In this document: in pieces, positions 1 to 64,000 of the stretch
Numbering within the stretch: position 1 is the first letter of the stretch
How the letters are laid out: each line of letters opens with the position of its first letter
Assembly (NCBI GenBank): GCA_900469615.1
Contig: UBYA01000003.1
Location: 62,001 to 126,000, forward strand
Origin: Hyphomicrobiales bacterium
Lineage (GTDB): Bacteria > Pseudomonadota > Alphaproteobacteria > Rhizobiales > Rhizobiaceae
Direction of reading: 5' to 3'
DNA length: 64,000 nt
Notes under the pieces: model-generated
The model's input: the letters and a program-made list of their open reading frames with translations, nothing else
Databases searched by the model: none
What the model was told of the DNA's origin: nothing
Made by a program: the position numbers and the translations under genes

Positions 1-158
1 CAGAGTGGAGCAACAGGCCGGCGACACTCTCATGCTGACGACTTCAATCAGCGGCAGGCCGTAGCACAATAATCGATCGCAGTTTGTGCATACATCTTGA
101 ACTAACAACCGATGGTACATGATATGATTCGTAGATAAGTTTCGATGGCGGTTGTTTG
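1..158. other. left edge, no gene recognised
   Basis: The first 158 bases carry no reading frame I can assign. A short open frame from base 2 to a TAG at 62-64 could be the 3' end of a + strand gene that lies off the window, but its roughly 20 residues match nothing I recognise. The stretch is AT-richer than the genes from dapF onward. Confidence 0.3.
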
Positions 159-758
159 ATGGGCGGATCTGGGGACTGGAGAAGCAAGCACATCCTGATA
201 AGAGCGGCTGTGCTTTTGAGTTTTGGCTGGATTATCTTCTGCCTACTAATTGTGATCCTTTTTGTGATCTGTACCGGGGTCGCAGGCTATCGCTTCCTTC
301 CCTCGACGGAATGGATAGCATCAATAGGTTGGCAGGGTGTCGCAGTGGGCGTGGGAACCGGGCTGCTTTTGTTCTGTCTAGTGTTGGCTGGCGCCACCAG
401 GCAGTTGCAAAACGGAACGTATGAACAGGGGTTGAAGCCGGTTCTGGGCATCCTGTTTTCTCCAGTTCTCGGTTACTTTGGAGGCTATATGGTGGGGGTC
501 ATGGCTTGGCCTATGATGCTGGCCTTGGTCGTTGGGCATCATGCAGAGCTTTCATATACGGTCGGTCGCGCCGACAACCACTATGAAAAGCATTGCTATT
601 CGCCCTTGCAGCTTCAGGGGCTTATAATCGGTTTCGACAAAGTGTGCGGTGTGTCAGACGAATTCAGGAAAGGCCTTGCGACCGGTACCCATATCATCGT
701 TGCCGGCCACGGTACTCGTTACGGTCTCTTTGCGACGGAGTTGCGTAGATCCGACTAG
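159..758 (+). CDS. membrane protein of unknown function
   Basis: I do not recognise this 199-residue protein. ATG at 159 was chosen over the TTG directly before it; the ribosome binding site is weak. The sequence shows a hydrophobic segment at about residues 14-43, a second at 58-78 and a third at about 94-125, then a polar tail of about 75 residues with two cysteines near 146 and 163. Three membrane passes would place the tail on the other side of the membrane from the N-terminus. Base composition looks less GC-rich than dapF downstream, and the gene is not part of the usual dapF neighbourhood, so it may be a lineage-specific acquisition (inference). No partner gene is visible. Confidence 0.6.
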
Positions 759-868
759 CACTCAGCCTACGCATGGTTCGCCGCACCACGTCGCAAGCCA
801 TCATCCCACTGGTAATTCCCCCGCAATTCCGCCATATACAGCTCGAAAACACGGACGGACATGGCATC

Positions 869-1774
869 ATGAGCAATACGGTCGAATTCGCGAGGATGAA
901 CGGGCTTGGCAACAAGATCCTGGTCGTCGACATGCGCGGCCGCAAGGATGTGGTGACGCCTGCGGCGGCGATTGCGCTCAATGCGGATCCGGCAACCCAG
1001 TTCGATCAGATCATGGCGATCCACGATCCGAAGCTGCAGGGCACGGACGCCTGGATCGATATTCTGAACTGCGATGGCACTAAGGCGCAGGCCTGCGGCA
1101 ATGGCACGCGCTGCGTCGTGCAGGCGCTGGCCGCCGAAACCGGCAGGAAGGCCTTCACCTTCCAGACCGTCGCCGGCATTTTGAATGCCAGGGAGCATGA
1201 GGACGGCACGATTTCGGTCGATATGGGAAAGCCGGTCTTTGCCTGGGACAGGATTCCGCTTGCCGAGGAGTTTGCCGATACCAGCCGTATCGAACTGCAG
1301 ATCGGGCCGATCGACAACCCTATCCTGCATTCGCCTTCGGCAGCGTCGATGGGCAATCCGCATGCGATCTTCTGGGTGGACAAGGACCCGATGTCGTTCG
1401 ATCTCGATCGTTTCGGCCCGTTGCTTGAAAACCACCCGATGTTTCCCGAGCGCGCCAATATCACGCTGGCGCAGGTTCTCTCTCCGACGTTGCTGCGCAC
1501 CCGTACCTGGGAGCGCGGCGCCGGCCTGACGCTTGCCTGCGGTTCTGCCGCCTGCGCCTCCGCCGTCAGCGCCGCCCGCACCGGCCGTACCGGCCGAAAG
1601 GTGGCGATCGACGTTGCCTCCGCGCCGGCACCTGGCCGTCTCACCATCGAGTGGCGAGAGGGCGACGACCACGTCGTCATGACCGGACCTGCGGAATGGG
1701 AATGGTCCGGCAGGGTCGATCCGATCACCGGCCTTTGGGCGCGCGATGAAGAGCAGGGGGCTCAGGCGCGGTGA
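869..1774 (+). CDS. dapF: diaminopimelate epimerase
   Basis: DapF converts LL- to meso-2,6-diaminopimelate, the last shared step of lysine and peptidoglycan precursor synthesis, in the cytoplasm without cofactor. The 301-residue protein has the family N-terminus (MNGLGN at residues 10-15) and both catalytic cysteines: Cys76 in ACGNG and the second in the ACGSAAC block near residue 221. ATG at 869 is used because family proteins begin a few residues before MNGLGN; an upstream in-frame ATG at 773 would add 32 residues of no family character. Its end overlaps the GTG start of mtaB by 4 bases, so the two are probably translationally coupled. Confidence 0.95.
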
Positions 1775-3045
1775 GCGGGGTCGAGGTCATTACCTTCGGC
1801 TGTCGTCTCAACACCTATGAATCCGAAGTGATGAGGGCCGAGGCGGAAAAAGCCGGGCTCAACAATGCCATTCTGGTCAATACCTGTGCCGTAACGGGCG
1901 AGGCCGTGCGTCAGGCACGCCAGGCGATCCGCCGCGCGCGCCGCGACAATCCGCATGCCCGCATCATCGTGACGGGTTGCGCCGCCCAGACCGAGAAGCA
2001 GACCTTTGCCGAAATGGCTGAAGTGGATGCCGTGCTCGGCAACGAGGAAAAACTGAAGAGCGCTTCCTACCGGGCGCTTCCGGATTTCGGCGTTTCGGCG
2101 GAAGAGAAGCTGCGCGTCAACGATATCATGAGCGTGCGGGCGACAGCGCCGCAGATGATCCGCCATATCGATGGCCATGTGCGCGCCTTCATTCAGGTGC
2201 AGAACGGCTGCGACCATCGCTGCACCTTCTGCATCATTCCCTATGGCCGCGGCAATTCGCGCTCGGTGCCGATGGGCGCCGTCGTCGATCAGGCCCGCAA
2301 TCTTACCGAAAGCGGCTATCGCGAGATCGTGCTGACCGGCGTCGATGCCACCAGCTACGGCGCCGATCTGCCGGGAACGCCGACGCTCGGCCTGCTTGCC
2401 AAGACGCTGCTGAAGCAGATTCCGGAAATCCGCCGGCTGCGGCTTTCCTCCATCGACAGCATCGAGGCCGATCAGCATCTGATGGACCTCATCGCCGACG
2501 AGCCGCGCTTCATGCCGCATCTGCATCTCTCCCTGCAGCATGGCGACGACATGATCCTCAAGCGCATGAAGCGGCGGCATTCTCGCGTCGATGCCATGCG
2601 CTTCATCGAGGATGTGCGCCGCCTGCGCCCCGAGACGAGCTTCGGCGCCGATATGATCGCCGGCTTTCCGACGGAGACGGAAGAGATGTTTGCAAACGCG
2701 GTCGGCCTGGCCGAAGAAGCCGGCATCGCCCATCTGCATGTCTTCCCGTATAGCCCGCGTCCCGGCACGCCCGCCGCCCGCATGCCGCAGCTCGACCGCG
2801 CTCTGGTCAAGGAGCGCGCCGCCCGCCTGCGCGAGGCTGGACAAAGATTGCACCAGGCCCATCTGGACAAGATGGTCGGCACGCGGCAATGGCTGCTTGT
2901 GGAGAATAACGGGCTGGCGCATACGGAAAACTTCACGCTTGCCGCCGCCCCCGGCCTTCGCCCGCGCGACCTTGTGCAGGTCGCAATCACCGGCCACAAT
3001 GGCAAGCACCTCGATATGCAACTTCTGGCCGCCGACGCGGCCTAA
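1771..3045 (+). CDS. mtaB: tRNA t6A37 methylthiotransferase MtaB
   Basis: This 424-residue radical-SAM enzyme of the MiaB/RimO/MtaB family adds a methylthio group to N6-threonylcarbamoyladenosine at position 37 of tRNAs reading ANN codons. The N-terminal UPF0004 domain has Cys residues at about 11, 38 and 71 for the auxiliary cluster. The radical-SAM triad CxxxCxxC lies near residues 147-154 (CDHRCTFC), and a TRAM-like region ends the protein. It starts at GTG 1771 inside the last codons of dapF and ends 18 bases before ftsY. Assignment to MtaB rather than MiaB rests on the N-terminus (GCRLNTYES) and the dapF/ftsY context. The t6A substrate requires TsaD, which is encoded at 42.1 kb. Confidence 0.93.
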
Positions 3046-3063
3046 TGCTTCAACGGACATTTC

Positions 3064-4608
3064 ATGGCGCTCGGTTTCATCAAAAAAGTCTTCACCTTCG
3101 GCCGCGAAAAGCCGGCTGAGGAGCAGGCGCCTACTGAGGAATTGCGGAAGGTTGAAACGCCTGTCGTCGAGCAGGAAGTAGATGTTTCGCCGGCTTCCGA
3201 ACTTGCCGAACCCTCGTCACCCCCCTCTGTCCCTTCGGGACATCTCCCCCACGAGGGGGGAGATCGTTTGGAGGATGCAGCGCCGGTTGAACAAGAGCGG
3301 CAGGCTGAAAGCGAGGCGGATGCTTCCATTGCAAAAGATATCGAGGCCGTTGAGGTTCCAGGCTCCCTTGAATCCGGGGCGCAAGAGCAGCATGAAGAGC
3401 TTCAGGCAATCGAACCGGAGCAACCCGCCGATACTGAAGCCAGCATAGTTTCGGAAGAGCACCCCATCGAACCGATCTCCCCCCTTGTGGGGGAGATGTC
3501 CGACAGGACAGAGGGGGGTGAGGAGGTTCCAGCGCATTCGGAACCTTCGTCGGAAAGCACGGAGGAAGCCAAGGCTACCTCGGAAAACACCGAAACCCCA
3601 TCTGCCCCCATCCTCCCCAAAGGCTTCTCTACCGCCGCTTCTGCCCCTGCGCCCACTCCGGAAGCCCCGAAGCAAAAACTTACCTGGTTCCAACGCCTGC
3701 GCGCCGGCCTTGCGCGCACATCCACGCAGCTGACCGGCCAGATCGCCGCACTTTTCACCAAGCGCAAGCTCGACGACCAGACGCTGCAGGATCTGGAGGA
3801 TCTGCTGATCCAGGCCGACCTCGGCGTCGAGACGGCGATGCGTGTCACCGATACGCTGGCCTCGGAGCGATACGGCAAGGATGTGACCGGCGAGGACGTC
3901 GGCCGCATCATGGCGCAGGAAATCGCCAAGGTGCTGAAGCCGGTCGCCAAGCCGCTGCAGCTCGATCTCAGCCACAAGCCGCATGTCATCCTCGTCGTCG
4001 GCGTCAACGGCACCGGCAAGACGACGACCATCGGCAAGCTGGCGGCGAAGCTCTCCGGCGCCGGGCTGAAGGTGATGGTCGCCGCCGGGGATACGTTCCG
4101 CGCGGCCGCCATCGAGCAGCTGAAGATCTGGGCCGACCGCACCAAGTCGGAATTCATCGGCACCAAGCTCGGCGCCGATGCCGCCGGCCTTGCCTTCGAT
4201 GCGTTCCAGCAGGCCAAGGCCAACAAGAGCGACGTGCTGATTATCGACACCGCCGGCCGCCTGCAGAACAAGGCGGAGCTGATGGCCGAGCTTGAAAAGA
4301 TCGTTCGTGTGCTCGGCAAGCTCGATCCGGATGCGCCGCATACCGTGCTGCAGACGCTTGACGCCACGACCGGGCAGAATGCCTTGAACCAGGTGGAAAT
4401 CTTCCGCAACGTCGCCGGCGTCAACGGTCTCATCATGACCAAGCTCGATGGGACGGCGCGCGGCGGCATTCTCGTCGCCATCTCGGCCAAGCACAAGCTG
4501 CCGGTCTATTTCATCGGTGTCGGCGAGGGTGTGGACGATCTCGAGCCGTTCGAGGCGGAGGATTTCGCCAACGCCATCGCAGGGACAGGTGCCGGAAGCA
4601 GCCAATGA
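3064..4608 (+). CDS. ftsY: signal recognition particle receptor FtsY
   Basis: FtsY is the SRP receptor GTPase that docks ribosome-SRP complexes at the inner membrane. The 514-residue protein has a long Glu/Ala/Pro-rich acidic A region (about residues 15-190), then the NG domain. Visible GTPase motifs are G1 ([10 protein letters not shown], about residue 315), G3 (DTAGR, about 395) and G4 (TKLDG, about 459). Unusually, residues 52-67 and 138-152 of the acidic region are encoded by two inverted copies of a palindromic repeat that is intergenic elsewhere in this window (8492-8681). Both are read in frame without a stop, so the protein should stay functional because that region tolerates length change. 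The last codon overlaps the yciB start as ATGA. Confidence 0.97.
3218..3264 (+). repeat. palindromic repeat inside ftsY, copy 1
   Basis: This 47-bp element consists of two small palindromes, TGTCCC-ttc-GGGACA and ATCTCCCCC...GGGGGGAGAT. It matches the elements at 3475-3520, 8492-8539 and 8635-8681. It is read in frame as residues 52-67 of FtsY, giving a Pro/Gly/His-containing stretch ([16 protein letters not shown]) unlike the acidic sequence around it. Orientation is opposite to copy 2. Confidence 0.85.
3475..3520 (-). repeat. palindromic repeat inside ftsY, copy 2
   Basis: This is the reverse-orientation partner of the copy at 3218-3264, about 210 bases away. It encodes FtsY residues 138-152 ([15 protein letters not shown]). 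The central small palindrome has diverged (gtccgacaggac against gtcccgaagggac), while the outer ATCTCCCCC/GGGGGAGAT stem is intact. The inverted-pair arrangement is repeated between ccmA and ccmB. Confidence 0.85.
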
Positions 4609-5324
4609 ACGACAAGAACAAATTCGACGATAGCGAAAGTGCCGCGATGACGACCAGCGACAACGAACTCACCCCAAGCGCTGCCGACAAGCACCATCCG
4701 ATGCTGAAGCTGGTGCTGGAACTCGGACCATTGCTGGTCTTCTTCTTCGGCAATCTGCGCGGCGACTGGCTGGCCCAGCATTTTCCGCAGCTTGCAACGC
4801 TTGGCGGCCCGCTCTTCGTCGCCACCGGCCTGTTCATGGCGGCAACGGTGATCTCGCTTATCGTCTCGAAGGTGATGCTCGGGCATCTGCCGCTGATGCC
4901 CTTCGTTTCCGGCATCGTGGTGCTCGTCTTCGGCGCGCTTGGCATCTACCTGCAGAACGAAACCTTCATCAAGATGAAGCCGACCATCGTCAATGCGCTG
5001 TTCGGCGTCGTGCTGCTCGGTGGTCTTGCCTTCGGCAAATCACTGCTCGGCTATGTCTTCAATGCCGCCTTCCAGCTGGACAGCGAGGGCTGGCGCAAGC
5101 TCACCCTGCGTTGGGGGCTTTTCTTCTTCGTTCTCGCCGTGCTCAACGAAGTGGTCTGGCGCGGTTCGAACTGGCTCTACCTGCCCGACGTGAAGGCCGC
5201 GGACAATCTCTGGGTCAATTTCAAGGTTTGGGGAACGATGCCGATCACCATCCTCTTCACCCTGTCGCAGATGCCGCTCATCATGAAGCATACGGTCGAG
5301 CCGCCGGCGGAAGGCGGGAAATGA
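4605..5324 (+). CDS. yciB: inner membrane septation protein YciB/IspZ
   Basis: YciB (septation protein A, IspZ) is a multi-pass inner-membrane protein linked to cell-envelope and division functions. The 239-residue protein has a polar N-terminus of about 25 residues, then five to six hydrophobic helices. The family signature is visible: ELGPLLVFF near residue 36, the GTFTKMKPT-type segment as ETFIKMKPT near 125, and NEVVWR near 186. It starts inside the ftsY stop (ATGA) and its own stop overlaps the next start the same way, so ftsY, yciB and the DUF2585 gene are probably one translationally coupled operon. Confidence 0.93.
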
Positions 5325-5911
5325 CCGAGACAATTGACGCGCAAAACCGCTACCGGCAGCAGAGCTTCTGGTTCATCGCCTGTGCCGTCGTTCTGTTGGT
5401 GCAGATCGTCGCCGAATACATGATGGGCCGCGTGCCGATCTGCACCTGCGGCTACGTGAAGCTTTTCGAGCCGGTGGTGAAATCCAGCGGCAACTCGCAG
5501 CATATCGCCGACTGGTACACGCCGTCGCACATCATCCACGGCTTCCTCTTCTTCGGGCTGACGCATCTGATCATGCGCGGCAAGCCGCTGTCGATGCGGC
5601 TGTTCGTGGCCATGCTGATCGAATCCGGCTGGGAAATCCTGGAGAATTCCCCGATCATCATCAATCGCTATCGTGCCGCGACGATCTCGCTCGACTACGT
5701 CGGAGACAGCATCCTCAACTCGTCGATGGATGCCGTGTTCATGGTGGTCGGATTCCTGTTCGCCTGGCGCGCGCCGGTGCTGGTGACGGTTGCCATCGCC
5801 ATCTTCTTCGAGCTGCTCACCGGCTACCTGATCCGTGACAACCTCACGCTCAACGTGCTGATGCTGGTCTGGCCGGTCGATGCGATCAAGACCTGGCAGG
5901 GCGGGATTTAG
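5321..5911 (+). CDS. DUF2585 (UPF0314) membrane protein
   Basis: This 196-residue membrane protein matches the UPF0314/DUF2585 family, which is largely alphaproteobacterial and of unknown function. ATG at 5321 overlaps the yciB stop by 4 bases; further upstream extension would run inside yciB. It has an N-terminal helix (about residues 15-32), a [10 protein letters not shown]-like loop seen here as [10 protein letters not shown], a conserved segment with TPSHIIHGF near residue 66, and helices up to the C-terminus. The [18 protein letters not shown] block is characteristic. It is the last gene of the dapF-mtaB-ftsY-yciB run and converges on dsbE. Confidence 0.88.
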
Positions 5912-5915
5912 GCTT

Positions 5916-6070
5916 ACCCTCGGCCCTGCGGGGAGAGAGTGGCGCGATAGCGCCGGGTGAGGGGGCGTACCGGGAGAGCCGCCTCCAGTTTGCCACTTCA
6001 GGCCCTCGTCGCTTCGCTTCCCAGTCCCCTCATCCGCCCTTCGGGCACCTTTTCCCCGAGGGGAGAGGGA
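5916..6070. repeat. inverted pair of palindromic repeats between convergent genes
   Basis: Two related roughly 45-50 bp elements lie in opposite orientation at 5916-5965 and 6026-6070. Each has a CCCTC...GAGGGG frame with internal stems (GGCGC-gata-GCGCC in the first, GCCC-ttc-GGGC in the second). They form a separate family from the ftsY/ccm repeat. They fill most of the gap between the convergent DUF2585 and dsbE genes and could fold as a terminator for both directions (inference). Confidence 0.75.
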
Positions 6071-6072
6071 AG

Positions 6073-6684
6073 TTACGGAGCGGATTTCCCCTGCGCCTTC
6101 GCTATTGCCGGGTACAGCCCTTCCTTCAGGCTGGTCGGCGTGAAGGGGCCGACCTGCTTGTAGAGGATCGTGCCGTCGGGCGAGACGAGATAGGATTCCG
6201 GAATGCCGTAGACGCCCCAGTCGATGGCGGCGGAGCCGTTCGGGTCGATGCCGATGGCGTTGTAGGGATTTCCGAGTTCGCCGAGGAAGCGGAGCGCGTT
6301 CTCGCTCGTGTCCTTGTAGTTGATCGCCACGATGTTGAGCTGGCCGCTCTTGGCGAGTTCCTTCAGCACCGGATGCTCGTCGCGGCAGGGGATGCACCAG
6401 GAAGCGAAGACGTTGACGAGGGTCAGCTTGCCCTTGATGGCGTCATCGGTGAGCGCCGGGAGATTGAAACCTTCGAGCGGCGGCAGGGCAAGCTTGGGCG
6501 CTTTCGTGCCGATCAGGGCCGAGGGAATGGCCGATATGTCGGTGCCGTGTACTTCCTGGTCGTACATGACCTTGCCGACGGCAAGGGCGATGCAGGCAAA
6601 GACGATGAGCGGGATCAACGCCAGCAGATAGCGCGCCGTGCCGCCCGATTTCGGCCGATCGTTGTTGTCGGTATCGGCAGTCAT
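6073..6684 (-). CDS. dsbE: cytochrome c maturation thiol:disulfide oxidoreductase DsbE/CcmG
   Basis: CcmG/DsbE is a membrane-anchored periplasmic thioredoxin-like protein that keeps the apocytochrome c CXXCH cysteines reduced for heme ligation. The 203-residue protein has an N-terminal helix (about residues 16-39) and a thioredoxin fold with the active site WCIPC near residue 107, followed by the DEHP segment typical of CcmG. The start at 6684 overlaps the ccmD stop by 4 bases. It is the distal gene of the ccmABCD-dsbE group. Confidence 0.94.
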
Positions 6685-6854
6685 TTCGCATCGCCTTCGG
6701 GCGCGCGCTTGGAGCGGCGGCGAATGCCGGAGGCTTCGAGCGCCGCCAGTTCGCGGCGGCGCAGGCGCCCGTCGATCCATATCCAGGCAATGACAGCGAG
6801 GATCATGACCGCGGCAAAGCCGTAGGACCCGAAAACGTAGAAGGGATGCGTCAT
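6681..6854 (-). CDS. ccmD: heme exporter protein CcmD
   Basis: This is a 57-residue single-pass membrane protein. CcmD stabilises the CcmC-CcmE complex and helps release holo-CcmE from the CcmABC transporter. The sequence shows a short N-terminus with an aromatic FYVFGSYG motif, a helix at about residues 11-27 and a basic Arg/Lys-rich tail, as in the family. It lies one base downstream of ccmC and overlaps dsbE by 4 bases. Identification rests on size, topology and position. Confidence 0.9.
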
Positions 6855-6855
6855 G

Positions 6856-7617
6856 CTATTCCTCCCGGCTGGCCATGCGTGCGGCGATGCGGCGCTGCGC
6901 GGCAATGCGCCGCCGCCAGATCTCGTTGCGGATCGCCATCAGATGCAGCGTGAAGAACAGCAGCGTGAAGGCGAGCGCCATGGTGAAGAGCGGCCAGAGG
7001 AATTCCGCGTCGATGGCCGGTCCATCCATGCGCATGATGCTTTCCGACTGATGCAGCGTGTTCCACCAGTCGACGGAGAACTTGATGATCGGGATATTGA
7101 CGAAGCCGACCAGCGTCAGGACCGCGGCGACGCGGGCCGCCTTCGACGGATCGTCCATGGCGCGGTTCAGCGCGATCAGGCCGAGATACATCAGGAACAG
7201 GATGAAGACCGAGGTGAGGCGCGCATCCCAGACCCAATAGGTGCCCCACATCGGCTTGCCCCAGAGCGAGCCGGTGACGAGCGCGATCAGGGTGAAGGCG
7301 GCGCCGAGCGGCGCTGCCGTCTTGCCGGCGATATCGGCCAGCGGATGGCGCCAGACGAGCGTGCCGATCGCCGACATGCTCATGATCGTGTAGCACATCA
7401 TCGAGAGCCAGGCGGCCGGGACGTGGATATACATGATGCGGACGGTATCGCCCTGCTGGTAATCGCCTTCGGTGGAGAAGGAGAGATAGAGGCCGATTGC
7501 GAAAAGTATCGCCGAGATGACGGCCAGCCAGGGAATGAGACGCGCCGAAAAGGCCAGGAACCGCGTGGGGTTGGCGAGGTCGGAAAATCGGCTGATCGCA
7601 GGGCTGATATCGCTCAT
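6856..7617 (-). CDS. ccmC: heme exporter protein CcmC
   Basis: CcmC is the integral membrane heme handler that loads heme onto the chaperone CcmE in cytochrome c system I. The 253-residue protein has six predicted helices, the tryptophan-rich periplasmic motif (WWNTLHQ near residue 181), and conserved His residues flanking it (HVPAAW near 71 and HQ in the motif). It begins at ATG 7617, and its stop is one base from ccmD. The gap to ccmB upstream (180 bases) is occupied by palindromic repeats rather than a gene. Confidence 0.95.
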
Positions 7618-7692
7618 GCGGCTTGTTTAACCCGATATGGCTTTTCCGGCAATCGACCGCATTGTCTCAGATGGACGAAACAGTATCTCCGT

Positions 7693-7796
7693 TAGAGCCT
7701 TTCCGCTTTTCCTCGAAACGTGAAAACGCTCTATCCTTTTGTTGTTACGCAATTCCGGAGGGAAAATCGCTTCGCACTTTTCCTGGAATTGCTCCG
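7693..7796. repeat. RIME-like palindromic repeat between ccmB and ccmC
   Basis: Two adjacent hairpins are visible. The first is bounded by TAGAGC (7693-7698) and GCTCTA (about 7728-7733). The second has arms GCAATTCC...GGAATTGC (about 7749-7793) with an inner AAAA/TTTT stem. The second hairpin resembles the elements at 35840-35886 and 37209-37276. Such mosaic palindromes are known in rhizobia as RIME-type elements; the class name is from knowledge, not from a search. Confidence 0.75.
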
Positions 7797-7797
7797 A

Positions 7798-8457
7798 TCA
7801 ATCTGCCGTGTTGCGCAGCGCAAGGGCCGCGGCGGCCGGGCCGATGACGGCGAAGAACAGCGTCAGCGCGATCAGGATCAGGAACGGCGGCAGGAAGGGT
7901 TGCGGCCCCTCGACGGCGGCATAGGTGGCGCCGACGCCGAAAATCAGCACCGGGATCGCCAATGGCAGCACCAGAATGGAGACCAGCAGGCCGCCGCGCG
8001 GCAACGCCACGGCCACGGCAGCACCGACCGCGCCGATGAAGGTGATTGCCGGCGAACCGACGAGCAGGGTCAGAGCCGTCACGCCGATTGCCGTCCCGTT
8101 CATATTCATGAAGAGCCCGAGAAGCGGCGAGGCGATGACGAGAGGCAGGCCTGTCGCCACCCAATGGGCGGCGCATTTGACGAGAACCGTCAGCACCAGC
8201 GGCGTCTCCTGCATGACGAGCAGATCCAGCGAACCGTCGTCGCGCTCGGCCTGGAACAGCCGGTCGAGGCCGAGGAGGCTGGCCAGCAGCGCGCCGATCC
8301 AGACGATGGCCGGGCCAATGCGCGACAGAAGCTTCAGGTCCGGGCCGACACCGAAGGGAATGACGGCGACGACGGTCAGGAAGAAGAGGATGCCGATCAG
8401 CGCTCCGCCGCCGGCGCGCACCGAAAGCTTGAGGTCGCGGAGGAAGAGGGCGGTCAT
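7798..8457 (-). CDS. ccmB: heme exporter protein CcmB
   Basis: CcmB is the membrane subunit of the CcmAB ABC transporter that drives release of heme-loaded CcmE. The 219-residue protein shows six hydrophobic segments and the cytoplasmic signature QAERDDGSLD (about residues 69-78), which contacts the ATPase. Start is ATG 8457. Its partner ccmA lies 256 bases upstream on the same strand instead of being adjacent, because an inverted pair of repeats intervenes. Confidence 0.94.
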   Translation of the reverse strand: MTALFLRDLKLSVRAGGGALIGILFFLTVVAVIPFGVGPDLKLLSRIGPAIVWIGALLASLLGLDRLFQAERDDGSLDLLVMQETPLVLTVLVKCAAHWVATGLPLVIASPLLGLFMNMNGTAIGVTALTLLVGSPAITFIGAVGAAVAVALPRGGLLVSILVLPLAIPVLIFGVGATYAAVEGPQPFLPPFLILIALTLFFAVIGPAAAALALRNTAD

Positions 8458-8491
8458 GAGGAAACTCTTTCATGCTGAGAGATACCCGGGA

Positions 8492-8539
8492 TACCCCCCT
8501 CTGTCGCTCTCGCGACATCTCCCCCACAAGGGGGGAGAT
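8492..8539 (+). repeat. palindromic repeat between ccmA and ccmB, copy 1
   Basis: A 48-bp element with the same consensus and orientation as 3218-3264 in ftsY: CCCCCCTCTGTC, a small palindrome (GTCGC-tct-GCGAC, compensatory change from GTCCC-ttc-GGGAC) and the ATCTCCCCC/GGGGGGAGAT stem. The compensating bases in the small stem suggest that pairing is conserved. Confidence 0.85.
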
Positions 8540-8634
8540 TGGTAACTTGTGGCGTACACAAGCCCTCATCCAACATCGAATCCGCAGAGACAGAGCTCGT
8601 TGGTTTTATAAGCAGGTGCAGCGAACTCCCAACA

Positions 8635-8681
8635 ATCTCCCCCCTTGTGGGGGAGATGTCCCGAAGGGACAGAGGGGGGTA
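8635..8681 (-). repeat. palindromic repeat between ccmA and ccmB, copy 2
   Basis: Inverted relative to 8492-8539 and about 95 bases away, with the same orientation as 3475-3520. Together the pair forms a large potential stem in the ccmA-ccmB intercistronic RNA, which could reduce read-through from ccmA into ccmBCD-dsbE (inference). Confidence 0.85.
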
Positions 8682-8713
8682 TCGAAGGTGCGGCATAGGC
8701 AAAAGCATCGAAC

Positions 8714-9361
8714 TCATCCCCAAACCCCCTCGCTCACCCCGGCAAACCCCGTCATCCGCATTTCCTGCACATTGTTCAGCCCCAGCGGCTGGTGCGTTGC
8801 AGCAAGAACGATGCCGCCGTTCTTCTGATGGGCCGCAATCAACTGCGCGAAGAGCTGGTCGGCGGAGCTGTCGAGCGCTGCCGTCGGCTCGTCGAGAATC
8901 CAGATCGGGCGATGGGCGACCAGGAGCTTTGCGAAGGCGATTCGCCGCTGCTGGCCGGCGGAGAGGTATCCGAAGGGCAGGTGCGTGATGCCGGCAAGGC
9001 CGACGGCGTCCGCCGCCTCATCGACATCCAGACCGATGCTGCCTGCCGTGTCGCCGAGAAAGGTTTTCCAGAAGGCGAGGTTTTCCGCGACGCTCAGCTC
9101 GGATTTCATCGCATTGCGGTGGCCGAGATAGTGGCTGGCTTCGCCTGCCGGCCGGTCCGATTCGCCGTCATTTCCGATGAATGCGACACGTCCTTTTTCC
9201 GGCCTCAGAAGGCCTGCCACAACGCGCAGAAGCGTCGATTTTCCCGAGCCGTTGCGCCCGGTCAGAACGAGGGCGCCGCCACCCTCCAAGTTGAAGGAAA
9301 CATTCAAGAAAATCAGGTCTTCGCCCCGCCTTGCGGCCAGATTTTCAGCGCTTAGATGCAT
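8714..9361 (-). CDS. ccmA: heme exporter ATP-binding protein CcmA
   Basis: CcmA is the ATPase of the CcmABCD complex in cytochrome c maturation system I. The 215-residue protein has Walker A (GRNGSGKST near residue 36), the signature YLSAGQQRR near 129, Walker B (IWILDEP near 149) and the H-loop (ATHQP near 185). ATG at 9361 fits the family N-terminus. It is the first gene of the - strand ccm cluster and is divergent from acnA across 263 bases. Confidence 0.94.
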   Translation of the reverse strand: MHLSAENLAARRGEDLIFLNVSFNLEGGGALVLTGRNGSGKSTLLRVVAGLLRPEKGRVAFIGNDGESDRPAGEASHYLGHRNAMKSELSVAENLAFWKTFLGDTAGSIGLDVDEAADAVGLAGITHLPFGYLSAGQQRRIAFAKLLVAHRPIWILDEPTAALDSSADQLFAQLIAAHQKNGGIVLAATHQPLGLNNVQEMRMTGFAGVSEGVWG

Positions 9362-9624
9362 TCGCTCAGGCTTTCCCTATTTTCTTTACCGCAATGCGCA
9401 AAAAATTGTCCAAATTTGCATCTTGTCACTCTGGCAAGTCTTTACGAAATTATCTATAAGACCTGCAACCACGCCAGCGGTCGGCGTGAATTTCATCCTT
9501 GCGCCGAACATAAGGTTTTCTGCCTTACGTGCGGACAGCGGAAATGGCCGTACCCGCATCCTGATGTGCATAAAGTGCATAGGCGTTCGCACGACTGTGT
9601 TGGCTATCAGAAACGGGGTATCTC
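9362..9624. promoter_or_regulatory. divergent ccmA/acnA intergenic region
   Basis: A 263-base AT-richer gap separates the divergent ccmA and acnA starts and must hold promoters for both. I see no convincing sigma-70 pair, operator palindrome or RNA structure, and no coding frame of note. Confidence 0.5.
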
Positions 9625-12315
<2,691 letters not shown>

Positions 12316-12338
12316 TAGGCCTTCGAGGCACACTTGCA

Positions 12339-12376
12339 CGCCGCCGGGGAAACTCTCCCGGCGGCGTCTTGTTTTT
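12339..12376 (+). terminator. rho-independent terminator of acnA
   Basis: A perfect 10-bp GC stem (CGCCGCCGGG at 12339-12348, CCCGGCGGCG at 12357-12366) with an 8-base loop is followed by TCTTGTTTTT, 23 bases after the acnA stop. Confidence 0.92.
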
Positions 12377-12547
12377 CACGCTGATGTGTACGGCGGGCCG
12401 GCTGCCTGACCTTCGCCTCACCCCTTCGTGACTTTGCGTCATCGCGCTAAACTATTATCTCTTGTTTCAGATTTTTCGGGCTTGATGTGGGCTTGGTCGC
12501 CCAGGGAGCGTGAGCGTTTCGGGGTTTGAGACAGAGGTAAAGAGGAA

Positions 12548-13291
12548 ATGCGCCTTCGATTTTCGGTTCCACTTCTGGCAGGCATCGCGCTGGCAAGTTC
12601 GCTGCACGCGCAGGAGGCCGCGAAGATCAAGGGTGTCGTCGAGCTTTTCACCTCGCAGGGCTGCGCCTCCTGTCCCCCCGCCGATGCGGCATTCCGCAAG
12701 CTGATCCGCCAGGGCAATGTCGTGGCGCTCGCTTACCATGTCGATTACTGGAACTATCTCGGCTGGAACGACACCATGGCGTCCAAGGACAACACCGCGC
12801 GCCAATATGCCTACGCCCGCACGATGGGACGCAGCGGGGTCTATACCCCGCAGGCGATCGTTAATGGCCGCGACCATATGAACGGTGCCGACCTCAACGC
12901 CATCAATGTCAAGCTCGACGATTTCCAGCGTGTCGGCGAGGGACTGACGATCCCCGTCAACGCCGCCATGAAGGGCGATGAGCTCGAAATCAAGATCGGG
13001 GCCGGCCAGGGCAAGGCCAATGTCGTCATCGTCTATTTCGACAAGGAGCAGATGGTGGCGCCGAAGGGCGGCGAAAACAACGGCCAGCAGATCGCCTATA
13101 TGCATGCCGTGTCGGATGTCGAAACCGTCGGCATGTGGGACGGCAAGGCCATGAGCGTCGTGCTGCCTTCCAACGTGCTCGACAAGGCCGGCCGCAGAGG
13201 CATGGCCGTCCTCCTGCAATCCTCGACGCCTTCGGGCGATCCGGCGGCGATTCTCGGGGCGACGGTTCTGACGATCGGCTCGGACGGCTGA
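12548..13291 (+). CDS. secreted DUF1223 thioredoxin-like protein
   Basis: The 247-residue protein belongs to DUF1223, exported proteins with a thioredoxin-like fold and unknown substrate. A signal peptide covers about residues 1-21, ending at LHAQEA. A CASC motif near residue 38 (SQGCASCPPAD) takes the place of a thioredoxin CxxC. The following HVDYWNYLGWND block near 60 is the family signature. AGAGG lies about 10 bases before the ATG. It is flanked by its own gaps and is probably transcribed alone. The redox role is inferred from the CxxC. Confidence 0.85.
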   Translation: MRLRFSVPLLAGIALASSLHAQEAAKIKGVVELFTSQGCASCPPADAAFRKLIRQGNVVALAYHVDYWNYLGWNDTMASKDNTARQYAYARTMGRSGVYTPQAIVNGRDHMNGADLNAINVKLDDFQRVGEGLTIPVNAAMKGDELEIKIGAGQGKANVVIVYFDKEQMVAPKGGENNGQQIAYMHAVSDVETVGMWDGKAMSVVLPSNVLDKAGRRGMAVLLQSSTPSGDPAAILGATVLTIGSDG

Positions 13292-13575
13292 ATGGCCTTT
13301 CCGAATCTCGGCATGCGCCGAAAGGAGAGGTGCCCGGCGAGGACGCATTCGGGGCTGGGGTTTAATCGATGCGCCCCGGCCGGGCCGTTTGACGCGGCGG
13401 CGCCAAACGGCCCTCTATACTTCCTGTAAATTGGGCGTCGGTTTGACTGAAATGCGGCGCGGACGAGACGCTTTCGGGCATCGGAAAGAAATTGTGAGCC
13501 GTCAGCCGTCTTGCAATTTGCCGTGGCTGAGGCAAACTGTCATTCTCCTGTCATGAGATAACCCCTGGGGGATTG

Positions 13576-13977
13576 ATGACTGATCAGCCGGATTTGCGAC
13601 ACGGCGAAAGCCGCCCCGTCGATACGAATTCCTCCGTTGTGGTCGATCTCAGGGAATACAAGCAGAGCAAGGACCCGCTACCGGTGACGTTCCATCGCCG
13701 GGAACTGGATGCGATTCTGTGGATCTACGGACGCATGGTTGGCGAGGGCGAATGGCGCGACTACGCGATCGACCATCTGAAGGACATGGCGGTTTTCTCC
13801 GTCTTCAAGCGTTCCGGCGAGATGCCGCTCTTCCGTATCGAAAAGAATCCGAAACTGGCCGCCAAGCAGGGTGCCTTTTCCGTCGTCAATACCAACGGCA
13901 TGATCCTGAAACGCGGCCACGACCTGCAGCAGGTTCTGAAGGTTTTCGACAAGCAGTTGAAGCTGGTGGATAAGTAG
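13576..13977 (+). CDS. DUF2794 conserved protein
   Basis: A 133-residue cytoplasmic protein of the DUF2794 family, which is confined largely to alphaproteobacteria and has no known function. ATG 13576 follows a CTGGGGGA ribosome binding site; a TTG one codon earlier is less likely. The core FHRRELDAILWIYGRMVGEGEWRDY-like region begins near residue 39 and continues to a RRP-like KNPKL segment and a conserved NGMILKRGHDL stretch. No signal peptide or membrane segment. The 284-base gap before it contains no recognisable gene. Confidence 0.82.
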   Translation: MTDQPDLRHGESRPVDTNSSVVVDLREYKQSKDPLPVTFHRRELDAILWIYGRMVGEGEWRDYAIDHLKDMAVFSVFKRSGEMPLFRIEKNPKLAAKQGAFSVVNTNGMILKRGHDLQQVLKVFDKQLKLVDK

Positions 13978-14031
13978 CTTCTCTCCGTTGGCTATGTGGC
14001 GAGGGAGCGTGCGGCCTCTACGAGAGCCGGC

Positions 14032-14589
14032 TTAACCTCCGAACAGCGTCCCCGGATAGACCGCAGCGTCGGGATCGCTGCCATTGCCGTCCCCGAGCGC
14101 TTTCTGCATCAGCATGGTATCCAGCCATCGGCCGTGCTTGTAGCCGGTGCCTTTCAGGAGGCCGACCTCGGCGAAGCCTGCGGCGCGATGCACGGCGACG
14201 GAGGCGGGATGGGCGCCGCCGATGACGGCGATCATCTGGCGGAAGCCGAGGGTCTGGCAGTTTTCGACCAGCGCATCGAGCAGCAGCCTGCCGACGCCGC
14301 GACCGCGTGCTTCCGGGGCGAGATAGATCGAATCCTCCACCATCCAGCGATAGGCCGGCCGGGTACGGAACGACGAGGCATAGGCATAGCCGAGGAAGGT
14401 GCAGGCCTCGTCTTCGGCGACGAGATAGGGATAGCCCCTGTCGCGGATCGCCTGAAAGCGGCCCGCCATTTCCTCGTGGTCCGGCGGCGTAATCTCGTAG
14501 CTTGCCGTGCCGTTCAGGACGGAGTCGCGATAGATGGCGGTGATGTGGGGAAGATCGTCTGCGGTAGCGCTGCGGAGACTGACGGACAT
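14032..14589 (-). CDS. GNAT family N-acetyltransferase (phosphinothricin acetyltransferase-like)
   Basis: The 185-residue protein resembles the PAT/MddA group of GNAT enzymes, which acetylate small amines such as phosphinothricin or methionine sulfone/sulfoximine. The acetyl-CoA loop is ARGRGVGR near residue 95, the strand before it is YLAPEARG, and HRAAGF near 136 is the usual C-terminal motif. The N-terminal RSATADDLPHITAIY start fits ATG 14589. The natural substrate cannot be read from sequence. It sits alone, downstream of the Bax-inhibitor-like gene but separated from it by a terminator. Confidence 0.85.
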   Translation of the reverse strand: MSVSLRSATADDLPHITAIYRDSVLNGTASYEITPPDHEEMAGRFQAIRDRGYPYLVAEDEACTFLGYAYASSFRTRPAYRWMVEDSIYLAPEARGRGVGRLLLDALVENCQTLGFRQMIAVIGGAHPASVAVHRAAGFAEVGLLKGTGYKHGRWLDTMLMQKALGDGNGSDPDAAVYPGTLFGG

Positions 14590-14662
14590 TTGCTTCCTGT
14601 TGCCTGATTTGCCGGTTTGCGACGGTCGCTATCAAATCGCAGGGTTCGTGGCCAGGCAAATG

Positions 14663-14685
14663 AAAAAGGCGGCCGAGGCCGCCTT
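14663..14685 (-). terminator. rho-independent terminator of the Bax-inhibitor-like gene
   Basis: On the - strand, arms AAGGCGGC and GCCGCCTT (14666-14685) with a 4-base loop are followed by a run of five T (14663-14667 as A on the + strand). It lies 25 bases beyond the stop of the gene at 14710-15450. Confidence 0.88.
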
Positions 14686-14709
14686 CCGTTTCTCATTCAT
14701 GCTGCGCGA

Positions 14710-15450
14710 TCAGCGGCGGTTGCCCATGAATTGCAGCAGGAACATGAACAGGTTGATGAAGTCCAGGTAGAGCGACAGGGCACCCATGATGGCCTTGCGG
14801 CCAGCTACGGTCGCATCGTCGGCTGTATAATACATCTCCTTGATCCGCTGCGTATCGTAGGCGGTCAGGCCTGCGAAGATCAGCACGCCGATTACCGAAA
14901 TGGCGAACTGCAGCGCGGACGAATGCAGGAAGATGTTGACCAGCGATGCGATGATCAGGCCGAAGAGACCCATCATCATGAACGAGCCCATCGCGGAGAG
15001 ATCACGCTTCGTCGTGTAACCGAAGAGCGACAGCGCGCCGAAGGAGGCGGCGGTCACGAAGAAGGTCTGCACGACGCTCTGGCCGGTGTAGATGATGAAG
15101 ATCGACGACAGCGACAGACCCACCAGGGCTGCGTAGGCCCAGAAGGTCGTCGTCGCGGCGGCCACGCTCATGCGGTTGATCCTGAAGCTCAGGAAGAACA
15201 CCATTGCCAGCGGAGCGAGGATGACCACCCACTTCAGCGGGCTCAGGTAGATCGCCTGGCCGAAGGCCGTGATCTGTCCGTCTGCGAAAGCGAGCGAGAA
15301 CGAGAGATAGGCGGCAACACCCGTGATCGCCAGACCCAGCGCCATCAGGTTGTAGACCTTGAGCATGTAAGCTCGAAGGCCCTCGTCTATCATCGCACCG
15401 GACTGCGCACCGCTTTGCGCCCGGTTTTGGTAATTGCGAAAGTCAGCCAT
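14710..15450 (-). CDS. Bax inhibitor-1/YccA (YbhL) family membrane protein
   Basis: The 246-residue protein is a BI-1/YbhL-type integral membrane protein. Family members have seven helices and have been linked to calcium leak and membrane-protease quality control; the role here is not known. A polar N-terminus of about 25 residues precedes seven hydrophobic stretches. The family signature with AYDTQRIKEMY near residue 194, in the loop before the last helix, includes the conserved Asp. Start is ATG 15450, with a purine-rich GAAAGAGGAAAAC just upstream. The long structured leader (15451-15562) matches the known association of ybhL genes with a leader RNA in Rhizobiales. Confidence 0.92.
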   Translation of the reverse strand: MADFRNYQNRAQSGAQSGAMIDEGLRAYMLKVYNLMALGLAITGVAAYLSFSLAFADGQITAFGQAIYLSPLKWVVILAPLAMVFFLSFRINRMSVAAATTTFWAYAALVGLSLSSIFIIYTGQSVVQTFFVTAASFGALSLFGYTTKRDLSAMGSFMMMGLFGLIIASLVNIFLHSSALQFAISVIGVLIFAGLTAYDTQRIKEMYYTADDATVAGRKAIMGALSLYLDFINLFMFLLQFMGNRR

Positions 15451-15562
15451 GTTTTCCTCTTTCAAGCTCCGATGAAAGTACGGTGTCGGGTCTTCGAGGC
15501 CCAGGCGCCGCTGCGGAGCTCCAGCATGCCTGCACAGAATATGAGGCTTTCGGGCCTCATAC
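15451..15562 (-). ncRNA. candidate ybhL leader RNA
   Basis: The 5' leader of the YbhL/Bax-inhibitor-like gene contains a perfect 8-bp hairpin, TATGAGGC-CCGAAA-GCCTCATA (15540-15561 on the - strand). Further GC-rich complementary segments follow, ending in a CCGAC...TCGG stem shortly before the ribosome binding site. A conserved ybhL RNA motif has been described upstream of ybhL genes in Rhizobiales. I assign this by gene context and visible structure, not by a covariance-model match. Confidence 0.5.
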
Positions 15563-15645
15563 ACAAGGGTCAAGCGTTCCGCCTCATGTTAAATCGATGT
15601 AATATCGGGCGGTTTCGGCGGCTTCCGCTTCCGCTCCGGAGCGAA

Positions 15646-18192
15646 TCAGAGCTCGCGCAGAACGGGTGCGGCCTTCTGGCCGAGGATGCGCCATGTTCCG
15701 ATGAGGCCGATGCCGACGGTCAGCACCAGGGCGACGATCAGCGTGGAGAAGGCGACATCGGGCAGGAAAGCCGAGGGCAGATGCATGACGCGGCTGACGA
15801 TGTACCATGCGGATGCCGCCCCGGCCATCAGCGCGAAGACGGCGGTCGCCGCGCCGAGGATCAGGTACTCGTAGCTGAACGCGCGAATGAGCGTCGCGCG
15901 CGTCGCGCCGAGCGTCTTGAGGATGACGGCGTCGTGCGTGCGGGCGCGATTGCCCGCAGCCAGCGCGCCCGCCAATACCAGCACGGAGGCGATCAGCGCG
16001 ACGGAAGCGGCCGAGCGGATGGCCGTGGCGAGCTGTCCGACAAGCGTGCTGACGACATCGAGCGCATCCTTGACGCGGACGCTGGTGATGGTCGGATAGG
16101 TATTGGTGACCTTGCGCAGGATCGCCGCTTCCTGCTCGGAGGTGGCGGACGTGTCGGTCAGCGTCGCCAGCCAGGCATGCGGCGCGCCCCTGAAGGTATT
16201 GGGCGAGAAGATCATCACGAAATTGATCGACAGCGACTGCCATTGCACCTTGCGGAAGCTGGCTATCTTGGCGGTAATGTTGCGGCCGAGCACGTTGACG
16301 GTGACTTTATCGCCGAGCTTCAGGCCGAGCGCCTTGCCTTCCTCTTCGGAAAAGGACACCAGCGGTTCGCCGCCATAATCCTTGTCCCACCATTTGCCTT
16401 CGGTGACGGAGGCATTCTCCGGCACGGTTTCGGCATAGGTGATGCCGCGGTCGCCGCGCAGGACCCATTGTCCGGCGGCCGGCACCTTCATCTTGGTCAC
16501 GTCCTCGCCGTTGAAGGCGACGATACGGCCGCGCAGCATCGGCGCTTCCACGAGCTTGCCCTTGGGATCGACGTCGAGGACGATCTTGCGGAAGCCTTCC
16601 AGCTCCGGCCCCTGAATATCGACGAAGAAGAAGTTCGGCGCCTGTTCGCTCATGCGCCCCATCAGCTCGCGACGCATGTTGCCGTCGATCAGCGTCAGCG
16701 TCACCAGCAGCGCCAGGCCGAGGCCGAGCGACAGTACGACGGACGAGGTGAGCGCACCCGGCCGGTGGATGTTGCCGATCGCCAGCCGCAGCGCAGGCGA
16801 GCGCACGCGCGGGCTGCGGCGGGCAAGCCAGGAAAGCAGGGCGGCGACCAGGCGCAGCACGACGAAAGCCCCGGCGATCGAGACGATAAAGACGATCGCC
16901 AGGAAACGGTCATAGGCGGTAAAAATCGCCAGCGCTGCAAGGCCCGCCATCAGCAGGCCGGCGGCGAGCAGATAAGGCCAGCCGGGCAGGCGGCGGGCTT
17001 CGAAGCCCTGTTCGCGGAACAGCGCCGTCGCCGGCACTTCGCGGGCACGGCCGAGCGGCGGAATGGCAAAGGCAAGCGTGGTCAGCAGGCCGAAGAGGGC
17101 AGCGAGCGTCAGCGCGCCGGGATAAAGCCGCGGCGCGGTCGAGATGGGCAGGAATTCGGCCATGAACTGCGAAGCTATCATCGGCGCGATGGCGCCGAGG
17201 ACGAGGCCGACCGCAATGCCGGCCAGTGCAAGGACGGTGATCTGGATGAGATAGATCAGCACGACGACGAAGGCCGGCGCGCCCAGGCACTTGAAGGTGG
17301 CGATGGTCGTGCGCTTGGAATCGAGGAAGGCCCGCACGGCATTGGCGACGCCGACGCCGCCGACGATCAGGGCCGCCAGGCCGACGAGCGTCAGGAACTG
17401 CGAGAAACGCGTGACGTTGTCGGCAAGCGCCGGAGCCGCGCGGGCACTGCTGCGGATCGACCAGCCTGCCTGCGGAAAGGCGGCATTGGCGCGGTCGCCG
17501 ATATGTCGGATGCCGGCTGCCGGGTCGTCCATGCGGATCCTGTAGGACTGCTCGACGAGGCTGCCTGTGGTGATCAGGCCGGAGGCGATCAGGGCATCGC
17601 GACTGGTGAGCAGGCGGGGCGCGAAGCCGAAGCCTTCGGAGACGGCATCCGGCTCGCTCTGGACGGTGCCGGTGATGCGCAGCCTGGCGTTGCCCAGCAG
17701 CAGGTCGTCTCCGACCTTGAGGTTCAGGCGCTCGAGCAGCAGAGGGGCTGCAACGGTGCCGTAGGTGTCATCTTTCGCGGCAAGCAGCGTCGAAAGCGGC
17801 TGGTTCGGTTCGGCTTCGAAGGTGCCGTAGAGGGGATAGGCGCCGTCGACCGCCTTGACCTCCACCAGCGCCTGGTCCGAGCCGTCGGGCAGGCGGGCCA
17901 TGGAACGCAGGCCCGTGGAGCGGGAAACCTTGCCCAGGCTTTCGAGATAGGCGAGCTCTTCCGGCGTCGCCTCGCGGTTGCGCAGCTGGAAGCGGACGTC
18001 GCCGGCCAGCAAGGACTGCCCCTGCGTCGAGATGGCGTCGGTGATCGAACGGGAAACGGAGTTGACGGCGGCGATCGCGCCGGTGCCGAGCGCGATGCAG
18101 GCGAGGAAGATGTAGAAGCCGCCGAGGCCGCCGCGCAGTTCGCGCATGGCAAGGCGGAAGGCGAGGGGCAGGCGCAGTCCCGCCGCTCTCAT
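15646..18192 (-). CDS. FtsX-like ABC transporter permease (YbbP type)
   Basis: The 848-residue inner-membrane permease has the MacB/FtsX topology in two repeats. An N-terminal helix (about residues 21-43) precedes a large periplasmic domain (about 50-260), helices cluster at about 270-500, then a second periplasmic domain and three C-terminal helices follow (about 720-840). This matches the YbbP group, mechanotransmission-type exporters often placed with lipid-active esterases. Its start codon overlaps the end of the ATPase gene by 4 bases. As in E. coli ybbAP-tesA, the pair is divergent from a TesA-like esterase. Substrate unknown. Confidence 0.88.
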   Translation of the reverse strand: MRAAGLRLPLAFRLAMRELRGGLGGFYIFLACIALGTGAIAAVNSVSRSITDAISTQGQSLLAGDVRFQLRNREATPEELAYLESLGKVSRSTGLRSMARLPDGSDQALVEVKAVDGAYPLYGTFEAEPNQPLSTLLAAKDDTYGTVAAPLLLERLNLKVGDDLLLGNARLRITGTVQSEPDAVSEGFGFAPRLLTSRDALIASGLITTGSLVEQSYRIRMDDPAAGIRHIGDRANAAFPQAGWSIRSSARAAPALADNVTRFSQFLTLVGLAALIVGGVGVANAVRAFLDSKRTTIATFKCLGAPAFVVVLIYLIQITVLALAGIAVGLVLGAIAPMIASQFMAEFLPISTAPRLYPGALTLAALFGLLTTLAFAIPPLGRAREVPATALFREQGFEARRLPGWPYLLAAGLLMAGLAALAIFTAYDRFLAIVFIVSIAGAFVVLRLVAALLSWLARRSPRVRSPALRLAIGNIHRPGALTSSVVLSLGLGLALLVTLTLIDGNMRRELMGRMSEQAPNFFFVDIQGPELEGFRKIVLDVDPKGKLVEAPMLRGRIVAFNGEDVTKMKVPAAGQWVLRGDRGITYAETVPENASVTEGKWWDKDYGGEPLVSFSEEEGKALGLKLGDKVTVNVLGRNITAKIASFRKVQWQSLSINFVMIFSPNTFRGAPHAWLATLTDTSATSEQEAAILRKVTNTYPTITSVRVKDALDVVSTLVGQLATAIRSAASVALIASVLVLAGALAAGNRARTHDAVILKTLGATRATLIRAFSYEYLILGAATAVFALMAGAASAWYIVSRVMHLPSAFLPDVAFSTLIVALVLTVGIGLIGTWRILGQKAAPVLREL

Positions 18193-18899
18193 GCCATCGC
18201 CGCCTGGCTGGCGCGCGTCCGCGCGCTGTCGTTCTCGATCTCGCCGGAGCGGACGCGGATCTGGCGCGAACAGCGGGCGGCTAGGGCGGGATCATGGGTG
18301 ACGAGCAGCATGGTCGTGCCGCGCTCGGCCTGCTGGGCAAAGAGCAGATCGGCGATCTGGCGGCCGGTGTCGGTGTCGAGATTGCCTGTCGGCTCGTCGG
18401 CAATCAGGACGGCCGGAGAAGGCGCCAGCGCGCGGGCGATCGCGACGCGCTGCTGCTCGCCGCCGGAAAGCTGGCCGGGATAGTGCGTGAGCCTCTCGCC
18501 GAGCCCCACCGCCTCCAGCTCGCGCCGGGCGATGTCGAAGGCGTCCCGGACATTGGCAAGCTCCAGCGGCACGGCCACGTTTTCCAGCGCCGTCATATTG
18601 GCGATGAGGTGGAAGGACTGGAAGACGATGCCGATATTGCGGCCGCGAAAATCGGCGATGCGATCCTCGCTGAGACTATGCAGGGGCGTATCGCGGATCA
18701 GGAGTTCGCCGCCGTCGAGCTTTTCGAGGCCGGCCAGCACCATGAGCAGGGTCGACTTGCCGGAGCCTGACGGTCCGACGATGCCGACGGCCTCGCCCTC
18801 CATGACGGTGAGATCGATGCCCTTCAGCACATGGACCGATGCGGCGGCATTGCCGAGCGTCAAATCCGCCTTCTTCAGCTCGATGATGGTTTTTGCCAA
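18189..18899 (-). CDS. ABC transporter ATP-binding protein (YbbA type)
   Basis: The 236-residue ATPase of the LolD/MacB/YbbA group has Walker A (GPSGSGKST near residue 40), signature LSGGEQQR near 145, Walker B (VLIADEPTGNLD near 165) and the H-loop (VTHDP near 200). No ATG is available; a TTG at 18899 with AGGGCG about 7 bases upstream gives the family N-terminus. It powers the adjacent FtsX-like permease. The 82-base divergent gap to the TesA-like esterase probably carries both promoters. Confidence 0.9.
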   Translation of the reverse strand: MAKTIIELKKADLTLGNAAASVHVLKGIDLTVMEGEAVGIVGPSGSGKSTLLMVLAGLEKLDGGELLIRDTPLHSLSEDRIADFRGRNIGIVFQSFHLIANMTALENVAVPLELANVRDAFDIARRELEAVGLGERLTHYPGQLSGGEQQRVAIARALAPSPAVLIADEPTGNLDTDTGRQIADLLFAQQAERGTTMLLVTHDPALAARCSRQIRVRSGEIENDSARTRASQAAMA

Positions 18900-18981
18900 T
18901 GCGAACGCCCTATATATCGGAGAACATCAGGGATAATAGCGGGCGCGATTTGGCCCGAGCAGCGAATCTAGGGAATGGATC

Positions 18982-19632
18982 ATGGGTTTTAAAGTTGCCG
19001 CGCTTCACTTCGCTGTCATCACTTTCGGTCTTTTGTTTGGCGCGGCAGGCGTTGCCGAGGCGCGGACGATCCAGCTGGTCGGCTTCGGCGACAGCCTGAT
19101 GGCGGGCTATCAGCTGCCGCCCGGCGACGGATTTCCGGCCAGGCTGGAGGCCGCGCTGAAGGCCAAGGGGCTGGATGTGGCCGTCGCCGACGCCGGCGTT
19201 TCGGGCGATACGACATCGGGCGGCCTCTCGCGCATAGATTGGTCGGTCCCCGACGGCACCGACGGCGTGATCCTGGAACTCGGCGCCAACGATGCGCTGC
19301 GCGGCATTCCTCCGGAGCAGACGGAAAAGAACCTCGAGACGATGATCGAGCGGCTGAAGGAGAGAAAAATCCCGGTCTTTCTCGTCGGCATGCTGGCACC
19401 GCCGAACATGGGGGCCGACTATGCCGGCAAGTTCAATCCGATCTACAAGCGATTGGCCGGCAAGTACCAGCTTTCGCTCTACCCATTTTTCCTCGACGGT
19501 GTGGCAACCCATGCGGATCTGCAGCTGTCGGACGGGATGCATCCGAACCCCAAAGGGGTCGATGTCATGGTCGAGCATATCTTACCGGCCGTTATGAGTT
19601 TTGTAGGGATGATTGACGCAGGTGCGAAATAG
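18982..19632 (+). CDS. tesA: secreted SGNH hydrolase, TesA-like arylesterase/lysophospholipase
   Basis: The 216-residue esterase has a signal peptide (about residues 1-27, cleavage near AEA-RT), so it acts in the periplasm. All SGNH blocks are visible: nucleophile Ser in GFGDSL (about 37), Gly and Asn in block II/III (GAND near 99), and the catalytic Asp-His in SDGMHPN (about 184-187). TesA-type enzymes cleave acyl-CoA, lysophospholipids and aryl esters; the natural substrate here is open. The conserved arrangement with a divergent ybbAP-like transporter suggests a joint role in lipid or acyl-product handling (inference). Confidence 0.9.
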   Translation: MGFKVAALHFAVITFGLLFGAAGVAEARTIQLVGFGDSLMAGYQLPPGDGFPARLEAALKAKGLDVAVADAGVSGDTTSGGLSRIDWSVPDGTDGVILELGANDALRGIPPEQTEKNLETMIERLKERKIPVFLVGMLAPPNMGADYAGKFNPIYKRLAGKYQLSLYPFFLDGVATHADLQLSDGMHPNPKGVDVMVEHILPAVMSFVGMIDAGAK

Positions 19633-19700
19633 ATGCTTGCACCGACTGCAAATGCGTGATTCCCTGCTTATACCTGCAAGAGATTCGGGGAGTCCTCGTC

Positions 19701-20297
19701 ATGCCGAGACTTTTTACCGCCCTCGAAATTCCGCGCAACGCGGCCATGAGCCTGTCATTGTTGCGCGGTGGTCTCCCGGGAGCCAGGTGGATCGACGTCG
19801 AAAATTATCACATCACCCTGCGGTTCATCGGCGATGTCGATGGCCGGACGGCCGATGAGATCGTCGACCGGCTGGACCGGATAGATCGCCCTGAGTTCCA
19901 GCTTCGGCTGGAGGGCATAGGTTCTTTTGGCTCCAAGAAACCGCATTCGGTCTGGGCCGGGGTCTCGCAGACGCCGGACATGTACGCGTTGCAAGGCGAA
20001 ATCGAGCGTATCTGCCAGCGCATCGGCCTGCAGCCCGATCCCCGCAAGTTCACGCCGCATGTGACGCTCGCCCGGTTGAAATCCTCGCGGGTGGACGACG
20101 TGGTGCACTATCTCTCCGGCCGCGGCAATTTCTATACCCAGCCGTTTACGGTCGGGCGCTTCGTGCTTCTGTCCTCGCGCGAATCGGTTGGTGGCGGTCC
20201 CTATCTCACGGAAGAGATATTCCCGCTTCACGAGCCGCGGAGCGCTTACCCGAGTTTGGGCAAGAGCGCGCTGCAGCCAGCCAAGAGCATGGTATAG
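19701..20297 (+). CDS. thpR: RNA 2',3'-cyclic phosphodiesterase ThpR (2H family)
   Basis: The 198-residue protein of the 2H phosphoesterase family (historically 2'-5' RNA ligase LigT) opens 2',3'-cyclic phosphates on RNA. The two catalytic HxT motifs are clear: HIT at residues 37-39 and HVT near 122. ATG 19701 fits the family N-terminus (PRLFTALEIP); an ATG 45 bases upstream is less likely. The 3' end overlaps the convergent phosphatase gene by 52 bases, a notable tail-to-tail overlap. Confidence 0.92.
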   Translation: MPRLFTALEIPRNAAMSLSLLRGGLPGARWIDVENYHITLRFIGDVDGRTADEIVDRLDRIDRPEFQLRLEGIGSFGSKKPHSVWAGVSQTPDMYALQGEIERICQRIGLQPDPRKFTPHVTLARLKSSRVDDVVHYLSGRGNFYTQPFTVGRFVLLSSRESVGGGPYLTEEIFPLHEPRSAYPSLGKSALQPAKSMV

Positions 20298-20710
20298 ACC
20301 GCCTCGAAATCCTCGCGATCGCCGTAATAGGGATCGGGAATGTCCTTGTCGCCATCAAGCGTGAAGGCGTGGAAGAGGTGCAGCCTGCCGAGAGCGTGGG
20401 CGGGCGCTGCCTTGCGCAAGTTCTTCAAATTGTCTTGATCCATCGCCAGGATCAGATCGAACCTGACGAAATCGGCGGGTTCGATGCGTCGGGCGCGCTG
20501 ACCCGAAATATCGATTCCATGACCCGCCGCGGCCGCAATCGAACGGCGATCCGGCCGCTGCCCCCGATGCCAGCCGCCGGTGCCGGCCGAATCGATTTCG
20601 AACTCGCCCGCGCGGCCGGCCTTGCTTGCCAGATGCCTGAATATGCCTTCCGCAAGGGGCGACCGGCAGATGTTGCCGGCGCAGACGAAAAGAATCCTGT
20701 GACGATCCAT
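20246..20710 (-). CDS. low molecular weight protein-tyrosine phosphatase
   Basis: The 154-residue cytoplasmic phosphatase has the N-terminal P-loop CAGNICRSP (about residues 10-18, C-x5-R-S) and the general-acid Asp in IPDPYYG near 127. ATG 20710 places the P-loop at the usual distance from the start. Bacterial LMW-PTPs often oppose tyrosine kinases of exopolysaccharide synthesis or arsenate-related partners, but no such gene is nearby. It is divergent from phhB by 35 bases. Confidence 0.92.
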   Translation of the reverse strand: MDRHRILFVCAGNICRSPLAEGIFRHLASKAGRAGEFEIDSAGTGGWHRGQRPDRRSIAAAAGHGIDISGQRARRIEPADFVRFDLILAMDQDNLKNLRKAAPAHALGRLHLFHAFTLDGDKDIPDPYYGDREDFEAVYTMLLAGCSALLPKLG

Positions 20711-20745
20711 GCTATCGTTCAACCGCTGAAGAGGAGTGATCCGTC

Positions 20746-21051
20746 ATGAAATACGAGAAGCTGGACCGCGCGGCAATCGATGAAAACCTTGCGGAGCTCA
20801 ACGGCTGGGCGCTTGCGGCCGACGGTCTTTCGATTTCGAAGACGTTCAAGTTCCGCAATTTCGTCGAGGCCTTCGGCTTCATGACGGAAGCCGCCCTCGC
20901 TGCGGAAAAATTCAACCATCACCCGGAATGGTTCAACGTCTATTCCCGTGTCGAGGTGAAGCTGACGACGCATGACGCCGGCGGCCTGACGGATCACGAC
21001 GTCAAGCTGGCGAAGGCGATGGAGAAGGCGGCAGCGCGCCGGATCGATTGA
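20746..21051 (+). CDS. phhB: pterin-4a-carbinolamine dehydratase
   Basis: The 101-residue PCD/DCoH enzyme dehydrates 4a-hydroxytetrahydropterin and so recycles the cofactor of aromatic amino acid hydroxylases. The active-site motif is present: [13 protein letters not shown] near residues 59-71, with two adjacent His, and a later His in [17 protein letters not shown] lies about 8 bases before ATG 20746. No hydroxylase gene is adjacent, so the physiological partner is unclear. Confidence 0.94.
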
Positions 21052-21130
21052 CCGGATCGATTGAATCGCGGCCTGCGATCACCATATGTTTACACGGTCC
21101 GGGCAACGGGCCTCGATAGAGGTGAATGGA

Positions 21131-21520
21131 ATGGATGACATCAAGTACGGGGAAATCCTGTTGCCTGGTGACGAAGAGACCCAAAAAGAGCAGGAGAAAT
21201 CGGTGCGCAGCAAATTCTGGCCGACCTTGCGAAAGGCGGCTCGCCATATTCCCTTTTCCCGCGACGTCGTGGCCGCCTTCTATTGCGCGCTCGACCCGCA
21301 GACGCCGACGCGCGTTCGCGGCATATTGCTGGCCGCGCTCGGCTATTTCGTCATGCCGGTCGATATCATCCCAGATTTTTTTGCCGTTATCGGATATTCG
21401 GACGATGTCGCTGTGCTGACGCTCGCCTTCAGCATGATCAGAGGCCATATCCGCCAGGAACACTACGATGCCGCCGACCGGGCGTTGGAGAACGAGCCCG
21501 CGCCCATGAAGACGGCCTGA
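21131..21520 (+). CDS. DUF1232 (YkvA-like) protein
   Basis: The 129-residue protein carries a DUF1232/YkvA domain at about residues 55-100. The signature Tyr-Phe-x-x-Pro-x-Asp-x-x-Pro-Asp is seen as YFVMPVDIIPD, followed by the GYSDD segment. The hydrophobic core suggests one or two short membrane helices. ATG 21131 with GAGGTG about 8 bases upstream was chosen over an earlier in-frame ATG at 21086. Function unknown. Confidence 0.85.
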   Translation: MDDIKYGEILLPGDEETQKEQEKSVRSKFWPTLRKAARHIPFSRDVVAAFYCALDPQTPTRVRGILLAALGYFVMPVDIIPDFFAVIGYSDDVAVLTLAFSMIRGHIRQEHYDAADRALENEPAPMKTA

Positions 21521-21853
21521 TGCCCGCTTTCAGGGGAGATCCGAATCCTCTCGGGTTTCCAGAGATTTATGAGCTCCCCCTGATTTTAGCGAGGTCAAAT
21601 TCTTGCCCGAATCTTTCTGTCTTAAATCGAAGCTGTTGGATGGTGTTCCCATCATCCGGGTTTTCCAATTCCTTCTGATGCGTTTCAAGCTTTGCGCGAT
21701 ATCTGGATTGAAATGGCACGGAGCCAGTGGTGGGCAGCGTTCCGTTGACGGTTTGGTAACCTGAATAAAGTCAAAATAAGGCAGCTCACGAGCATCGGCG
21801 TGCGTCAATCGAATCGCCATGAGCTCTGGACCGCAAGAAATCGGCAGGAAACC
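21521..21853. other. 333-base gap with a possible 50-codon frame
   Basis: This gap is AT-richer than its surroundings. On the - strand, 21719 to 21567 can be read from GTG as a 50-residue polar, helical peptide (…RYRAKLETHQKELEN…). There is no good ribosome binding site and I do not recognise the product. It could be a small gene, the tail of a decayed gene or chance. The right end must hold the promoter of the IalB-like gene. Confidence 0.35.
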
Positions 21854-22396
21854 ATGTTTGTAAAAAGCTTCGCAATCGCCCTCTCGCTCGTTCTGGCCGG
21901 AACCGGTATCGCGTCCGCGCAGACCAAGAAGCAGACCCAGGCAGCGGCAGCACCGGCGGCTCCCTCGCGCATTCAGCAGTTCGACGCCTGGGGCGCCTAT
22001 TCCTACCAGTCCGCCGGCGGCAAGGTCTGCTACGTCCTCTCCGTGCCGACCGCCAAGACGCCGGCGACGGGCATCGATCACGGCGATAATTTCTTCATCG
22101 TGTCGCAGCGCCCCGGCCAGAACATTTCCTACGAGCCGCAGGCGATGATGGGCTATCCGCTCAAGGACAATTCCAAGGTCAACGTCGTCATCGACAACAA
22201 GTCCTTCGTGATGTTCACCAAGGACAAGGCCGCCTGGGTCGAAAACGCCGCGCAGGAGCCTGCGCTGGTGGCGGCGCTGAAATCGGGCCATTCGCTGAAG
22301 GTTTCGGCGACCTCCAAGAAGGGCACGGCCACGTCCTATACCTATTCGCTGAAGGGCGTCAGTGCCGCGCTGAAGCAGATCGAAAACTGCAAATAA
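21854..22396 (+). CDS. invasion-associated locus B (IalB) family exported protein
   Basis: The 180-residue exported protein belongs to the IalB family, named after a Bartonella factor for erythrocyte invasion; in plant-associated and free-living relatives the role is unknown. The signal peptide (about residues 1-22) ends at ASA-QT. A low-complexity Ala/Gln linker leads to the IalB domain, with WGAYSY near residue 50, a cysteine in GKVCYVLSVP near 60 and another as the penultimate residue (NCK), likely a disulfide pair. ATG 21854 follows CAGGAAACC. A strong terminator follows, so it is monocistronic. Confidence 0.88.
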   Translation: MFVKSFAIALSLVLAGTGIASAQTKKQTQAAAAPAAPSRIQQFDAWGAYSYQSAGGKVCYVLSVPTAKTPATGIDHGDNFFIVSQRPGQNISYEPQAMMGYPLKDNSKVNVVIDNKSFVMFTKDKAAWVENAAQEPALVAALKSGHSLKVSATSKKGTATSYTYSLKGVSAALKQIENCK

Positions 22397-22456
22397 GATC
22401 GAGGGCCGAGAGATCACGGTAATGTGATCCTCCCGCTGCCGCGACCGCAATGATGA

Positions 22457-22487
22457 GGCCGGTCATGTAGACCGGCCTTTCGCTTTT
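22457..22487 (+). terminator. rho-independent terminator of the IalB-like gene
   Basis: An 8-bp perfect stem (GGCCGGTC at 22457-22464, GACCGGCC at 22470-22477) with loop ATGTA is followed by TTTCGCTTTT, about 60 bases after the stop. Confidence 0.88.
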
Positions 22488-22681
22488 GAGGGCCAGCCTC
22501 GCTTTTAAGGGAAAGGGATGACGCGGGCGGAAATTAATGCTAAAGGCCGCGCCAACAGCAGGTGTCCGGCAAACAGCTTGTCCCGCCACCGCATGAATCT
22601 TCAGATTTCCGTGCCTTGCCCGCATCCGCAGCTTTCGTCAGCTTTTGCGGCATCGCCGATGTGAACCGTTGGAACGATCCT

Positions 22682-23917
22682 ATGTCCGCCACCGATGTCA
22701 TAACTCCCTCCAGGCTCAAGCCGATGCCGGTATCGCAGCCGGTCGAGCTTTCGCCGAAGCCGTCGCTGATCGGCATGACGCGCGAAGAAATGGGCGCGGC
22801 TCTGAAGGAAAAGGGCGTTGCGGACAAGCAGATCAAGATGCGCGTCAGCCAGCTCTGGAACTGGATCTACGTGCGCGGCGTCTCCGATTTCGATGCCATG
22901 GCGAATGTCTCGAAGGACATGCGCGAAATGCTGAAGACGCATTTCACCATCGCGCGTCCCGAAATCGTCGAGGAGCAGGTGTCTAACGACGGCACCCGCA
23001 AATGGTTGCTGCGCTTTCCGCCGCGCGGCGCGGGACGTCCCGTCGAGGTCGAAAGCGTCTACATTCCGGAAGAAGGGCGCGGCACGCTCTGCATTTCCAG
23101 CCAGGTCGGCTGCTCGCTCACCTGTTCCTTCTGTCACACCGGCACGCAGCGCCTGGTGCGCAACCTGACCGCGGAGGAAATCCTGTCGCAGCTGCTTTTG
23201 GCGCGCGACCGGCTCGGCGATTTCCCGGACCGCGAAGCGCCGCAGGGCACGATCATGCCGGCCGAGGGCCGCAAGGTCAGCAATATCGTCATGATGGGCA
23301 TGGGCGAGCCGCTTTATAATTTCGACAGCGTCAAGCGGGCGCTGCTGATCGCATCGGACGGCGATGGCTTGTCCCTGTCGAAGCGGCGCATCACCCTTTC
23401 GACCTCGGGCGTGGTGCCGGAAATCTATCGCACCGGCGACGAGATCGGCGTGATGCTGGCAATCTCGCTGCATGCCGTGCGCGATGACCTGCGCGACATG
23501 CTGGTGCCGATCAACAAGAAGTATCCGCTGAAGGAACTGATGGACGCCTGCCGCGCCTATCCCGGTCTTTCGAATGCCCGGCGCATCACCTTCGAATATG
23601 TGATGCTGAAGGGCGTCAACGACAGCCTGGAGGATGCCAAGGGGCTCATTCAGCTGCTGAAGGGCGTGCCGGCCAAGATCAACCTGATCCCCTTCAATCC
23701 CTGGCCCGGCACGAATTACCAGTGTTCGGACTGGGAGCAGATCGAGAAGTTCGCCGATTTCATCAATTCGGCCGGTTACGCCTCTCCGATCCGCACGCCG
23801 AGAGGGCGAGACATTCTCGCCGCATGCGGCCAGCTGAAGTCGGAGTCGGAGCGCATGCGCAAGACGGAGCGATTGGCTTTCGAAGCAATGATGATCGCCA
23901 ATCACGGCGAGGATTGA
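22682..23917 (+). CDS. rlmN: 23S rRNA/tRNA adenine-C2 methyltransferase RlmN
   Basis: RlmN is a radical-SAM enzyme that methylates C2 of A2503 in 23S rRNA and A37 in some tRNAs. The 411-residue protein has the CxxxCxxC triad in CSLTCSFC (about residues 145-152), GEPL near 211, and the two methyl-transfer cysteines expected in the family, the C-terminal one in AACGQL near 384. ATG 22682 gives the length typical of rhizobial RlmN; an upstream ATG would add 40 atypical residues. The following membrane-protein gene starts 5 bases after its stop. Confidence 0.95.
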
Positions 23918-23922
23918 GATTG

Positions 23923-24339
23923 ATGCTCGTTGGATTGCGCAAGCCGATCAGGCTCCTGTGGGGCTATCTCGCCGCTTGCGCTCTGATGGGTTTCGTCCTG
24001 GCCTGCGTTGCCGCCTATACCCTGCCGGGAACCGGAGCGCCCGAACTTTTCGCGCTGACCGTCGAGATGACCAAGGCTGCGATGATCGTCAGCATTCTGC
24101 CATCCCTCGTCGTCATTCCGATCATGGAATGGCGCCGCGTGCGCCGCTGGTTCGGATATGCGATCTACGGCGCCGTTCTGTCGACGGTGGCCTCCATCCT
24201 GATTTCAGGTGCCATGGAAAAGCCGCAGCCCCTCAACCTGATCACGATCGCGGTCTGCTTCGCTTTTCTGGGGGCTGCGTGCGCGACCGTCTACTGGCTG
24301 ATCGCCGGCCGATACCCTATTCTCAACGAGCCTGAGTGA
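23923..24339 (+). CDS. small four-helix membrane protein, unknown function
   Basis: The 138-residue protein has four hydrophobic segments at about residues 11-31, 45-62, 74-94 and 101-122, with a basic loop (EWRRVRRW) between the second and third. It begins 5 bases after rlmN, so the two probably share a transcript. I do not recognise a named domain. The 3' end overlaps by 17 bases the broken LysE-family gene on the opposite strand. Confidence 0.75.
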   Translation: MLVGLRKPIRLLWGYLAACALMGFVLACVAAYTLPGTGAPELFALTVEMTKAAMIVSILPSLVVIPIMEWRRVRRWFGYAIYGAVLSTVASILISGAMEKPQPLNLITIAVCFAFLGAACATVYWLIAGRYPILNEPE

Positions 24340-24543
24340 AGAAGATCTTCACCGCGAAAGCCGAAAAGACGCTGGCAAAAGCGTAGTCGAGGCCGCGCAT
24401 CACACAGCGATTCCGCTGCAGCCATGACGGCAGGCCATCGCGCGGCCGATTGACAGCGTCATGCCCGGACCGGGCGTCAGCGCCAGCAACAGACTCGCCG
24501 CCGAGAAGGCGAGAAGGGTCGGCAGGCTGGGCATGAAATCCAT
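24323..24543 (-). pseudogene. LysE-family translocator remnant, internal deletion
   Basis: From ATG 24543 the frame gives 47 residues with a LysE/RhtB N-terminus (LLLALTPGPGMTLSIGRAM) and then a TGA at 24400-24402. In another frame, from about 24410 to 24323, the sequence encodes a typical LysE C-terminus (MRGLDYAFASVFSAFAVK, ending in FFTQAR and TGA). A complete family member is about 205-210 residues, so some 130 central residues are missing and the two ends are out of frame. I read this as a deletion-type pseudogene. Two intact LysE-family genes occur at 27589-28230 and 62611-63249. Confidence 0.8.
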
Positions 24544-24606
24544 GAAGCTGCTCCGAAGGCCGGATAGGGGTCGGCGTTTTCCATCCGGCTTCCGGGGGAT
24601 TGCAAA

Positions 24607-25461
24607 TCAATCCTTCCTTTCCAGGAAGGCCTTGAATTGATCGGCATAGTCGGGGTGCCAGCGCGATAGCGGCGGCCGGTTCTCGACGATATCGCCGGCC
24701 GCCCAGAGCATGCGGCGTTCGTCGGTCGGTCGGGCGACATCGTTATCCGGGCAGAGAATGTAGAAATCGCCGCGCGCCAGGCTTTCCACCATGAATTCCA
24801 CCGTCTGTTCCGGCGTCCAGGCGGCGTCCGGCTTTTCCGCGCGTTCGCCCTTGGTGAGGCCGGTGAAGACGAAGCCGGGGATGAGGAGGTGAGCCGAGAT
24901 CTTCGCATCTTCCGTATTGCGCAGCTCGTGTTGCAGCGCCTCGGTAAACACTTTCACGCCGGCCTTCGAGACATTGTAGGCGGGATTTCCCGGAGGCGTG
25001 GTGATGCCCTGCTTCGAGCCGGTGTTGATGATGAGGCCCGGCTCGCCATGCGCGATCATGCCCGGCCCGAAGACCCGCGTGCCGTTGATGACGCCGAGCA
25101 GATTGACGCCGAGGATGGCGTCCCAGCCCGATTGCGCGCTGAAGATCGAGGTTTCCGGGCCGATGCCGGCATTGTTCATCAGCACATGCACCCGGCCGAA
25201 GCGCTGCAGGACGGCGCGCTCCAGCGCTTCCAGCGCCTCCTTGTCGGCGACGTCGGTCTCGACGGCCAATACGTGTTCTTCGCCCGTGATCGCCTTGAGT
25301 TCGGTGGCTGCGTGCGCCAGCCGGTCGCCGCCGAGATCGGCAATGACGACGCTCATGCCGCGCGAGGCGAAATATTTCGCCGCGGCCAAGCCGATGCCGG
25401 AAGCGCCGCCGGTGATGACGGCAACATTGGATTTCCTGAAAATGTCTTGAATATCGGTCAA
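24607..25461 (-). CDS. SDR family NAD(P)-dependent oxidoreductase
   Basis: The 284-residue classical short-chain dehydrogenase has the cofactor motif TGGASGIG (about residues 18-25), an Asp after strand 2 (VIADLGG), NNAG near 96, and the catalytic Ser and Tyr-x3-Lys (INTGSKQG, AYNVSKAG near 162-169). No ATG fits; TTG 25461 is preceded by GGAGGG at about 8 bases, which supports it. The substrate is not predictable. It stands between the LysE remnant and argG and is divergent from argG. Confidence 0.88.
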   Translation of the reverse strand: MTDIQDIFRKSNVAVITGGASGIGLAAAKYFASRGMSVVIADLGGDRLAHAATELKAITGEEHVLAVETDVADKEALEALERAVLQRFGRVHVLMNNAGIGPETSIFSAQSGWDAILGVNLLGVINGTRVFGPGMIAHGEPGLIINTGSKQGITTPPGNPAYNVSKAGVKVFTEALQHELRNTEDAKISAHLLIPGFVFTGLTKGERAEKPDAAWTPEQTVEFMVESLARGDFYILCPDNDVARPTDERRMLWAAGDIVENRPPLSRWHPDYADQFKAFLERKD

Positions 25462-25642
25462 AGGCGTGCCCTCCAGGCATTGCTTGCTCGCCGCCGAAAT
25501 ATGGTGCTTTCGGAAGGTGTGTCAAACCTCGGTGAGGCGGCGATGCCGCGCCTCCCCTTGCGCCTTGCGATAATCTCGCTAAAAGTTTCGCGACACAGCT
25601 TTGCGGGCCTCTCCCCTGGCTCGCCTTGAAACGGAACTCATC

Positions 25643-26866
25643 ATGGCATCACATAAAGACGTGAAGAAAGTCGTTCTCGCCTATTCCGGCGGTCTCGACA
25701 CCTCGATTATCCTGAAGTGGCTGCAGACGGAGCTGGGTGCCGAAGTCGTCACCTTCACCGCCGATCTTGGCCAGGGCGAAGAGTTGGAGCCGGCGCGCAA
25801 GAAGGCCGAAATGCTCGGCATCAAGGAAATCTACATCGAGGACGTGCGCGAGGAATTCGTGCGCGATTTCGTCTTCCCGATGTTCCGTGCCAATGCCGTC
25901 TATGAAGGCGTCTACCTGCTCGGCACCTCCATCGCCCGTCCGCTGATTTCCAAGCATCTGATCGAGATCGCCAAGAAGACCGGCGCCGATGCCATCGCCC
26001 ATGGCGCGACCGGCAAGGGCAACGATCAGGTTCGCTTCGAGCTTTCGGCCTATGCGCTGAACCCGGACATCAAGATCATCGCCCCCTGGCGCGACTGGTC
26101 TTTCAAGAGCCGTACCGACCTGCTCGAATTCGCAGAAAAGCATCAGATCCCGGTTGCCAAGGACAAGAAGGGCGAAGCGCCGTTCTCCGTCGACGCCAAC
26201 CTGCTGCACTCCTCCTCCGAAGGCAAGGTTCTGGAAGATCCGGCCCAGGAAGCGCCGGAATATGTGCATATGCGCACGATTTCCCCTGAGGCCGCTCCCG
26301 ACAAGGCCACCATCATCAAGGTCGGCTTCGAAAAGGGCGACGCCGTTTCGATCAATGGCGAGCGCCTGAGCCCGGCGACGCTGCTTGCCAAACTGAACGA
26401 ATATGGCCGCGACAACGGTATCGGCCGTCTCGACCTCGTCGAGAACCGTTTCGTCGGCATGAAGTCGCGCGGCGTCTACGAGACCCCCGGCGGCACGATC
26501 CTGCTTACGGCGCACCGCGCCATCGAATCCATCACGCTCGACCGCGGTGCCGCGCACCTCAAGGACGAGCTGATGCCGCGCTATGCCGAGCTGATCTATT
26601 ACGGCTTCTGGTTCTCGCCGGAGCGCGAGATGCTGCAGGCGCTGATCGACAAGAGCCAGGAGCATGTCGAAGGCGAAGTGACGCTGAAGCTCTACAAGGG
26701 CAACGTCATGGTCATCGGCCGCGAAAGCCCGAGGTCGCTTTACTCAGACAAGCTCGTTACCTTCGAGGACGATCAGGGCGCTTACGACCAGAAGGACGCC
26801 GCCGGCTTCATCAAGCTCAATGCGCTGCGCCTGCGCACGCTCGCCAAGCGCAACCTGTCGAAGTAA
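25643..26866 (+). CDS. argG: argininosuccinate synthase
   Basis: ArgG joins citrulline and aspartate with ATP to form argininosuccinate in arginine biosynthesis. The 407-residue protein has the ATP pyrophosphatase P-loop YSGGLDTS (about residues 14-21), [13 protein letters not shown] near 118-130 and the citrulline/aspartate-binding [13 protein letters not shown] block near 183. ATG 25643 was chosen for the family N-terminus (KVVLAYSGG); an upstream ATG at 25601 is unlikely. It ends in a strong terminator and appears monocistronic. Confidence 0.97.
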
Positions 26867-26883
26867 TCGACATCAGAATAGAG

Positions 26884-26924
26884 AAAAGCCCGCTTCCGGT
26901 CGCCGGAAGCGGGCTTTTCTTTTT
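26884..26924 (+). terminator. rho-independent terminator of argG
   Basis: A perfect 16-bp stem (26884-26899 with 26903-26918) with a 3-base TCG loop is followed by CTTTTT, 17 bases after the argG stop. The flanking A and T tracts would let it act in both directions, also ending the convergent marR-type gene. Confidence 0.93.
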
Positions 26925-26943
26925 GGAAGATGGCGGCCAGGAA

Positions 26944-27426
26944 TTAATCCACCGGCCTCAATTCGCGTTCGACTTCCGAGGGCGCTTCGGCCTTCTGCAG
27001 ATTACTGCGGAAGTCGCAAAGCGCGTCGTGCAACTGCACCTGCAACTCCTTGCCGAAACCCTGCGTCGCATTGCGCTCGACTTCGCAGATTTCCTTGTCG
27101 ATCTGCTTTAATTTGGCGTCGGCCGATTCCGAAAGCACGATCCGCTTGGCGCGGCGGTCCAGCGGGTCCGGCTGGCGTTCGATCAGGCCTCGCGCTTGCA
27201 ACTTGTCCAGAAAGGCGCTGACCGTCATCGGCTCCAGCCCCATCCGGGAGGCGATGTCGAGCTGGCGGCTGCCATTGATGGCGGCGACCTGCATCAGCGT
27301 TCGGGCTTCCCCTGCCGTCAGTCCGAGCCCGGCGACAAGAATGCGCCGCTCGAAGGCCGCCCTGATCAGTCGGGCGCAATCGCTTACAAGAAAAGCGAGC
27401 GAGTCCGTATTAATCCTGCTGTTCAT
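26944..27426 (-). CDS. MarR family transcriptional regulator
   Basis: The 160-residue protein is a winged-helix MarR-type regulator. The recognition region is about residues 52-75 (QLDIASRMGLEPMTVSAFLDKL), followed by the wing with the conserved DRRAKRIVLS near 92. ATG 27426 follows AGGGAAAC. It is divergent from a LysE-family exporter with 162 bases between them. MarR proteins often repress a divergent transporter gene, so control of that exporter is the natural guess; I see no convincing operator, only an imperfect TTCG-N5-CGAA. Confidence 0.88.
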   Translation of the reverse strand: MNSRINTDSLAFLVSDCARLIRAAFERRILVAGLGLTAGEARTLMQVAAINGSRQLDIASRMGLEPMTVSAFLDKLQARGLIERQPDPLDRRAKRIVLSESADAKLKQIDKEICEVERNATQGFGKELQVQLHDALCDFRSNLQKAEAPSEVERELRPVD

Positions 27427-27588
27427 AAGCGTTTCCCTACCTACGCTCTTTAATTTTTGGGCCCCGCTTACGTTCTTATTGTTTTCGTCCCGCGAACACA
27501 ACGGCTTCTTGATACTTAAAATGAAGCGCAGCTTGACCTGATTCTGTAGAACGCTACTCTCACGCAATTACCAGTGGGAACAACCATC

Positions 27589-28230
27589 ATGACGCAATCG
27601 CTTATTGTCGGCGCCTTTCTCGCCGCGCTTTTCTATGTGCTCATTCCAGGTCCCGCTTTTCTGGCGCTGCTCGGCATTGGGGCGGGGCAGGGGCGCAAAG
27701 CCGGCGCCTTCTTCGTCAGCGGCCATCTGCTCGGCGATCTCGTCTGGTCGACGCTGGCGCTGGTTGCGATCGTCGGAGCGAGGACCATCGGCACTTTCGT
27801 TTTCGACCTGCTGGGATTGCTGTGCGGCCTCTATCTCGCCTGGATCGGCTGGAACGCCGTGACGGCCAAGCCGAAAGGCGACGGCAAGTCGCTGGTCAAT
27901 GTCGACCGTCCTTTTCGCCGCGGCCTGATCTTCGGCGTCACCAATCCGAAGGGATATCCCGTCGCGCTGGCAACCTTCACCGCCCTTGTCGCCGGCTCCG
28001 CCAGCGCACTGACCTTCAGCGCTCTGCCGCTGCTGCTCATCGTTTCCTTCGCCGGCTTCATAACGGCCGACCTCATTCTCGTCGGCATCATCGGAGCAGG
28101 CACGGTGCGGCGCTTCTACCGCGCGCATGAGCGGCTGATCGTGCGTTGCTCCGGCGTGCTGTTCATGGGCTTCGCTGCGCAGGCGCTCTGGCATGCCACG
28201 CCCGGCCTGCTCGGCTGGCGCAGGGCCTGA
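27589..28230 (+). CDS. LysE/RhtB family amino acid exporter
   Basis: The 213-residue inner-membrane protein has six hydrophobic helices and the LysE signature near the N-terminus (VLIPGPAFLALLGIGAGQGRKAG, about residues 16-38), with the NPKGY motif near residue 118. ATG 27589 follows GTGGGAAC. LysE-family proteins export basic or neutral amino acids; the substrate here is not known. It is divergent from a MarR-type gene, which may regulate it. Confidence 0.88.
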   Translation: MTQSLIVGAFLAALFYVLIPGPAFLALLGIGAGQGRKAGAFFVSGHLLGDLVWSTLALVAIVGARTIGTFVFDLLGLLCGLYLAWIGWNAVTAKPKGDGKSLVNVDRPFRRGLIFGVTNPKGYPVALATFTALVAGSASALTFSALPLLLIVSFAGFITADLILVGIIGAGTVRRFYRAHERLIVRCSGVLFMGFAAQALWHATPGLLGWRRA

Positions 28231-28327
28231 TTTCCATCGATGAATTTGTTCCGCTCCGCCATACCAATTCGGCGGGGCCGGCCTTATATCGTGCTTCGAT
28301 CAGATGTCTGCCGAAAGGATGCCCCGC

Positions 28328-30391
28328 ATGTCTTCCCCTACCGCCGTCAATCCCGCGCTCGTCGAATGGACCGGACATCAGGGCCTGCCGCGTTTCGATG
28401 CCGTGAAGGATACGGATTTTGCCGCGGCCTTCGATGCAGCGCTCGCCTCGCATGAGGCGGAGATCGATGCGATCGCCAATGACGGCGAGGCGCCGACCTT
28501 CGCCAATACGGTGATCGCGCTCGAAATCGCCGGCGACGAACTGTCGCGCATTTCCGCACTCTTCTGGAACAAGGCAGGCGCCCATACGAACGAGACGATC
28601 CAGGCACTGGAGCGCGAGATTGCGCCGAAGATGGCGCGGCATTATTCGAAGATCGGCACGAATGCGGCGCTCTTTGCCCGCCTCGACGCTCTGTGGGAGG
28701 GCCGCGACGCCCTTGGGCTGACGCTCGAAGAAGCCCGCGTGCTGGAACGGCACTGGAAGGGCTTCGTCAAGTCGGGCGCCAAGTTGGAGAAGGCCGAGCA
28801 GGAGCGCCTGTCGGCGATCAACGAAAAGCTTGCCGGACTTGGCGCGCAATTCGGACAGAACGTGCTGGCGGATGAGAAGAGCTGGGTGCTTCTACTGTCG
28901 GAGGAGGCCGATCTTGCCGGCCTGCCGGACTATCTGCGCGATGCGATGGCCGCAGCCGCGCGCGAGCGCGGGGAGGACGGCAAATATGCCGTCACGCTGT
29001 CGCGCTCGATCATCGAACCTTTCCTGACGTCGTCCGAGCGCCGGGACCTGCGCGAGCAGGCCTTCAACGCCTGGGTGGCGCGTGGCGCCAATGGCGGCAA
29101 GACCGACAACCGCGAGATCATCCGCGAAACACTGGCGCTGAGAGCGGAGAAGGCAAAGCTGCTCGGCTATGCCAATTTCGCCGAACTCAAACTCGACAAC
29201 ACCATGGCGAAGACGCCGGCCGCCGTGAACGATCTGCTCATGACCGTATGGGCGAAAGCTGCGGAACGCGCTGCGGAAGAAGAAAAGGACATTGCCGGGC
29301 TCATCGCCGAGGAAGGCCGCAATCACGAAGTGATGCCCTGGGACTGGCGGCACTATGCCGAGAAGATCCGGACGCGGAAGTTCGATTTCTCCGAAACGGA
29401 GCTGAAGCCCTATCTCCAGCTCGAAAAGATCATCGCCGCCTGCTTCGATGTCGCCGGCCGGCTGTTCGGCATCAAGGCCGTCGAGCAGAAGGGCATTCCC
29501 GCCTATCATCCCGACGTGCGCGTCTTCGAGATCCGCGACCGCTCCGACAAACTGGTCGCCCTGTTCCTGGGCGATTATTTCGCCCGCAGCTCGAAGCGCT
29601 CCGGAGCGTGGATGAGCTCGTTCCAGTCGCAGCATAAGTTGCCGCTGAAGAACGGCCATGTCGGTGAACTGCCGATCATCTACAATGTCTGCAACTTCGC
29701 CAAGCCGGCGGAAGGAAAGCCGGCGCTGCTGTCGCTCGACGATGCGCGCACGCTGTTCCACGAGTTTGGCCATGCGCTGCACGGCATGCTCTCGAACGTG
29801 ACCTATCCGTCCGTTTCGGGCACCGGCGTTTCCCGTGACTTCGTTGAACTGCCGTCGCAGCTTTACGAGCACTGGCTGACGGTGCCCGATATCCTCAAGG
29901 AATATGCCGTCCATTACGAGACCGGCGTGCCGATCCCGCATGCGCTGCTCGACAAGGTTCTGGCGGCCCGCACCTTCAATGCCGGGTTCAACACGGTCGA
30001 GTTCACATCGTCGGCCCTGGTCGACATGGCATTCCATACGCGCGGCGCGGTCGAGGACCCGATGGCGGTCCAGGCGGAAGTGCTGGCCGGGATCGGCATG
30101 CCGAAATCGATCGTCATGCGTCATGCAACGCCGCACTTCCAGCATGTGTTTGCCGGCGACGGCTATTCGGCGGGCTACTATTCCTACATGTGGTCGGAAG
30201 TGCTCGACGCCGACGCCTTTTCCGCCTTCGAGGAAACCGGCGATGCCTTCAATCCGGACATGGCGGCGAAACTCAAAGGCAACATCTACTCCGTCGGCGG
30301 TTCGATCGACCCCGAAGACGCCTACAAGGCCTTCCGCGGCAAGCTGCCGAGCCCGGAAGCCATGCTGAAGAAGAAGGGGTTGGCGGCCTGA
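28328..30391 (+). CDS. M3 family oligopeptidase (PrlC/Dcp-like)
   Basis: This is a cytoplasmic zinc metallopeptidase of the thimet oligopeptidase family that degrades short peptides. The 687-residue protein has the HEXXH zinc motif in FHEFGHALHGM (about residues 478-482), with a downstream Glu in the EYAVHYETG segment as a possible third ligand. The typical C-terminal block HVFAGDGYSAGYYSYMWSEV is near 607. Start at ATG 28328 is favoured because AAAGGA lies about 8 bases upstream; ATGs at 28304 and 28319 are alternatives. No signal peptide is present. Confidence 0.93.
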   Translation: MSSPTAVNPALVEWTGHQGLPRFDAVKDTDFAAAFDAALASHEAEIDAIANDGEAPTFANTVIALEIAGDELSRISALFWNKAGAHTNETIQALEREIAPKMARHYSKIGTNAALFARLDALWEGRDALGLTLEEARVLERHWKGFVKSGAKLEKAEQERLSAINEKLAGLGAQFGQNVLADEKSWVLLLSEEADLAGLPDYLRDAMAAAARERGEDGKYAVTLSRSIIEPFLTSSERRDLREQAFNAWVARGANGGKTDNREIIRETLALRAEKAKLLGYANFAELKLDNTMAKTPAAVNDLLMTVWAKAAERAAEEEKDIAGLIAEEGRNHEVMPWDWRHYAEKIRTRKFDFSETELKPYLQLEKIIAACFDVAGRLFGIKAVEQKGIPAYHPDVRVFEIRDRSDKLVALFLGDYFARSSKRSGAWMSSFQSQHKLPLKNGHVGELPIIYNVCNFAKPAEGKPALLSLDDARTLFHEFGHALHGMLSNVTYPSVSGTGVSRDFVELPSQLYEHWLTVPDILKEYAVHYETGVPIPHALLDKVLAARTFNAGFNTVEFTSSALVDMAFHTRGAVEDPMAVQAEVLAGIGMPKSIVMRHATPHFQHVFAGDGYSAGYYSYMWSEVLDADAFSAFEETGDAFNPDMAAKLKGNIYSVGGSIDPEDAYKAFRGKLPSPEAMLKKKGLAA

Positions 30392-30446
30392 TCTTCGCCT
30401 TCGGGTTCAAAATCCGGCCTGATGTCTGAACGCTCTTCCGCATGAC

Positions 30447-30487
30447 GGGAGGAGGCTTGTGAAAGAGCTTTCTTGCCTCCCCCCTTT
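30447..30487 (+). terminator. probable terminator of the M3 peptidase gene
   Basis: Arms GGGAGGAGGC (30447-30456) and GCCTCCCCCC (30475-30484) pair with one mismatch around an 18-base loop that contains a further GAAAG-ag-CTTTC stem. TTT follows. The T run is short, so termination efficiency is uncertain. Confidence 0.5.
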
Positions 30488-30575
30488 CGCATTCGCGAAA
30501 AAAAGGGTATGAGCGCGCCAAATGCAATTGGCGTGTTTACCAAACACTGCGCCCCAGCCTCAGAGATTAAGACAT

Positions 30576-32393
30576 ATGGCACTTCGCAACATCGCGATCA
30601 TCGCGCACGTTGACCATGGGAAAACCACCCTCGTCGACGAGCTCCTGAAGCAGTCCGGCTCCTTCCGCGAGAACCAGCGCGTTGCAGAACGCGTCATGGA
30701 TTCCAACGATCTCGAAAAGGAGCGCGGGATCACCATTCTTGCCAAGGCGACCTCCGTCGTCTGGAAGGATACCCGCATCAACATCGTCGACACCCCCGGC
30801 CACGCCGACTTCGGCGGTGAAGTCGAGCGCATCCTGTCGATGGTGGATGGCGCGATCGTTCTCGTCGACGCCGCCGAAGGCCCGATGCCGCAGACGAAGT
30901 TCGTCGTCGGCAAGGCGCTGAAGGTCGGTCTTCGCCCGATCGTGGCGATCAACAAGATCGACCGTCCGGACGCCCGCCACGAAGAAGTCATCAACGAAGT
31001 GTTCGACCTCTTCGCCAATCTCGACGCCACCGACGAGCAGCTCGACTTCCCGATCCTCTACGGTTCCGGCCGTAACGGCTGGATGAACTATTCGCCCGAA
31101 GGTCCGAAGGACGAAGGTCTTGGCCCGCTTCTCGATCTCGTCGTCAAGCACGTTCCCGAGCCGACCGTCGGCGAAGGCCCGTTCCGCATGATCGGCACGA
31201 TCCTGGAAGCCAACCCCTTCCTCGGCCGCATCATCACCGGCCGCATCCATTCCGGTTCGATCAAGCCGAACCAGGCCGTCAAGGTTCTGGGTGCCGATGG
31301 CAACCTCATCGAAACCGGCCGCATCTCCAAGATCCTCGCCTTCCGCGGCATCGAGCGTCAGCCGATCGAAGAAGCGCAGGCAGGCGACATCGTCGCCATC
31401 GCCGGCCTGTCCAAGGGCACCGTCGCCGATACCTTCTGCGATCCGCAGGTCAGCGAGCCACTGATCGCGCAGCCGATCGACCCTCCCACAGTCACCATGT
31501 CCTTCATCGTCAACGACAGCCCCTATGCGGGCACCGAAGGCGACAAGGTCACTTCGCGCGTCATCCGCGACCGCCTGTTCAAGGAAGCCGAAGGCAATGT
31601 CGCGCTGAAGATCGAGGAAGCCGAGGGCAAGGATTCGTTCTATGTCTCCGGCCGTGGCGAATTGCAGCTCGCCGTTCTCATCGAAACCATGCGCCGCGAA
31701 GGTTTCGAGCTTGCCGTGTCGCGTCCGCGCGTCGTCATGCACAAGGACGAGAGCGGCCAGCTGCTCGAGCCGATCGAAGAAGTCGTCATCGACGTCGATG
31801 AAGAGCATTCCGGCATCGTCGTGCAGAAGATGTCCGAGCGTAAGGCAGAAATGGTCGAGCTGCGTCCTTCGGGCGGCAACCGCGTTCGTCTGGTCTTCTG
31901 GGCACCGACGCGCGGCCTCATCGGCTATCAGTCGGAACTCTTGACCGACACGCGCGGCACGGCCGTGATGAACCGTCTGTTCCATGACTACCAGCCGTAC
32001 AAGGGCGAAATCGGCGGCCGCGTAAACGGCGTTCTGCTTGCCAACGAAGCCGGCGAAGCCGTGGCCTACGCGCTGTTCAACCTGGAAGATCGCGGCCCGA
32101 TGATCATCGACGCCGGCGAGAAGGTCTATGCCGGCATGATCATCGGCATCCACTCGCGCGACAACGACCTCGAAGTCAACGTGCTGAAGGGCAAGAAGCT
32201 CACCAACATCCGCGCCGCCGGCAAGGATGAAGCCGTGAAGCTGACCCCGCCGATCCGCATGACGCTCGACCGCGCGCTCTCCTGGATCCAGGACGATGAG
32301 CTGGTGGAAGTGACCCCGAAGTCGATCCGCCTCCGTAAGATGTATCTCGATCCGAACGAGCGCAAGCGTTACGAGAAGGCCCGTCTGGCCTGA
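30576..32393 (+). CDS. typA: translational GTPase TypA/BipA
   Basis: TypA (BipA) is an EF-G-like GTPase that acts in ribosome assembly and stress or cold adaptation. The 605-residue protein has G1 (HVDHGKTT near residue 14), G2/G3 ([15 protein letters not shown] near 72), G4 (NKID near 126), then EF-G-like domains and the TypA-specific C-terminus ([17 protein letters not shown] near 573). ATG 30576 gives the exact family N-terminus. It is probably monocistronic, with its own terminator. Confidence 0.97.
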
Positions 32394-32419
32394 TCACCCT
32401 AGCTGATCGAACCATTCGA

Positions 32420-32445
32420 CCCCGGCCATCGCGCCGGGGTTTTTA
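32420..32445 (+). terminator. rho-independent terminator of typA
   Basis: A 7-bp stem (CCCCGGC at 32420-32426, GCCGGGG at 32433-32439) with a 6-base loop is followed by TTTTTATTTG, 27 bases after the typA stop. Confidence 0.9.
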
Positions 32446-32481
32446 TTTGTTTGTTCGGTTTTTGAGCCCTTGTCCTAAAGG

Positions 32482-32496
32482 TTAAAAAGTCGTTAA
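32482..32496 (+). promoter_or_regulatory. candidate CtrA box upstream of a GNAT gene
   Basis: TTAA (32482-32485), seven bases, TTAA (32493-32496) matches the TTAA-N7-TTAA consensus of the alphaproteobacterial cell-cycle regulator CtrA. A third TTAA follows at 32503-32506 (spacing 6). The box is about 98 bases before the start of the acetyltransferase gene at 32594. The local AT-richness makes a chance match possible. Confidence 0.4.
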
Positions 32497-32593
32497 TTTT
32501 TGTTAATGATCCACGGATAAAGCCTGTGGGCAAGTTCGCCATCTTTATGAATAAGGATGGTTAATTCGCGTTGGCGAGACCAGAGTAGACGTT

Positions 32594-33100
32594 ATGAAGA
32601 CGTTGTCGATTGATGTTCGGCGGGCAGAACCCCATGATGCCCGAGCCATTTCCGAGGTGCACCGCCAATCGTGGCAGTACACCTATGCCGGCATCATTCC
32701 GCATCGCGCTCTCGGCCAGATGATCGAGCGCCGCGGCGAGGCCTGGTGGCGCAAGGCGACCAGCGGCCCGGCGACGCTGCTGGTTCTCGACGTTGCGAGC
32801 GAGGTTGCAGGCTACGCCACGCTCGGGCTCAACCGCGCCCGCGCGCTGCCGCAGGAAGGCGAAATCTACGAGCTTTACCTGCGTCCGCAATATCAGGGCC
32901 TCGGCCTTGGACGCATGCTGTTCGGCGAGGCGCGGCGGCTGTTGAAGTCCCTCGGCTGCAAGGGGCTGGTGGTCTGGTGCCTGGAAGAAAACGAAAACGC
33001 CTACCGCTTCTATCGCGGGCAGGGCGGCGCGGATTTCTGCGAGGGCATCGAAACCTTCGATCACAAGCAGCTCAGGAAGATCGGTTTCGTCTGGTCCTGA
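32594..33100 (+). CDS. GNAT family N-acetyltransferase
   Basis: The 168-residue acetyltransferase has the acetyl-CoA-binding motif as QYQGLGLGR (about residues 98-106), preceded by the YELYLRP strand near 91, and the C-terminal NENAYRFYRGQGG near 131. Similar proteins include ribosomal-protein and small-amine acetyltransferases; the substrate cannot be deduced. It is isolated between typA and ppa, with a candidate CtrA box upstream. Confidence 0.85.
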   Translation: MKTLSIDVRRAEPHDARAISEVHRQSWQYTYAGIIPHRALGQMIERRGEAWWRKATSGPATLLVLDVASEVAGYATLGLNRARALPQEGEIYELYLRPQYQGLGLGRMLFGEARRLLKSLGCKGLVVWCLEENENAYRFYRGQGGADFCEGIETFDHKQLRKIGFVWS

Positions 33101-33177
33101 GCGGCACCTGAAGCGCCGCGCGTCACATATGACGCGCAAAAGGTTTCTATAGCGCTTTCAATCTGTCGCATTGTTTT

Positions 33178-33207
33178 ATTCCGTAAATCGAATCCGATTT
33201 AAGGAAT
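33178..33207. repeat. 30-bp palindrome upstream of ppa
   Basis: Arms ATTCCGTAAATCG (33178-33190) and CGATTTAAGGAAT (33195-33207) pair with one mismatch around AATC. It may belong to the RIME-type palindromes of rhizobia or be an operator. The ppa start is 97 bases downstream. Confidence 0.6.
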
Positions 33208-33304
33208 TATGCAGTAAATCCGCCTCTTTCCCGATGCGTTGTTGCGTTGCGGCATGAATCCTATTATTTGGCTGGCGGCAACAATCCTTATTTAGGGGAC
33301 AAGC

Positions 33305-33835
33305 ATGCGTATCGACGCGATTTCCATTGGCAAGAACCCGCCCGAAGATATCAACGTCATCGTTGAGGTGCCGGTCGGCGGTCATCCGATCAAGTATGAA
33401 ATGGACAAGGAAGCCGGCACGCTGGTCGTCGACCGTTTCCTCTACACGCCGATGACCTATCCGGGCAATTACGGCTTCGTCCCGCACACGCTCTCCGACG
33501 ACGGCGACCCGATCGACGTTCTGATCGCCAACACCCGCCCGCTGGTTCCGGGCTGCGTCATCAACGTCCGCCCGATCGGCGTGCTGATGATGGAAGACAA
33601 TTCCGGCAAGGACGAGAAGATCATCGCCGTTCCGGCGCCGAAACTGACGATGCGCTATGACAAGGTCAAGGAATATACCGACCTGCCCGAGATCACGCTG
33701 AAGCAGATCGAGCACTTCTTCGAGCACTACAAGGATCTGGAGCCCGGCAAGTGGGTCAAGATCTTCGGCTGGAAGGGTTCGAAGGAAGCCGGCCAGCTCA
33801 TTCTCGAAGCTATCGAGCGCGCAAAGAAGGCCTGA
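33305..33835 (+). CDS. ppa: inorganic pyrophosphatase
   Basis: This family I soluble pyrophosphatase hydrolyses PPi with Mg2+ and pulls forward biosynthetic reactions. The 176-residue protein has the family signature DGDPIDVL (about residues 66-73) with its three Asp, plus the metal and substrate residues in KYEMDKE near 30 and YPGNYGFVP near 52. The stop is directly adjacent to the stop of the convergent DUF167 gene; an AAGGCC...GGCCTT mini-hairpin spans both stops. Confidence 0.97.
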
Positions 33836-34153
33836 TCAACGGCCTTCGGTTATGGCGCAGAGCCTTACGATCAAATCCTCCGGTTCGCCCTCGATCCGGA
33901 GGATTTTTTTACGCGCGGTGTCGCCGCTGAGCAGGCTGAGAGAGGATTTGGGAAGCCCGAGGCTCTTGGCGAGCAATGCGAGCAGCGCCTTGTTGGCCTT
34001 GCCCTTTTCCGGCGCGACCGAGACGCGCGCCTTCAGATAGGCTTCGCCGTCGCTGCCGGTTTCCAGTCCGTCGATCGCGTCACGCCCGCCATTGGGCGTA
34101 AGACGCACCGAAAGCCGGAGATGATCCGGAAAAGCCTGCCAGGGCGTGTTCAC
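33836..34153 (-). CDS. DUF167 (YggU) family protein
   Basis: A small conserved protein of the DUF167/YggU family, structurally known but functionally obscure. With GTG 34153 it has 105 residues and its start overlaps the YggT-type stop as GTGA, the usual arrangement of this pair; ATG 34183 would add 10 residues inside the upstream gene. The conserved core [18 protein letters not shown] (about residues 12-29), [17 protein letters not shown] near 43 and [10 protein letters not shown] near 76 are visible. Confidence 0.88.
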
Positions 34154-34443
34154 CGCAGGAACATGGGGACGATCGAATTCCACATCAGCGAGCGGATGAA
34201 GAAGATGATCAGCAGCAGGATGACCGGCGAGATGTCGATACCGCCGAGATCGGGCAGGATGCGGCGGATCGGGCGCAGCACCGGCTCGGTGACCGCATAC
34301 AGGAAATTGCCGACGGAATTGACGAACTGGTTGCTCGAGTTGATGACGTTGAACGCATAGAGCCAGGAAAAGATGGCGCTGGCGATCAGTATCCAGGTAT
34401 AAAGATTCAAAGCCAGATCAATGGTTTGAAATAAGGCGAGCAT
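34150..34443 (-). CDS. YggT family membrane protein
   Basis: The 97-residue protein has the two hydrophobic segments of the YggT family (about residues 6-32 and 70-94) with the conserved Pro-rich loop ([23 protein letters not shown]). YggT proteins are linked to cell envelope, osmotic resistance or division, with details unknown. ATG 34443 follows GGAG at 6 bases; an in-frame ATG four codons earlier is possible. It is coupled to the DUF167 gene. Confidence 0.9.
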
Positions 34444-34585
34444 GTCCGTCTCCATTTCGCGGTTGACAGACATGTAGACTTTGGCGACTAAACGGGCAAG
34501 TCCCATGCTCCGAAGCATGTTGAATCATGTTTAAAAGGCTGGCGCCCGTGTTTGCGCCGGCTGCCCTGCCGGAAAGTCTCGTCCC

Positions 34586-35842
34586 ATGTCGTTCGCTGCC
34601 AGCGGAGACCGGTTTGCCGCCTTCAGGCACATTGCCTATGCCTATTTCTTCTTTGCGCGGTTCCTGACGGCGTTCGCCACCCAGATCGTCAGCGTGTCGG
34701 TCGGCTGGCAGATGTACGACCACACCGGAAATCCCGTTTATCTCGGCCTCATCGGTCTCGTGCAGTTCCTGCCTTCCCTGCTGCTGATACTGGTCACCGG
34801 GACGGTGGCCGACCGCTACAACAGGCGCAGGGTCGCCGCGATCTGCGTTTTCGTCGGCATGCTCTGTACGGCGGCGCTGCTCTTCCTGACCGTCACCGGC
34901 AGTTTTGCGCCCTTGCCGGTCTTCATGATCCTGGCCGTTTTCGGCGTCGAGCGCGCCTTCATGACGCCGGCAATGCAGTCGCTCGCCCCCAATCTCATCC
35001 CGCCGCAGGACCTGTCGAACGCCGTGACGTGGAATTCCATGTCATGGGATGCGGCAGCCATTCTCGGGCCTGTGGCGGGCGGCTTGCTCTATGGCGTCAG
35101 CGCCGGCGCGTCCTACACGGTCGCCGTGGTGTTTTTGGCTGCCGGCTCGATCCTGACCTTCCTCATTCCCAAGCCGCAGCAGCGTGCGGCCCACCAATCG
35201 AAAAGCATGAACGAAATCCTCGCGGGCTTCCGGTTTATCTGGTCGGAAAAAGTGGTGCTCGGCGCAGTCTCTCTCGATCTCTTCGCCGTGCTGCTCGGCG
35301 GCGCGGTGGCGCTGATGCCGGTCTATGCGCGCGATATCCTGACGCTTGGCCCCTGGGGGCTCGGCCTGCTGCGCGCGGCACCGAGCTTTGGCGCGATCGC
35401 CATGGGCCTGTTTCTGGCGACCTATCCCATCCGGCACCGGGCCGGCTTCTATATGTTCGTCGGCGTGGCGATGTTCGGCCTGGGAACGCTGGTCTTCGGC
35501 ATCTCGCATACGCCGTGGCTGTCGATCGCCGCTCTCGCCCTCATGGGGGCATCGGACCTGATTTCCGTCTATGTGCGCGAAACGCTGATTACGCTCTGGA
35601 CTCCCGATCACGTCCGCGGCCGCGTCAATGCGGTCAACATGGTCTTCGTCGGCGCTTCGAACGAGCTCGGCGAATTTCGTGCCGGCACCATGGCGCATTA
35701 TTTCGGCGCGATCCCCGCCGTCGTCATCGGCGGGCTCGGCACGCTTGCGGTTGCTGCCCTCTGGGCCGCGGGCTTCCCGCAGCTGCGCCGGATCGACAGT
35801 TTGAACGCACCGGATCGCGAAGGCGAGCCGCAGCCGGCTTAG
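34586..35842 (+). CDS. MFS transporter (EntS-like exporter)
   Basis: The 418-residue major facilitator protein has 12 predicted helices. The motif-A loop between helices 2 and 3 is GTVADRYNRRR near residue 72. The sequence resembles the MFS_3/EntS branch, whose best-known member exports enterobactin; no siderophore gene is nearby, so the substrate is open. The TAG stop (35840-35842) is the first part of a palindromic repeat that begins TAGAGC. Confidence 0.85.
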   Translation: MSFAASGDRFAAFRHIAYAYFFFARFLTAFATQIVSVSVGWQMYDHTGNPVYLGLIGLVQFLPSLLLILVTGTVADRYNRRRVAAICVFVGMLCTAALLFLTVTGSFAPLPVFMILAVFGVERAFMTPAMQSLAPNLIPPQDLSNAVTWNSMSWDAAAILGPVAGGLLYGVSAGASYTVAVVFLAAGSILTFLIPKPQQRAAHQSKSMNEILAGFRFIWSEKVVLGAVSLDLFAVLLGGAVALMPVYARDILTLGPWGLGLLRAAPSFGAIAMGLFLATYPIRHRAGFYMFVGVAMFGLGTLVFGISHTPWLSIAALALMGASDLISVYVRETLITLWTPDHVRGRVNAVNMVFVGASNELGEFRAGTMAHYFGAIPAVVIGGLGTLAVAALWAAGFPQLRRIDSLNAPDREGEPQPA

Positions 35843-35886
35843 AGCGTTTCCAGCTGACGTGCGCAGCGGATTTCCGTCCGGAATAC
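35840..35886 (-). repeat. partial RIME-like repeat overlapping the MFS stop codon
   Basis: Read on the - strand, ATTCCGGACGGAAATCCGCTGCGCAC at 35859-35884 resembles the second hairpin of the elements at 7693-7796 and 37209-37276. The TAGAGCG end at 35840-35846 supplies the MFS stop. The copy looks shortened. Confidence 0.6.
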
Positions 35887-35960
35887 ACAAGGCCAAGATA
35901 GCATGCGGGGCCGTGGAAAAAGGTGATTCGGGCGAATCTTCGAGGCGACATGCCTCGGCT

Positions 35961-36689
35961 TCAGGCGGCCATTGCCTGTTTGCCTTCGAAGACGAGATCG
36001 AGAAATTCCGATAGCCAGGTCTTGAGGGCGGCGTCGAAGATCATCCGGCCTTCCAGATGTTCGCGGCCTTGCTGGGCGTTCGGCATGCAGAAGCGATGTT
36101 CGCCGTGCACGACCCAGCGCTGCATCATGGCTCGGGTGAGCTCGGCATGGAATTGCAGCCCCCAGGCATTGGCGCCATAGCGATAGGCCTGGTTGGGATA
36201 GGTCTCGGCTGTGGCCAGCAGATCGGCACCATGCGGCAGTTCGAAGCCTTCGCGGTGGAAGTGATACACCATCTGCGGCCAGCGCATCAGCAGCCGGCCC
36301 TTTTCCGTCGGCTGCAGGGCATACCAGCCGATTTCGGTCTTGCCGTCGTCGCGCGGCCTTACCTTGGCGCCGAGATGGCGGGCGAGCAGTTGCGCCCCGA
36401 GGCAGATGCCGAGATAGGGCCGGTTTTCCTTGAGCGGCACTTTCAGCCAGTCGGTCTCCGCCCGAATGAATTCTTCCGGGTCGTTGGCGCTCATGGGGCC
36501 GCCGAAAACCACGGCGCCGGCATGCGCCTCGAGCGTCGAAGGCAGGCGATCGCCGAGCACCGGCCGGCGGATATCGAGATCGAAGCCCTTTTCCAGCAGC
36601 ATCTGGCCGACGCGGCCGGGGCTGGAGCGCTCCTGATGCAGGACAATCAATATCGGGCGGCCGGCGCTCCTCGGCGCTTCAATCATCAT
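35961..36689 (-). CDS. class I glutamine amidotransferase-like protein
   Basis: The 242-residue protein has the class I GATase triad: nucleophile Cys in GICLGAQ (about residue 96) and His in GLQFHAE (about 180), followed by Glu. Stand-alone members of this group (GMP-synthase-like) act on glutamine or gamma-glutamyl substrates; the reaction here is unknown. ATG 36689 lies inside the last codons of the TerB-like gene (about 11-base overlap), so the two are co-translated. An extra ATG one codon later is equivalent. Confidence 0.88.
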   Translation of the reverse strand: MMIEAPRSAGRPILIVLHQERSSPGRVGQMLLEKGFDLDIRRPVLGDRLPSTLEAHAGAVVFGGPMSANDPEEFIRAETDWLKVPLKENRPYLGICLGAQLLARHLGAKVRPRDDGKTEIGWYALQPTEKGRLLMRWPQMVYHFHREGFELPHGADLLATAETYPNQAYRYGANAWGLQFHAELTRAMMQRWVVHGEHRFCMPNAQQGREHLEGRMIFDAALKTWLSEFLDLVFEGKQAMAA

Positions 36690-37164
36690 TGCCTGTCTCC
36701 ACCCTCGAACCGGGCGCGCGTGCGGCTGCTTCCTGGCGCTTCATGATGCGCTCGCGGTCGGAAATGCCCATGAGGTCGGCGATGCGCCAGATCGCGTGGT
36801 CTTCCATTTCGCTGCGTTCGCCATCCGCATAGACGATATCCCATAGGATGCCGAGCAGTTCGAGCCGCTGCGCGCTGTCCAGGTGGCGTTTCAGATCCGA
36901 CGTGAAACGGTAGTAATCGACGGCCTCGCTCTCAGCTTCCTCGCCGGCGGCGATCAGCGCGTCGAGCCGGCGGCCGTCAAGACCATATTGGTCCTTCAGC
37001 AGCTTGCGCAGCCTCTTCTTCTCGCTGTTCTCGATCTTGCCGTCCGCTTCCATGACCTGGATACAGAGCGCCGCGACGGCGACGCGCGGGTCGTCGGGTG
37101 CGAAACCGGATTTGGGGTGGTCCTGGGTCAGGTTGTGAAGAAATTCCTGAAAACGTTCGAACAT
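36679..37164 (-). CDS. TerB family (tellurite resistance TerB-like) protein
   Basis: The 161-residue cytoplasmic protein has a TerB-like helical domain with two acidic repeats: MEADGKIENSEKKRL near residue 38 and VYADGERSEMEDH near 111. These D/E-rich motifs resemble metal-binding loops of TerB and the DjlA N-terminus. No other ter genes are present, so tellurite resistance should not be assumed. It follows hemY after 112 bases that hold a repeat. Confidence 0.85.
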   Translation of the reverse strand: MFERFQEFLHNLTQDHPKSGFAPDDPRVAVAALCIQVMEADGKIENSEKKRLRKLLKDQYGLDGRRLDALIAAGEEAESEAVDYYRFTSDLKRHLDSAQRLELLGILWDIVYADGERSEMEDHAIWRIADLMGISDRERIMKRQEAAARAPGSRVETGNDD

Positions 37165-37208
37165 CCGTATCCATTCTCAAAGCAAGCAGAGCAGGTTCTT
37201 GGGGCACC

Positions 37209-37276
37209 ATGCTCTATCTTTTCGTCATCACGCAATTCCGGACGCAAAACCGCTGCGCACCTTTGCCGGAGTTGCC
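37209..37276 (+). repeat. RIME-like palindromic repeat between hemY and the terB-like gene
   Basis: Sequence GCTCTATCTTTTCGTCATCA followed by an imperfect hairpin (GCAATTCCGG...CCGGAGTTGC) closely parallels 7728-7793, in the same orientation. It ends immediately at the hemY stop codon (37277-37279). Confidence 0.7.
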
Positions 37277-38884
37277 TTAAAACAACTTGAGCCGTGTCTT
37301 GGCTTCCGGTTCAAGCTTGCGATCTTTCACGCCGGGATCATCCGGCGCACCGCCAAAGAAGGGGCGGGGATCGGATGCCTGCGCTGCCGGCTGCGGCGCT
37401 GCAACGGCCGTCTCCGATGTCGGCTTTGCCGCGGCGGGTTCCAACTCCATGACATAGGTATCGCTCGCCGGCGATGCAACTTTCGGTGAATTCGCCGTCT
37501 CCGCCGCGGTTGCGGGACCGGCCGCGCGCACTGGCGGAAGCGATTTCAGCGCCGCGTCGACCGAGACGGCAGAACCTTCTTCCACCGGCCCGTCGATCTG
37601 GCCGAAAGGCGCCTTCCACTCGAATGCGTCGAGACGGCCGGTGACGGGCGACAGCGGCAGCCATTTTTCCGAAACGAAGCCATCGGCAACCCAGGCCGGA
37701 TCGCGCGGCGCGCGCAATGCCTGCGCCATCCAGTGACGGACGCGGCCCTGATCGCCGGTTTCGGCCTCCTCGATGTCGGCCAGCAGCAGGAAGGCGCCTT
37801 CGCGGGCATCGATCCGCGCGGCGGCCTCGGCTTTGGCGCGGGCTTTGCCGAAATCGCCGGCGTCAAACGCCGCCTTGGCCGTCAGCAGCAGCGCTTCGAT
37901 ATTGTTCGGGCGGATCGCCTCCAGCCGTTCGGCGCGCTTCAGGCGGTCGGTGACGGAATCGCCGCTGCGGGCCCGCACATAGGCCCTGCCGATTTCGGGA
38001 TGCGGATGCGCCTTCCACACCTGTTCGAGGATGGAGGCCGCTTTGCGCACCTTGTCCTCGCGGAAGAGCGCCTTCGCGGCGATCAGAGCTGCGGGCACGA
38101 AATCGTCCACGAGCTTCAGTGCCGCCAGCGCATCGTCTCGCGCCCCGGCCGGATCGCTCTCCAGCTTATCATTGGCACGCGCCGTCAGCAGGACCGCGCG
38201 CTGGCGGTTGGCCGTCGTCTTGTCGACGACATGGGCGACCTTCTGCTGGTCGAGAAGCTTGATCGCATCGTCCCAGCGGCCGGACTGGCTGCGATATTCC
38301 AGTGTGGCCTGCGCCGCCCAGGGCAGATAGGGAGCCTGGTCGGCGGCTTTCTCGGCATATTGCCTTGCGGCTTCATGCGCGCCGAGGCGCTTGGCTTCGA
38401 GATAAAGGCCGCGCAGTCCCAGTTCGCGCGTTTCCGGGTCGGTGGCCATCAGCTCGAATTTCTGCCGTGCCTCGTCGTGCTTGCCTTCGATCAGTGCCGC
38501 TTGCGCCTCGAGCAGGTTGATGAGCGGCTCCTGATCGGCACGGATGAGGCCGCGGGTGCGCGCCGCCATCTTGCGGGCCAGCAAGGCGTTGCCGGCGCCG
38601 GCGGCAATCAGGCCGGTCGAAAGCGCCTGGTAGCCGCGGTCGCGCTTGCGGGCACGGAAATAGCGGGTGACGGAGTGCGGCGATGTCCAGATCAGCCGCA
38701 CGAACCACCAGAGGATCATGACGGCGGCGACGAGGGCGATGAGGATCGCGGCGGCCACGATCAGCTTGGTCTGGTAGAGCTGGCCTTCCCATACCAGCGA
38801 AAGATCGCCGGGGCGATCGGCGAGCCAGGAAAAGCCATAGCCGAGAGCCAGGACGAGAATGGCGAAGATAAGCAGTCTGATCAT
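37277..38884 (-). CDS. hemY: HemY family heme-operon protein (TPR)
   Basis: The 535-residue inner-membrane protein has two N-terminal helices (about residues 2-20 and 42-66) and a long helical TPR-like region (about 100-430), ending in a proline/alanine-rich tail. This matches the proteobacterial HemY_N family, not Bacillus HemY (protoporphyrinogen oxidase). It is conserved in heme gene clusters and thought to influence late tetrapyrrole steps. It is the fourth gene of hemC-hemD-mic60-hemY, separated from mic60 by a repeat-filled 128-base gap. Confidence 0.9.
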   Translation of the reverse strand: MIRLLIFAILVLALGYGFSWLADRPGDLSLVWEGQLYQTKLIVAAAILIALVAAVMILWWFVRLIWTSPHSVTRYFRARKRDRGYQALSTGLIAAGAGNALLARKMAARTRGLIRADQEPLINLLEAQAALIEGKHDEARQKFELMATDPETRELGLRGLYLEAKRLGAHEAARQYAEKAADQAPYLPWAAQATLEYRSQSGRWDDAIKLLDQQKVAHVVDKTTANRQRAVLLTARANDKLESDPAGARDDALAALKLVDDFVPAALIAAKALFREDKVRKAASILEQVWKAHPHPEIGRAYVRARSGDSVTDRLKRAERLEAIRPNNIEALLLTAKAAFDAGDFGKARAKAEAAARIDAREGAFLLLADIEEAETGDQGRVRHWMAQALRAPRDPAWVADGFVSEKWLPLSPVTGRLDAFEWKAPFGQIDGPVEEGSAVSVDAALKSLPPVRAAGPATAAETANSPKVASPASDTYVMELEPAAAKPTSETAVAAPQPAAQASDPRPFFGGAPDDPGVKDRKLEPEAKTRLKLF

Positions 38885-38900
38885 TGCTGCGCTCCGTCAT

Positions 38901-39015
38901 TAGAGCCGGATGATTTTAGATCGTAACGATCTAAAATCTGAATCCGCCCTAAAATCAAATAGGTAGAGCATGATGTTGTCCGAAAACCGCTCACACTTTT
39001 CGGCATCATGCTCTA
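38901..39015. repeat. double palindromic repeat between mic60 and hemY
   Basis: The first palindrome is perfect: 13-bp arms GATTTTAGATCGT (38912-38924) and ACGATCTAAAATC (38926-38938) around one A. The second has arms TAGAGCATGATG (38964-38975) and CATCATGCTCTA (39004-39015) plus an inner CCGAAAA/TTTTCGG stem (38980-38986, 38997-39003). The outer right end, read on the - strand, is TAG and forms the stop codon of the mic60-type gene. Confidence 0.8.
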
Positions 39016-40284
39016 ATTCTGTTTCCCGGTATTGGCGATCGCCTTCGAGAGGGCGTCGCTTACCAGATCCTCGACGCGGATGCGGGCCTCCAGCGATTGC
39101 TTGAAGGCGGCCGAAGCCGATTTTGCCGCTTCGGGCAGGTTGTTCCACTCGGTCACGGCGCCCGGCAGGTCGCCGTTACGAACCTTGTCCTCGAAGCGCG
39201 CGGCAATCGCGTCGACGCTGTCGCCGGGAACATTGCCGACCGGACGGACCTGCACGAGCGACTTGGCGCTCGACATCAGCCGGCTGCTCCAGCTCTGGTT
39301 CGGATCGTCGCTCTGCGTCGTCGCGACGATTGCCGTTGCGGCATCCGAAACCCGGCGGATCAGATCGGCGCGGGAGGGAACGCCGGTCTGGGCGAAGTTC
39401 TTGAGATCGGCAACGGCCGGATCGTCCGGAGCGACGTTGGCGAAGGTATCGAGTTCCGGTTGGAAGGGGCCGCCGCGGTCGATGGCCGCCTTCAGGGCCG
39501 CCGCCGCGATGGCGCGGGCGACCGCGCTTTCCTGGCTCGGACCGCTCAGCTTCTTTTCGGCGTCATCGAGGCGCTTGCTGACTTCCGCGTCGGATGTGGC
39601 CTGGGTCTGGGTCGCCTTGCCGAGATCCGCTTTCAGTTGCTCGACCTCGCCGCTCAGCGAGGCGATCCGTTGCTCGGATGCCGCGCTTGCCTCGCCCGAA
39701 CCGGCTGCCGAAGTGCCATTGGCCGCGGCCGCCTCGAGTGCCGCGACGCGAGCCGCAAGCGCTTCGTCGGGCTTGGCTGCGGGGGCTGCGGCAAGGTTGG
39801 CGACGCTCTGCTTGAGGCCATCGATTTCCGCATTCAATGCCGCAATGTCGGCGGAACTGTCCTTGGCGGCGCGCCCGCCCGGCAACACGCCCGCATATTG
39901 CAGGGAACCGGCACAGACGAGCGCAATCAGACCGCCGACGATGCCGGCAGCGATCAGGCCGGAGGTCGATCCTTCCCGCGGTGGCTGCGACCGCTCGGCA
40001 TGGTAAGGCGCAGGGTCGTCCTGTGACGGCGCCGCAGCTTTGGGTTCTTCGGGCCCGGCGGCGGCAGGCTCCTGAACGTCCTCGCGGAACGGCTCCTTGT
40101 CCGCTTCGAGCGGCATTTCCACTTCATTGGCGGAGGAAGAGCCCAAGTCGTCGTGGCTGCGCTCGGTCATGTCTTCAGGCATATCTTCGGGCGCTGCGTC
40201 CTGCGCGGTCTTTTCGGCTTCCAGATCGATCGTGACCGGTTCGTCGTTGGGCTTCGAATGGTTAGGCGTTTTTCGCGATACCAT
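39013..40284 (-). CDS. alphaproteobacterial Mic60/mitofilin-like membrane protein
   Basis: The 423-residue protein fits the alphaproteobacterial COG4223 family, regarded as the bacterial relative of the MICOS subunit Mic60, which shapes inner-membrane curvature and contacts outer-membrane BAM/porin proteins. An acidic, Pro-rich cytoplasmic N-terminus (about 1-108) precedes one membrane helix (about 110-131), a coiled-coil-rich periplasmic region (about 143-245) and a C-terminal mitofilin-like region (about 300-420). Its place between hemD and hemY is the known conserved location. Its stop codon lies in the adjacent palindromic repeat. Confidence 0.85.
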   Translation of the reverse strand: MVSRKTPNHSKPNDEPVTIDLEAEKTAQDAAPEDMPEDMTERSHDDLGSSSANEVEMPLEADKEPFREDVQEPAAAGPEEPKAAAPSQDDPAPYHAERSQPPREGSTSGLIAAGIVGGLIALVCAGSLQYAGVLPGGRAAKDSSADIAALNAEIDGLKQSVANLAAAPAAKPDEALAARVAALEAAAANGTSAAGSGEASAASEQRIASLSGEVEQLKADLGKATQTQATSDAEVSKRLDDAEKKLSGPSQESAVARAIAAAALKAAIDRGGPFQPELDTFANVAPDDPAVADLKNFAQTGVPSRADLIRRVSDAATAIVATTQSDDPNQSWSSRLMSSAKSLVQVRPVGNVPGDSVDAIAARFEDKVRNGDLPGAVTEWNNLPEAAKSASAAFKQSLEARIRVEDLVSDALSKAIANTGKQN

Positions 40285-40363
40285 GAGGTCCTCTTTTCAT
40301 GCGCTGCACCGAAGTTAGACAGACAAGACGATTATGGAAAGGCCTTACATCAAAATTGCGGCT

Positions 40364-41092
40364 TCACGCGTGGATCAGAAGCGTCAGAAGCCGGTCTTCG
40401 CTCGGCATGTCGGCGATATCGATGTGCAAACGCATGGATGCGGGAATTGCTTCGGCGATCGCCTCGCTGAGGCATAGGAACCGCGTGTCCGCGAAAACCT
40501 CCGGATTTCCCTGGACGAAGGGAAGGTTGAAAAAACGTCTGGCCGTCTGATGGGAGTAAAGCAGCACGGCATCCGCCCGGGTATCGACGAAAAGCCGGCG
40601 AAGAACCGCGTCATCGGGGACGATATCGCGCATGCGGTAGCATTCGACCGTATCGAAGGCTACCCGCAACTCCGTCAATCCCGTTTCGAAGCCGGGCGCA
40701 CGGGGAAAGCCTGCGAGGTAGAGGAGGGCGGAATTCCCAAGGCTTGCCCGATGGTCGGAAATGACCGAGGCAAGCTCGGTGCCTCCGCCGGCGGACATGG
40801 CAGCAACGTCAAATCCGAGATCGGCCGCTTCGGCGGCTGTCGCCTTGCCGACCGCGAAGATCGGGCGGCCAAGATGCGGCTTCAGATCCGCTCCAAGCGC
40901 GGCAAGCACGCGGACCGCCTCCGCACTGGTAACGGCGATGGCGCCTTCCGTTTCCTCAAGCGCGCGTCTTGCCTCCTCCAGCAGGTGGAACGGCTCGGCC
41001 AGCGGCATCAGCAGGGCTTCGTGTCCCATCCGCGCCAGCCGCCGCATGGTGCGTTCACCCGAATGCCGAGGGCGGGTGACGACGACGCGCAT
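40364..41092 (-). CDS. hemD: uroporphyrinogen-III synthase
   Basis: HemD closes and isomerises hydroxymethylbilane to uroporphyrinogen III, the branch point of heme, siroheme and cobalamin synthesis. The 242-residue protein has the two-domain layout: VVVTRPRHSGE at the N-terminus, AVGKATAAEA near residue 80, and LLYSHQTARRF near 181 in place of the usual SPSAA-type motif. Sequence conservation in HemD is always low, so the 6-base spacing from hemC strengthens the call. Confidence 0.92.
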   Translation of the reverse strand: MRVVVTRPRHSGERTMRRLARMGHEALLMPLAEPFHLLEEARRALEETEGAIAVTSAEAVRVLAALGADLKPHLGRPIFAVGKATAAEAADLGFDVAAMSAGGGTELASVISDHRASLGNSALLYLAGFPRAPGFETGLTELRVAFDTVECYRMRDIVPDDAVLRRLFVDTRADAVLLYSHQTARRFFNLPFVQGNPEVFADTRFLCLSEAIAEAIPASMRLHIDIADMPSEDRLLTLLIHA

Positions 41093-41098
41093 CTTTCG

Positions 41099-42028
41099 TC
41101 AGGTCCAGTCTTCGAAGAAGGCGCTGCCCGCCTCGGCGCGGATCGCCTGGCCGGCGTTGATGCCGAGCGCCTCGGCGTCGCGCCGGTGGCCTTCGATGGT
41201 GGTCGTGTGCACCTGCTTGCCGTCCGGCGTGAGGATCATGCCGAAAAAGCGGAGGTGATCGCCCTCGCAAATTGCATAGCCGGCTATCGGCGTGCGACAG
41301 GAGCCGTCGAGCGCAGCCAGGAAGGCGCGTTCGCAGGACACGGCATCGAAGGTCGGTGCGTCGTTGATGGCGGCGAGCAGGTCGTTCATCCTGGCGTCGT
41401 TGATCCGGCTTTCGATGGCGATCGCGCCTTGCGCCGGGGCTGGCGGAAAATCATCGGGATCGAGAATGTCCGTCAAAACCTCGACCATGCCGAGCCGCTT
41501 CAGGCCGGCGAGCGCCAGCAGGGTCGCGTCGGCCTGTCCCTCTTCCAGCTTGCGAAGTCGGGTCTGAACCGAGCCGCGAAAGGTGATGACGTTGATATCC
41601 GGGCGCAGGCGCCGGATCAGCGCCTGACGGCGCAGCGACGCGGAGCCGACGGTTGCGCCATGCGGCAGCTCGATCAGTTTCGGCGCCGTGCGGCCGATGA
41701 CGGAATCGCGGATGTCCTCGCGCGGCAGGTAGGCATTCAGCGCCAGGCACTGCGGCAGCTTCGTCGCCATGTCCTTGGCCGAGTGCACGGCGAAGTCGAG
41801 CTCGCCGGAGGTCAGCTTCTCCTCAAGCTCTTCGGTGAACAGGCCCTTGCCGCCGATCGCCGCCAGCGAGCGGTCGGTGATGCGGTCGCCCTTGGTCGTC
41901 AGAACGACGATTTCGAACATCTCCTCCGGAAGGCCATGGGCCGCCATCAGACGGTCGCGCGCCTCGTGCGCCTGGGCGAGCGCCAGCGGGCTGCCGCGCG
42001 TGCCGATCCGGAAAGGTTTTGTTTGCAT
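41099..42028 (-). CDS. hemC: hydroxymethylbilane synthase
   Basis: HemC (porphobilinogen deaminase) polymerises four porphobilinogens on a dipyrromethane cofactor. The 309-residue protein has [13 protein letters not shown] at residues 7-19, KGLFTEELE near 74, the HSAKDM active-site Asp near 94, and the cofactor-binding Cys in DGSCRTPI near 255. I chose ATG 42028, which gives the family N-terminus (MQTKPFRIG); an in-frame ATG at 42067 would add 13 residues. It heads the - strand heme operon and is divergent from tsaD across 84 bases. Confidence 0.96.
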
Positions 42029-42112
42029 CCGCTTTGATCCGTTGTTACCGACAGTTCCCGTAACCATATTTCCGCTTTACCGCAATCGACCTGTAGGCAA
42101 CGAACTTTCTCC

Positions 42113-43210
42113 ATGGCATCCGTTCTTCGTATTCTCGGCATCGAAACAAGCTGCGACGAAACCGCTGCGGCCATTGTCGAGCGCCGGGATGACGGCACGC
42201 CCACGGTCCGTTCCGATGTCGTCCTCAGCCAATTGGACGAGCATAGCGCCTATGGCGGCGTGGTGCCGGAAATCGCCGCCCGGGCGCATGTCGAGGCGCT
42301 GGATACGCTGATCGACGAGGCATTGAAACGCGCCAATGTGTCGCTCTCGGACGTCGATGCCATTGCCGCGACCTCGGGCCCCGGCCTCATCGGCGGCCTG
42401 CTCGTGGGGTTGATGACCGGCAAGGCGATCTCGCGGGCGACAGGCAAGCCACTATACGCCATCAACCATCTGGAAGGCCATGCCCTGACGGCGCGGCTGA
42501 CCGACGGACTTTCCTTTCCCTATTTGATGCTGCTCGTTTCCGGCGGCCATACCCAGCTGATCCTGGTGCGTGGCGTCGGCGAGTACGAGCGCTGGGGCAC
42601 GACCATCGACGATGCTCTCGGCGAAGCCTTCGACAAGACCGCCAAGCTCCTGGGGTTGCCCTATCCCGGCGGGCCGGCAGTGGAGGCAGCCGCGAAAGAC
42701 GGCAATCCGGACCGCTTCGATCTTCCGCGCCCGCTGGTCGGCGAGACCCGTCTCGACTTTTCCTTTTCCGGCCTGAAGACGGCCGTGCGGCAGGCGGCGA
42801 CGTCGATCGCACCCGTCACGAAGCAGGATATCGCCGATATCTGCGCCTCCTTCCAGAAGGCGATCTCGCGCACCTTGAAGGACCGGATCGGCCGTGGGCT
42901 GCAGCGCTTCAAGGCGGAATTTCCGGAGACGGCGGAAAAGCCGTCGCTCGTCGTGGCCGGCGGCGTCGCCGCCAATCTCGAATTGCGCCGCACGCTGCAA
43001 GAGCTTTGCGATGCCAATGGCTTCCGCTTCATCGCGCCGCCATTGAGATTGTGTACGGATAATGCCGTCATGATCGCCTGGGCGGGGCTGGAGCGCATGG
43101 CAACGGGTGCGGCACCGGATGACCTCGACGTGCAGCCGCGCTCGCGCTGGCCGCTGGATCGGAAGGCGGAAGCGCTGTTGGGGTACGGCAAACGAGGAGC
43201 GAAGGCATGA
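42113..43210 (+). CDS. tsaD: tRNA t6A modification protein TsaD
   Basis: TsaD (Gcp/YgjD) transfers the threonylcarbamoyl group to A37 of ANN-reading tRNAs, with TsaB, TsaC and TsaE. The 365-residue ASKHA-fold protein has GIETSCDET at residues 9-17, the metal-binding HLEGH near 114-118, VSGGHTQL near 141 and [10 protein letters not shown] near 218. It makes the substrate of MtaB at 1771-3045. Its stop overlaps the gpsA start (ATGA). Confidence 0.97.
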
Positions 43211-44196
43211 GCGGCAGGGAGCGGATCGCAGTCATCGGCGCCGGCGCCTTCGGCACGGCGCTTGCCGCCGTTATCGCGCTGACCGGCCGCAGCGACGTGA
43301 CGCTCGTCGGGCGCAATGCCGGGCTGATGGCGGATCTCGCCGCCGATCGCATGCACGATACCGCCTTGCCCGGGATCGAACTTCCCGATTCGCTGCGGTT
43401 TTTCGCCGAGCCGGATGCCGTTTCCAACGCGGGTATCGTGCTTTTCGCCATGCCCTCGCAGGCGCAGGCCGATGCCGCCCGCCATTACGGGCCTTATCTC
43501 GCCAAGGATGCGATCGTCGTCACCTGCGCCAAGGGCATCGACAAGGTTTCCGGCGATCTCCTGACCGATATGCTGGAGCGCGAGCTGCCGGAGCATGCCA
43601 TCGCCGTTCTCTCCGGGCCGGGCTTTGCCGCCGATATCGCCAGGGGCCTGCCGACGGCCATGGCGATCGCCGCGGCCGACATGGCGGTGGCCGAAAGGCT
43701 CGCACAGGCGATTTCCGGCCCGACCTTCCGCCTCTATGCCTCGGATGACCGCATCGGCGTGCAGCTCGGCGGCGCGTTGAAGAATGTTCTGGCGATTGCC
43801 TGCGGCATCGTCGAGGGCCGTGGTATCGGCGATTCCGCGCGCGCGGCGCTGATCAGCCGCGGCCTTGCCGAAATGTCGCGCTTCGTCGCGGCCAAGGGCG
43901 GCAAGGCTGAAACTGTGCGCGGGCTTTCCGGCCTCGGCGACCTCGTGCTGACGGCCACCAGCCATCAATCCCGCAATCTGCGCTTCGGCATCGCGCTCGG
44001 CGAGGGCAAGGCTGCCGATCCGACGCATGGCGCTTTGGTCGAAGGCGCTTATGCGGCATCCATCGCTGCGCGGCTCGCGCACGAACTCGGCGTCGACATG
44101 CCGATCACCGATGCGGTTTCCGCCATCATCGACGGAAAGCTCGATATTGCGACGGCCATCGGGCAATTGATGACACGGCCGATCACCACGGAATAG
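43207..44196 (+). CDS. gpsA: NAD(P)+-dependent glycerol-3-phosphate dehydrogenase
   Basis: GpsA reduces dihydroxyacetone phosphate to sn-glycerol 3-phosphate for phospholipid synthesis. The 329-residue protein has the Rossmann motif [10 protein letters not shown] (about residues 11-20), the KGI segment near 105 (CAKGID), and the catalytic Lys in GALKNVLAI near 192. It is coupled to tsaD by a 4-base overlap and followed after 27 bases by the YciI-type gene. Confidence 0.96.
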
Positions 44197-44223
44197 TTTT
44201 TCGATATCTAAAGGAGCCCAATC

Positions 44224-44517
44224 ATGCTGTTTGCCTTTGTCTGCAAGGATAAGCCCGGATACCTGAATGTTCGCATGGAGACGCGTCCGGCGCATGTAGA
44301 GCATCTGAACAAGCTCAATGCCGAAGGCACGCTGAAGATGGCGGGACCTTTCCTGGATTCGGAAGGCAAGCCGAATGGCAGCCTGGTCATCGTCGAAGCC
44401 GAGAGCGTCGAGGCGGCGGTCGCGATCGCGGATGCCGACCCGTATACGAAGGCCGGCCTGTTCGAGAGTGTCGAGATCAAGCCGTTCAACTGGGTTTTCA
44501 ACAATCCGGAGGCATGA
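44224..44517 (+). CDS. YciI family protein
   Basis: The 97-residue ferredoxin-like-fold protein has the YciI core: FVCKDKPGYLNVRMETRPAHV at the N-terminus with the conserved Arg and His, AGPF near residue 40, and DADPYTKAGLF near 70. YciI proteins are thought to act as small enzymes or binding modules (related to muconolactone isomerase-type folds), with unknown substrate. AAAGGAG precedes the ATG by 8 bases. It lies 3 bases before the EVE gene. Confidence 0.92.
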   Translation: MLFAFVCKDKPGYLNVRMETRPAHVEHLNKLNAEGTLKMAGPFLDSEGKPNGSLVIVEAESVEAAVAIADADPYTKAGLFESVEIKPFNWVFNNPEA

Positions 44518-44520
44518 GAG

Positions 44521-44952
44521 ATGGCGCACTGGCTTTATAAATCCGAGCCGTCCTCCTGGTCCTGGCAGCAGCAGAAGGATGCCGGCGAGAAGGGAACCGA
44601 GTGGACCGGCGTGCGCAACTATCTCGCCCGCAACAATATGCGGGCCATGCAGATCGGCGACAAGGGCTTCTTCTATCACTCCAATGACGGGCTGGAGATC
44701 GTCGGCATCGTCGAGGTTTGCGCGCTGGCCCATCCGGATTCGACCGCCAAGGACGATCCGCGCTGGGAATGCGTCGATATTCGCGCCGTGCGCGACATGC
44801 CGAAGCCCGTGACCCTCAAGGACATCAAGGCCAATCCGAAGCTTTCGCAGATGTCGCTCGTCACCTCCATGCGGCTCTCCGTGCAGCCGGTGACGGATGA
44901 GGAATGGCTCGAAGTCTGCCGCATGGGCGGCCTGGACAATCCGCCGGTCTGA
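44521..44952 (+). CDS. EVE domain protein (PUA-like)
   Basis: The 143-residue single EVE domain starts YKSEPSSWSW and continues with the family GVRNYLARNNMRAMQIGDKGFFYHSN region (about residues 31-55). EVE/PUA-like folds bind modified bases in RNA or DNA; prokaryotic stand-alone members have been proposed to sense modified nucleic acids. The location, 3 bases after yciI and in the tsaD-gpsA operon, is common in alphaproteobacteria and points to a housekeeping rather than a defence role. Confidence 0.92.
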   Translation: MAHWLYKSEPSSWSWQQQKDAGEKGTEWTGVRNYLARNNMRAMQIGDKGFFYHSNDGLEIVGIVEVCALAHPDSTAKDDPRWECVDIRAVRDMPKPVTLKDIKANPKLSQMSLVTSMRLSVQPVTDEEWLEVCRMGGLDNPPV

Positions 44953-44980
44953 TCCGGCCTGATTCGGTGGGCGGCGCTCT

Positions 44981-45631
44981 TTGAAAACCGATCCGGAACG
45001 CTTCATCCGCGCCAACACCAGCCTGATGGCGCCGCCGCATGTGCCGGAAATCCGGCTGCATCTGGCAAGCGAGGCGCATGAACTCTGGCTGAAAACGGAA
45101 GAAGAACTGGAGGAAATCGGGTTGCCGCCGCCCTTCTGGGCCTTTGCCTGGGCGGGCGGTCAGGGTCTGGCGCGTTACATCCTCGATCATCCCGAGACCG
45201 TGGCCGGCAGAACCGTGCTGGATTTCGCCAGCGGCTCCGGGCTTGTTGCCATTGCGGCCAGCCGTGCGGGCGCAAGCCATGTGCTTGCCGTCGACATCGA
45301 TCCCTGGGCGGGTACGGCGATCCGGCTCAATGCCGTTGAGAATGGCGTCGCGCTGGACTTTGACGGCAAGGATATCGTCGGCCGCGCCGTGGATGCGCAG
45401 GTAATTCTTGCCGGAGACGTCTTCTACGATCGCGATTTCGCCGCGAGTCTCGTCCCCTGGCTGCGGCGTCTGGCGGGCGAGGGCAAGGCCGTTCTGGTCG
45501 GCGATCCCGGCAGGGCCTATCTTCCCAAGGATTGCCTGGAGAAGCGGGCGACCTATCAGGTGCCGGTGACGCGGGCGCTGGAGGACAGCGAGGTCAAGAA
45601 AACCACTGTCTGGCGATTTCTTGCCGGTTAG
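44981..45631 (+). CDS. class I SAM-dependent methyltransferase (ETFB/protein lysine type)
   Basis: The 216-residue Rossmann-fold methyltransferase has motif I as VLDFASGSGLVAIAA (about residues 73-87), the acidic VDIDPWA near 100 and a post-I GDVFYDRDF region near 144. The N-terminal PPPFWAFAWAGGQGLARY (about 47-64) resembles the METTL20/ETFB-lysine methyltransferase group and nicotinamide N-methyltransferase-like proteins. No ATG precedes the conserved N-terminus; TTG 44981 is the only suitable start. Substrate unproven. Confidence 0.85.
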   Translation: MKTDPERFIRANTSLMAPPHVPEIRLHLASEAHELWLKTEEELEEIGLPPPFWAFAWAGGQGLARYILDHPETVAGRTVLDFASGSGLVAIAASRAGASHVLAVDIDPWAGTAIRLNAVENGVALDFDGKDIVGRAVDAQVILAGDVFYDRDFAASLVPWLRRLAGEGKAVLVGDPGRAYLPKDCLEKRATYQVPVTRALEDSEVKKTTVWRFLAG

Positions 45632-45673
45632 CCGTGTGGTTCCGCGTTTCACACTTTAAAGAGCCCGGTGCCG

Positions 45674-46075
45674 TCAGTGCCGGATGACGCAGACGCCGGC
45701 TTCGTACGAGCAGGGATTGCCGGCATAGCGGACATCGATGACCTTTGCCCGCGGCCTTGGCTGCGCCGCGGCAGGGCGGGCATAGGGATCGTAACCGCCA
45801 TAGCCCAGGACATATGTGCCGCCATTGGCATGATAGACATCGGCCGTGCCGGCATAGGTGCCGGCGTTTGCGGCGTCGCGCCGCTCCATGACGACGATCC
45901 TGGCCGGCTGCTGCAGCCCGGCGCCCTGCGATCCGGAAATCTGGTGCAGGCGCATGATGCCCGAATGGTCGTGATGATGCCTGTGGCGATAGTCGCCCGC
46001 CGACGCCTGTGTCGAGGAAAGAATGGCTGCTGCCGCCAAAACGAGCGCTGCTGCCTTGAAAAGATGCGGCCTCAT
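45674..46075 (-). CDS. small secreted protein with His-rich N-terminus
   Basis: The 133-residue exported protein has a clear signal peptide (about residues 1-25, ending ASA-GD), directly followed by a His-rich stretch (RHRHHHDH) that might bind metal. The C-terminus has two cysteines (NPCSYEAGVCVIR), a pattern seen in small secreted rhizobial proteins, probably forming a disulfide. No named domain is recognised. A TTAA-N7-TTAA box lies 23-37 bases upstream of the start. It is convergent with the methyltransferase gene and divergent from sdhC. Confidence 0.75.
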   Translation of the reverse strand: MRPHLFKAAALVLAAAAILSSTQASAGDYRHRHHHDHSGIMRLHQISGSQGAGLQQPARIVVMERRDAANAGTYAGTADVYHANGGTYVLGYGGYDPYARPAAAQPRPRAKVIDVRYAGNPCSYEAGVCVIRH

Positions 46076-46378
46076 GATTCGTCCCCGCTTCGGTCCGTTA
46101 ATGAAATCTTAACGCCAGATTGCCCCAAGAGCGGCGGGAAGTCCACGCCAGGGTTGCCGAAATGGTAAATAGCCCGGAATGGGGAGTCCGTCGTTGCATG
46201 CTCGCTAAAGTGCAGAGGGACCCGAATCGATTAAATTCAATGCAGGCATCAATTGTGCTTGTCGATAGGCTTCCGGGTGATTAATGGTCGCAATGATGCA
46301 ACGCACACTGCATGTCTTTGCGCGCGCGTTGCCCCGGACATCCGGGTTCTAAGCGTATCGTAACGCCGCGAGGTTCTG
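46076..46378. promoter_or_regulatory. divergent region between secreted protein gene and sdhC
   Basis: This 303-base gap must contain the promoter of the sdhCDAB operon on the right and of the secreted-protein gene on the left. Apart from the TTAA-N7-TTAA box at 46098-46112 and an ATGCA-N8-TGCAT pair near 46292-46313, I see no clear operator, RNA structure or coding frame. Confidence 0.5.
46098..46112 (-). promoter_or_regulatory. candidate CtrA box upstream of secreted protein gene
   Basis: TTAA (46098-46101), seven bases, TTAAC (46109-46113) matches the CtrA consensus TTAA-N7-TTAAC on the + strand; as the half-sites are palindromic it can serve the - strand gene whose ATG is at 46075. The closeness to the start codon suggests overlap with the core promoter or a repressing role (inference). 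Confidence 0.45.
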
Positions 46379-46777
46379 ATGGCGAACGTCACACAAAACC
46401 GGCCTCTGTCGCCGCACCTGCAAATTTACAAACCCATCCCCACCATGGTCATGTCGATCGTCCACCGCATCACCGGCGGCGCGCTCTACTTCGGCACGCT
46501 GCTGGTTGCCTGGTGGCTGATTGCCGCGGCGACCGGCCAGGCCTATTTCGACCTGGTCAACTGGATCATGGGCACGATCATCGGCCGCATCATCCTGCTC
46601 GGCTATACCTGGGCGCTGCTGCACCACATGATCGGCGGCCTGCGCCACTTCGTCTGGGATCTCGGTCATGGTTTCGACCCGGCCGTTTCGACGAAGATGG
46701 CCAAGTTCACGCTCATCGCCTCGATCTGTCTGACCGCGCTGGTCTGGATTATCGGCATCGTCATCCGGCTGGGTTGA
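46379..46777 (+). CDS. sdhC: succinate dehydrogenase cytochrome b556 subunit
   Basis: SdhC is one of two membrane anchors of complex II and binds heme b and ubiquinone with SdhD. The 132-residue protein has the SdhC signature RPLSPHLQIYKP (about residues 8-19), then SIVHRITG near 26-33, and the second family motif LHHMIGGLRHFVWD near 80 with the expected heme-ligand His. Three helices are predicted. It is the first gene of sdhCDAB. Confidence 0.95.
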   Translation: MANVTQNRPLSPHLQIYKPIPTMVMSIVHRITGGALYFGTLLVAWWLIAAATGQAYFDLVNWIMGTIIGRIILLGYTWALLHHMIGGLRHFVWDLGHGFDPAVSTKMAKFTLIASICLTALVWIIGIVIRLG

Positions 46778-46843
46778 ATTGGCATGATCCTTCCCGGAAG
46801 TGCTCGGATGCCTTTCGGGATCGTGCTTTAAAGGATATTTCTC

Positions 46844-47224
46844 ATGGATATGCGCACCCCTCTGGGCAAAGTCCGCGGTCTCGGTTCCGCCAAGGAAGGC
46901 ACCGATCATTTCTGGCGCCAGCGCCTGACCGCCGTTGCCAATGTTCCCCTATTCCTCTTCTTCGTCATCTTCCTGATGATCTATGCCGGCGCGCCCTACG
47001 CGGAAGTCGTGCACGCGCTGTCGAACCCGATCGTCGCCGTTATCTTCGGCCTGATGGTGATTTCCGGCGTCATTCACATGAAGCTCGGCATGCAGGTCAT
47101 CATCGAGGACTATGTCCACGGTGAGTTCGGCAAGATCGTCCTTCTCATGCTCAACACGTTCTTCGCGATCGTCATGGCGGGGCTCTGTCTTTTCGCCATT
47201 CTGAAGATCGCGTTCGTAGGATAA
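46844..47224 (+). CDS. sdhD: succinate dehydrogenase membrane anchor subunit
   Basis: SdhD is the second complex II anchor. The 126-residue protein has three helices and the heme/quinone motif [15 protein letters not shown] (about residues 78-92). AAAGGAT precedes the ATG. The 66-base gap after sdhC contains an imperfect CCCGG...CGGG stem-loop that may tune or process the message. sdhA follows after 7 bases. Confidence 0.94.
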
Positions 47225-47231
47225 TTGCATC

Positions 47232-49088
47232 ATGGCACCGAACTCATCCACTCAGAATGGGCCTGCTCAGAACGGGAAAGCCTACAAGTATATCGATCAC
47301 TCCTATGACGTGATCGTCGTCGGCGCCGGCGGCGCCGGCCTGCGCGCCACGCTCGGCATGGCCGAACAGGGCTTCCGCACCGCCTGCATCACCAAGGTCT
47401 TCCCCACCCGTTCGCACACCGTCGCGGCCCAGGGCGGCATCGCCGCCTCGCTGCAGAACATGACGCCGGACAGCTGGCAGTGGCACCTCTACGACACCGT
47501 CAAGGGTTCCGACTGGCTCGGCGACGTCGACGCCATGCAGTACATGGTCATGGAAGCGCCGAAGGCCGTCTACGAGCTCGAGCACTACGGCGTTCCCTTC
47601 TCACGCAACGAAGAGGGCAAGATCTACCAGCGCCCGTTCGGCGGCCATATGCAGAATTTCGGTGAGGGACCGCCGGTGCAGCGCACCTGTGCCGCCGCCG
47701 ACCGTACCGGCCATGCCATCCTGCATACGCTCTATGGCCAGTCGCTGCGCAACAACGCCGAATTCTTCATCGAGTATTTCGCGCTCGACCTCATCATGTC
47801 CGATGACGGCAGCCGCTGCACCGGCGTCGTCGCCTGGTGCCTCGATGACGGCACGATCCATCGCTTCGCCGCCAAGATGGTGGTGCTGGCGACCGGCGGC
47901 TACGGCCGCGCCTATTTCTCGGCGACTTCGGCCCATACCTGCACCGGCGACGGCGGCGGCATGGTGGCCCGCGCCGGCCTGCCGCTGCAGGACATGGAAT
48001 TCGTCCAGTTCCATCCGACCGGCATCTACGGTTCGGGATGTCTCATCACGGAAGGCGCGCGCGGCGAAGGCGGCTACCTCGTCAATTCCGAGGGCGAGCG
48101 CTTCATGGAGCGCTATGCGCCTTCGGCGAAGGACCTTGCCTCGCGCGACGTGGTTTCACGCTGCATGACGCTTGAGATCCGCGAGGGCCGCGGCGTCGGA
48201 AAGAACAAGGACCATATCTTCCTGCATCTCGACCATCTCGATCCGGCCGTGCTGCATGAGCGTCTGCCCGGTATTTCCGAGAGCGCCCGCATCTTCGCCG
48301 GCGTCGACGTGACCCGCGAGCCGATCCCGGTGCTGCCGACGGTCCATTATAACATGGGCGGCATTCCCACCAACTATTGGGGTGAAGTGCTGAATGCCGA
48401 CAGCAGCAATCCCGAGCGCATTCTGCCGGGTCTTATGGCCGTCGGCGAAGCCGGCTGCGCCTCGGTGCACGGTGCCAACCGCCTCGGCTCCAACTCGCTG
48501 ATCGACCTCGTGGTCTTCGGCCGCGCCGCCGCCATCCGCGCCGGTCAGGTCATCGACCGCGATAGTCCGGTTCCGGCGGTCAACGTGGCTGCCTGCGACA
48601 AGATCATGGATCGCTTCGATCGCCTGCGTCACGCCAGCGGCTCGACACCGACCGCGGCGCTTCGCGAGAAGATGCAGCGCGCCATGCAGGAAGATGCCGC
48701 CGTGTTCCGTACCCAGGAATCGCTGGAATCCGGCTGCCGCCGCATTTCGGAGATCTGGAAGGATATGTCCGACATCAAGGTCACCGACCGCTCGCTGATC
48801 TGGAATTCCGACCTCGTCGAAACGCTGGAACTGCACAATCTGATGGCCAATGCCATCACGACGATCTACGGCGCCGAGGCCCGCAAGGAAAGCCGCGGCT
48901 CGCATGCCCGCGAGGATTACACCGAGGGCAAGTTCGCCGGCCGCGACGACGAAAACTGGCGCAAGCATACGCTTGCCTGGGTCAACGATGCAGGCGATGT
49001 GAAGCTGGACTATCGTCCGGTTCACACCGACCTGATCGCCGAAGGCATCGATCCGCACAAGATCGAGCCGAAGGCACGCGTGTACTGA
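47232..49088 (+). CDS. sdhA: succinate dehydrogenase flavoprotein subunit
   Basis: SdhA oxidises succinate to fumarate with covalently bound FAD. The 618-residue protein has the FAD dinucleotide motif [11 protein letters not shown] (about residues 29-39), the histidyl-FAD site in [10 protein letters not shown] (His near 60), the substrate-binding HPTG near 258 and an Arg-rich active-site region. Its extended N-terminus (residues 2-20) is Ser/Asn/Gln-rich. It is the third gene of the operon, 17 bases before sdhB. Confidence 0.97.
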
Positions 49089-49105
49089 TCTGAGAGGAAC
49101 TGACC

Positions 49106-49885
49106 ATGGTTGAACTCGCTCTCCCCAAGAACTCTCAGATGCGCGAAGGCAAGGTCTGGCCGAAGCCGGTCGGCGCCAAGAACACGCGCGAATTCCGCGT
49201 CTATCGCTGGAGCCCGGACGACGGCCAGAATCCGAGCATCGATACCTACTATATCGATGTCGACGATTGCGGCCCGATGGTGCTCGACGGTCTGCTCTAC
49301 ATCAAGAACAAGATCGACCCGACGCTGACGCTGCGCCGCTCCTGTCGCGAAGGCATCTGCGGCTCCTGCGCGATGAACATCGACGGCACCAATACGCTCG
49401 CCTGCACCAAGGGTCTGGACGAGATCAAGGGCACGGTGAAAATCTATCCGCTGCCGCATATGCCCGTCGTCAAGGACCTCGTGCCGGATCTGACGAACTT
49501 CTACGCCCAGCATCGCTCGATCGAGCCCTGGCTGAAGACGGTTTCCCCGCCGCCGGCCAAGGAATGGAAGCAGAGCCATGAGGACCGCCTGAAGCTCGAC
49601 GGCCTCTACGAGTGCATCCTGTGCGCCTGCTGCTCGACCTCCTGTCCGAGCTATTGGTGGAACGGCGACCGCTATCTCGGCCCTGCCGTCCTCCTACAGG
49701 CCTATCGCTGGCTGATCGACTCCAGAGACGAAGCCAAGGGCGAACGCCTCGACAACCTCGAGGACCCCTTCCGCCTCTATCGCTGCCACACGATCATGAA
49801 CTGCGCCCAGACCTGCCCGAAGGGTCTCAACCCGGCCAAGGCGATCGCCGAAATCAAGAAGATGATGGTCGAGCGGCGGGTCTGA
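49106..49885 (+). CDS. sdhB: succinate dehydrogenase iron-sulfur subunit
   Basis: SdhB carries electrons from FAD to ubiquinone through [2Fe-2S], [4Fe-4S] and [3Fe-4S] clusters. The 259-residue protein shows CREGICGSC plus a later Cys (about residues 80-103) for the plant-type cluster, [11 protein letters not shown] (about 171-181) for the second and [12 protein letters not shown] (about 228-239) for the others. GAGAGG-type ribosome binding site precedes the ATG. It ends the sdh operon; no terminator is obvious after it. Confidence 0.97.
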
Positions 49886-49932
49886 CCCGCCGGCGCTCAT
49901 TCGCCAACTTCGGCGACGAGGATGATGTTCGA

Positions 49933-50739
49933 ATGATGATGAAAGGCTTTGCGCCGGAGACCGTGGCCGAAATCCGCTCAAGGCTTGCTTCGGTCAAGGC
50001 CGAGGGTATCCGGATCGGCCTTGCTATCGAAAGCGGCAGCCGTGCATGGGGATTTCCGTCGCCTGACAGCGATTACGATTGCCGTTTCGTCTATGTCAGG
50101 TCGGAGCGGCATCATCTGACTTTGTTCCCGCATCGCGATGTCATCGAATTTCCGATCGTCGGTGATATTGACACCGGTGGGTGGGACCTGCGCAAGGCCC
50201 TGCTTCTGGCGCTCAAGGGCAACGCAGTCCTTGTCGAATGGTTGAAATCGCCGATCGTCTACGAAGAGGAGTTGGGCTTCCGTGACCGCCTCGGCACATT
50301 GCTTGAGGCAATCATGGTGCCGGAGAAGGTTGCCCGGCATTATGTCGGGCTGATGAGACAGCATCGGCCCGATGAAGGAACTGCGCCCATCCGCCTGAAG
50401 ACGTTGCTTTACTCCATTCGTCCGGCAATCGCGCTTGAGTGGATGCGGCAGACGGATTTTGTGAAATTGCCGCCAATGAACATGCTTGAATGCCTCGCGG
50501 ATATCGAGATAGCGAAAGACATCCGGACAAGCATTCTGGAGTTGGTGGAGGTCAAGAGAGAGACGCGTGAAATGGGAGAGGGCGTGCCGCCAGCTCCTCT
50601 CGCGGAATTTCTCGCGGTCGCGCTCGAACGATATTCAAGTTTTCCGAGCAGACATGGGGAAGACCAAGCGCGCGAAAAAAGCATGCAGGAATTTGCCGAC
50701 CGCTTCTATCTGGATGAGGTTCGTCGGGCGGCGCCTTGA
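49933..50739 (+). CDS. nucleotidyltransferase of the RlaP/YcgL (PF10127-type) family
   Basis: The 268-residue protein has the pol-beta nucleotidyltransferase active site GSRAWGFPSPDSDYDCRF (about residues 34-51), GS followed by two catalytic Asp. The helical C-terminal part matches the RlaP group, some of whose members are linked to RNA ligase-based RNA repair. No RNA ligase is nearby. Three ATGs in a row (49933, 49936, 49939) share the GAGGATG upstream. It is less GC-rich by eye than sdhB and lies between sdhB and the Omp19-like gene, so it may be an insertion. Confidence 0.82.
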   Translation: MMMKGFAPETVAEIRSRLASVKAEGIRIGLAIESGSRAWGFPSPDSDYDCRFVYVRSERHHLTLFPHRDVIEFPIVGDIDTGGWDLRKALLLALKGNAVLVEWLKSPIVYEEELGFRDRLGTLLEAIMVPEKVARHYVGLMRQHRPDEGTAPIRLKTLLYSIRPAIALEWMRQTDFVKLPPMNMLECLADIEIAKDIRTSILELVEVKRETREMGEGVPPAPLAEFLAVALERYSSFPSRHGEDQAREKSMQEFADRFYLDEVRRAAP

Positions 50740-50884
50740 AACCACCCGATTCTTGTCCAGCTATGGCCTACGGCAATTTATGGCGGTATCGACTTGATTA
50801 ACCAAAGTGAAATACGATAATTCGGACATCACTAAATATCACTTTACAGATGTCAGCGGTGGACAATCATTTAGGAGTGTGATG

Positions 50885-51412
50885 ATGCAGTTCAGATATG
50901 CAGTGACGGCTGCGGCGATTGGTCTGTCGCTTGCCGGTTGCCAGCGCACGGCATACAACAACGATAGTTATTCTGCCCCGCCTCTGCAGGCCCAGCCTGT
51001 TCCTTCCGTTCAATCCAGCCAGCTTCCGCCCGCAGGCGCCGGCAACGGCTCGCAATTCCCGGCGCCCCCGCCAACGGGTGCGGCGAACGCGGGCAACCAG
51101 CAGCAACAGCAGGCGATGGCGGCATCCGCGATGGACGTCACGAAGGAATCGATGGTCGGCAGCTGGAAAGTCAGCAATGGCGGATCGAGCTGCGACATGT
51201 TCCTGACGCTGACCAACCTTGGCAGCGGCTCGCGCGGCGGCACGCGCGGTTGCGCGGGCGAACTGACGGCGATGGGTTCATGGGAGGTTTCCGGCAAGCA
51301 GGTTCTCCTGAAAAATCGTGACGGCGCCACGATCGGCACGCTCTACAAGACCGCCGATTCGCGCTTTGACGGTTCGACCGCCTCCGGCCAGCCGCTCAGC
51401 CTCAGCCGATAA
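50885..51412 (+). CDS. Omp19-like outer-membrane lipoprotein with Inh protease-inhibitor domain
   Basis: The 175-residue lipoprotein has a signal peptide with lipobox LAGC (Cys about residue 20). A Pro/Gln-rich linker leads to an AprI/Inh beta-barrel domain (about 85-175) with two cysteines and the C-terminus [14 protein letters not shown], closely resembling Brucella Omp19. Omp19 is a surface lipoprotein that inhibits host and microbial proteases; the same activity here is inference. ATG 50885 is preferred over ATG 50882 because AGGAG (50873-50877) then sits at 7 bases. Confidence 0.85.
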
Positions 51413-51472
51413 GCTTATTTGACGGGCAGCATCTTCTGGGTGCGCCCCATTTGCACAGGCGGATATTTCCCC

Positions 51473-52636
51473 ATGCAGCCCATGCCAGATTACTCGATCA
51501 GCGTCTGCGAACAGCTAAAGGCGCTGACGGCGTCCGGATCCCTTCAGGTGGACTCGGCGCAGATGGATGTGGCGAAAATGCTGGACCGCGTGCTTTCCGA
51601 TCTCAAGCGGAGGAAGCCCGCCGCCAAAACCAGTGCGCTCGGCTGGATGTTTGCCGCGCGCAAGAAGTCGGCCGAGGCGATCAAGGGACTCTACATTCAC
51701 GGCAGCGTCGGTCGCGGCAAGACCATGTTGATGGACATGTTCTTTGCCATGGCGCCGTGCCAGAAGAAACGCCGGGCGCATTTCTTCGAGTTCATGACCG
51801 ACGTGCACAACCGCATCGCGGCGCAGCGGCTGAAATTCAAGAACGGCGAAACCAAACAGGCGGACCCGATCCCGCCGGTTGCCGCGGACCTCTACGCCGA
51901 GGCCGAACTGCTTTGCTTCGACGAATTTACCGTCACCGACATCGCTGATGCGATGATCCTGTCGCGGCTGTTTTCCGAGCTGTTCTCGCTCGGCTGCGTG
52001 CTGATCGCCACGTCGAACGTGGAGCCGGACAATCTTTATCGCGACGGCCTCAACCGCGGCCTGTTCCTGCCCTTCATCGATCTCCTGAAAAAGTACGTCG
52101 ATGTGGTGACGCTGGATTCGCCGACCGATTACCGCATGGAGAAGCTGAACAGCCAGCCGGTCTATCTGACGCCGCTCGACCAGCGTGCCGATATGGCGAT
52201 GGATGCATCCTGGATGCAGGCGCTGCATGGACGCAAGGCGCAGCCGACGGAGATCCCGATGAAAGGGCGCTCCATTCATGTGCCTCTGGCCGTCGACCGC
52301 ATGGCGCGCTTTTCTTTCGCCGATCTTTGCGACGCGCCGCTCGGACCTGCCGATTTCCTGGCCATCGCCGAACGCTTCGATACGATCTTCCTCGATCGCG
52401 TGCCGAAGCTGGGGGCGGATAAGCGCAACCAGACGAAGCGCTTCATCATTCTGGTCGATACGCTCTACGATCACAATATCCGCCTCTACGTGTCCGCAGC
52501 CGCCATGCCGGAGGATCTGCTGGAGGAGCGGCGCGGAACGGAGGGCTTCGAATTCGACCGCACGGCGTCGAGGCTTTTCGAGATGCGCAGCGCGGAATAT
52601 CTGGCCCAGACTTCGGCCAGACGTGCCGCCGAGTGA
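51473..52636 (+). CDS. zapE: AFG1-like ATPase ZapE
   Basis: ZapE/AFG1 is an AAA+ family ATPase associated with division under low oxygen in E. coli and with quality control of respiratory-chain proteins in mitochondria. The 387-residue protein has Walker A GSVGRGKTM (about residues 76-84), Walker B LLCFDEF near 142-148 and the sensor ATSN region near 179. ATG 51473 fits the family; an in-frame upstream start would add 18 residues. Its position between sdh and mdh is common in alphaproteobacteria. Confidence 0.92.
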   Translation: MQPMPDYSISVCEQLKALTASGSLQVDSAQMDVAKMLDRVLSDLKRRKPAAKTSALGWMFAARKKSAEAIKGLYIHGSVGRGKTMLMDMFFAMAPCQKKRRAHFFEFMTDVHNRIAAQRLKFKNGETKQADPIPPVAADLYAEAELLCFDEFTVTDIADAMILSRLFSELFSLGCVLIATSNVEPDNLYRDGLNRGLFLPFIDLLKKYVDVVTLDSPTDYRMEKLNSQPVYLTPLDQRADMAMDASWMQALHGRKAQPTEIPMKGRSIHVPLAVDRMARFSFADLCDAPLGPADFLAIAERFDTIFLDRVPKLGADKRNQTKRFIILVDTLYDHNIRLYVSAAAMPEDLLEERRGTEGFEFDRTASRLFEMRSAEYLAQTSARRAAE

Positions 52637-52653
52637 CGATCCGGTGACATGTT

Positions 52654-52673
52654 ATCTTACGTTTACGTAAGAT
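52654..52673. promoter_or_regulatory. 20-bp operator-like palindrome between zapE and mdh
   Basis: Perfect 9-bp arms ATCTTACGT and ACGTAAGAT surround TT. It lies 18 bases after the zapE stop and 143 bases before mdh. The low GC and lack of a T run make a terminator unlikely. TTACGTTTACGTAA-type sites are reported for MerR-family regulators of branched-chain amino acid breakdown; the similarity is from memory and only suggestive. Confidence 0.55.
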
Positions 52674-52714
52674 ATTTTCGATCTAACCGATTGAAATTCC
52701 TGCTCTCAAAATAA

Positions 52715-53779
<1,065 letters not shown>

Positions 53780-53806
53780 TTTCCGCGTTCCAACAGGGAT
53801 AAATCC

Positions 53807-55003
<1,197 letters not shown>

Positions 55004-55009
55004 GGCAAG

Positions 55010-55912
55010 ATGTCGATCCTCATCAACAAAGACACCAAGGTCCTGGTTCAGGGCCTGACCGGCAAGACCGGCACTTTCCACACGGAACAGGCGCTCGCCT
55101 ATCACGGCACCAAGATGGTCGGCGGCATCCACCCCTCCAAGGGCGGTGAAACCTGGACCGGCTCCAAGGGCGAAAAGCTGCCGATCTTCAAGTCGGTCGC
55201 CGAAGGCAAGGACGCAACCGGCGCCAACGCTTCGGTCATCTACGTGCCGCCGGCAGGCGCTGCGGCTGCTATCCTCGAAGCGATCGAAGCCGAGATCCCG
55301 CTCATCGTCTGCATCACGGAAGGCATTCCGGTCGCCGACATGGTCAAGGTCAAGGATCGTCTCATCAAGTCCAAGTCGCGCCTGATCGGGCCGAATTGCC
55401 CGGGCGTCCTGACGCCGGACGAATGCAAGATCGGCATCATGCCGGGCTCCATCTTCAAGAAGGGCTCCGTCGGCGTTCTCTCGCGCTCCGGCACGTTGAC
55501 CTATGAAGCCGTGTTCCAGACCACCAACGAAGGTCTCGGCCAGACGACGGCCGTCGGCATCGGCGGCGATCCGGTCAAGGGCACCGAATTCATCGACGTC
55601 CTGGAAATGTTCCTCGCCGACGACGAAACCAAGTCGATCATCATGATCGGCGAAATCGGCGGCTCGGCCGAAGAAGACGCCGCGCAGTTCCTCAAGGACG
55701 AAGCCAAGAAGGGCCGCAAGAAGCCGATGGTCGGCTTCATCGCCGGCCGCACGGCACCTCCCGGCCGCACCATGGGCCATGCCGGCGCCGTCATCTCCGG
55801 CGGCAAGGGCGGCGCGGAAGACAAGATCGCGGCGATGGAATCGGCAGGCATCCGCGTGTCGCCGTCGCCGGCACGTCTCGGCAAGACGCTGGTGGAAGTC
55901 CTGAAGGGCTGA
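55010..55912 (+). CDS. sucD: succinyl-CoA synthetase alpha subunit
   Basis: SucD binds CoA and carries the phosphorylated His of succinyl-CoA synthetase. The 300-residue protein has the Rossmann-type CoA-binding start with [12 protein letters not shown] near residues 14-25, GPNCPGVL near 127 and the active-site His in TMGHAGAV near 256. It ends 174 bases before sucA, with a strong stem-loop in between. Confidence 0.97.
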
Positions 55913-55929
55913 CCCTACCTATAGCAAGG

Positions 55930-55966
55930 CCGGACGGGGCGGCAGCCGCCTTGTCCCGTCCGGTTT
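55930..55966 (+). terminator. stem-loop between sucD and sucA
   Basis: Outer arms CCGGACGGG (55930-55938) and CCCGTCCGG (55955-55963) are perfect and enclose a GCGGC-ag-CCGC inner stem. Only TTT follows, so it may be a partial terminator or an RNA-processing/stability structure that lowers sucAB relative to mdh-sucCD. Confidence 0.55.
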
Positions 55967-56086
55967 CGACATTCGCAAGTGCGGACTTACGGCCTTGACG
56001 GCCTGGAATGAAATACGGTCGCCGGGATCCGAAAACCGGCAATGCAAACAAGTTGGGAGACGGGCGAAAGCGTCCGCAGATTCACC

Positions 56087-59071
56087 ATGGCAAGGCAAGA
56101 AGCCAACGAGCAATTTCAGATCACCTCGTTCCTGGATGGCGCCAACGCTGCCTATATCGAGCAGCTCTATGCGCGCTATGAGGACGATCCTTCATCGGTC
56201 TCCGACGAATGGCGGTCTTTCTTCAAGGCGCTCGAGGATAGCCCCGACGATGTGAAGAGAGCGGCCAAGGGCGCCTCCTGGCAGCGCAAGAACTGGCCGA
56301 TCCCGGCGAAGGGCGATCTGGTCTCCGCGCTCGACGGCGACTGGGGCGTGGTCGAAAAGGTCATCGAGACCAAGCTGAAGACCAAGGCCGAGGTCGCCGG
56401 CGTTCCGGCAGACGCGACCGACGTCCTGCGGGCGACGCGCGATTCCGTGCGCGCCATCATGATGATCCGCGCCTATCGCATGCGCGGCCACCTGCACGCC
56501 AAGCTCGATCCGCTCGGCATCGCCGCTCCGGTCGAAGACTACAAGGAACTGTCGCCGGAAGCTTACGGCTTCACCGAGGCCGACCTCGACCGCAAGATCT
56601 TCATCGACAACGTGCTCGGCCTCGAATACGCGACCGTTCGCGAGATGATCGAGATTCTCGAGCGCACCTACTGCTCCACCCTCGGCGTCGAATTCATGCA
56701 CATCTCCAACCCGGAGGAAAAGGCCTGGATTCAGGAGCGTATCGAAGGTCCGGACAAGGGCATCGCTTTCAATCCGGAACGCAAGAAGGCCATCCTCCAG
56801 AAGGTCATCGAAGCCGAAGGCTACGAACAGTTCCTCGACGTCAAGTTCAAGGGCACCAAGCGCTTCGGTCTCGACGGCGGCGAATCGCTGATCCCGGCTC
56901 TCGAACAGATCCTCAAGAGCGGCAGCCAGCTCGGTCTTCGCGAAGCTGTGTTCGGCATGGCCCATCGCGGTCGCCTGAACGTGCTGTCCCAGGTCATGGG
57001 AAAGCCGCACCGCGCGATCTTCCACGAGTTCAAGGGCGGCTCCTATGCGCCTGACGAAGTCGAAGGTTCGGGCGACGTGAAGTACCATCTCGGCGCCTCC
57101 TCGGATCGCGATTTCGACGGCGCCAAGGTACACGTCTCGCTGACGGCAAACCCGTCGCATCTGGAAATCGTCAACCCGGTCGTCATGGGCAAGGCCCGTG
57201 CCAAGCAGGACATGGGCGCCACCCAGTGGGACGGCGACATCATCCCGCTCTCCGAGCGCGCCAAGGTCGTGCCGCTGCTGATCCATGGCGACGCGGCTTT
57301 CGCCGGCCAGGGCGTCGTTGCCGAAATCCTCGGCCTCTCCGGTCTGCGCGGTCATCGCGTTGCCGGCACGATGCACGTCATCATCAACAACCAGATCGGT
57401 TTCACCACCAATCCGGCCTTCTCGCGTTCGTCGCCCTATCCGTCGGACGTCGCAAAGATGATCGAAGCCCCGATCTTCCACGTCAACGGCGACGATCCGG
57501 AAGCGGTCGTCTACGCTGCGAAGATCGCTACCGAATTCCGCATGAAGTTCCACAAGCCCGTTGTGGTCGACCTCTTCTGCTACCGCCGTTACGGCCACAA
57601 TGAAGGCGATGAGCCGTCCTTCACGCAGCCGAACATGTACAAGGTCATCCGCGCCCACAAGACGGTGCTGCAGCTCTATTCGCAGCGGCTGATCAGCGAA
57701 GGCGTGCTGACCGAGGGTGAAGTCGAGAAGATGAAGGCCGACTGGCGCGCGCATCTCGAACAGGAGTTCGAGGCCGGCCAATCCTACAAGCCGAACAAGG
57801 CCGACTGGCTGGACGGCGAGTGGTCCGGCCTGCATACGGCCGACAACGCCGACGAGCAGCGTCGCGGCAAGACCGCCGTGCCGATGAAGATGCTGAAGGA
57901 TATCGGCCGCAAGCTGTCGGAAATCCCGGCCGGCTTCCATGCGCACCGCACCATCCAGCGCTTCATGGAAAACCGCGCCAACATGGTGCAGACCGGGGAG
58001 GGCATCGACTGGGCCATGGCGGAAGCCCTGGCATTCGGTTCGCTCGTGGTCGAAGGCCACAAGATCCGTCTCTCCGGCCAGGACTGCGAACGCGGCACCT
58101 TCTCGCAGCGTCATTCGGTTCTCTACGATCAGGAGACCGAAGAGCGCTATATCCCGCTTGCCAACCTGTCTCCGACGCAGGCCCGCTACGAAGTCATCAA
58201 CTCGATGCTGTCGGAAGAAGCGGTTCTCGGCTTCGAATACGGCTATTCGCTCGCTCGTCCGAACGCGCTGACCCTGTGGGAAGCCCAGTTCGGCGACTTC
58301 GCCAACGGTGCGCAGGTCGTCTTCGACCAGTTCATCTCTTCGGGCGAACGCAAGTGGCTGCGCATGTCCGGCCTCGTCTGCCTGCTGCCGCATGGCTATG
58401 AAGGCCAGGGTCCGGAACACTCGTCCGCCCGCCTGGAACGCTATCTGCAGCTCTGCGCTGAGGATAACATGCAGGTCGCCAACGTCACGACGCCGGCGAA
58501 CTACTTCCACATCCTGCGCCGTCAGCTGAAGCGCGACTTCCGCAAGCCGCTGATCCTGATGACGCCGAAGTCGCTGCTGCGCCACAAGCGCGCCGTGTCG
58601 ACGCTGGCGGAGATGGCGGGCGAAAGCTCGTTCCATCGCCTGCTGTGGGACGATGCCGAACTGATCAAGGACGGTCCGATCAAGCTGCAGAAGGACAACA
58701 AGATCCGTCGCGTCGTCATCTGCTCGGGCAAGGTCTATTACGATCTCCTGGAAGAGCGCGAGAAGCGCGGGATCGACGATATCTACCTGCTGCGCATCGA
58801 ACAGCTTTATCCGTTCCCGGCCAAGGCGCTCATCAACGAGCTCAGCCGCTTCCGCAACGCGGAGATGGTCTGGTGCCAGGAAGAGCCGAAGAACATGGGT
58901 GCGTGGTCCTTCATCGATCCCTATCTGGAATGGGTGCTTGCCCATATCGATGCCAAGTACCAGCGCGTACGCTACACCGGCCGTCCGGCCGCCGCCTCCC
59001 CGGCGACGGGCCTGATGTCCAAGCATCTGTCGCAGCTTGCGGCGTTCCTCGAAGACGCGCTCGGCGGTTGA
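56087..59071 (+). CDS. sucA: 2-oxoglutarate dehydrogenase E1 component
   Basis: SucA is the thiamin-diphosphate E1 subunit that decarboxylates 2-oxoglutarate and succinylates the E2 lipoyl group. The 994-residue protein has the N-terminal segment with FLDGANAAYIEQLY near 13 and DEWRSFF near 40, the ThDP region with HGDAAFAGQGV near 400 through NNQIGFTT near 440, and the transketolase-like C-terminal half. ATG 56087 gives the family N-terminus (MARQEANEQF); an ATG 45 bases upstream is unlikely. The 245-base gap after it contains no convincing gene. Confidence 0.97.
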   Translation: MARQEANEQFQITSFLDGANAAYIEQLYARYEDDPSSVSDEWRSFFKALEDSPDDVKRAAKGASWQRKNWPIPAKGDLVSALDGDWGVVEKVIETKLKTKAEVAGVPADATDVLRATRDSVRAIMMIRAYRMRGHLHAKLDPLGIAAPVEDYKELSPEAYGFTEADLDRKIFIDNVLGLEYATVREMIEILERTYCSTLGVEFMHISNPEEKAWIQERIEGPDKGIAFNPERKKAILQKVIEAEGYEQFLDVKFKGTKRFGLDGGESLIPALEQILKSGSQLGLREAVFGMAHRGRLNVLSQVMGKPHRAIFHEFKGGSYAPDEVEGSGDVKYHLGASSDRDFDGAKVHVSLTANPSHLEIVNPVVMGKARAKQDMGATQWDGDIIPLSERAKVVPLLIHGDAAFAGQGVVAEILGLSGLRGHRVAGTMHVIINNQIGFTTNPAFSRSSPYPSDVAKMIEAPIFHVNGDDPEAVVYAAKIATEFRMKFHKPVVVDLFCYRRYGHNEGDEPSFTQPNMYKVIRAHKTVLQLYSQRLISEGVLTEGEVEKMKADWRAHLEQEFEAGQSYKPNKADWLDGEWSGLHTADNADEQRRGKTAVPMKMLKDIGRKLSEIPAGFHAHRTIQRFMENRANMVQTGEGIDWAMAEALAFGSLVVEGHKIRLSGQDCERGTFSQRHSVLYDQETEERYIPLANLSPTQARYEVINSMLSEEAVLGFEYGYSLARPNALTLWEAQFGDFANGAQVVFDQFISSGERKWLRMSGLVCLLPHGYEGQGPEHSSARLERYLQLCAEDNMQVANVTTPANYFHILRRQLKRDFRKPLILMTPKSLLRHKRAVSTLAEMAGESSFHRLLWDDAELIKDGPIKLQKDNKIRRVVICSGKVYYDLLEEREKRGIDDIYLLRIEQLYPFPAKALINELSRFRNAEMVWCQEEPKNMGAWSFIDPYLEWVLAHIDAKYQRVRYTGRPAAASPATGLMSKHLSQLAAFLEDALGG

Positions 59072-59316
59072 GGGGTTGCGCGATGACCGGTTTTCGTTTG
59101 AAGATCGCGTCGTCGCGTTCCAGCCTTCCGCATGATGCGACGGGGGAGAAGATGGCAGCCATACAGCACCATGCCGCCTATCGCCAGGATCAAGCCCATG
59201 CCCGGTCGACGGTTGCCGTCGTCCGGGTGCTTGTGTCACGGCGCATCACCCGTCCCCCGGCCCTCTGTCGCCGGAATTCCATCTAACTCATAATGACGAA
59301 AATCAGGATTTGAACA

Positions 59317-60552
59317 ATGGCCACTGAAATCCGCGTTCCTACCCTCGGCGAATCCGTCAGCGAAGCGACCGTCGGCACCTGGTTCAAGAAGGTCGGCGAT
59401 GCCATCAAGGCCGATGAGCCGCTTCTCGAACTCGAAACCGACAAGGTGACGATCGAAGTTCCGGCGCCCGCCGCCGGCACCTTGTCCGAAATCGTTGTCC
59501 AGGCCGGCGAAACCGTGGGCCTCGGAGCGCTGCTCGGCCAGATCTCCGCCGGCAACGGCGCTGCCGCCGCTCCTGCTCAGGCCGCCGCCCCGGCAGCTCC
59601 GGCCCCGGCCGCTGCCGCCCCGGTTGCGGCTCCTGCCGTTTCCGCGCCGGCTTCTTCCATGCCGCCGGCCCCGGCCGCCGCCAAGCTGCTCGCTGAAAAC
59701 AATCTCTCCGCCGATCAGGTCGAGGGCAGCGGCAAGCGCGGTCAGGTGCTGAAGGGCGATGTCATCGCCGCCGTCGCCAAGGCCTCCTCTGCGCCGGCCG
59801 CCGCACCGGCTGCTCCGGTCGCCGCGCGTGCCCCGACCGCAGTCGAGGACGTCAACCGCGAAGAGCGCGTCAAGATGACCCGCCTGCGCCAGACGATCGC
59901 CCGCCGCCTGAAGGATGCGCAAAACACCGCCGCCATGCTCACCACCTACAACGAGGTGGACATGAAGGCCGTCATGGACCTGCGCAACAAATACAAGGAC
60001 ATCTTCGAGAAGAAGCATGGCGTGAAGCTCGGCTTCATGGGCTTCTTCACCAAGGCCGTCACCCATGCGCTGAAGGAGCTGCCGGCCGTCAACGCCGAGA
60101 TCGACGGCACCGACATCATCTACAAGAACTACTGCCACATCGGCATGGCCGTCGGCACCGACAAGGGTCTCGTCGTTCCGGTCATCCGCGATGCCGACCA
60201 GATGTCGATCGCCGAGGTCGAGAAGGAGCTTGGCCGTCTGGCAAAGGCTGCCCGCGACGGAACGCTGTCGATGGCCGACATGCAGGGCGGCACCTTCACC
60301 ATCACCAACGGCGGCGTCTATGGCTCGCTGATGTCCTCGCCGATCCTGAACGCGCCGCAGTCGGGCATTCTCGGCATGCACAAGATCCAGGAACGTCCGG
60401 TCGCCATCGGCGGTCAGGTCGTCATCCGTCCGATGATGTATCTGGCTCTCTCCTACGATCACCGCATGGTCGACGGCAAGGAAGCCGTGACCTTCCTCGT
60501 GCGCGTCAAGGAAAGCCTGGAAGATCCCGAACGTCTGGTTCTCGATCTCTAA
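59317..60552 (+). CDS. sucB: 2-oxoglutarate dehydrogenase E2 (dihydrolipoyl succinyltransferase)
   Basis: SucB forms the core of the 2-oxoglutarate dehydrogenase complex. The 411-residue protein has one lipoyl domain (residues 2-77, lipoyl Lys in ETDKVT near 43), an Ala/Pro-rich flexible linker (about 82-120), an E1/E3-binding domain (about 123-158), a second Ala/Pro linker, and the catalytic domain with SYDHRMVDG near 380-388 (active-site His). The ATG follows a roughly 245-base gap after sucA in which I found no supported gene. Confidence 0.97.
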
Positions 60553-60566
60553 GGGAGCGCTGGATC

Positions 60567-61316
60567 ATGTCGACATGGCCCATGCGGATGCTGCGCGGTT
60601 TGTTATGCGCTGCCGCCGCATGGATGCCATCGTCCGCCGGCGCGGACGGGCTCGACGTTTCCAAGCTCAGCAGCAACTTCGATCTTGCGTCGCTTGGCGA
60701 CGCCGATCTCGCCGCCCGCTCGATCAATGTCCTGCGCATCGGCAAGGTGGAACTGACCTCCGGACGCATCGTCGCCAGCGATCCGCTTGTCGGCCCCGAC
60801 CGTGCCGCGCTCGTGCGGACGGTTTCCCCCGGCGACTATCCCGTCACGCTCTATGAAGCCTTCGGCCGCATCGCTGCGGCCAGCATGCGGTTCGCCGAGG
60901 GCAAGCCGGTGCGCTGGGAGCTTGCCGTGGTCCCCGGCCAGGATGTCAATTCGCTGAAGGGCGACGAATTCTTCGGTTATCCCGTCGATGCCGGCCTCGG
61001 CTGCTACATGGATGCCGATACCTACGCGCTGATTCAGGAGCGCGAAAAGCAGGTTCAGGCGGAAAAGGCGTCGTCCGACATCAATTACTATGACGACGTT
61101 CTGGCGTCCGAGCTGGAAGCGAACGAAGAAAAATACGCCATGCACCGGCCGGTATCGGGCAAGCGGGGGAATGTCGCCATTTTCTGGAGCGGCTGGGGCG
61201 ACGGTTTCTATCCGGTTTTCTGGGGCCTCGATGCCAGCGGACGGCCGCTTGTTCTCTTCACGGACTTCGGCGTAACGGAAAATGCCGACGGCCGGCGCGA
61301 GCCGGGAGGGGAATGA
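60567..61316 (+). CDS. exported DUF4241 protein
   Basis: The 249-residue protein carries the DUF4241 domain. Visible motifs are GRIVASDPL (about residues 67-75), GYPVDAGLGCYMD (about 136-148) and a C-terminal WSGWGDGFYPVFWGLDASGRP block (about 211-231), followed by TDFGV. An N-terminal signal peptide (about 1-26, SAGADG) suggests export; I have no record of how common that is in DUF4241. Function unknown. It begins 14 bases after sucB with AAGGGAG at 9 bases, and its stop overlaps the next start (ATGA). The pair is a guest within the sucAB-lpdA cluster. Confidence 0.8.
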   Translation: MSTWPMRMLRGLLCAAAAWMPSSAGADGLDVSKLSSNFDLASLGDADLAARSINVLRIGKVELTSGRIVASDPLVGPDRAALVRTVSPGDYPVTLYEAFGRIAAASMRFAEGKPVRWELAVVPGQDVNSLKGDEFFGYPVDAGLGCYMDADTYALIQEREKQVQAEKASSDINYYDDVLASELEANEEKYAMHRPVSGKRGNVAIFWSGWGDGFYPVFWGLDASGRPLVLFTDFGVTENADGRREPGGE

Positions 61317-61840
61317 CCATGCCGGCGCAGAACATGATAGCACGACTGGCTTCTACGCCCTGGGTCATGCTGGCATTCGCGGTCAATCCCATGCCTGCCT
61401 ACGCGGAAGAATGCGTGCAGGAAAAGGCGGTCTATGTCGATATGGACAATGCCTACGAATTGCGCTTCGAGCCCATGGGGTCCGACTCGCCAGTCAGCAA
61501 CAAGTTCAAGCTGGCGGTGCGCAACACCGCCGTCGTTGCCGATGGCGTCGTCATGCGCAGCGACGACCAGTTGCGCGCCGATGGCCGCATCATGTTCGAA
61601 TGCCCCGAGGGTGACGTGACCGGAGCGGACCTCAGGGCCTGCACCGTCTGGCAGGGCATGGTCTACGCCTCCGACCTGAAGGGCCATATCCGCGCGCTGC
61701 CGGGGGAAGGCGAGAATGCGGCCGACCGGCTTTTCCTGCCGGCGCTTGGACCTTCGATCCAGAAGTCGTCTCTCTGGGGCGAAGGAAAGGCGACCGTCGC
61801 CCCCTGGGATGTCCTCAGTCTGAAAGGATGCTACCAATGA
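61313..61840 (+). CDS. exported protein of unknown function, partner of the DUF4241 gene
   Basis: The 175-residue protein has a signal peptide (about residues 1-31, PAYAEE) and four cysteines in the mature part: ECV near 34, FEC near 98, RAC near 110 and GCYQ at the C-terminus, which could form two disulfides. I recognise no domain. It starts within the DUF4241 stop codon with GGGAGGGG upstream and overlaps the start of the following SDR gene, so all three are translationally coupled. Joint function with the DUF4241 protein is an inference from coupling. Confidence 0.7.
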   Translation: MTMPAQNMIARLASTPWVMLAFAVNPMPAYAEECVQEKAVYVDMDNAYELRFEPMGSDSPVSNKFKLAVRNTAVVADGVVMRSDDQLRADGRIMFECPEGDVTGADLRACTVWQGMVYASDLKGHIRALPGEGENAADRLFLPALGPSIQKSSLWGEGKATVAPWDVLSLKGCYQ

Positions 61841-62592
61841 CCGGGAGTACTGCTGTTCTTCTCGTGACCGGTGGTAGCCGCGGCATCGGTGCCGCGGTTT
61901 GCCTGGCGGCCGCCCAGCATGGCTGGGCCGTGGCGGTCAATTATGTGTCCAACAAGGATGCGGCCGAGGCCGTGGTGGGAACGATCCGCGATGCCGGCGG
62001 CGAGGCGATCGCGGTTGCCGGCGACGTCGGCAAGCCCGAGGACATCAAGTCCATCTTCGCCCAGGTCGATAAGCATTTCGGCCGGATCGACGGGCTCGTC
62101 AATAATGCGGGCATCGTCGACGTCATCCAGCGCCTGGACGAGATGACGCCCGAGCGGCTCGACCGCATGTTCCGCATCAACGTTACCGGCTCGATGCTGG
62201 TGGCGGCCGAAGCCGTGCGCCGCATGTCGACCCGGCATGGCGGCAAGGGCGGGGTGATCGTCAATCTTTCCTCCATGGCCGCCACGCTCGGCGGCGGCGG
62301 GCAATATGTCGATTACGCCGCCTCCAAGGGCGCGATCGACACGTTCACCGTCGGCCTTGCGCGCGAAGTGGCGGCGGAAGGCATCCGCGTCAACGCGGTG
62401 CGCCCCGGCATTATCGATACGGATATCCATGCGGCCGCCGGCCTGCCGGACCGGGCGCGCGATATCGCGCCGCAGCTGCCGATGAAGCGCGCCGGAACCT
62501 CCGACGAGGTTGCCGACGCCATCCTCTACCTGCTCAGCCCTCATGCATCCTATATAACGGGCGCCGTGCTCGACGTGAGTGGCGGCCGATGA
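61837..62592 (+). CDS. SDR family oxidoreductase
   Basis: The 251-residue classical SDR has TGGSRGIG (about residues 12-19), NNAG near 91, the catalytic Ser in NLSSMAA near 145 and YAASKGA near 160, and the C-terminal GAVLDVSGGR typical of FabG-like members. ATG 61837 overlaps the preceding stop by 4 bases and has AAAGG 9 bases upstream; ATG 61828 is an alternative. The N-terminal SRGIGAAVC prefers NADPH by family pattern. Substrate unknown. It precedes a LysE-family gene by 18 bases. Confidence 0.88.
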   Translation: MTGSTAVLLVTGGSRGIGAAVCLAAAQHGWAVAVNYVSNKDAAEAVVGTIRDAGGEAIAVAGDVGKPEDIKSIFAQVDKHFGRIDGLVNNAGIVDVIQRLDEMTPERLDRMFRINVTGSMLVAAEAVRRMSTRHGGKGGVIVNLSSMAATLGGGGQYVDYAASKGAIDTFTVGLAREVAAEGIRVNAVRPGIIDTDIHAAAGLPDRARDIAPQLPMKRAGTSDEVADAILYLLSPHASYITGAVLDVSGGR

Positions 62593-62610
62593 TCGGAATG
62601 GATCGATAAC

Positions 62611-63249
62611 ATGCAGTATATTCTCGAATTCCTCGGCCTCATGGCGGTGTTCTCGATCTTCATCGTCGTTCCGGGCGCCGATTTTGCCGTCATCCTGCGC
62701 CAGAGCATCGTCCATGGCCGCCGCGCCGCCATGATGACCGGGCTCGGCATGGGCTTCTCGCTGCTCTTCCATATCAGCTACACCATTCTCGGTCTCGGCC
62801 TGATCGTGTCGCAGTCGCTTTTCCTGTTCAGCCTGATCAAATGGGCTGGCGTGGGCTACCTCGTCTATCTCGGCATCAAGTCCTTTCGCCAATCCGGCCT
62901 TCAGGTGAAGGACGTCGAGATCACCGAGGAGGATCGCAAGCCGGTCTCCGTCTGGCGCTGCCTGGCGACGGGGTTCATCACCAATGCACTCAATCCGAAG
63001 CCGGTGCTGTTCTTCCTGTCGCTGTTTTCGACGCTGGTCCATCACGACACGCCGGCGCTTATCCAGTTCAGCTACGGCATCGGCATGGCGACGGCGCTCG
63101 TCGCCTGGTTTGCCGGCGTTTCCACCTTCCTCACCGTCAAGCCGGTGCGCGATCGCTTCATCGCGTCGGGCAAATGGTTCAACCGCATCACCGGAGCGGC
63201 GCTCGTCGGCTTCGGCATCCGCCTCGCCTTGGCACGGGCGACTGACTAA
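62611..63249 (+). CDS. LysE/RhtB family transporter
   Basis: The 212-residue protein has six hydrophobic helices and the family N-terminal motif modified to FIVVPGADFAVILRQSIVHGRRAG-like (about residues 17-40), with NPKPVLFFLSLF near 130. It probably exports an amino acid or a related compound. It lies between an SDR gene and lpdA, all on one strand with short gaps, so it may be carried on the mdh-suc-lpd transcript. Confidence 0.87.
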   Translation: MQYILEFLGLMAVFSIFIVVPGADFAVILRQSIVHGRRAAMMTGLGMGFSLLFHISYTILGLGLIVSQSLFLFSLIKWAGVGYLVYLGIKSFRQSGLQVKDVEITEEDRKPVSVWRCLATGFITNALNPKPVLFFLSLFSTLVHHDTPALIQFSYGIGMATALVAWFAGVSTFLTVKPVRDRFIASGKWFNRITGAALVGFGIRLALARATD

Positions 63250-63276
63250 CAAATATATAGAACAAGGAAATCAAAC

Positions 63277-64000
63277 ATGTCCTACGATGTGATCATTATC
63301 GGAACCGGTCCCGGCGGCTATGTCTGCGCAGTCAAGGCAGCGCAGCTCGGCCTGAAGGTCGCGGTCGTTGAAAAGCGCGCGACCTATGGCGGCACCTGCC
63401 TCAACATCGGCTGCATTCCGTCCAAGGCGCTGCTGCACGCTTCCGAAGTGTTCCATCATGCCGGCCATGGCATGGATGCGCTCGGCGTCGAGGTTGCCGC
63501 GCCGACGCTCAATCTTTCGAAGATGATGGCGCACAAGGATGCGACCGTGAAGTCGAACGTCGACGGCGTCGCCTTCCTCTTCAAGAAGAACAAGATCGAT
63601 GCCTTCCAGGGCACCGGCAAGATCGTTGCCGCTGGCAAGGTCGCCGTGACGGCCGAGGACGGCAAGGTGACGGAGATCGAGGGCAAGAACATCGTCATCG
63701 CCACCGGCTCCGATGTTGCCGGCATTCCGGGCGTTCCGCTCGAAATCGACGAGAAGGTCATCATCTCCTCCACCGGCGGCATTGCGCTCGACAAGGTGCC
63801 GGGCAAGATGATCGTCGTCGGCGGCGGTGTCATCGGTCTGGAGCTGGGGTCGGTCTGGTCGCGCCTCGGCGCCAAGGTCACGGTGGTCGAATATCTCGAC
63901 AGCATCCTCGGCGGCATGGACGGCGAAGTTTCCAAGCAGTTCCAGCGCATGCTGGCCAAGCAGGGCATCGAGTTCCATCTCGGCGCCAAGGTGGTCGGCG
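63277..64000 (+). CDS. lpdA: dihydrolipoyl dehydrogenase (E3), partial at window edge
   Basis: LpdA reoxidises dihydrolipoamide of the 2-oxoglutarate dehydrogenase complex with FAD and NAD. The visible 241 codons include the FAD motif GTGPGGYVCA (about residues 9-18), the redox disulfide GGTCLNIGCIPSK (about 37-49), and the NAD-binding VVGGGVIGLELGS near 181-193. The protein continues past the window (family length about 465-470). ATG 63277 follows CAAGGAAATC. It completes the mdh-sucCDAB set as the E3 component. Confidence 0.96.
   Translation, partial: MSYDVIIIGTGPGGYVCAVKAAQLGLKVAVVEKRATYGGTCLNIGCIPSKALLHASEVFHHAGHGMDALGVEVAAPTLNLSKMMAHKDATVKSNVDGVAFLFKKNKIDAFQGTGKIVAAGKVAVTAEDGKVTEIEGKNIVIATGSDVAGIPGVPLEIDEKVIISSTGGIALDKVPGKMIVVGGGVIGLELGSVWSRLGAKVTVVEYLDSILGGMDGEVSKQFQRMLAKQGIEFHLGAKVVG

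What the first reader, a model, noticed from the sequence alone, without database searches (positions are those of the whole stretch)
60567..61840. Exported DUF4241 protein with a coupled exported partner in the 2-oxoglutarate dehydrogenase cluster
Between sucB and lpdA lies a DUF4241 gene whose product has a signal peptide, followed with an ATGA overlap by a four-cysteine exported protein of no known family, itself overlapping an SDR gene. Two co-translated unknown exported proteins inside a central-metabolism cluster are unusual and could be a periplasmic binding or inhibitor pair expressed with the TCA cycle.
Basis: partly seen in the sequence, partly recalled or inferred. Interest (0 to 1): 0.5.

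Follow-up and report, generated by a model that had tools for sequence, protein, structure and literature searches.

The report
Exported immunity-type protein in TCA operon
A Rhizobium gene between two subunits of a central-metabolism enzyme encodes a probably secreted member of a protein family that elsewhere sits among bacterial anti-toxin (immunity) genes, suggesting that these bacteria may have wired protection against neighbours' toxins into a metabolic operon; its secreted neighbour looks like a separate, older resident rather than an obligate partner.

Summary
A (60567-61316, DUF4241) and B (61313-61840, four cysteines, no family) have signal-peptide-like leaders and ATGA overlaps between sucB and lpdA. 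They are not an obligate pair: of 297 family genomes 9 have both, 5 only A, 148 only B, 135 neither (Fisher p 0.42). B's steady neighbour is the SDR gene (80 of 80 named loci). A is the stranger gene. In 12 of 14 Rhizobiaceae genomes it lies between sucB and lpd, in the other two beside one of them. In other families of the order it lies there too, or downstream of icd (14 of 17 genomes), or 5 nt after acsA, in different clades. On plasmids of distant bacteria DUF4241 lies in polyimmunity arrays (Imm22, Imm51, SUKH) and after a Fic gene. Its four conserved Asp and Fic link match Imm13 of Zhang 2012. Best reading: an exported, constantly expressed orphan-immunity-type protein. The TCA-function and A-B-complex readings have less support. 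Toxin, target and export are untested.

The parts
56042..59071 (+). sucA (2-oxoglutarate dehydrogenase E1), neighbour
   Evidence: ORF; orthologue annotated in the Rhizobium sp. NLR16a record
59317..60552 (+). sucB (E2), 14 nt upstream of A
   Evidence: ORF; annotated odhB in the orthologous locus
60567..61316 (+). Gene A: exported-looking DUF4241 protein, 249 aa
   Evidence: Pfam PF14025 E 5.6e-44; only match in genome; mature dN/dS 0.129
60567..60644 (+). A leader: likely signal peptide, residues 1-26, cleavage after AGA
   Evidence: read from sequence; A-x-A position in 54 of 54, leader dN/dS 0.343
60780..60782 (+). codon of conserved Asp72 of A; the other three conserved Asp are residues 141, 149 and 212
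   Evidence: all four Asp kept in 37 of 44 DUF4241 sequences, including immunity-array members
61313..61316 (+). ATGA overlap of A stop and B start
   Evidence: sequence; 4-nt overlap at 47 of 54 full-length A-B junctions of named Rhizobium loci, with starts as chosen by the script
61313..61840 (+). Gene B: exported-looking four-cysteine protein, 175 aa, no known family, predicted small beta-barrel
   Evidence: no Pfam/NCBIfam hit; model pLDDT 78.5; 157 of 297 family genomes
61313..61405 (+). B leader: likely signal peptide, residues 1-31, cleavage after AYA
   Evidence: A-x-A before the first mature Cys in 79 of 79 anchored rows
61837..62592 (+). SDR oxidoreductase gene, overlaps B by ATGA
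   Evidence: Pfam adh_short_C2; follows B in 80 of 80 named loci, 4-nt overlap in 78 of 80
62611..63249 (+). LysE-type exporter gene, neighbour, variable between genomes
   Evidence: Pfam LysE E 3.3e-33; absent or in another place in other genomes
63277..63999 (+). lpdA (E3), start of gene, runs off the window
   Evidence: ORF; annotated lpdA in the orthologous locus

Best explanation
Gene A is an exported member of DUF4241, which I take to be the immunity-domain family Imm13 of polymorphic-toxin systems. It was acquired horizontally, carries a signal peptide in this lineage, and sits downstream of a housekeeping gene (sucB here; icd or acsA in relatives), so that it is made constantly. In the periplasm it most likely works as an orphan immunity protein: its conserved four-Asp core binds and blocks a toxin delivered by competing bacteria, at a periplasmic target or in transit. 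Gene B is an older, independent resident of the same operon: an exported, probably disulfide-bonded small beta-barrel translated together with the SDR gene, not A's obligate partner. Shown: coordinates, family, conserved leader-like N-termini, overlaps, purifying selection, recurrent placement beside central-carbon genes, immunity arrays around some distant DUF4241 genes, conservation of the four Asp. Inferred: DUF4241 = Imm13, export, horizontal origin, constant expression, toxin binding, periplasmic site of action.
For: DUF4241 assignment is firm. In distant bacteria DUF4241 lies in polyimmunity arrays: Phocaeicola, Imm22 twice plus SUKH; Subdoligranulum, Imm51 plus SUKH and an ankyrin protein; Nostoc, Tdi1_C, just above its cut-off (28.7 against 27.4 bits). 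In Fusobacterium the DUF4241 ORF starts 8 nt after a Fic gene. Zhang et al. 2012 (PMC3482391, passages of table and text seen) describe Imm13 as alpha+beta with 'D, D, D, D', with Tox-DOC in fusobacteria and in heterogeneous polyimmunity loci. DUF4241 here keeps all four Asp in 37 of 44 sequences, window A included, and A models as alpha+beta. Leader-bearing DUF4241 recurs beside central-carbon genes in three placements: sucB, icd and acsA, which fall in different parts of the tree. No promoter-like match from 60300 to 63400 (0 found, 0.8 expected) is consistent with read-through from upstream. The genome carries two adjacent T6SS sheath-type genes, so it lives with contact-dependent weapons.
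Against: A itself has no toxin or immunity gene beside it. Fic/DOC toxins act in the cytosol (recalled) whereas A looks exported, so the toxin must differ or be caught in transit. Export is not general even in the suc locus: by eye 8 of the 14 Rhizobiaceae-sample genomes have an evident leader on at least one A, 5 have none (G092, G096, G132, G275, G329) and one gene is frame-broken. Mature A is under ordinary purifying selection (dN/dS 0.13), without the fast change reported for some orphan immunity genes (abstract of PMC12247911). Named immunity families above cut-off were found in 3 of 10 distant plasmid contexts, a Fic gene in a fourth, a sub-threshold Imm11 in a fifth; L079 has an Xre/MbcA antitoxin gene about 2 kb away, and L080, L239, L240 and L245 gave no such family, only some neighbours being scanned. 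The conserved-Asp pattern is broken in 7 of 44 rows: 4 icd-type rows have Glu at the fourth place and one suc-locus row lacks the third. PADLOC has no match to A or B. DUF4241 = Imm13 was not tested by sequence.
Confidence: 0.45

Rival explanations
1. A is a periplasmic sensor or binding protein for a TCA metabolite, co-expressed with the enzymes around 2-oxoglutarate and acetyl-CoA.
For: Recurrent placement by sucB, icd and acsA. The 22 best rows of the second-look fold comparison of the A model (Z 5.5 to 3.9) are, by title, almost all GntR-family regulators or their effector domains, plus a DUF98 protein; the next row, RseB, has Z 3.3. That this is the ligand-binding UTRA/chorismate-lyase fold is recalled; chorismate lyase itself scores Z 2.9.
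Against: Foldseek gives no PDB match at E 0.001 or better and TM-scores near 0.2; Z below 8 may be only a common arrangement. Pfam gives no UTRA match at E up to 1. Distant DUF4241 genes lie in immunity arrays rather than metabolic loci where neighbours were identified. acsA does not touch 2-oxoglutarate.
Confidence: 0.2
2. A is cargo that drifted into a permissive, well-transcribed interval and now has some other envelope role; the sucB-lpd gap is a cargo hot spot and the metabolic location means nothing for function.
For: The gap holds many different genes: A, B, SDR, two kinds of LysE gene, and other small or exported-looking ORFs. A is lost or truncated in some Rhizobium. The inferred A and B orthologues of R. 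leguminosarum, RL4432 and RL4431, do not occur in the text of an INSeq study that lists growth-impairing hypothetical genes.
Against: A is under purifying selection and keeps its conserved core in most rows. Placements beside icd and acsA are not explained by one hot spot.
Confidence: 0.2
3. A and B form one secreted complex or inhibitor pair that works together.
For: Overlapping genes in one operon; both exported-looking; adjacent in 9 of 9 family-sample genomes that have both.
Against: No co-occurrence beyond chance (p 0.42); A without B in 5 of 14, B without A in 148 of 157; A and B separated in G903; B kept where A is truncated. Complex not modelled.
Confidence: 0.07
4. The A, B, SDR block is a local accessory module of the 2-oxoglutarate dehydrogenase complex.
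For: B-SDR linkage next to lpd is nearly constant (SDR after B in 80 of 80 named loci and 56 of 57 unnamed ones). One paper passage says that SMc02486 'is considered to play a role' in the TCA cycle of S. meliloti (PMC6558427, one passage seen).
Against: A and B look exported while the complex is cytosolic. The S. meliloti statement is second-hand, and that SMc02486 is this SDR's orthologue is inferred from recalled gene order.
Confidence: 0.08

Closest known systems
Imm13 immunity domain of polymorphic-toxin systems (Zhang et al. 2012, PMC3482391, passages seen)
   Same: alpha+beta, four conserved Asp, polyimmunity loci, Fic/DOC toxin partner in fusobacteria
   Different: A looks exported, has no toxin or immunity neighbour, and is embedded in a TCA operon
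Pfam DUF4241 (PF14025)
   Same: full-length domain match, 151 bits
   Different: A adds a leader; the distant members read here show no evident leader and some carry extra domains
Orphan immunity genes of recombinase-associated interbacterial defence clusters (PMC12247911, abstract and outline seen)
   Same: immunity-type gene without its toxin
   Different: those lie in arrays linked to a recombinase and the ones studied have SUKH domains; A lies alone in a housekeeping operon
GntR-regulator effector domain (UTRA, label recalled) / chorismate lyase fold
   Same: best coherent weak fold group for the A model, Z about 5
   Different: no sequence match, no DNA-binding domain, low TM-scores
Avidin/lipocalin-like small beta-barrels (for B)
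   Same: best weak fold group, bradavidin2 Z 7.0 over 91 residues at 3.5 A; a designed barrel scores 6.9
   Different: best Foldseek E 0.81, no sequence match; a conserved CPxGDxTG...CTxW motif and four Cys of its own

Membership tests
DUF4241 (PF14025) | score above Pfam gathering cut-off over the whole domain | tested here: met
   151 bits against 27, profile 1-187 of 189
Imm13 (polymorphic-toxin immunity) | four conserved Asp | tested here: met
   window A has all four; 37 of 44 DUF4241 rows have all four; that these are Zhang's four Asp is inferred
Imm13 (polymorphic-toxin immunity) | alpha+beta fold | tested here: met
   model with pLDDT 76.2, helices and strands mixed
Imm13 (polymorphic-toxin immunity) | family members in polyimmunity loci or beside Fic/DOC toxins | tested here: met
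   for some distant DUF4241 members: 3 of 10 contexts with immunity families, 1 with Fic
Imm13 (polymorphic-toxin immunity) | this gene itself lies beside a toxin or other immunity genes | tested here: not met
   neighbours are sucB, B, SDR, LysE, lpdA
Imm13 (polymorphic-toxin immunity) | sequence match to the published Imm13 alignment | not tested
   the additional file of the paper was not available
Imm13 (polymorphic-toxin immunity) | binds and neutralises a toxin | not testable with these tools
   needs experiment
UTRA / chorismate lyase-like | shared fold with high structural score | tested here: inconclusive
   VIA Z 5.5 at 3.3 A over 91 residues; Foldseek E 0.028 at best
Avidin or lipocalin superfamily (B) | shared barrel fold with high structural score | tested here: inconclusive
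   VIA Z 7.0; Foldseek E 0.81 at best
Obligate A-B two-gene system | the two genes co-occur beyond chance | tested here: not met
   9, 5, 148, 135 in 297 genomes, Fisher p 0.42
Known anti-phage defence protein | match to a PADLOC model | tested here: not met
   0 families at E up to 1 for A and B

The most novel reading that the evidence does not exclude
Bacteria of the Rhizobium order have several times built an exported immunity-domain protein into central-carbon operons (sucAB, icd, acsA), giving constant, growth-linked periplasmic protection against contact-delivered toxins: a form of orphan immunity outside defence islands and immunity arrays.
Probability: 0.27. Interest if true: 0.7.

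Novelty: new variant of a known kind. Interest (0 to 1): 0.48.

Why it matters
Under the name DUF4241 the family has no paper in the searched library (0 papers). Tying it to the Imm13 immunity family, and showing leader-bearing versions lodged in TCA and acetate operons, makes a concrete prediction: immunity against interbacterial toxins can be hidden in housekeeping operons, where scans for defence islands would not look. It also separates the overlapping gene B as a widespread rhizobial exported-looking protein of its own, linked to the SDR gene.

Tried and rejected
A crude signal-peptide rule was dropped because it also accepted 57 of 79 SDR proteins and 49 of 134 mature fragments; replaced by A-x-A position and leader dN/dS. 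A hydropathy scan upstream of the domain core misplaced the core in several rows (for example L059, L060, L215-L217), so statements on which relatives have leaders are by eye. PDB sequence searches with A alone (none up to E 1) and with A and B profiles gave nothing better than E 0.066. PHROGs gave only a weak unknown-function match for A (E 0.0023). Rfam found nothing at gathering score in 59000-63400. Terminator-like sites are in excess (6 found, 2.0 expected, sd 1.6) but all six lie inside coding sequence, and I did not believe them. The viral fold library returned unannotated phage and giant-virus proteins (best E 5.5e-06), which says that similar folds are widespread but not what they do. 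Literature: 'DUF4241' 0 papers; the listing for 'PF14025' was of Plasmodium and other unrelated papers (listing only); RL4429-RL4432 0 papers; Imm13 in the immunity sense only in Zhang 2012, the other two listed papers being unrelated by title. Phage records had no match to the IMG/VR DUF4241. MliC/PliC lysozyme inhibitors were considered for B from memory; none was among the rows shown for B, which excludes nothing. A complex prediction was not possible.

Rows dropped before counts: the dN/dS medians used only loci before L112, A over 200 aa (28 rows) and B (30 rows); pairs with dS outside 0.1-1.5 were left out. One of 41 A rows chosen for the tree (L191) was left out because my coordinates gave a stop. 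Weak DUF4241 matches in family f49 (4 genomes, 2 of them below cut-off) were searched for sucA, sucB, lpd and icd only (none found) and are not in the placement counts. L244 was fetched but its neighbours were not scanned.

Full report
What is there. Between sucB (59317-60552) and lpdA (63277-) lie, on one strand: A (60567-61316, DUF4241, 249 aa), B (61313-61840, 175 aa, no family), an SDR gene (61837-62592) and a LysE-type gene (62611-63249). A and B overlap by ATGA, B and the SDR by ATGA; sucB to A is 14 nt. No promoter-like match was found from 60300 to 63400 (0 found, 0.8 expected) and no Rfam family from 59000 to 63400. A is the only DUF4241 match in the genome. The nearest B relatives in named genomes are Rhizobium, first R. 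lusitanum and R. hainanense at 90%.

Are the genes real and exported? Over named Rhizobium loci the mature parts are under purifying selection (median dN/dS A 0.129, B 0.087; 28 and 30 rows) while the leaders are relaxed (0.343 and 0.469). An A-x-A site stands at the expected place in 54 of 54 full-length A and 79 of 79 anchorable B, against 25.8 and 51.2 in shuffled leaders. B's four cysteines are invariant in the 50 rows of one alignment; the last is lost in 1 of 20 more diverse rows. Export is therefore likely in this lineage but rests on sequence alone.

Are A and B a pair? In the Rhizobiaceae sample of 297 genomes B is found in 157 (62 of 109 genera) and A in 14 (7 of 109 genera). By handle, 9 genomes have both, 5 only A, 148 only B, 135 neither; Fisher p 0.42. 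B was searched there with a single sequence, so distant B could be missed. B is tied to the suc locus: the 57 B loci fetched all have sucB and/or lpd in the same 3.5 kb, and 56 of 57 have the SDR gene. In 80 named loci (the best 80 of 417 found) the SDR follows B in 80, with a 4-nt overlap in 78; A is upstream in 56, of which 54 are full length and 2 are cut to 80 aa. A third such truncation is L010. The 4-nt A-B overlap holds at 47 of the 54 full-length junctions, with starts as chosen by the script. Where both occur in the 297-genome sample they are adjacent (9 of 9), but in G903 a LysE gene separates them. A profile search of 150 genomes of the order found B in 6, one of them (G1416) outside Rhizobiaceae and outside a suc locus. 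So A and B are neighbours by operon, not an obligate pair, and B's constant companion is the SDR gene.

Where is A elsewhere in the class? A class sample found it in no other genome (1 of 385, our own). Samples by phylum (20 of 398), order (12 of 155) and family found more; these samples overlap. In the Rhizobiaceae sample 12 of 14 genomes have A between sucB and lpd (one gene frame-broken, G087); G092 has it directly after sucB with no lpd found in 18 kb, and G096 has it upstream of lpd with no sucB found in 17.8 kb. By eye, 8 of these 14 have an evident leader on at least one A, 5 do not (G092, G096, G132, G275, G329), and the broken one was not judged. The sucB-A-lpd order is also seen in Methylobacterium bullatum (L077), in G852 (L178; the only one of 149 genomes sampled in its family) and, overlapping both neighbours, in G1390 (L235); all three have a hydrophobic N-terminus, anchor-like in the first two. 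In the family of G037, 17 of 103 genomes have A. In 9 of these it starts 2-127 nt after icd on the same strand, in one 498 nt after it, in 4 about 1-2.8 kb downstream of it, and in 3 (L214, L218, L220) no icd was found; the 14 icd-linked ones show leaders by eye. In two genomes of family f278 it starts 5 nt after an acetyl-CoA synthetase gene (Pfam ACAS_N in both). In two f12 genomes (L236, L237) and in L218 and L220 there is no suc, icd or lpd gene nearby and no evident leader; L214 has a leader by eye but no such neighbour. A maximum-likelihood tree of 40 rows separates the acs rows (100/100, two rows of one genus) and keeps suc and icd rows mostly apart (2 changes each, against 12.3 and 9.8 when shuffled); long branches make details unsure and one origin of each label is not ruled out. 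So A has come to stand beside three different central-carbon genes. Whether that exceeds chance for exported cargo genes was not tested against matched genes, and that these operons are strongly expressed is general knowledge, not measured here.

What does DUF4241 do elsewhere? On plasmid records of distant bacteria it lies in immunity arrays in some cases. Phocaeicola: Imm22, SUKH-1, Imm22, DUF4241, DUF4265, all on one strand. Subdoligranulum: an ankyrin protein, then DUF4241, then Imm51 (27 nt on), DUF6966, SUKH. Nostoc: Tdi1_C (28.7 bits against 27.4) between two DUF4241 genes. Dyadobacter: a sub-threshold Imm11 just upstream. Fusobacterium: a Fic gene ending 8 nt before the DUF4241 ORF. 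L079 has only an Xre/MbcA antitoxin gene about 2 kb away; L080, L239, L240 and L245 gave no immunity or toxin family, their neighbours being scanned in part; L244 was not scanned. So 3 of 10 scanned contexts hold named immunity families above cut-off and a fourth a Fic gene. In four other proteobacterial genomes (L179-L182) DUF4241 stands in no TCA locus; their neighbours were not scanned.

Family identity. Zhang et al. 2012 (PMC3482391; passages of tables and of the polyimmunity section seen) describe Imm13 as alpha+beta with 'D, D, D, D', with Tox-DOC in fusobacteria, in heterogeneous polyimmunity loci, and as one of the prominent domains of polyimmunity proteins. DUF4241 shows the same marks: 37 of 44 rows keep all four Asp (window D72, D141, D149, D212), among them suc, icd and acs types and the immunity-array members; of the 7 exceptions 4 are icd-type rows with Glu at the fourth place, 2 are suc-locus rows and one is Streptomyces. 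The A model is alpha+beta, and the Fic and polyimmunity contexts are above. I therefore equate DUF4241 with Imm13, by inference; the published alignment was not seen, and NCBIfam has no family for these proteins above its cut-offs.

Structures. The A model (pLDDT 76.2, pTM 0.77, 43 sequences) has no Foldseek match in the PDB at E 0.001. The second look gives one coherent weak group, GntR-regulator effector domains and a DUF98 protein, Z 5.5 to 3.9 over 22 rows, the next row being 3.3. The B model (pLDDT 78.5, pTM 0.73) resembles small barrels, avidins first, Z 7.0. Both are leads only.

Other evidence. In R. leguminosarum 3841 an INSeq study lists RL4434 and RL4437, hypothetical genes numbered within the suc cluster, as growth-impaired, but RL4432 and RL4431 do not occur in its main text (PMC5118466; section 13 part 1 and passages seen). 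By numbering down from RL4433 (sucB) these would be A and B, which I could not verify; if so, neither is needed for growth on the two media. The window's genome has two adjacent type VI sheath-type genes.

How it most likely works. Transcription from upstream would carry A, B, SDR, LysE and lpd together, with coupled translation of A, B and SDR. A would be exported and would bind a toxin through the conserved core shared with immunity-array members. The weak points are that A has no toxin or immunity neighbour, that Fic toxins act in the cytosol (recalled), that several relatives in the same locus lack a leader, and that A evolves slowly. B is a different exported-looking protein whose role is unknown; from its constancy beside the SDR it belongs with that gene rather than with A.

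Verdict. This is a new variant of a known kind, of moderate interest, with an untested function.

Noticed in passing
L243:3159-4651 (Fusobacterium vincentii pSB055A record): A Fic/DOC gene directly followed by DUF4241, a likely toxin-immunity or toxin-antitoxin pair.
   Followed up: partly
L066, L067 (genomes G161, G232), sucB-lpd interval: Two DUF4241 domains fused head-to-tail in one ORF of about 500 aa with an arginine-pair leader that looks Tat-like by eye.
   Followed up: partly
L060/L072 (G213) and L164/L177 (G878): Two tandem DUF4241 genes upstream of B in the suc locus; in G213 the copy next to B has a leader by eye and the other does not.
   Followed up: partly
L238:5077-5625 (genome G1416, another family of the order): The only B relative seen outside Rhizobiaceae; it is not in a suc locus and overlaps the ORF of another exported-looking protein (L238:4361-5164); neither has a Pfam match at E up to 0.1.
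   Followed up: partly
L124:6381-8627 (Rhizobium sp. RCAM05350): The SDR reading frame runs on into lpd, giving one 748-aa ORF: a fusion, or a frame error in the record.
   Followed up: no
sucB-lpd interval in L066, L190, L076 and others: The interval looks like a hot spot for small cargo genes (two kinds of LysE gene, small membrane and exported-looking proteins); a YciI gene sits between sucA and sucB in L076.
   Followed up: no
L178:8613-9800 (G852): The DUF4241 protein in this suc locus looks membrane-anchored and has a C-terminal extension matching those of DUF4241 proteins L181 (39%) and L179 (30%) from other genomes of the phylum.
   Followed up: partly
L190 (G087) and L221 (G1132): Frame-broken DUF4241 genes in a suc and an icd locus, signs of ongoing loss.
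   Followed up: no
L162, L163 (IMG/VR contigs): DUF4241 genes near a terminase-like ORF (label by eye), apparently phage or prophage cargo.
   Followed up: no
G000:C32:32811-35131: Two adjacent TssC/VipB-type genes of a type VI secretion system in the window's own genome.
   Followed up: no
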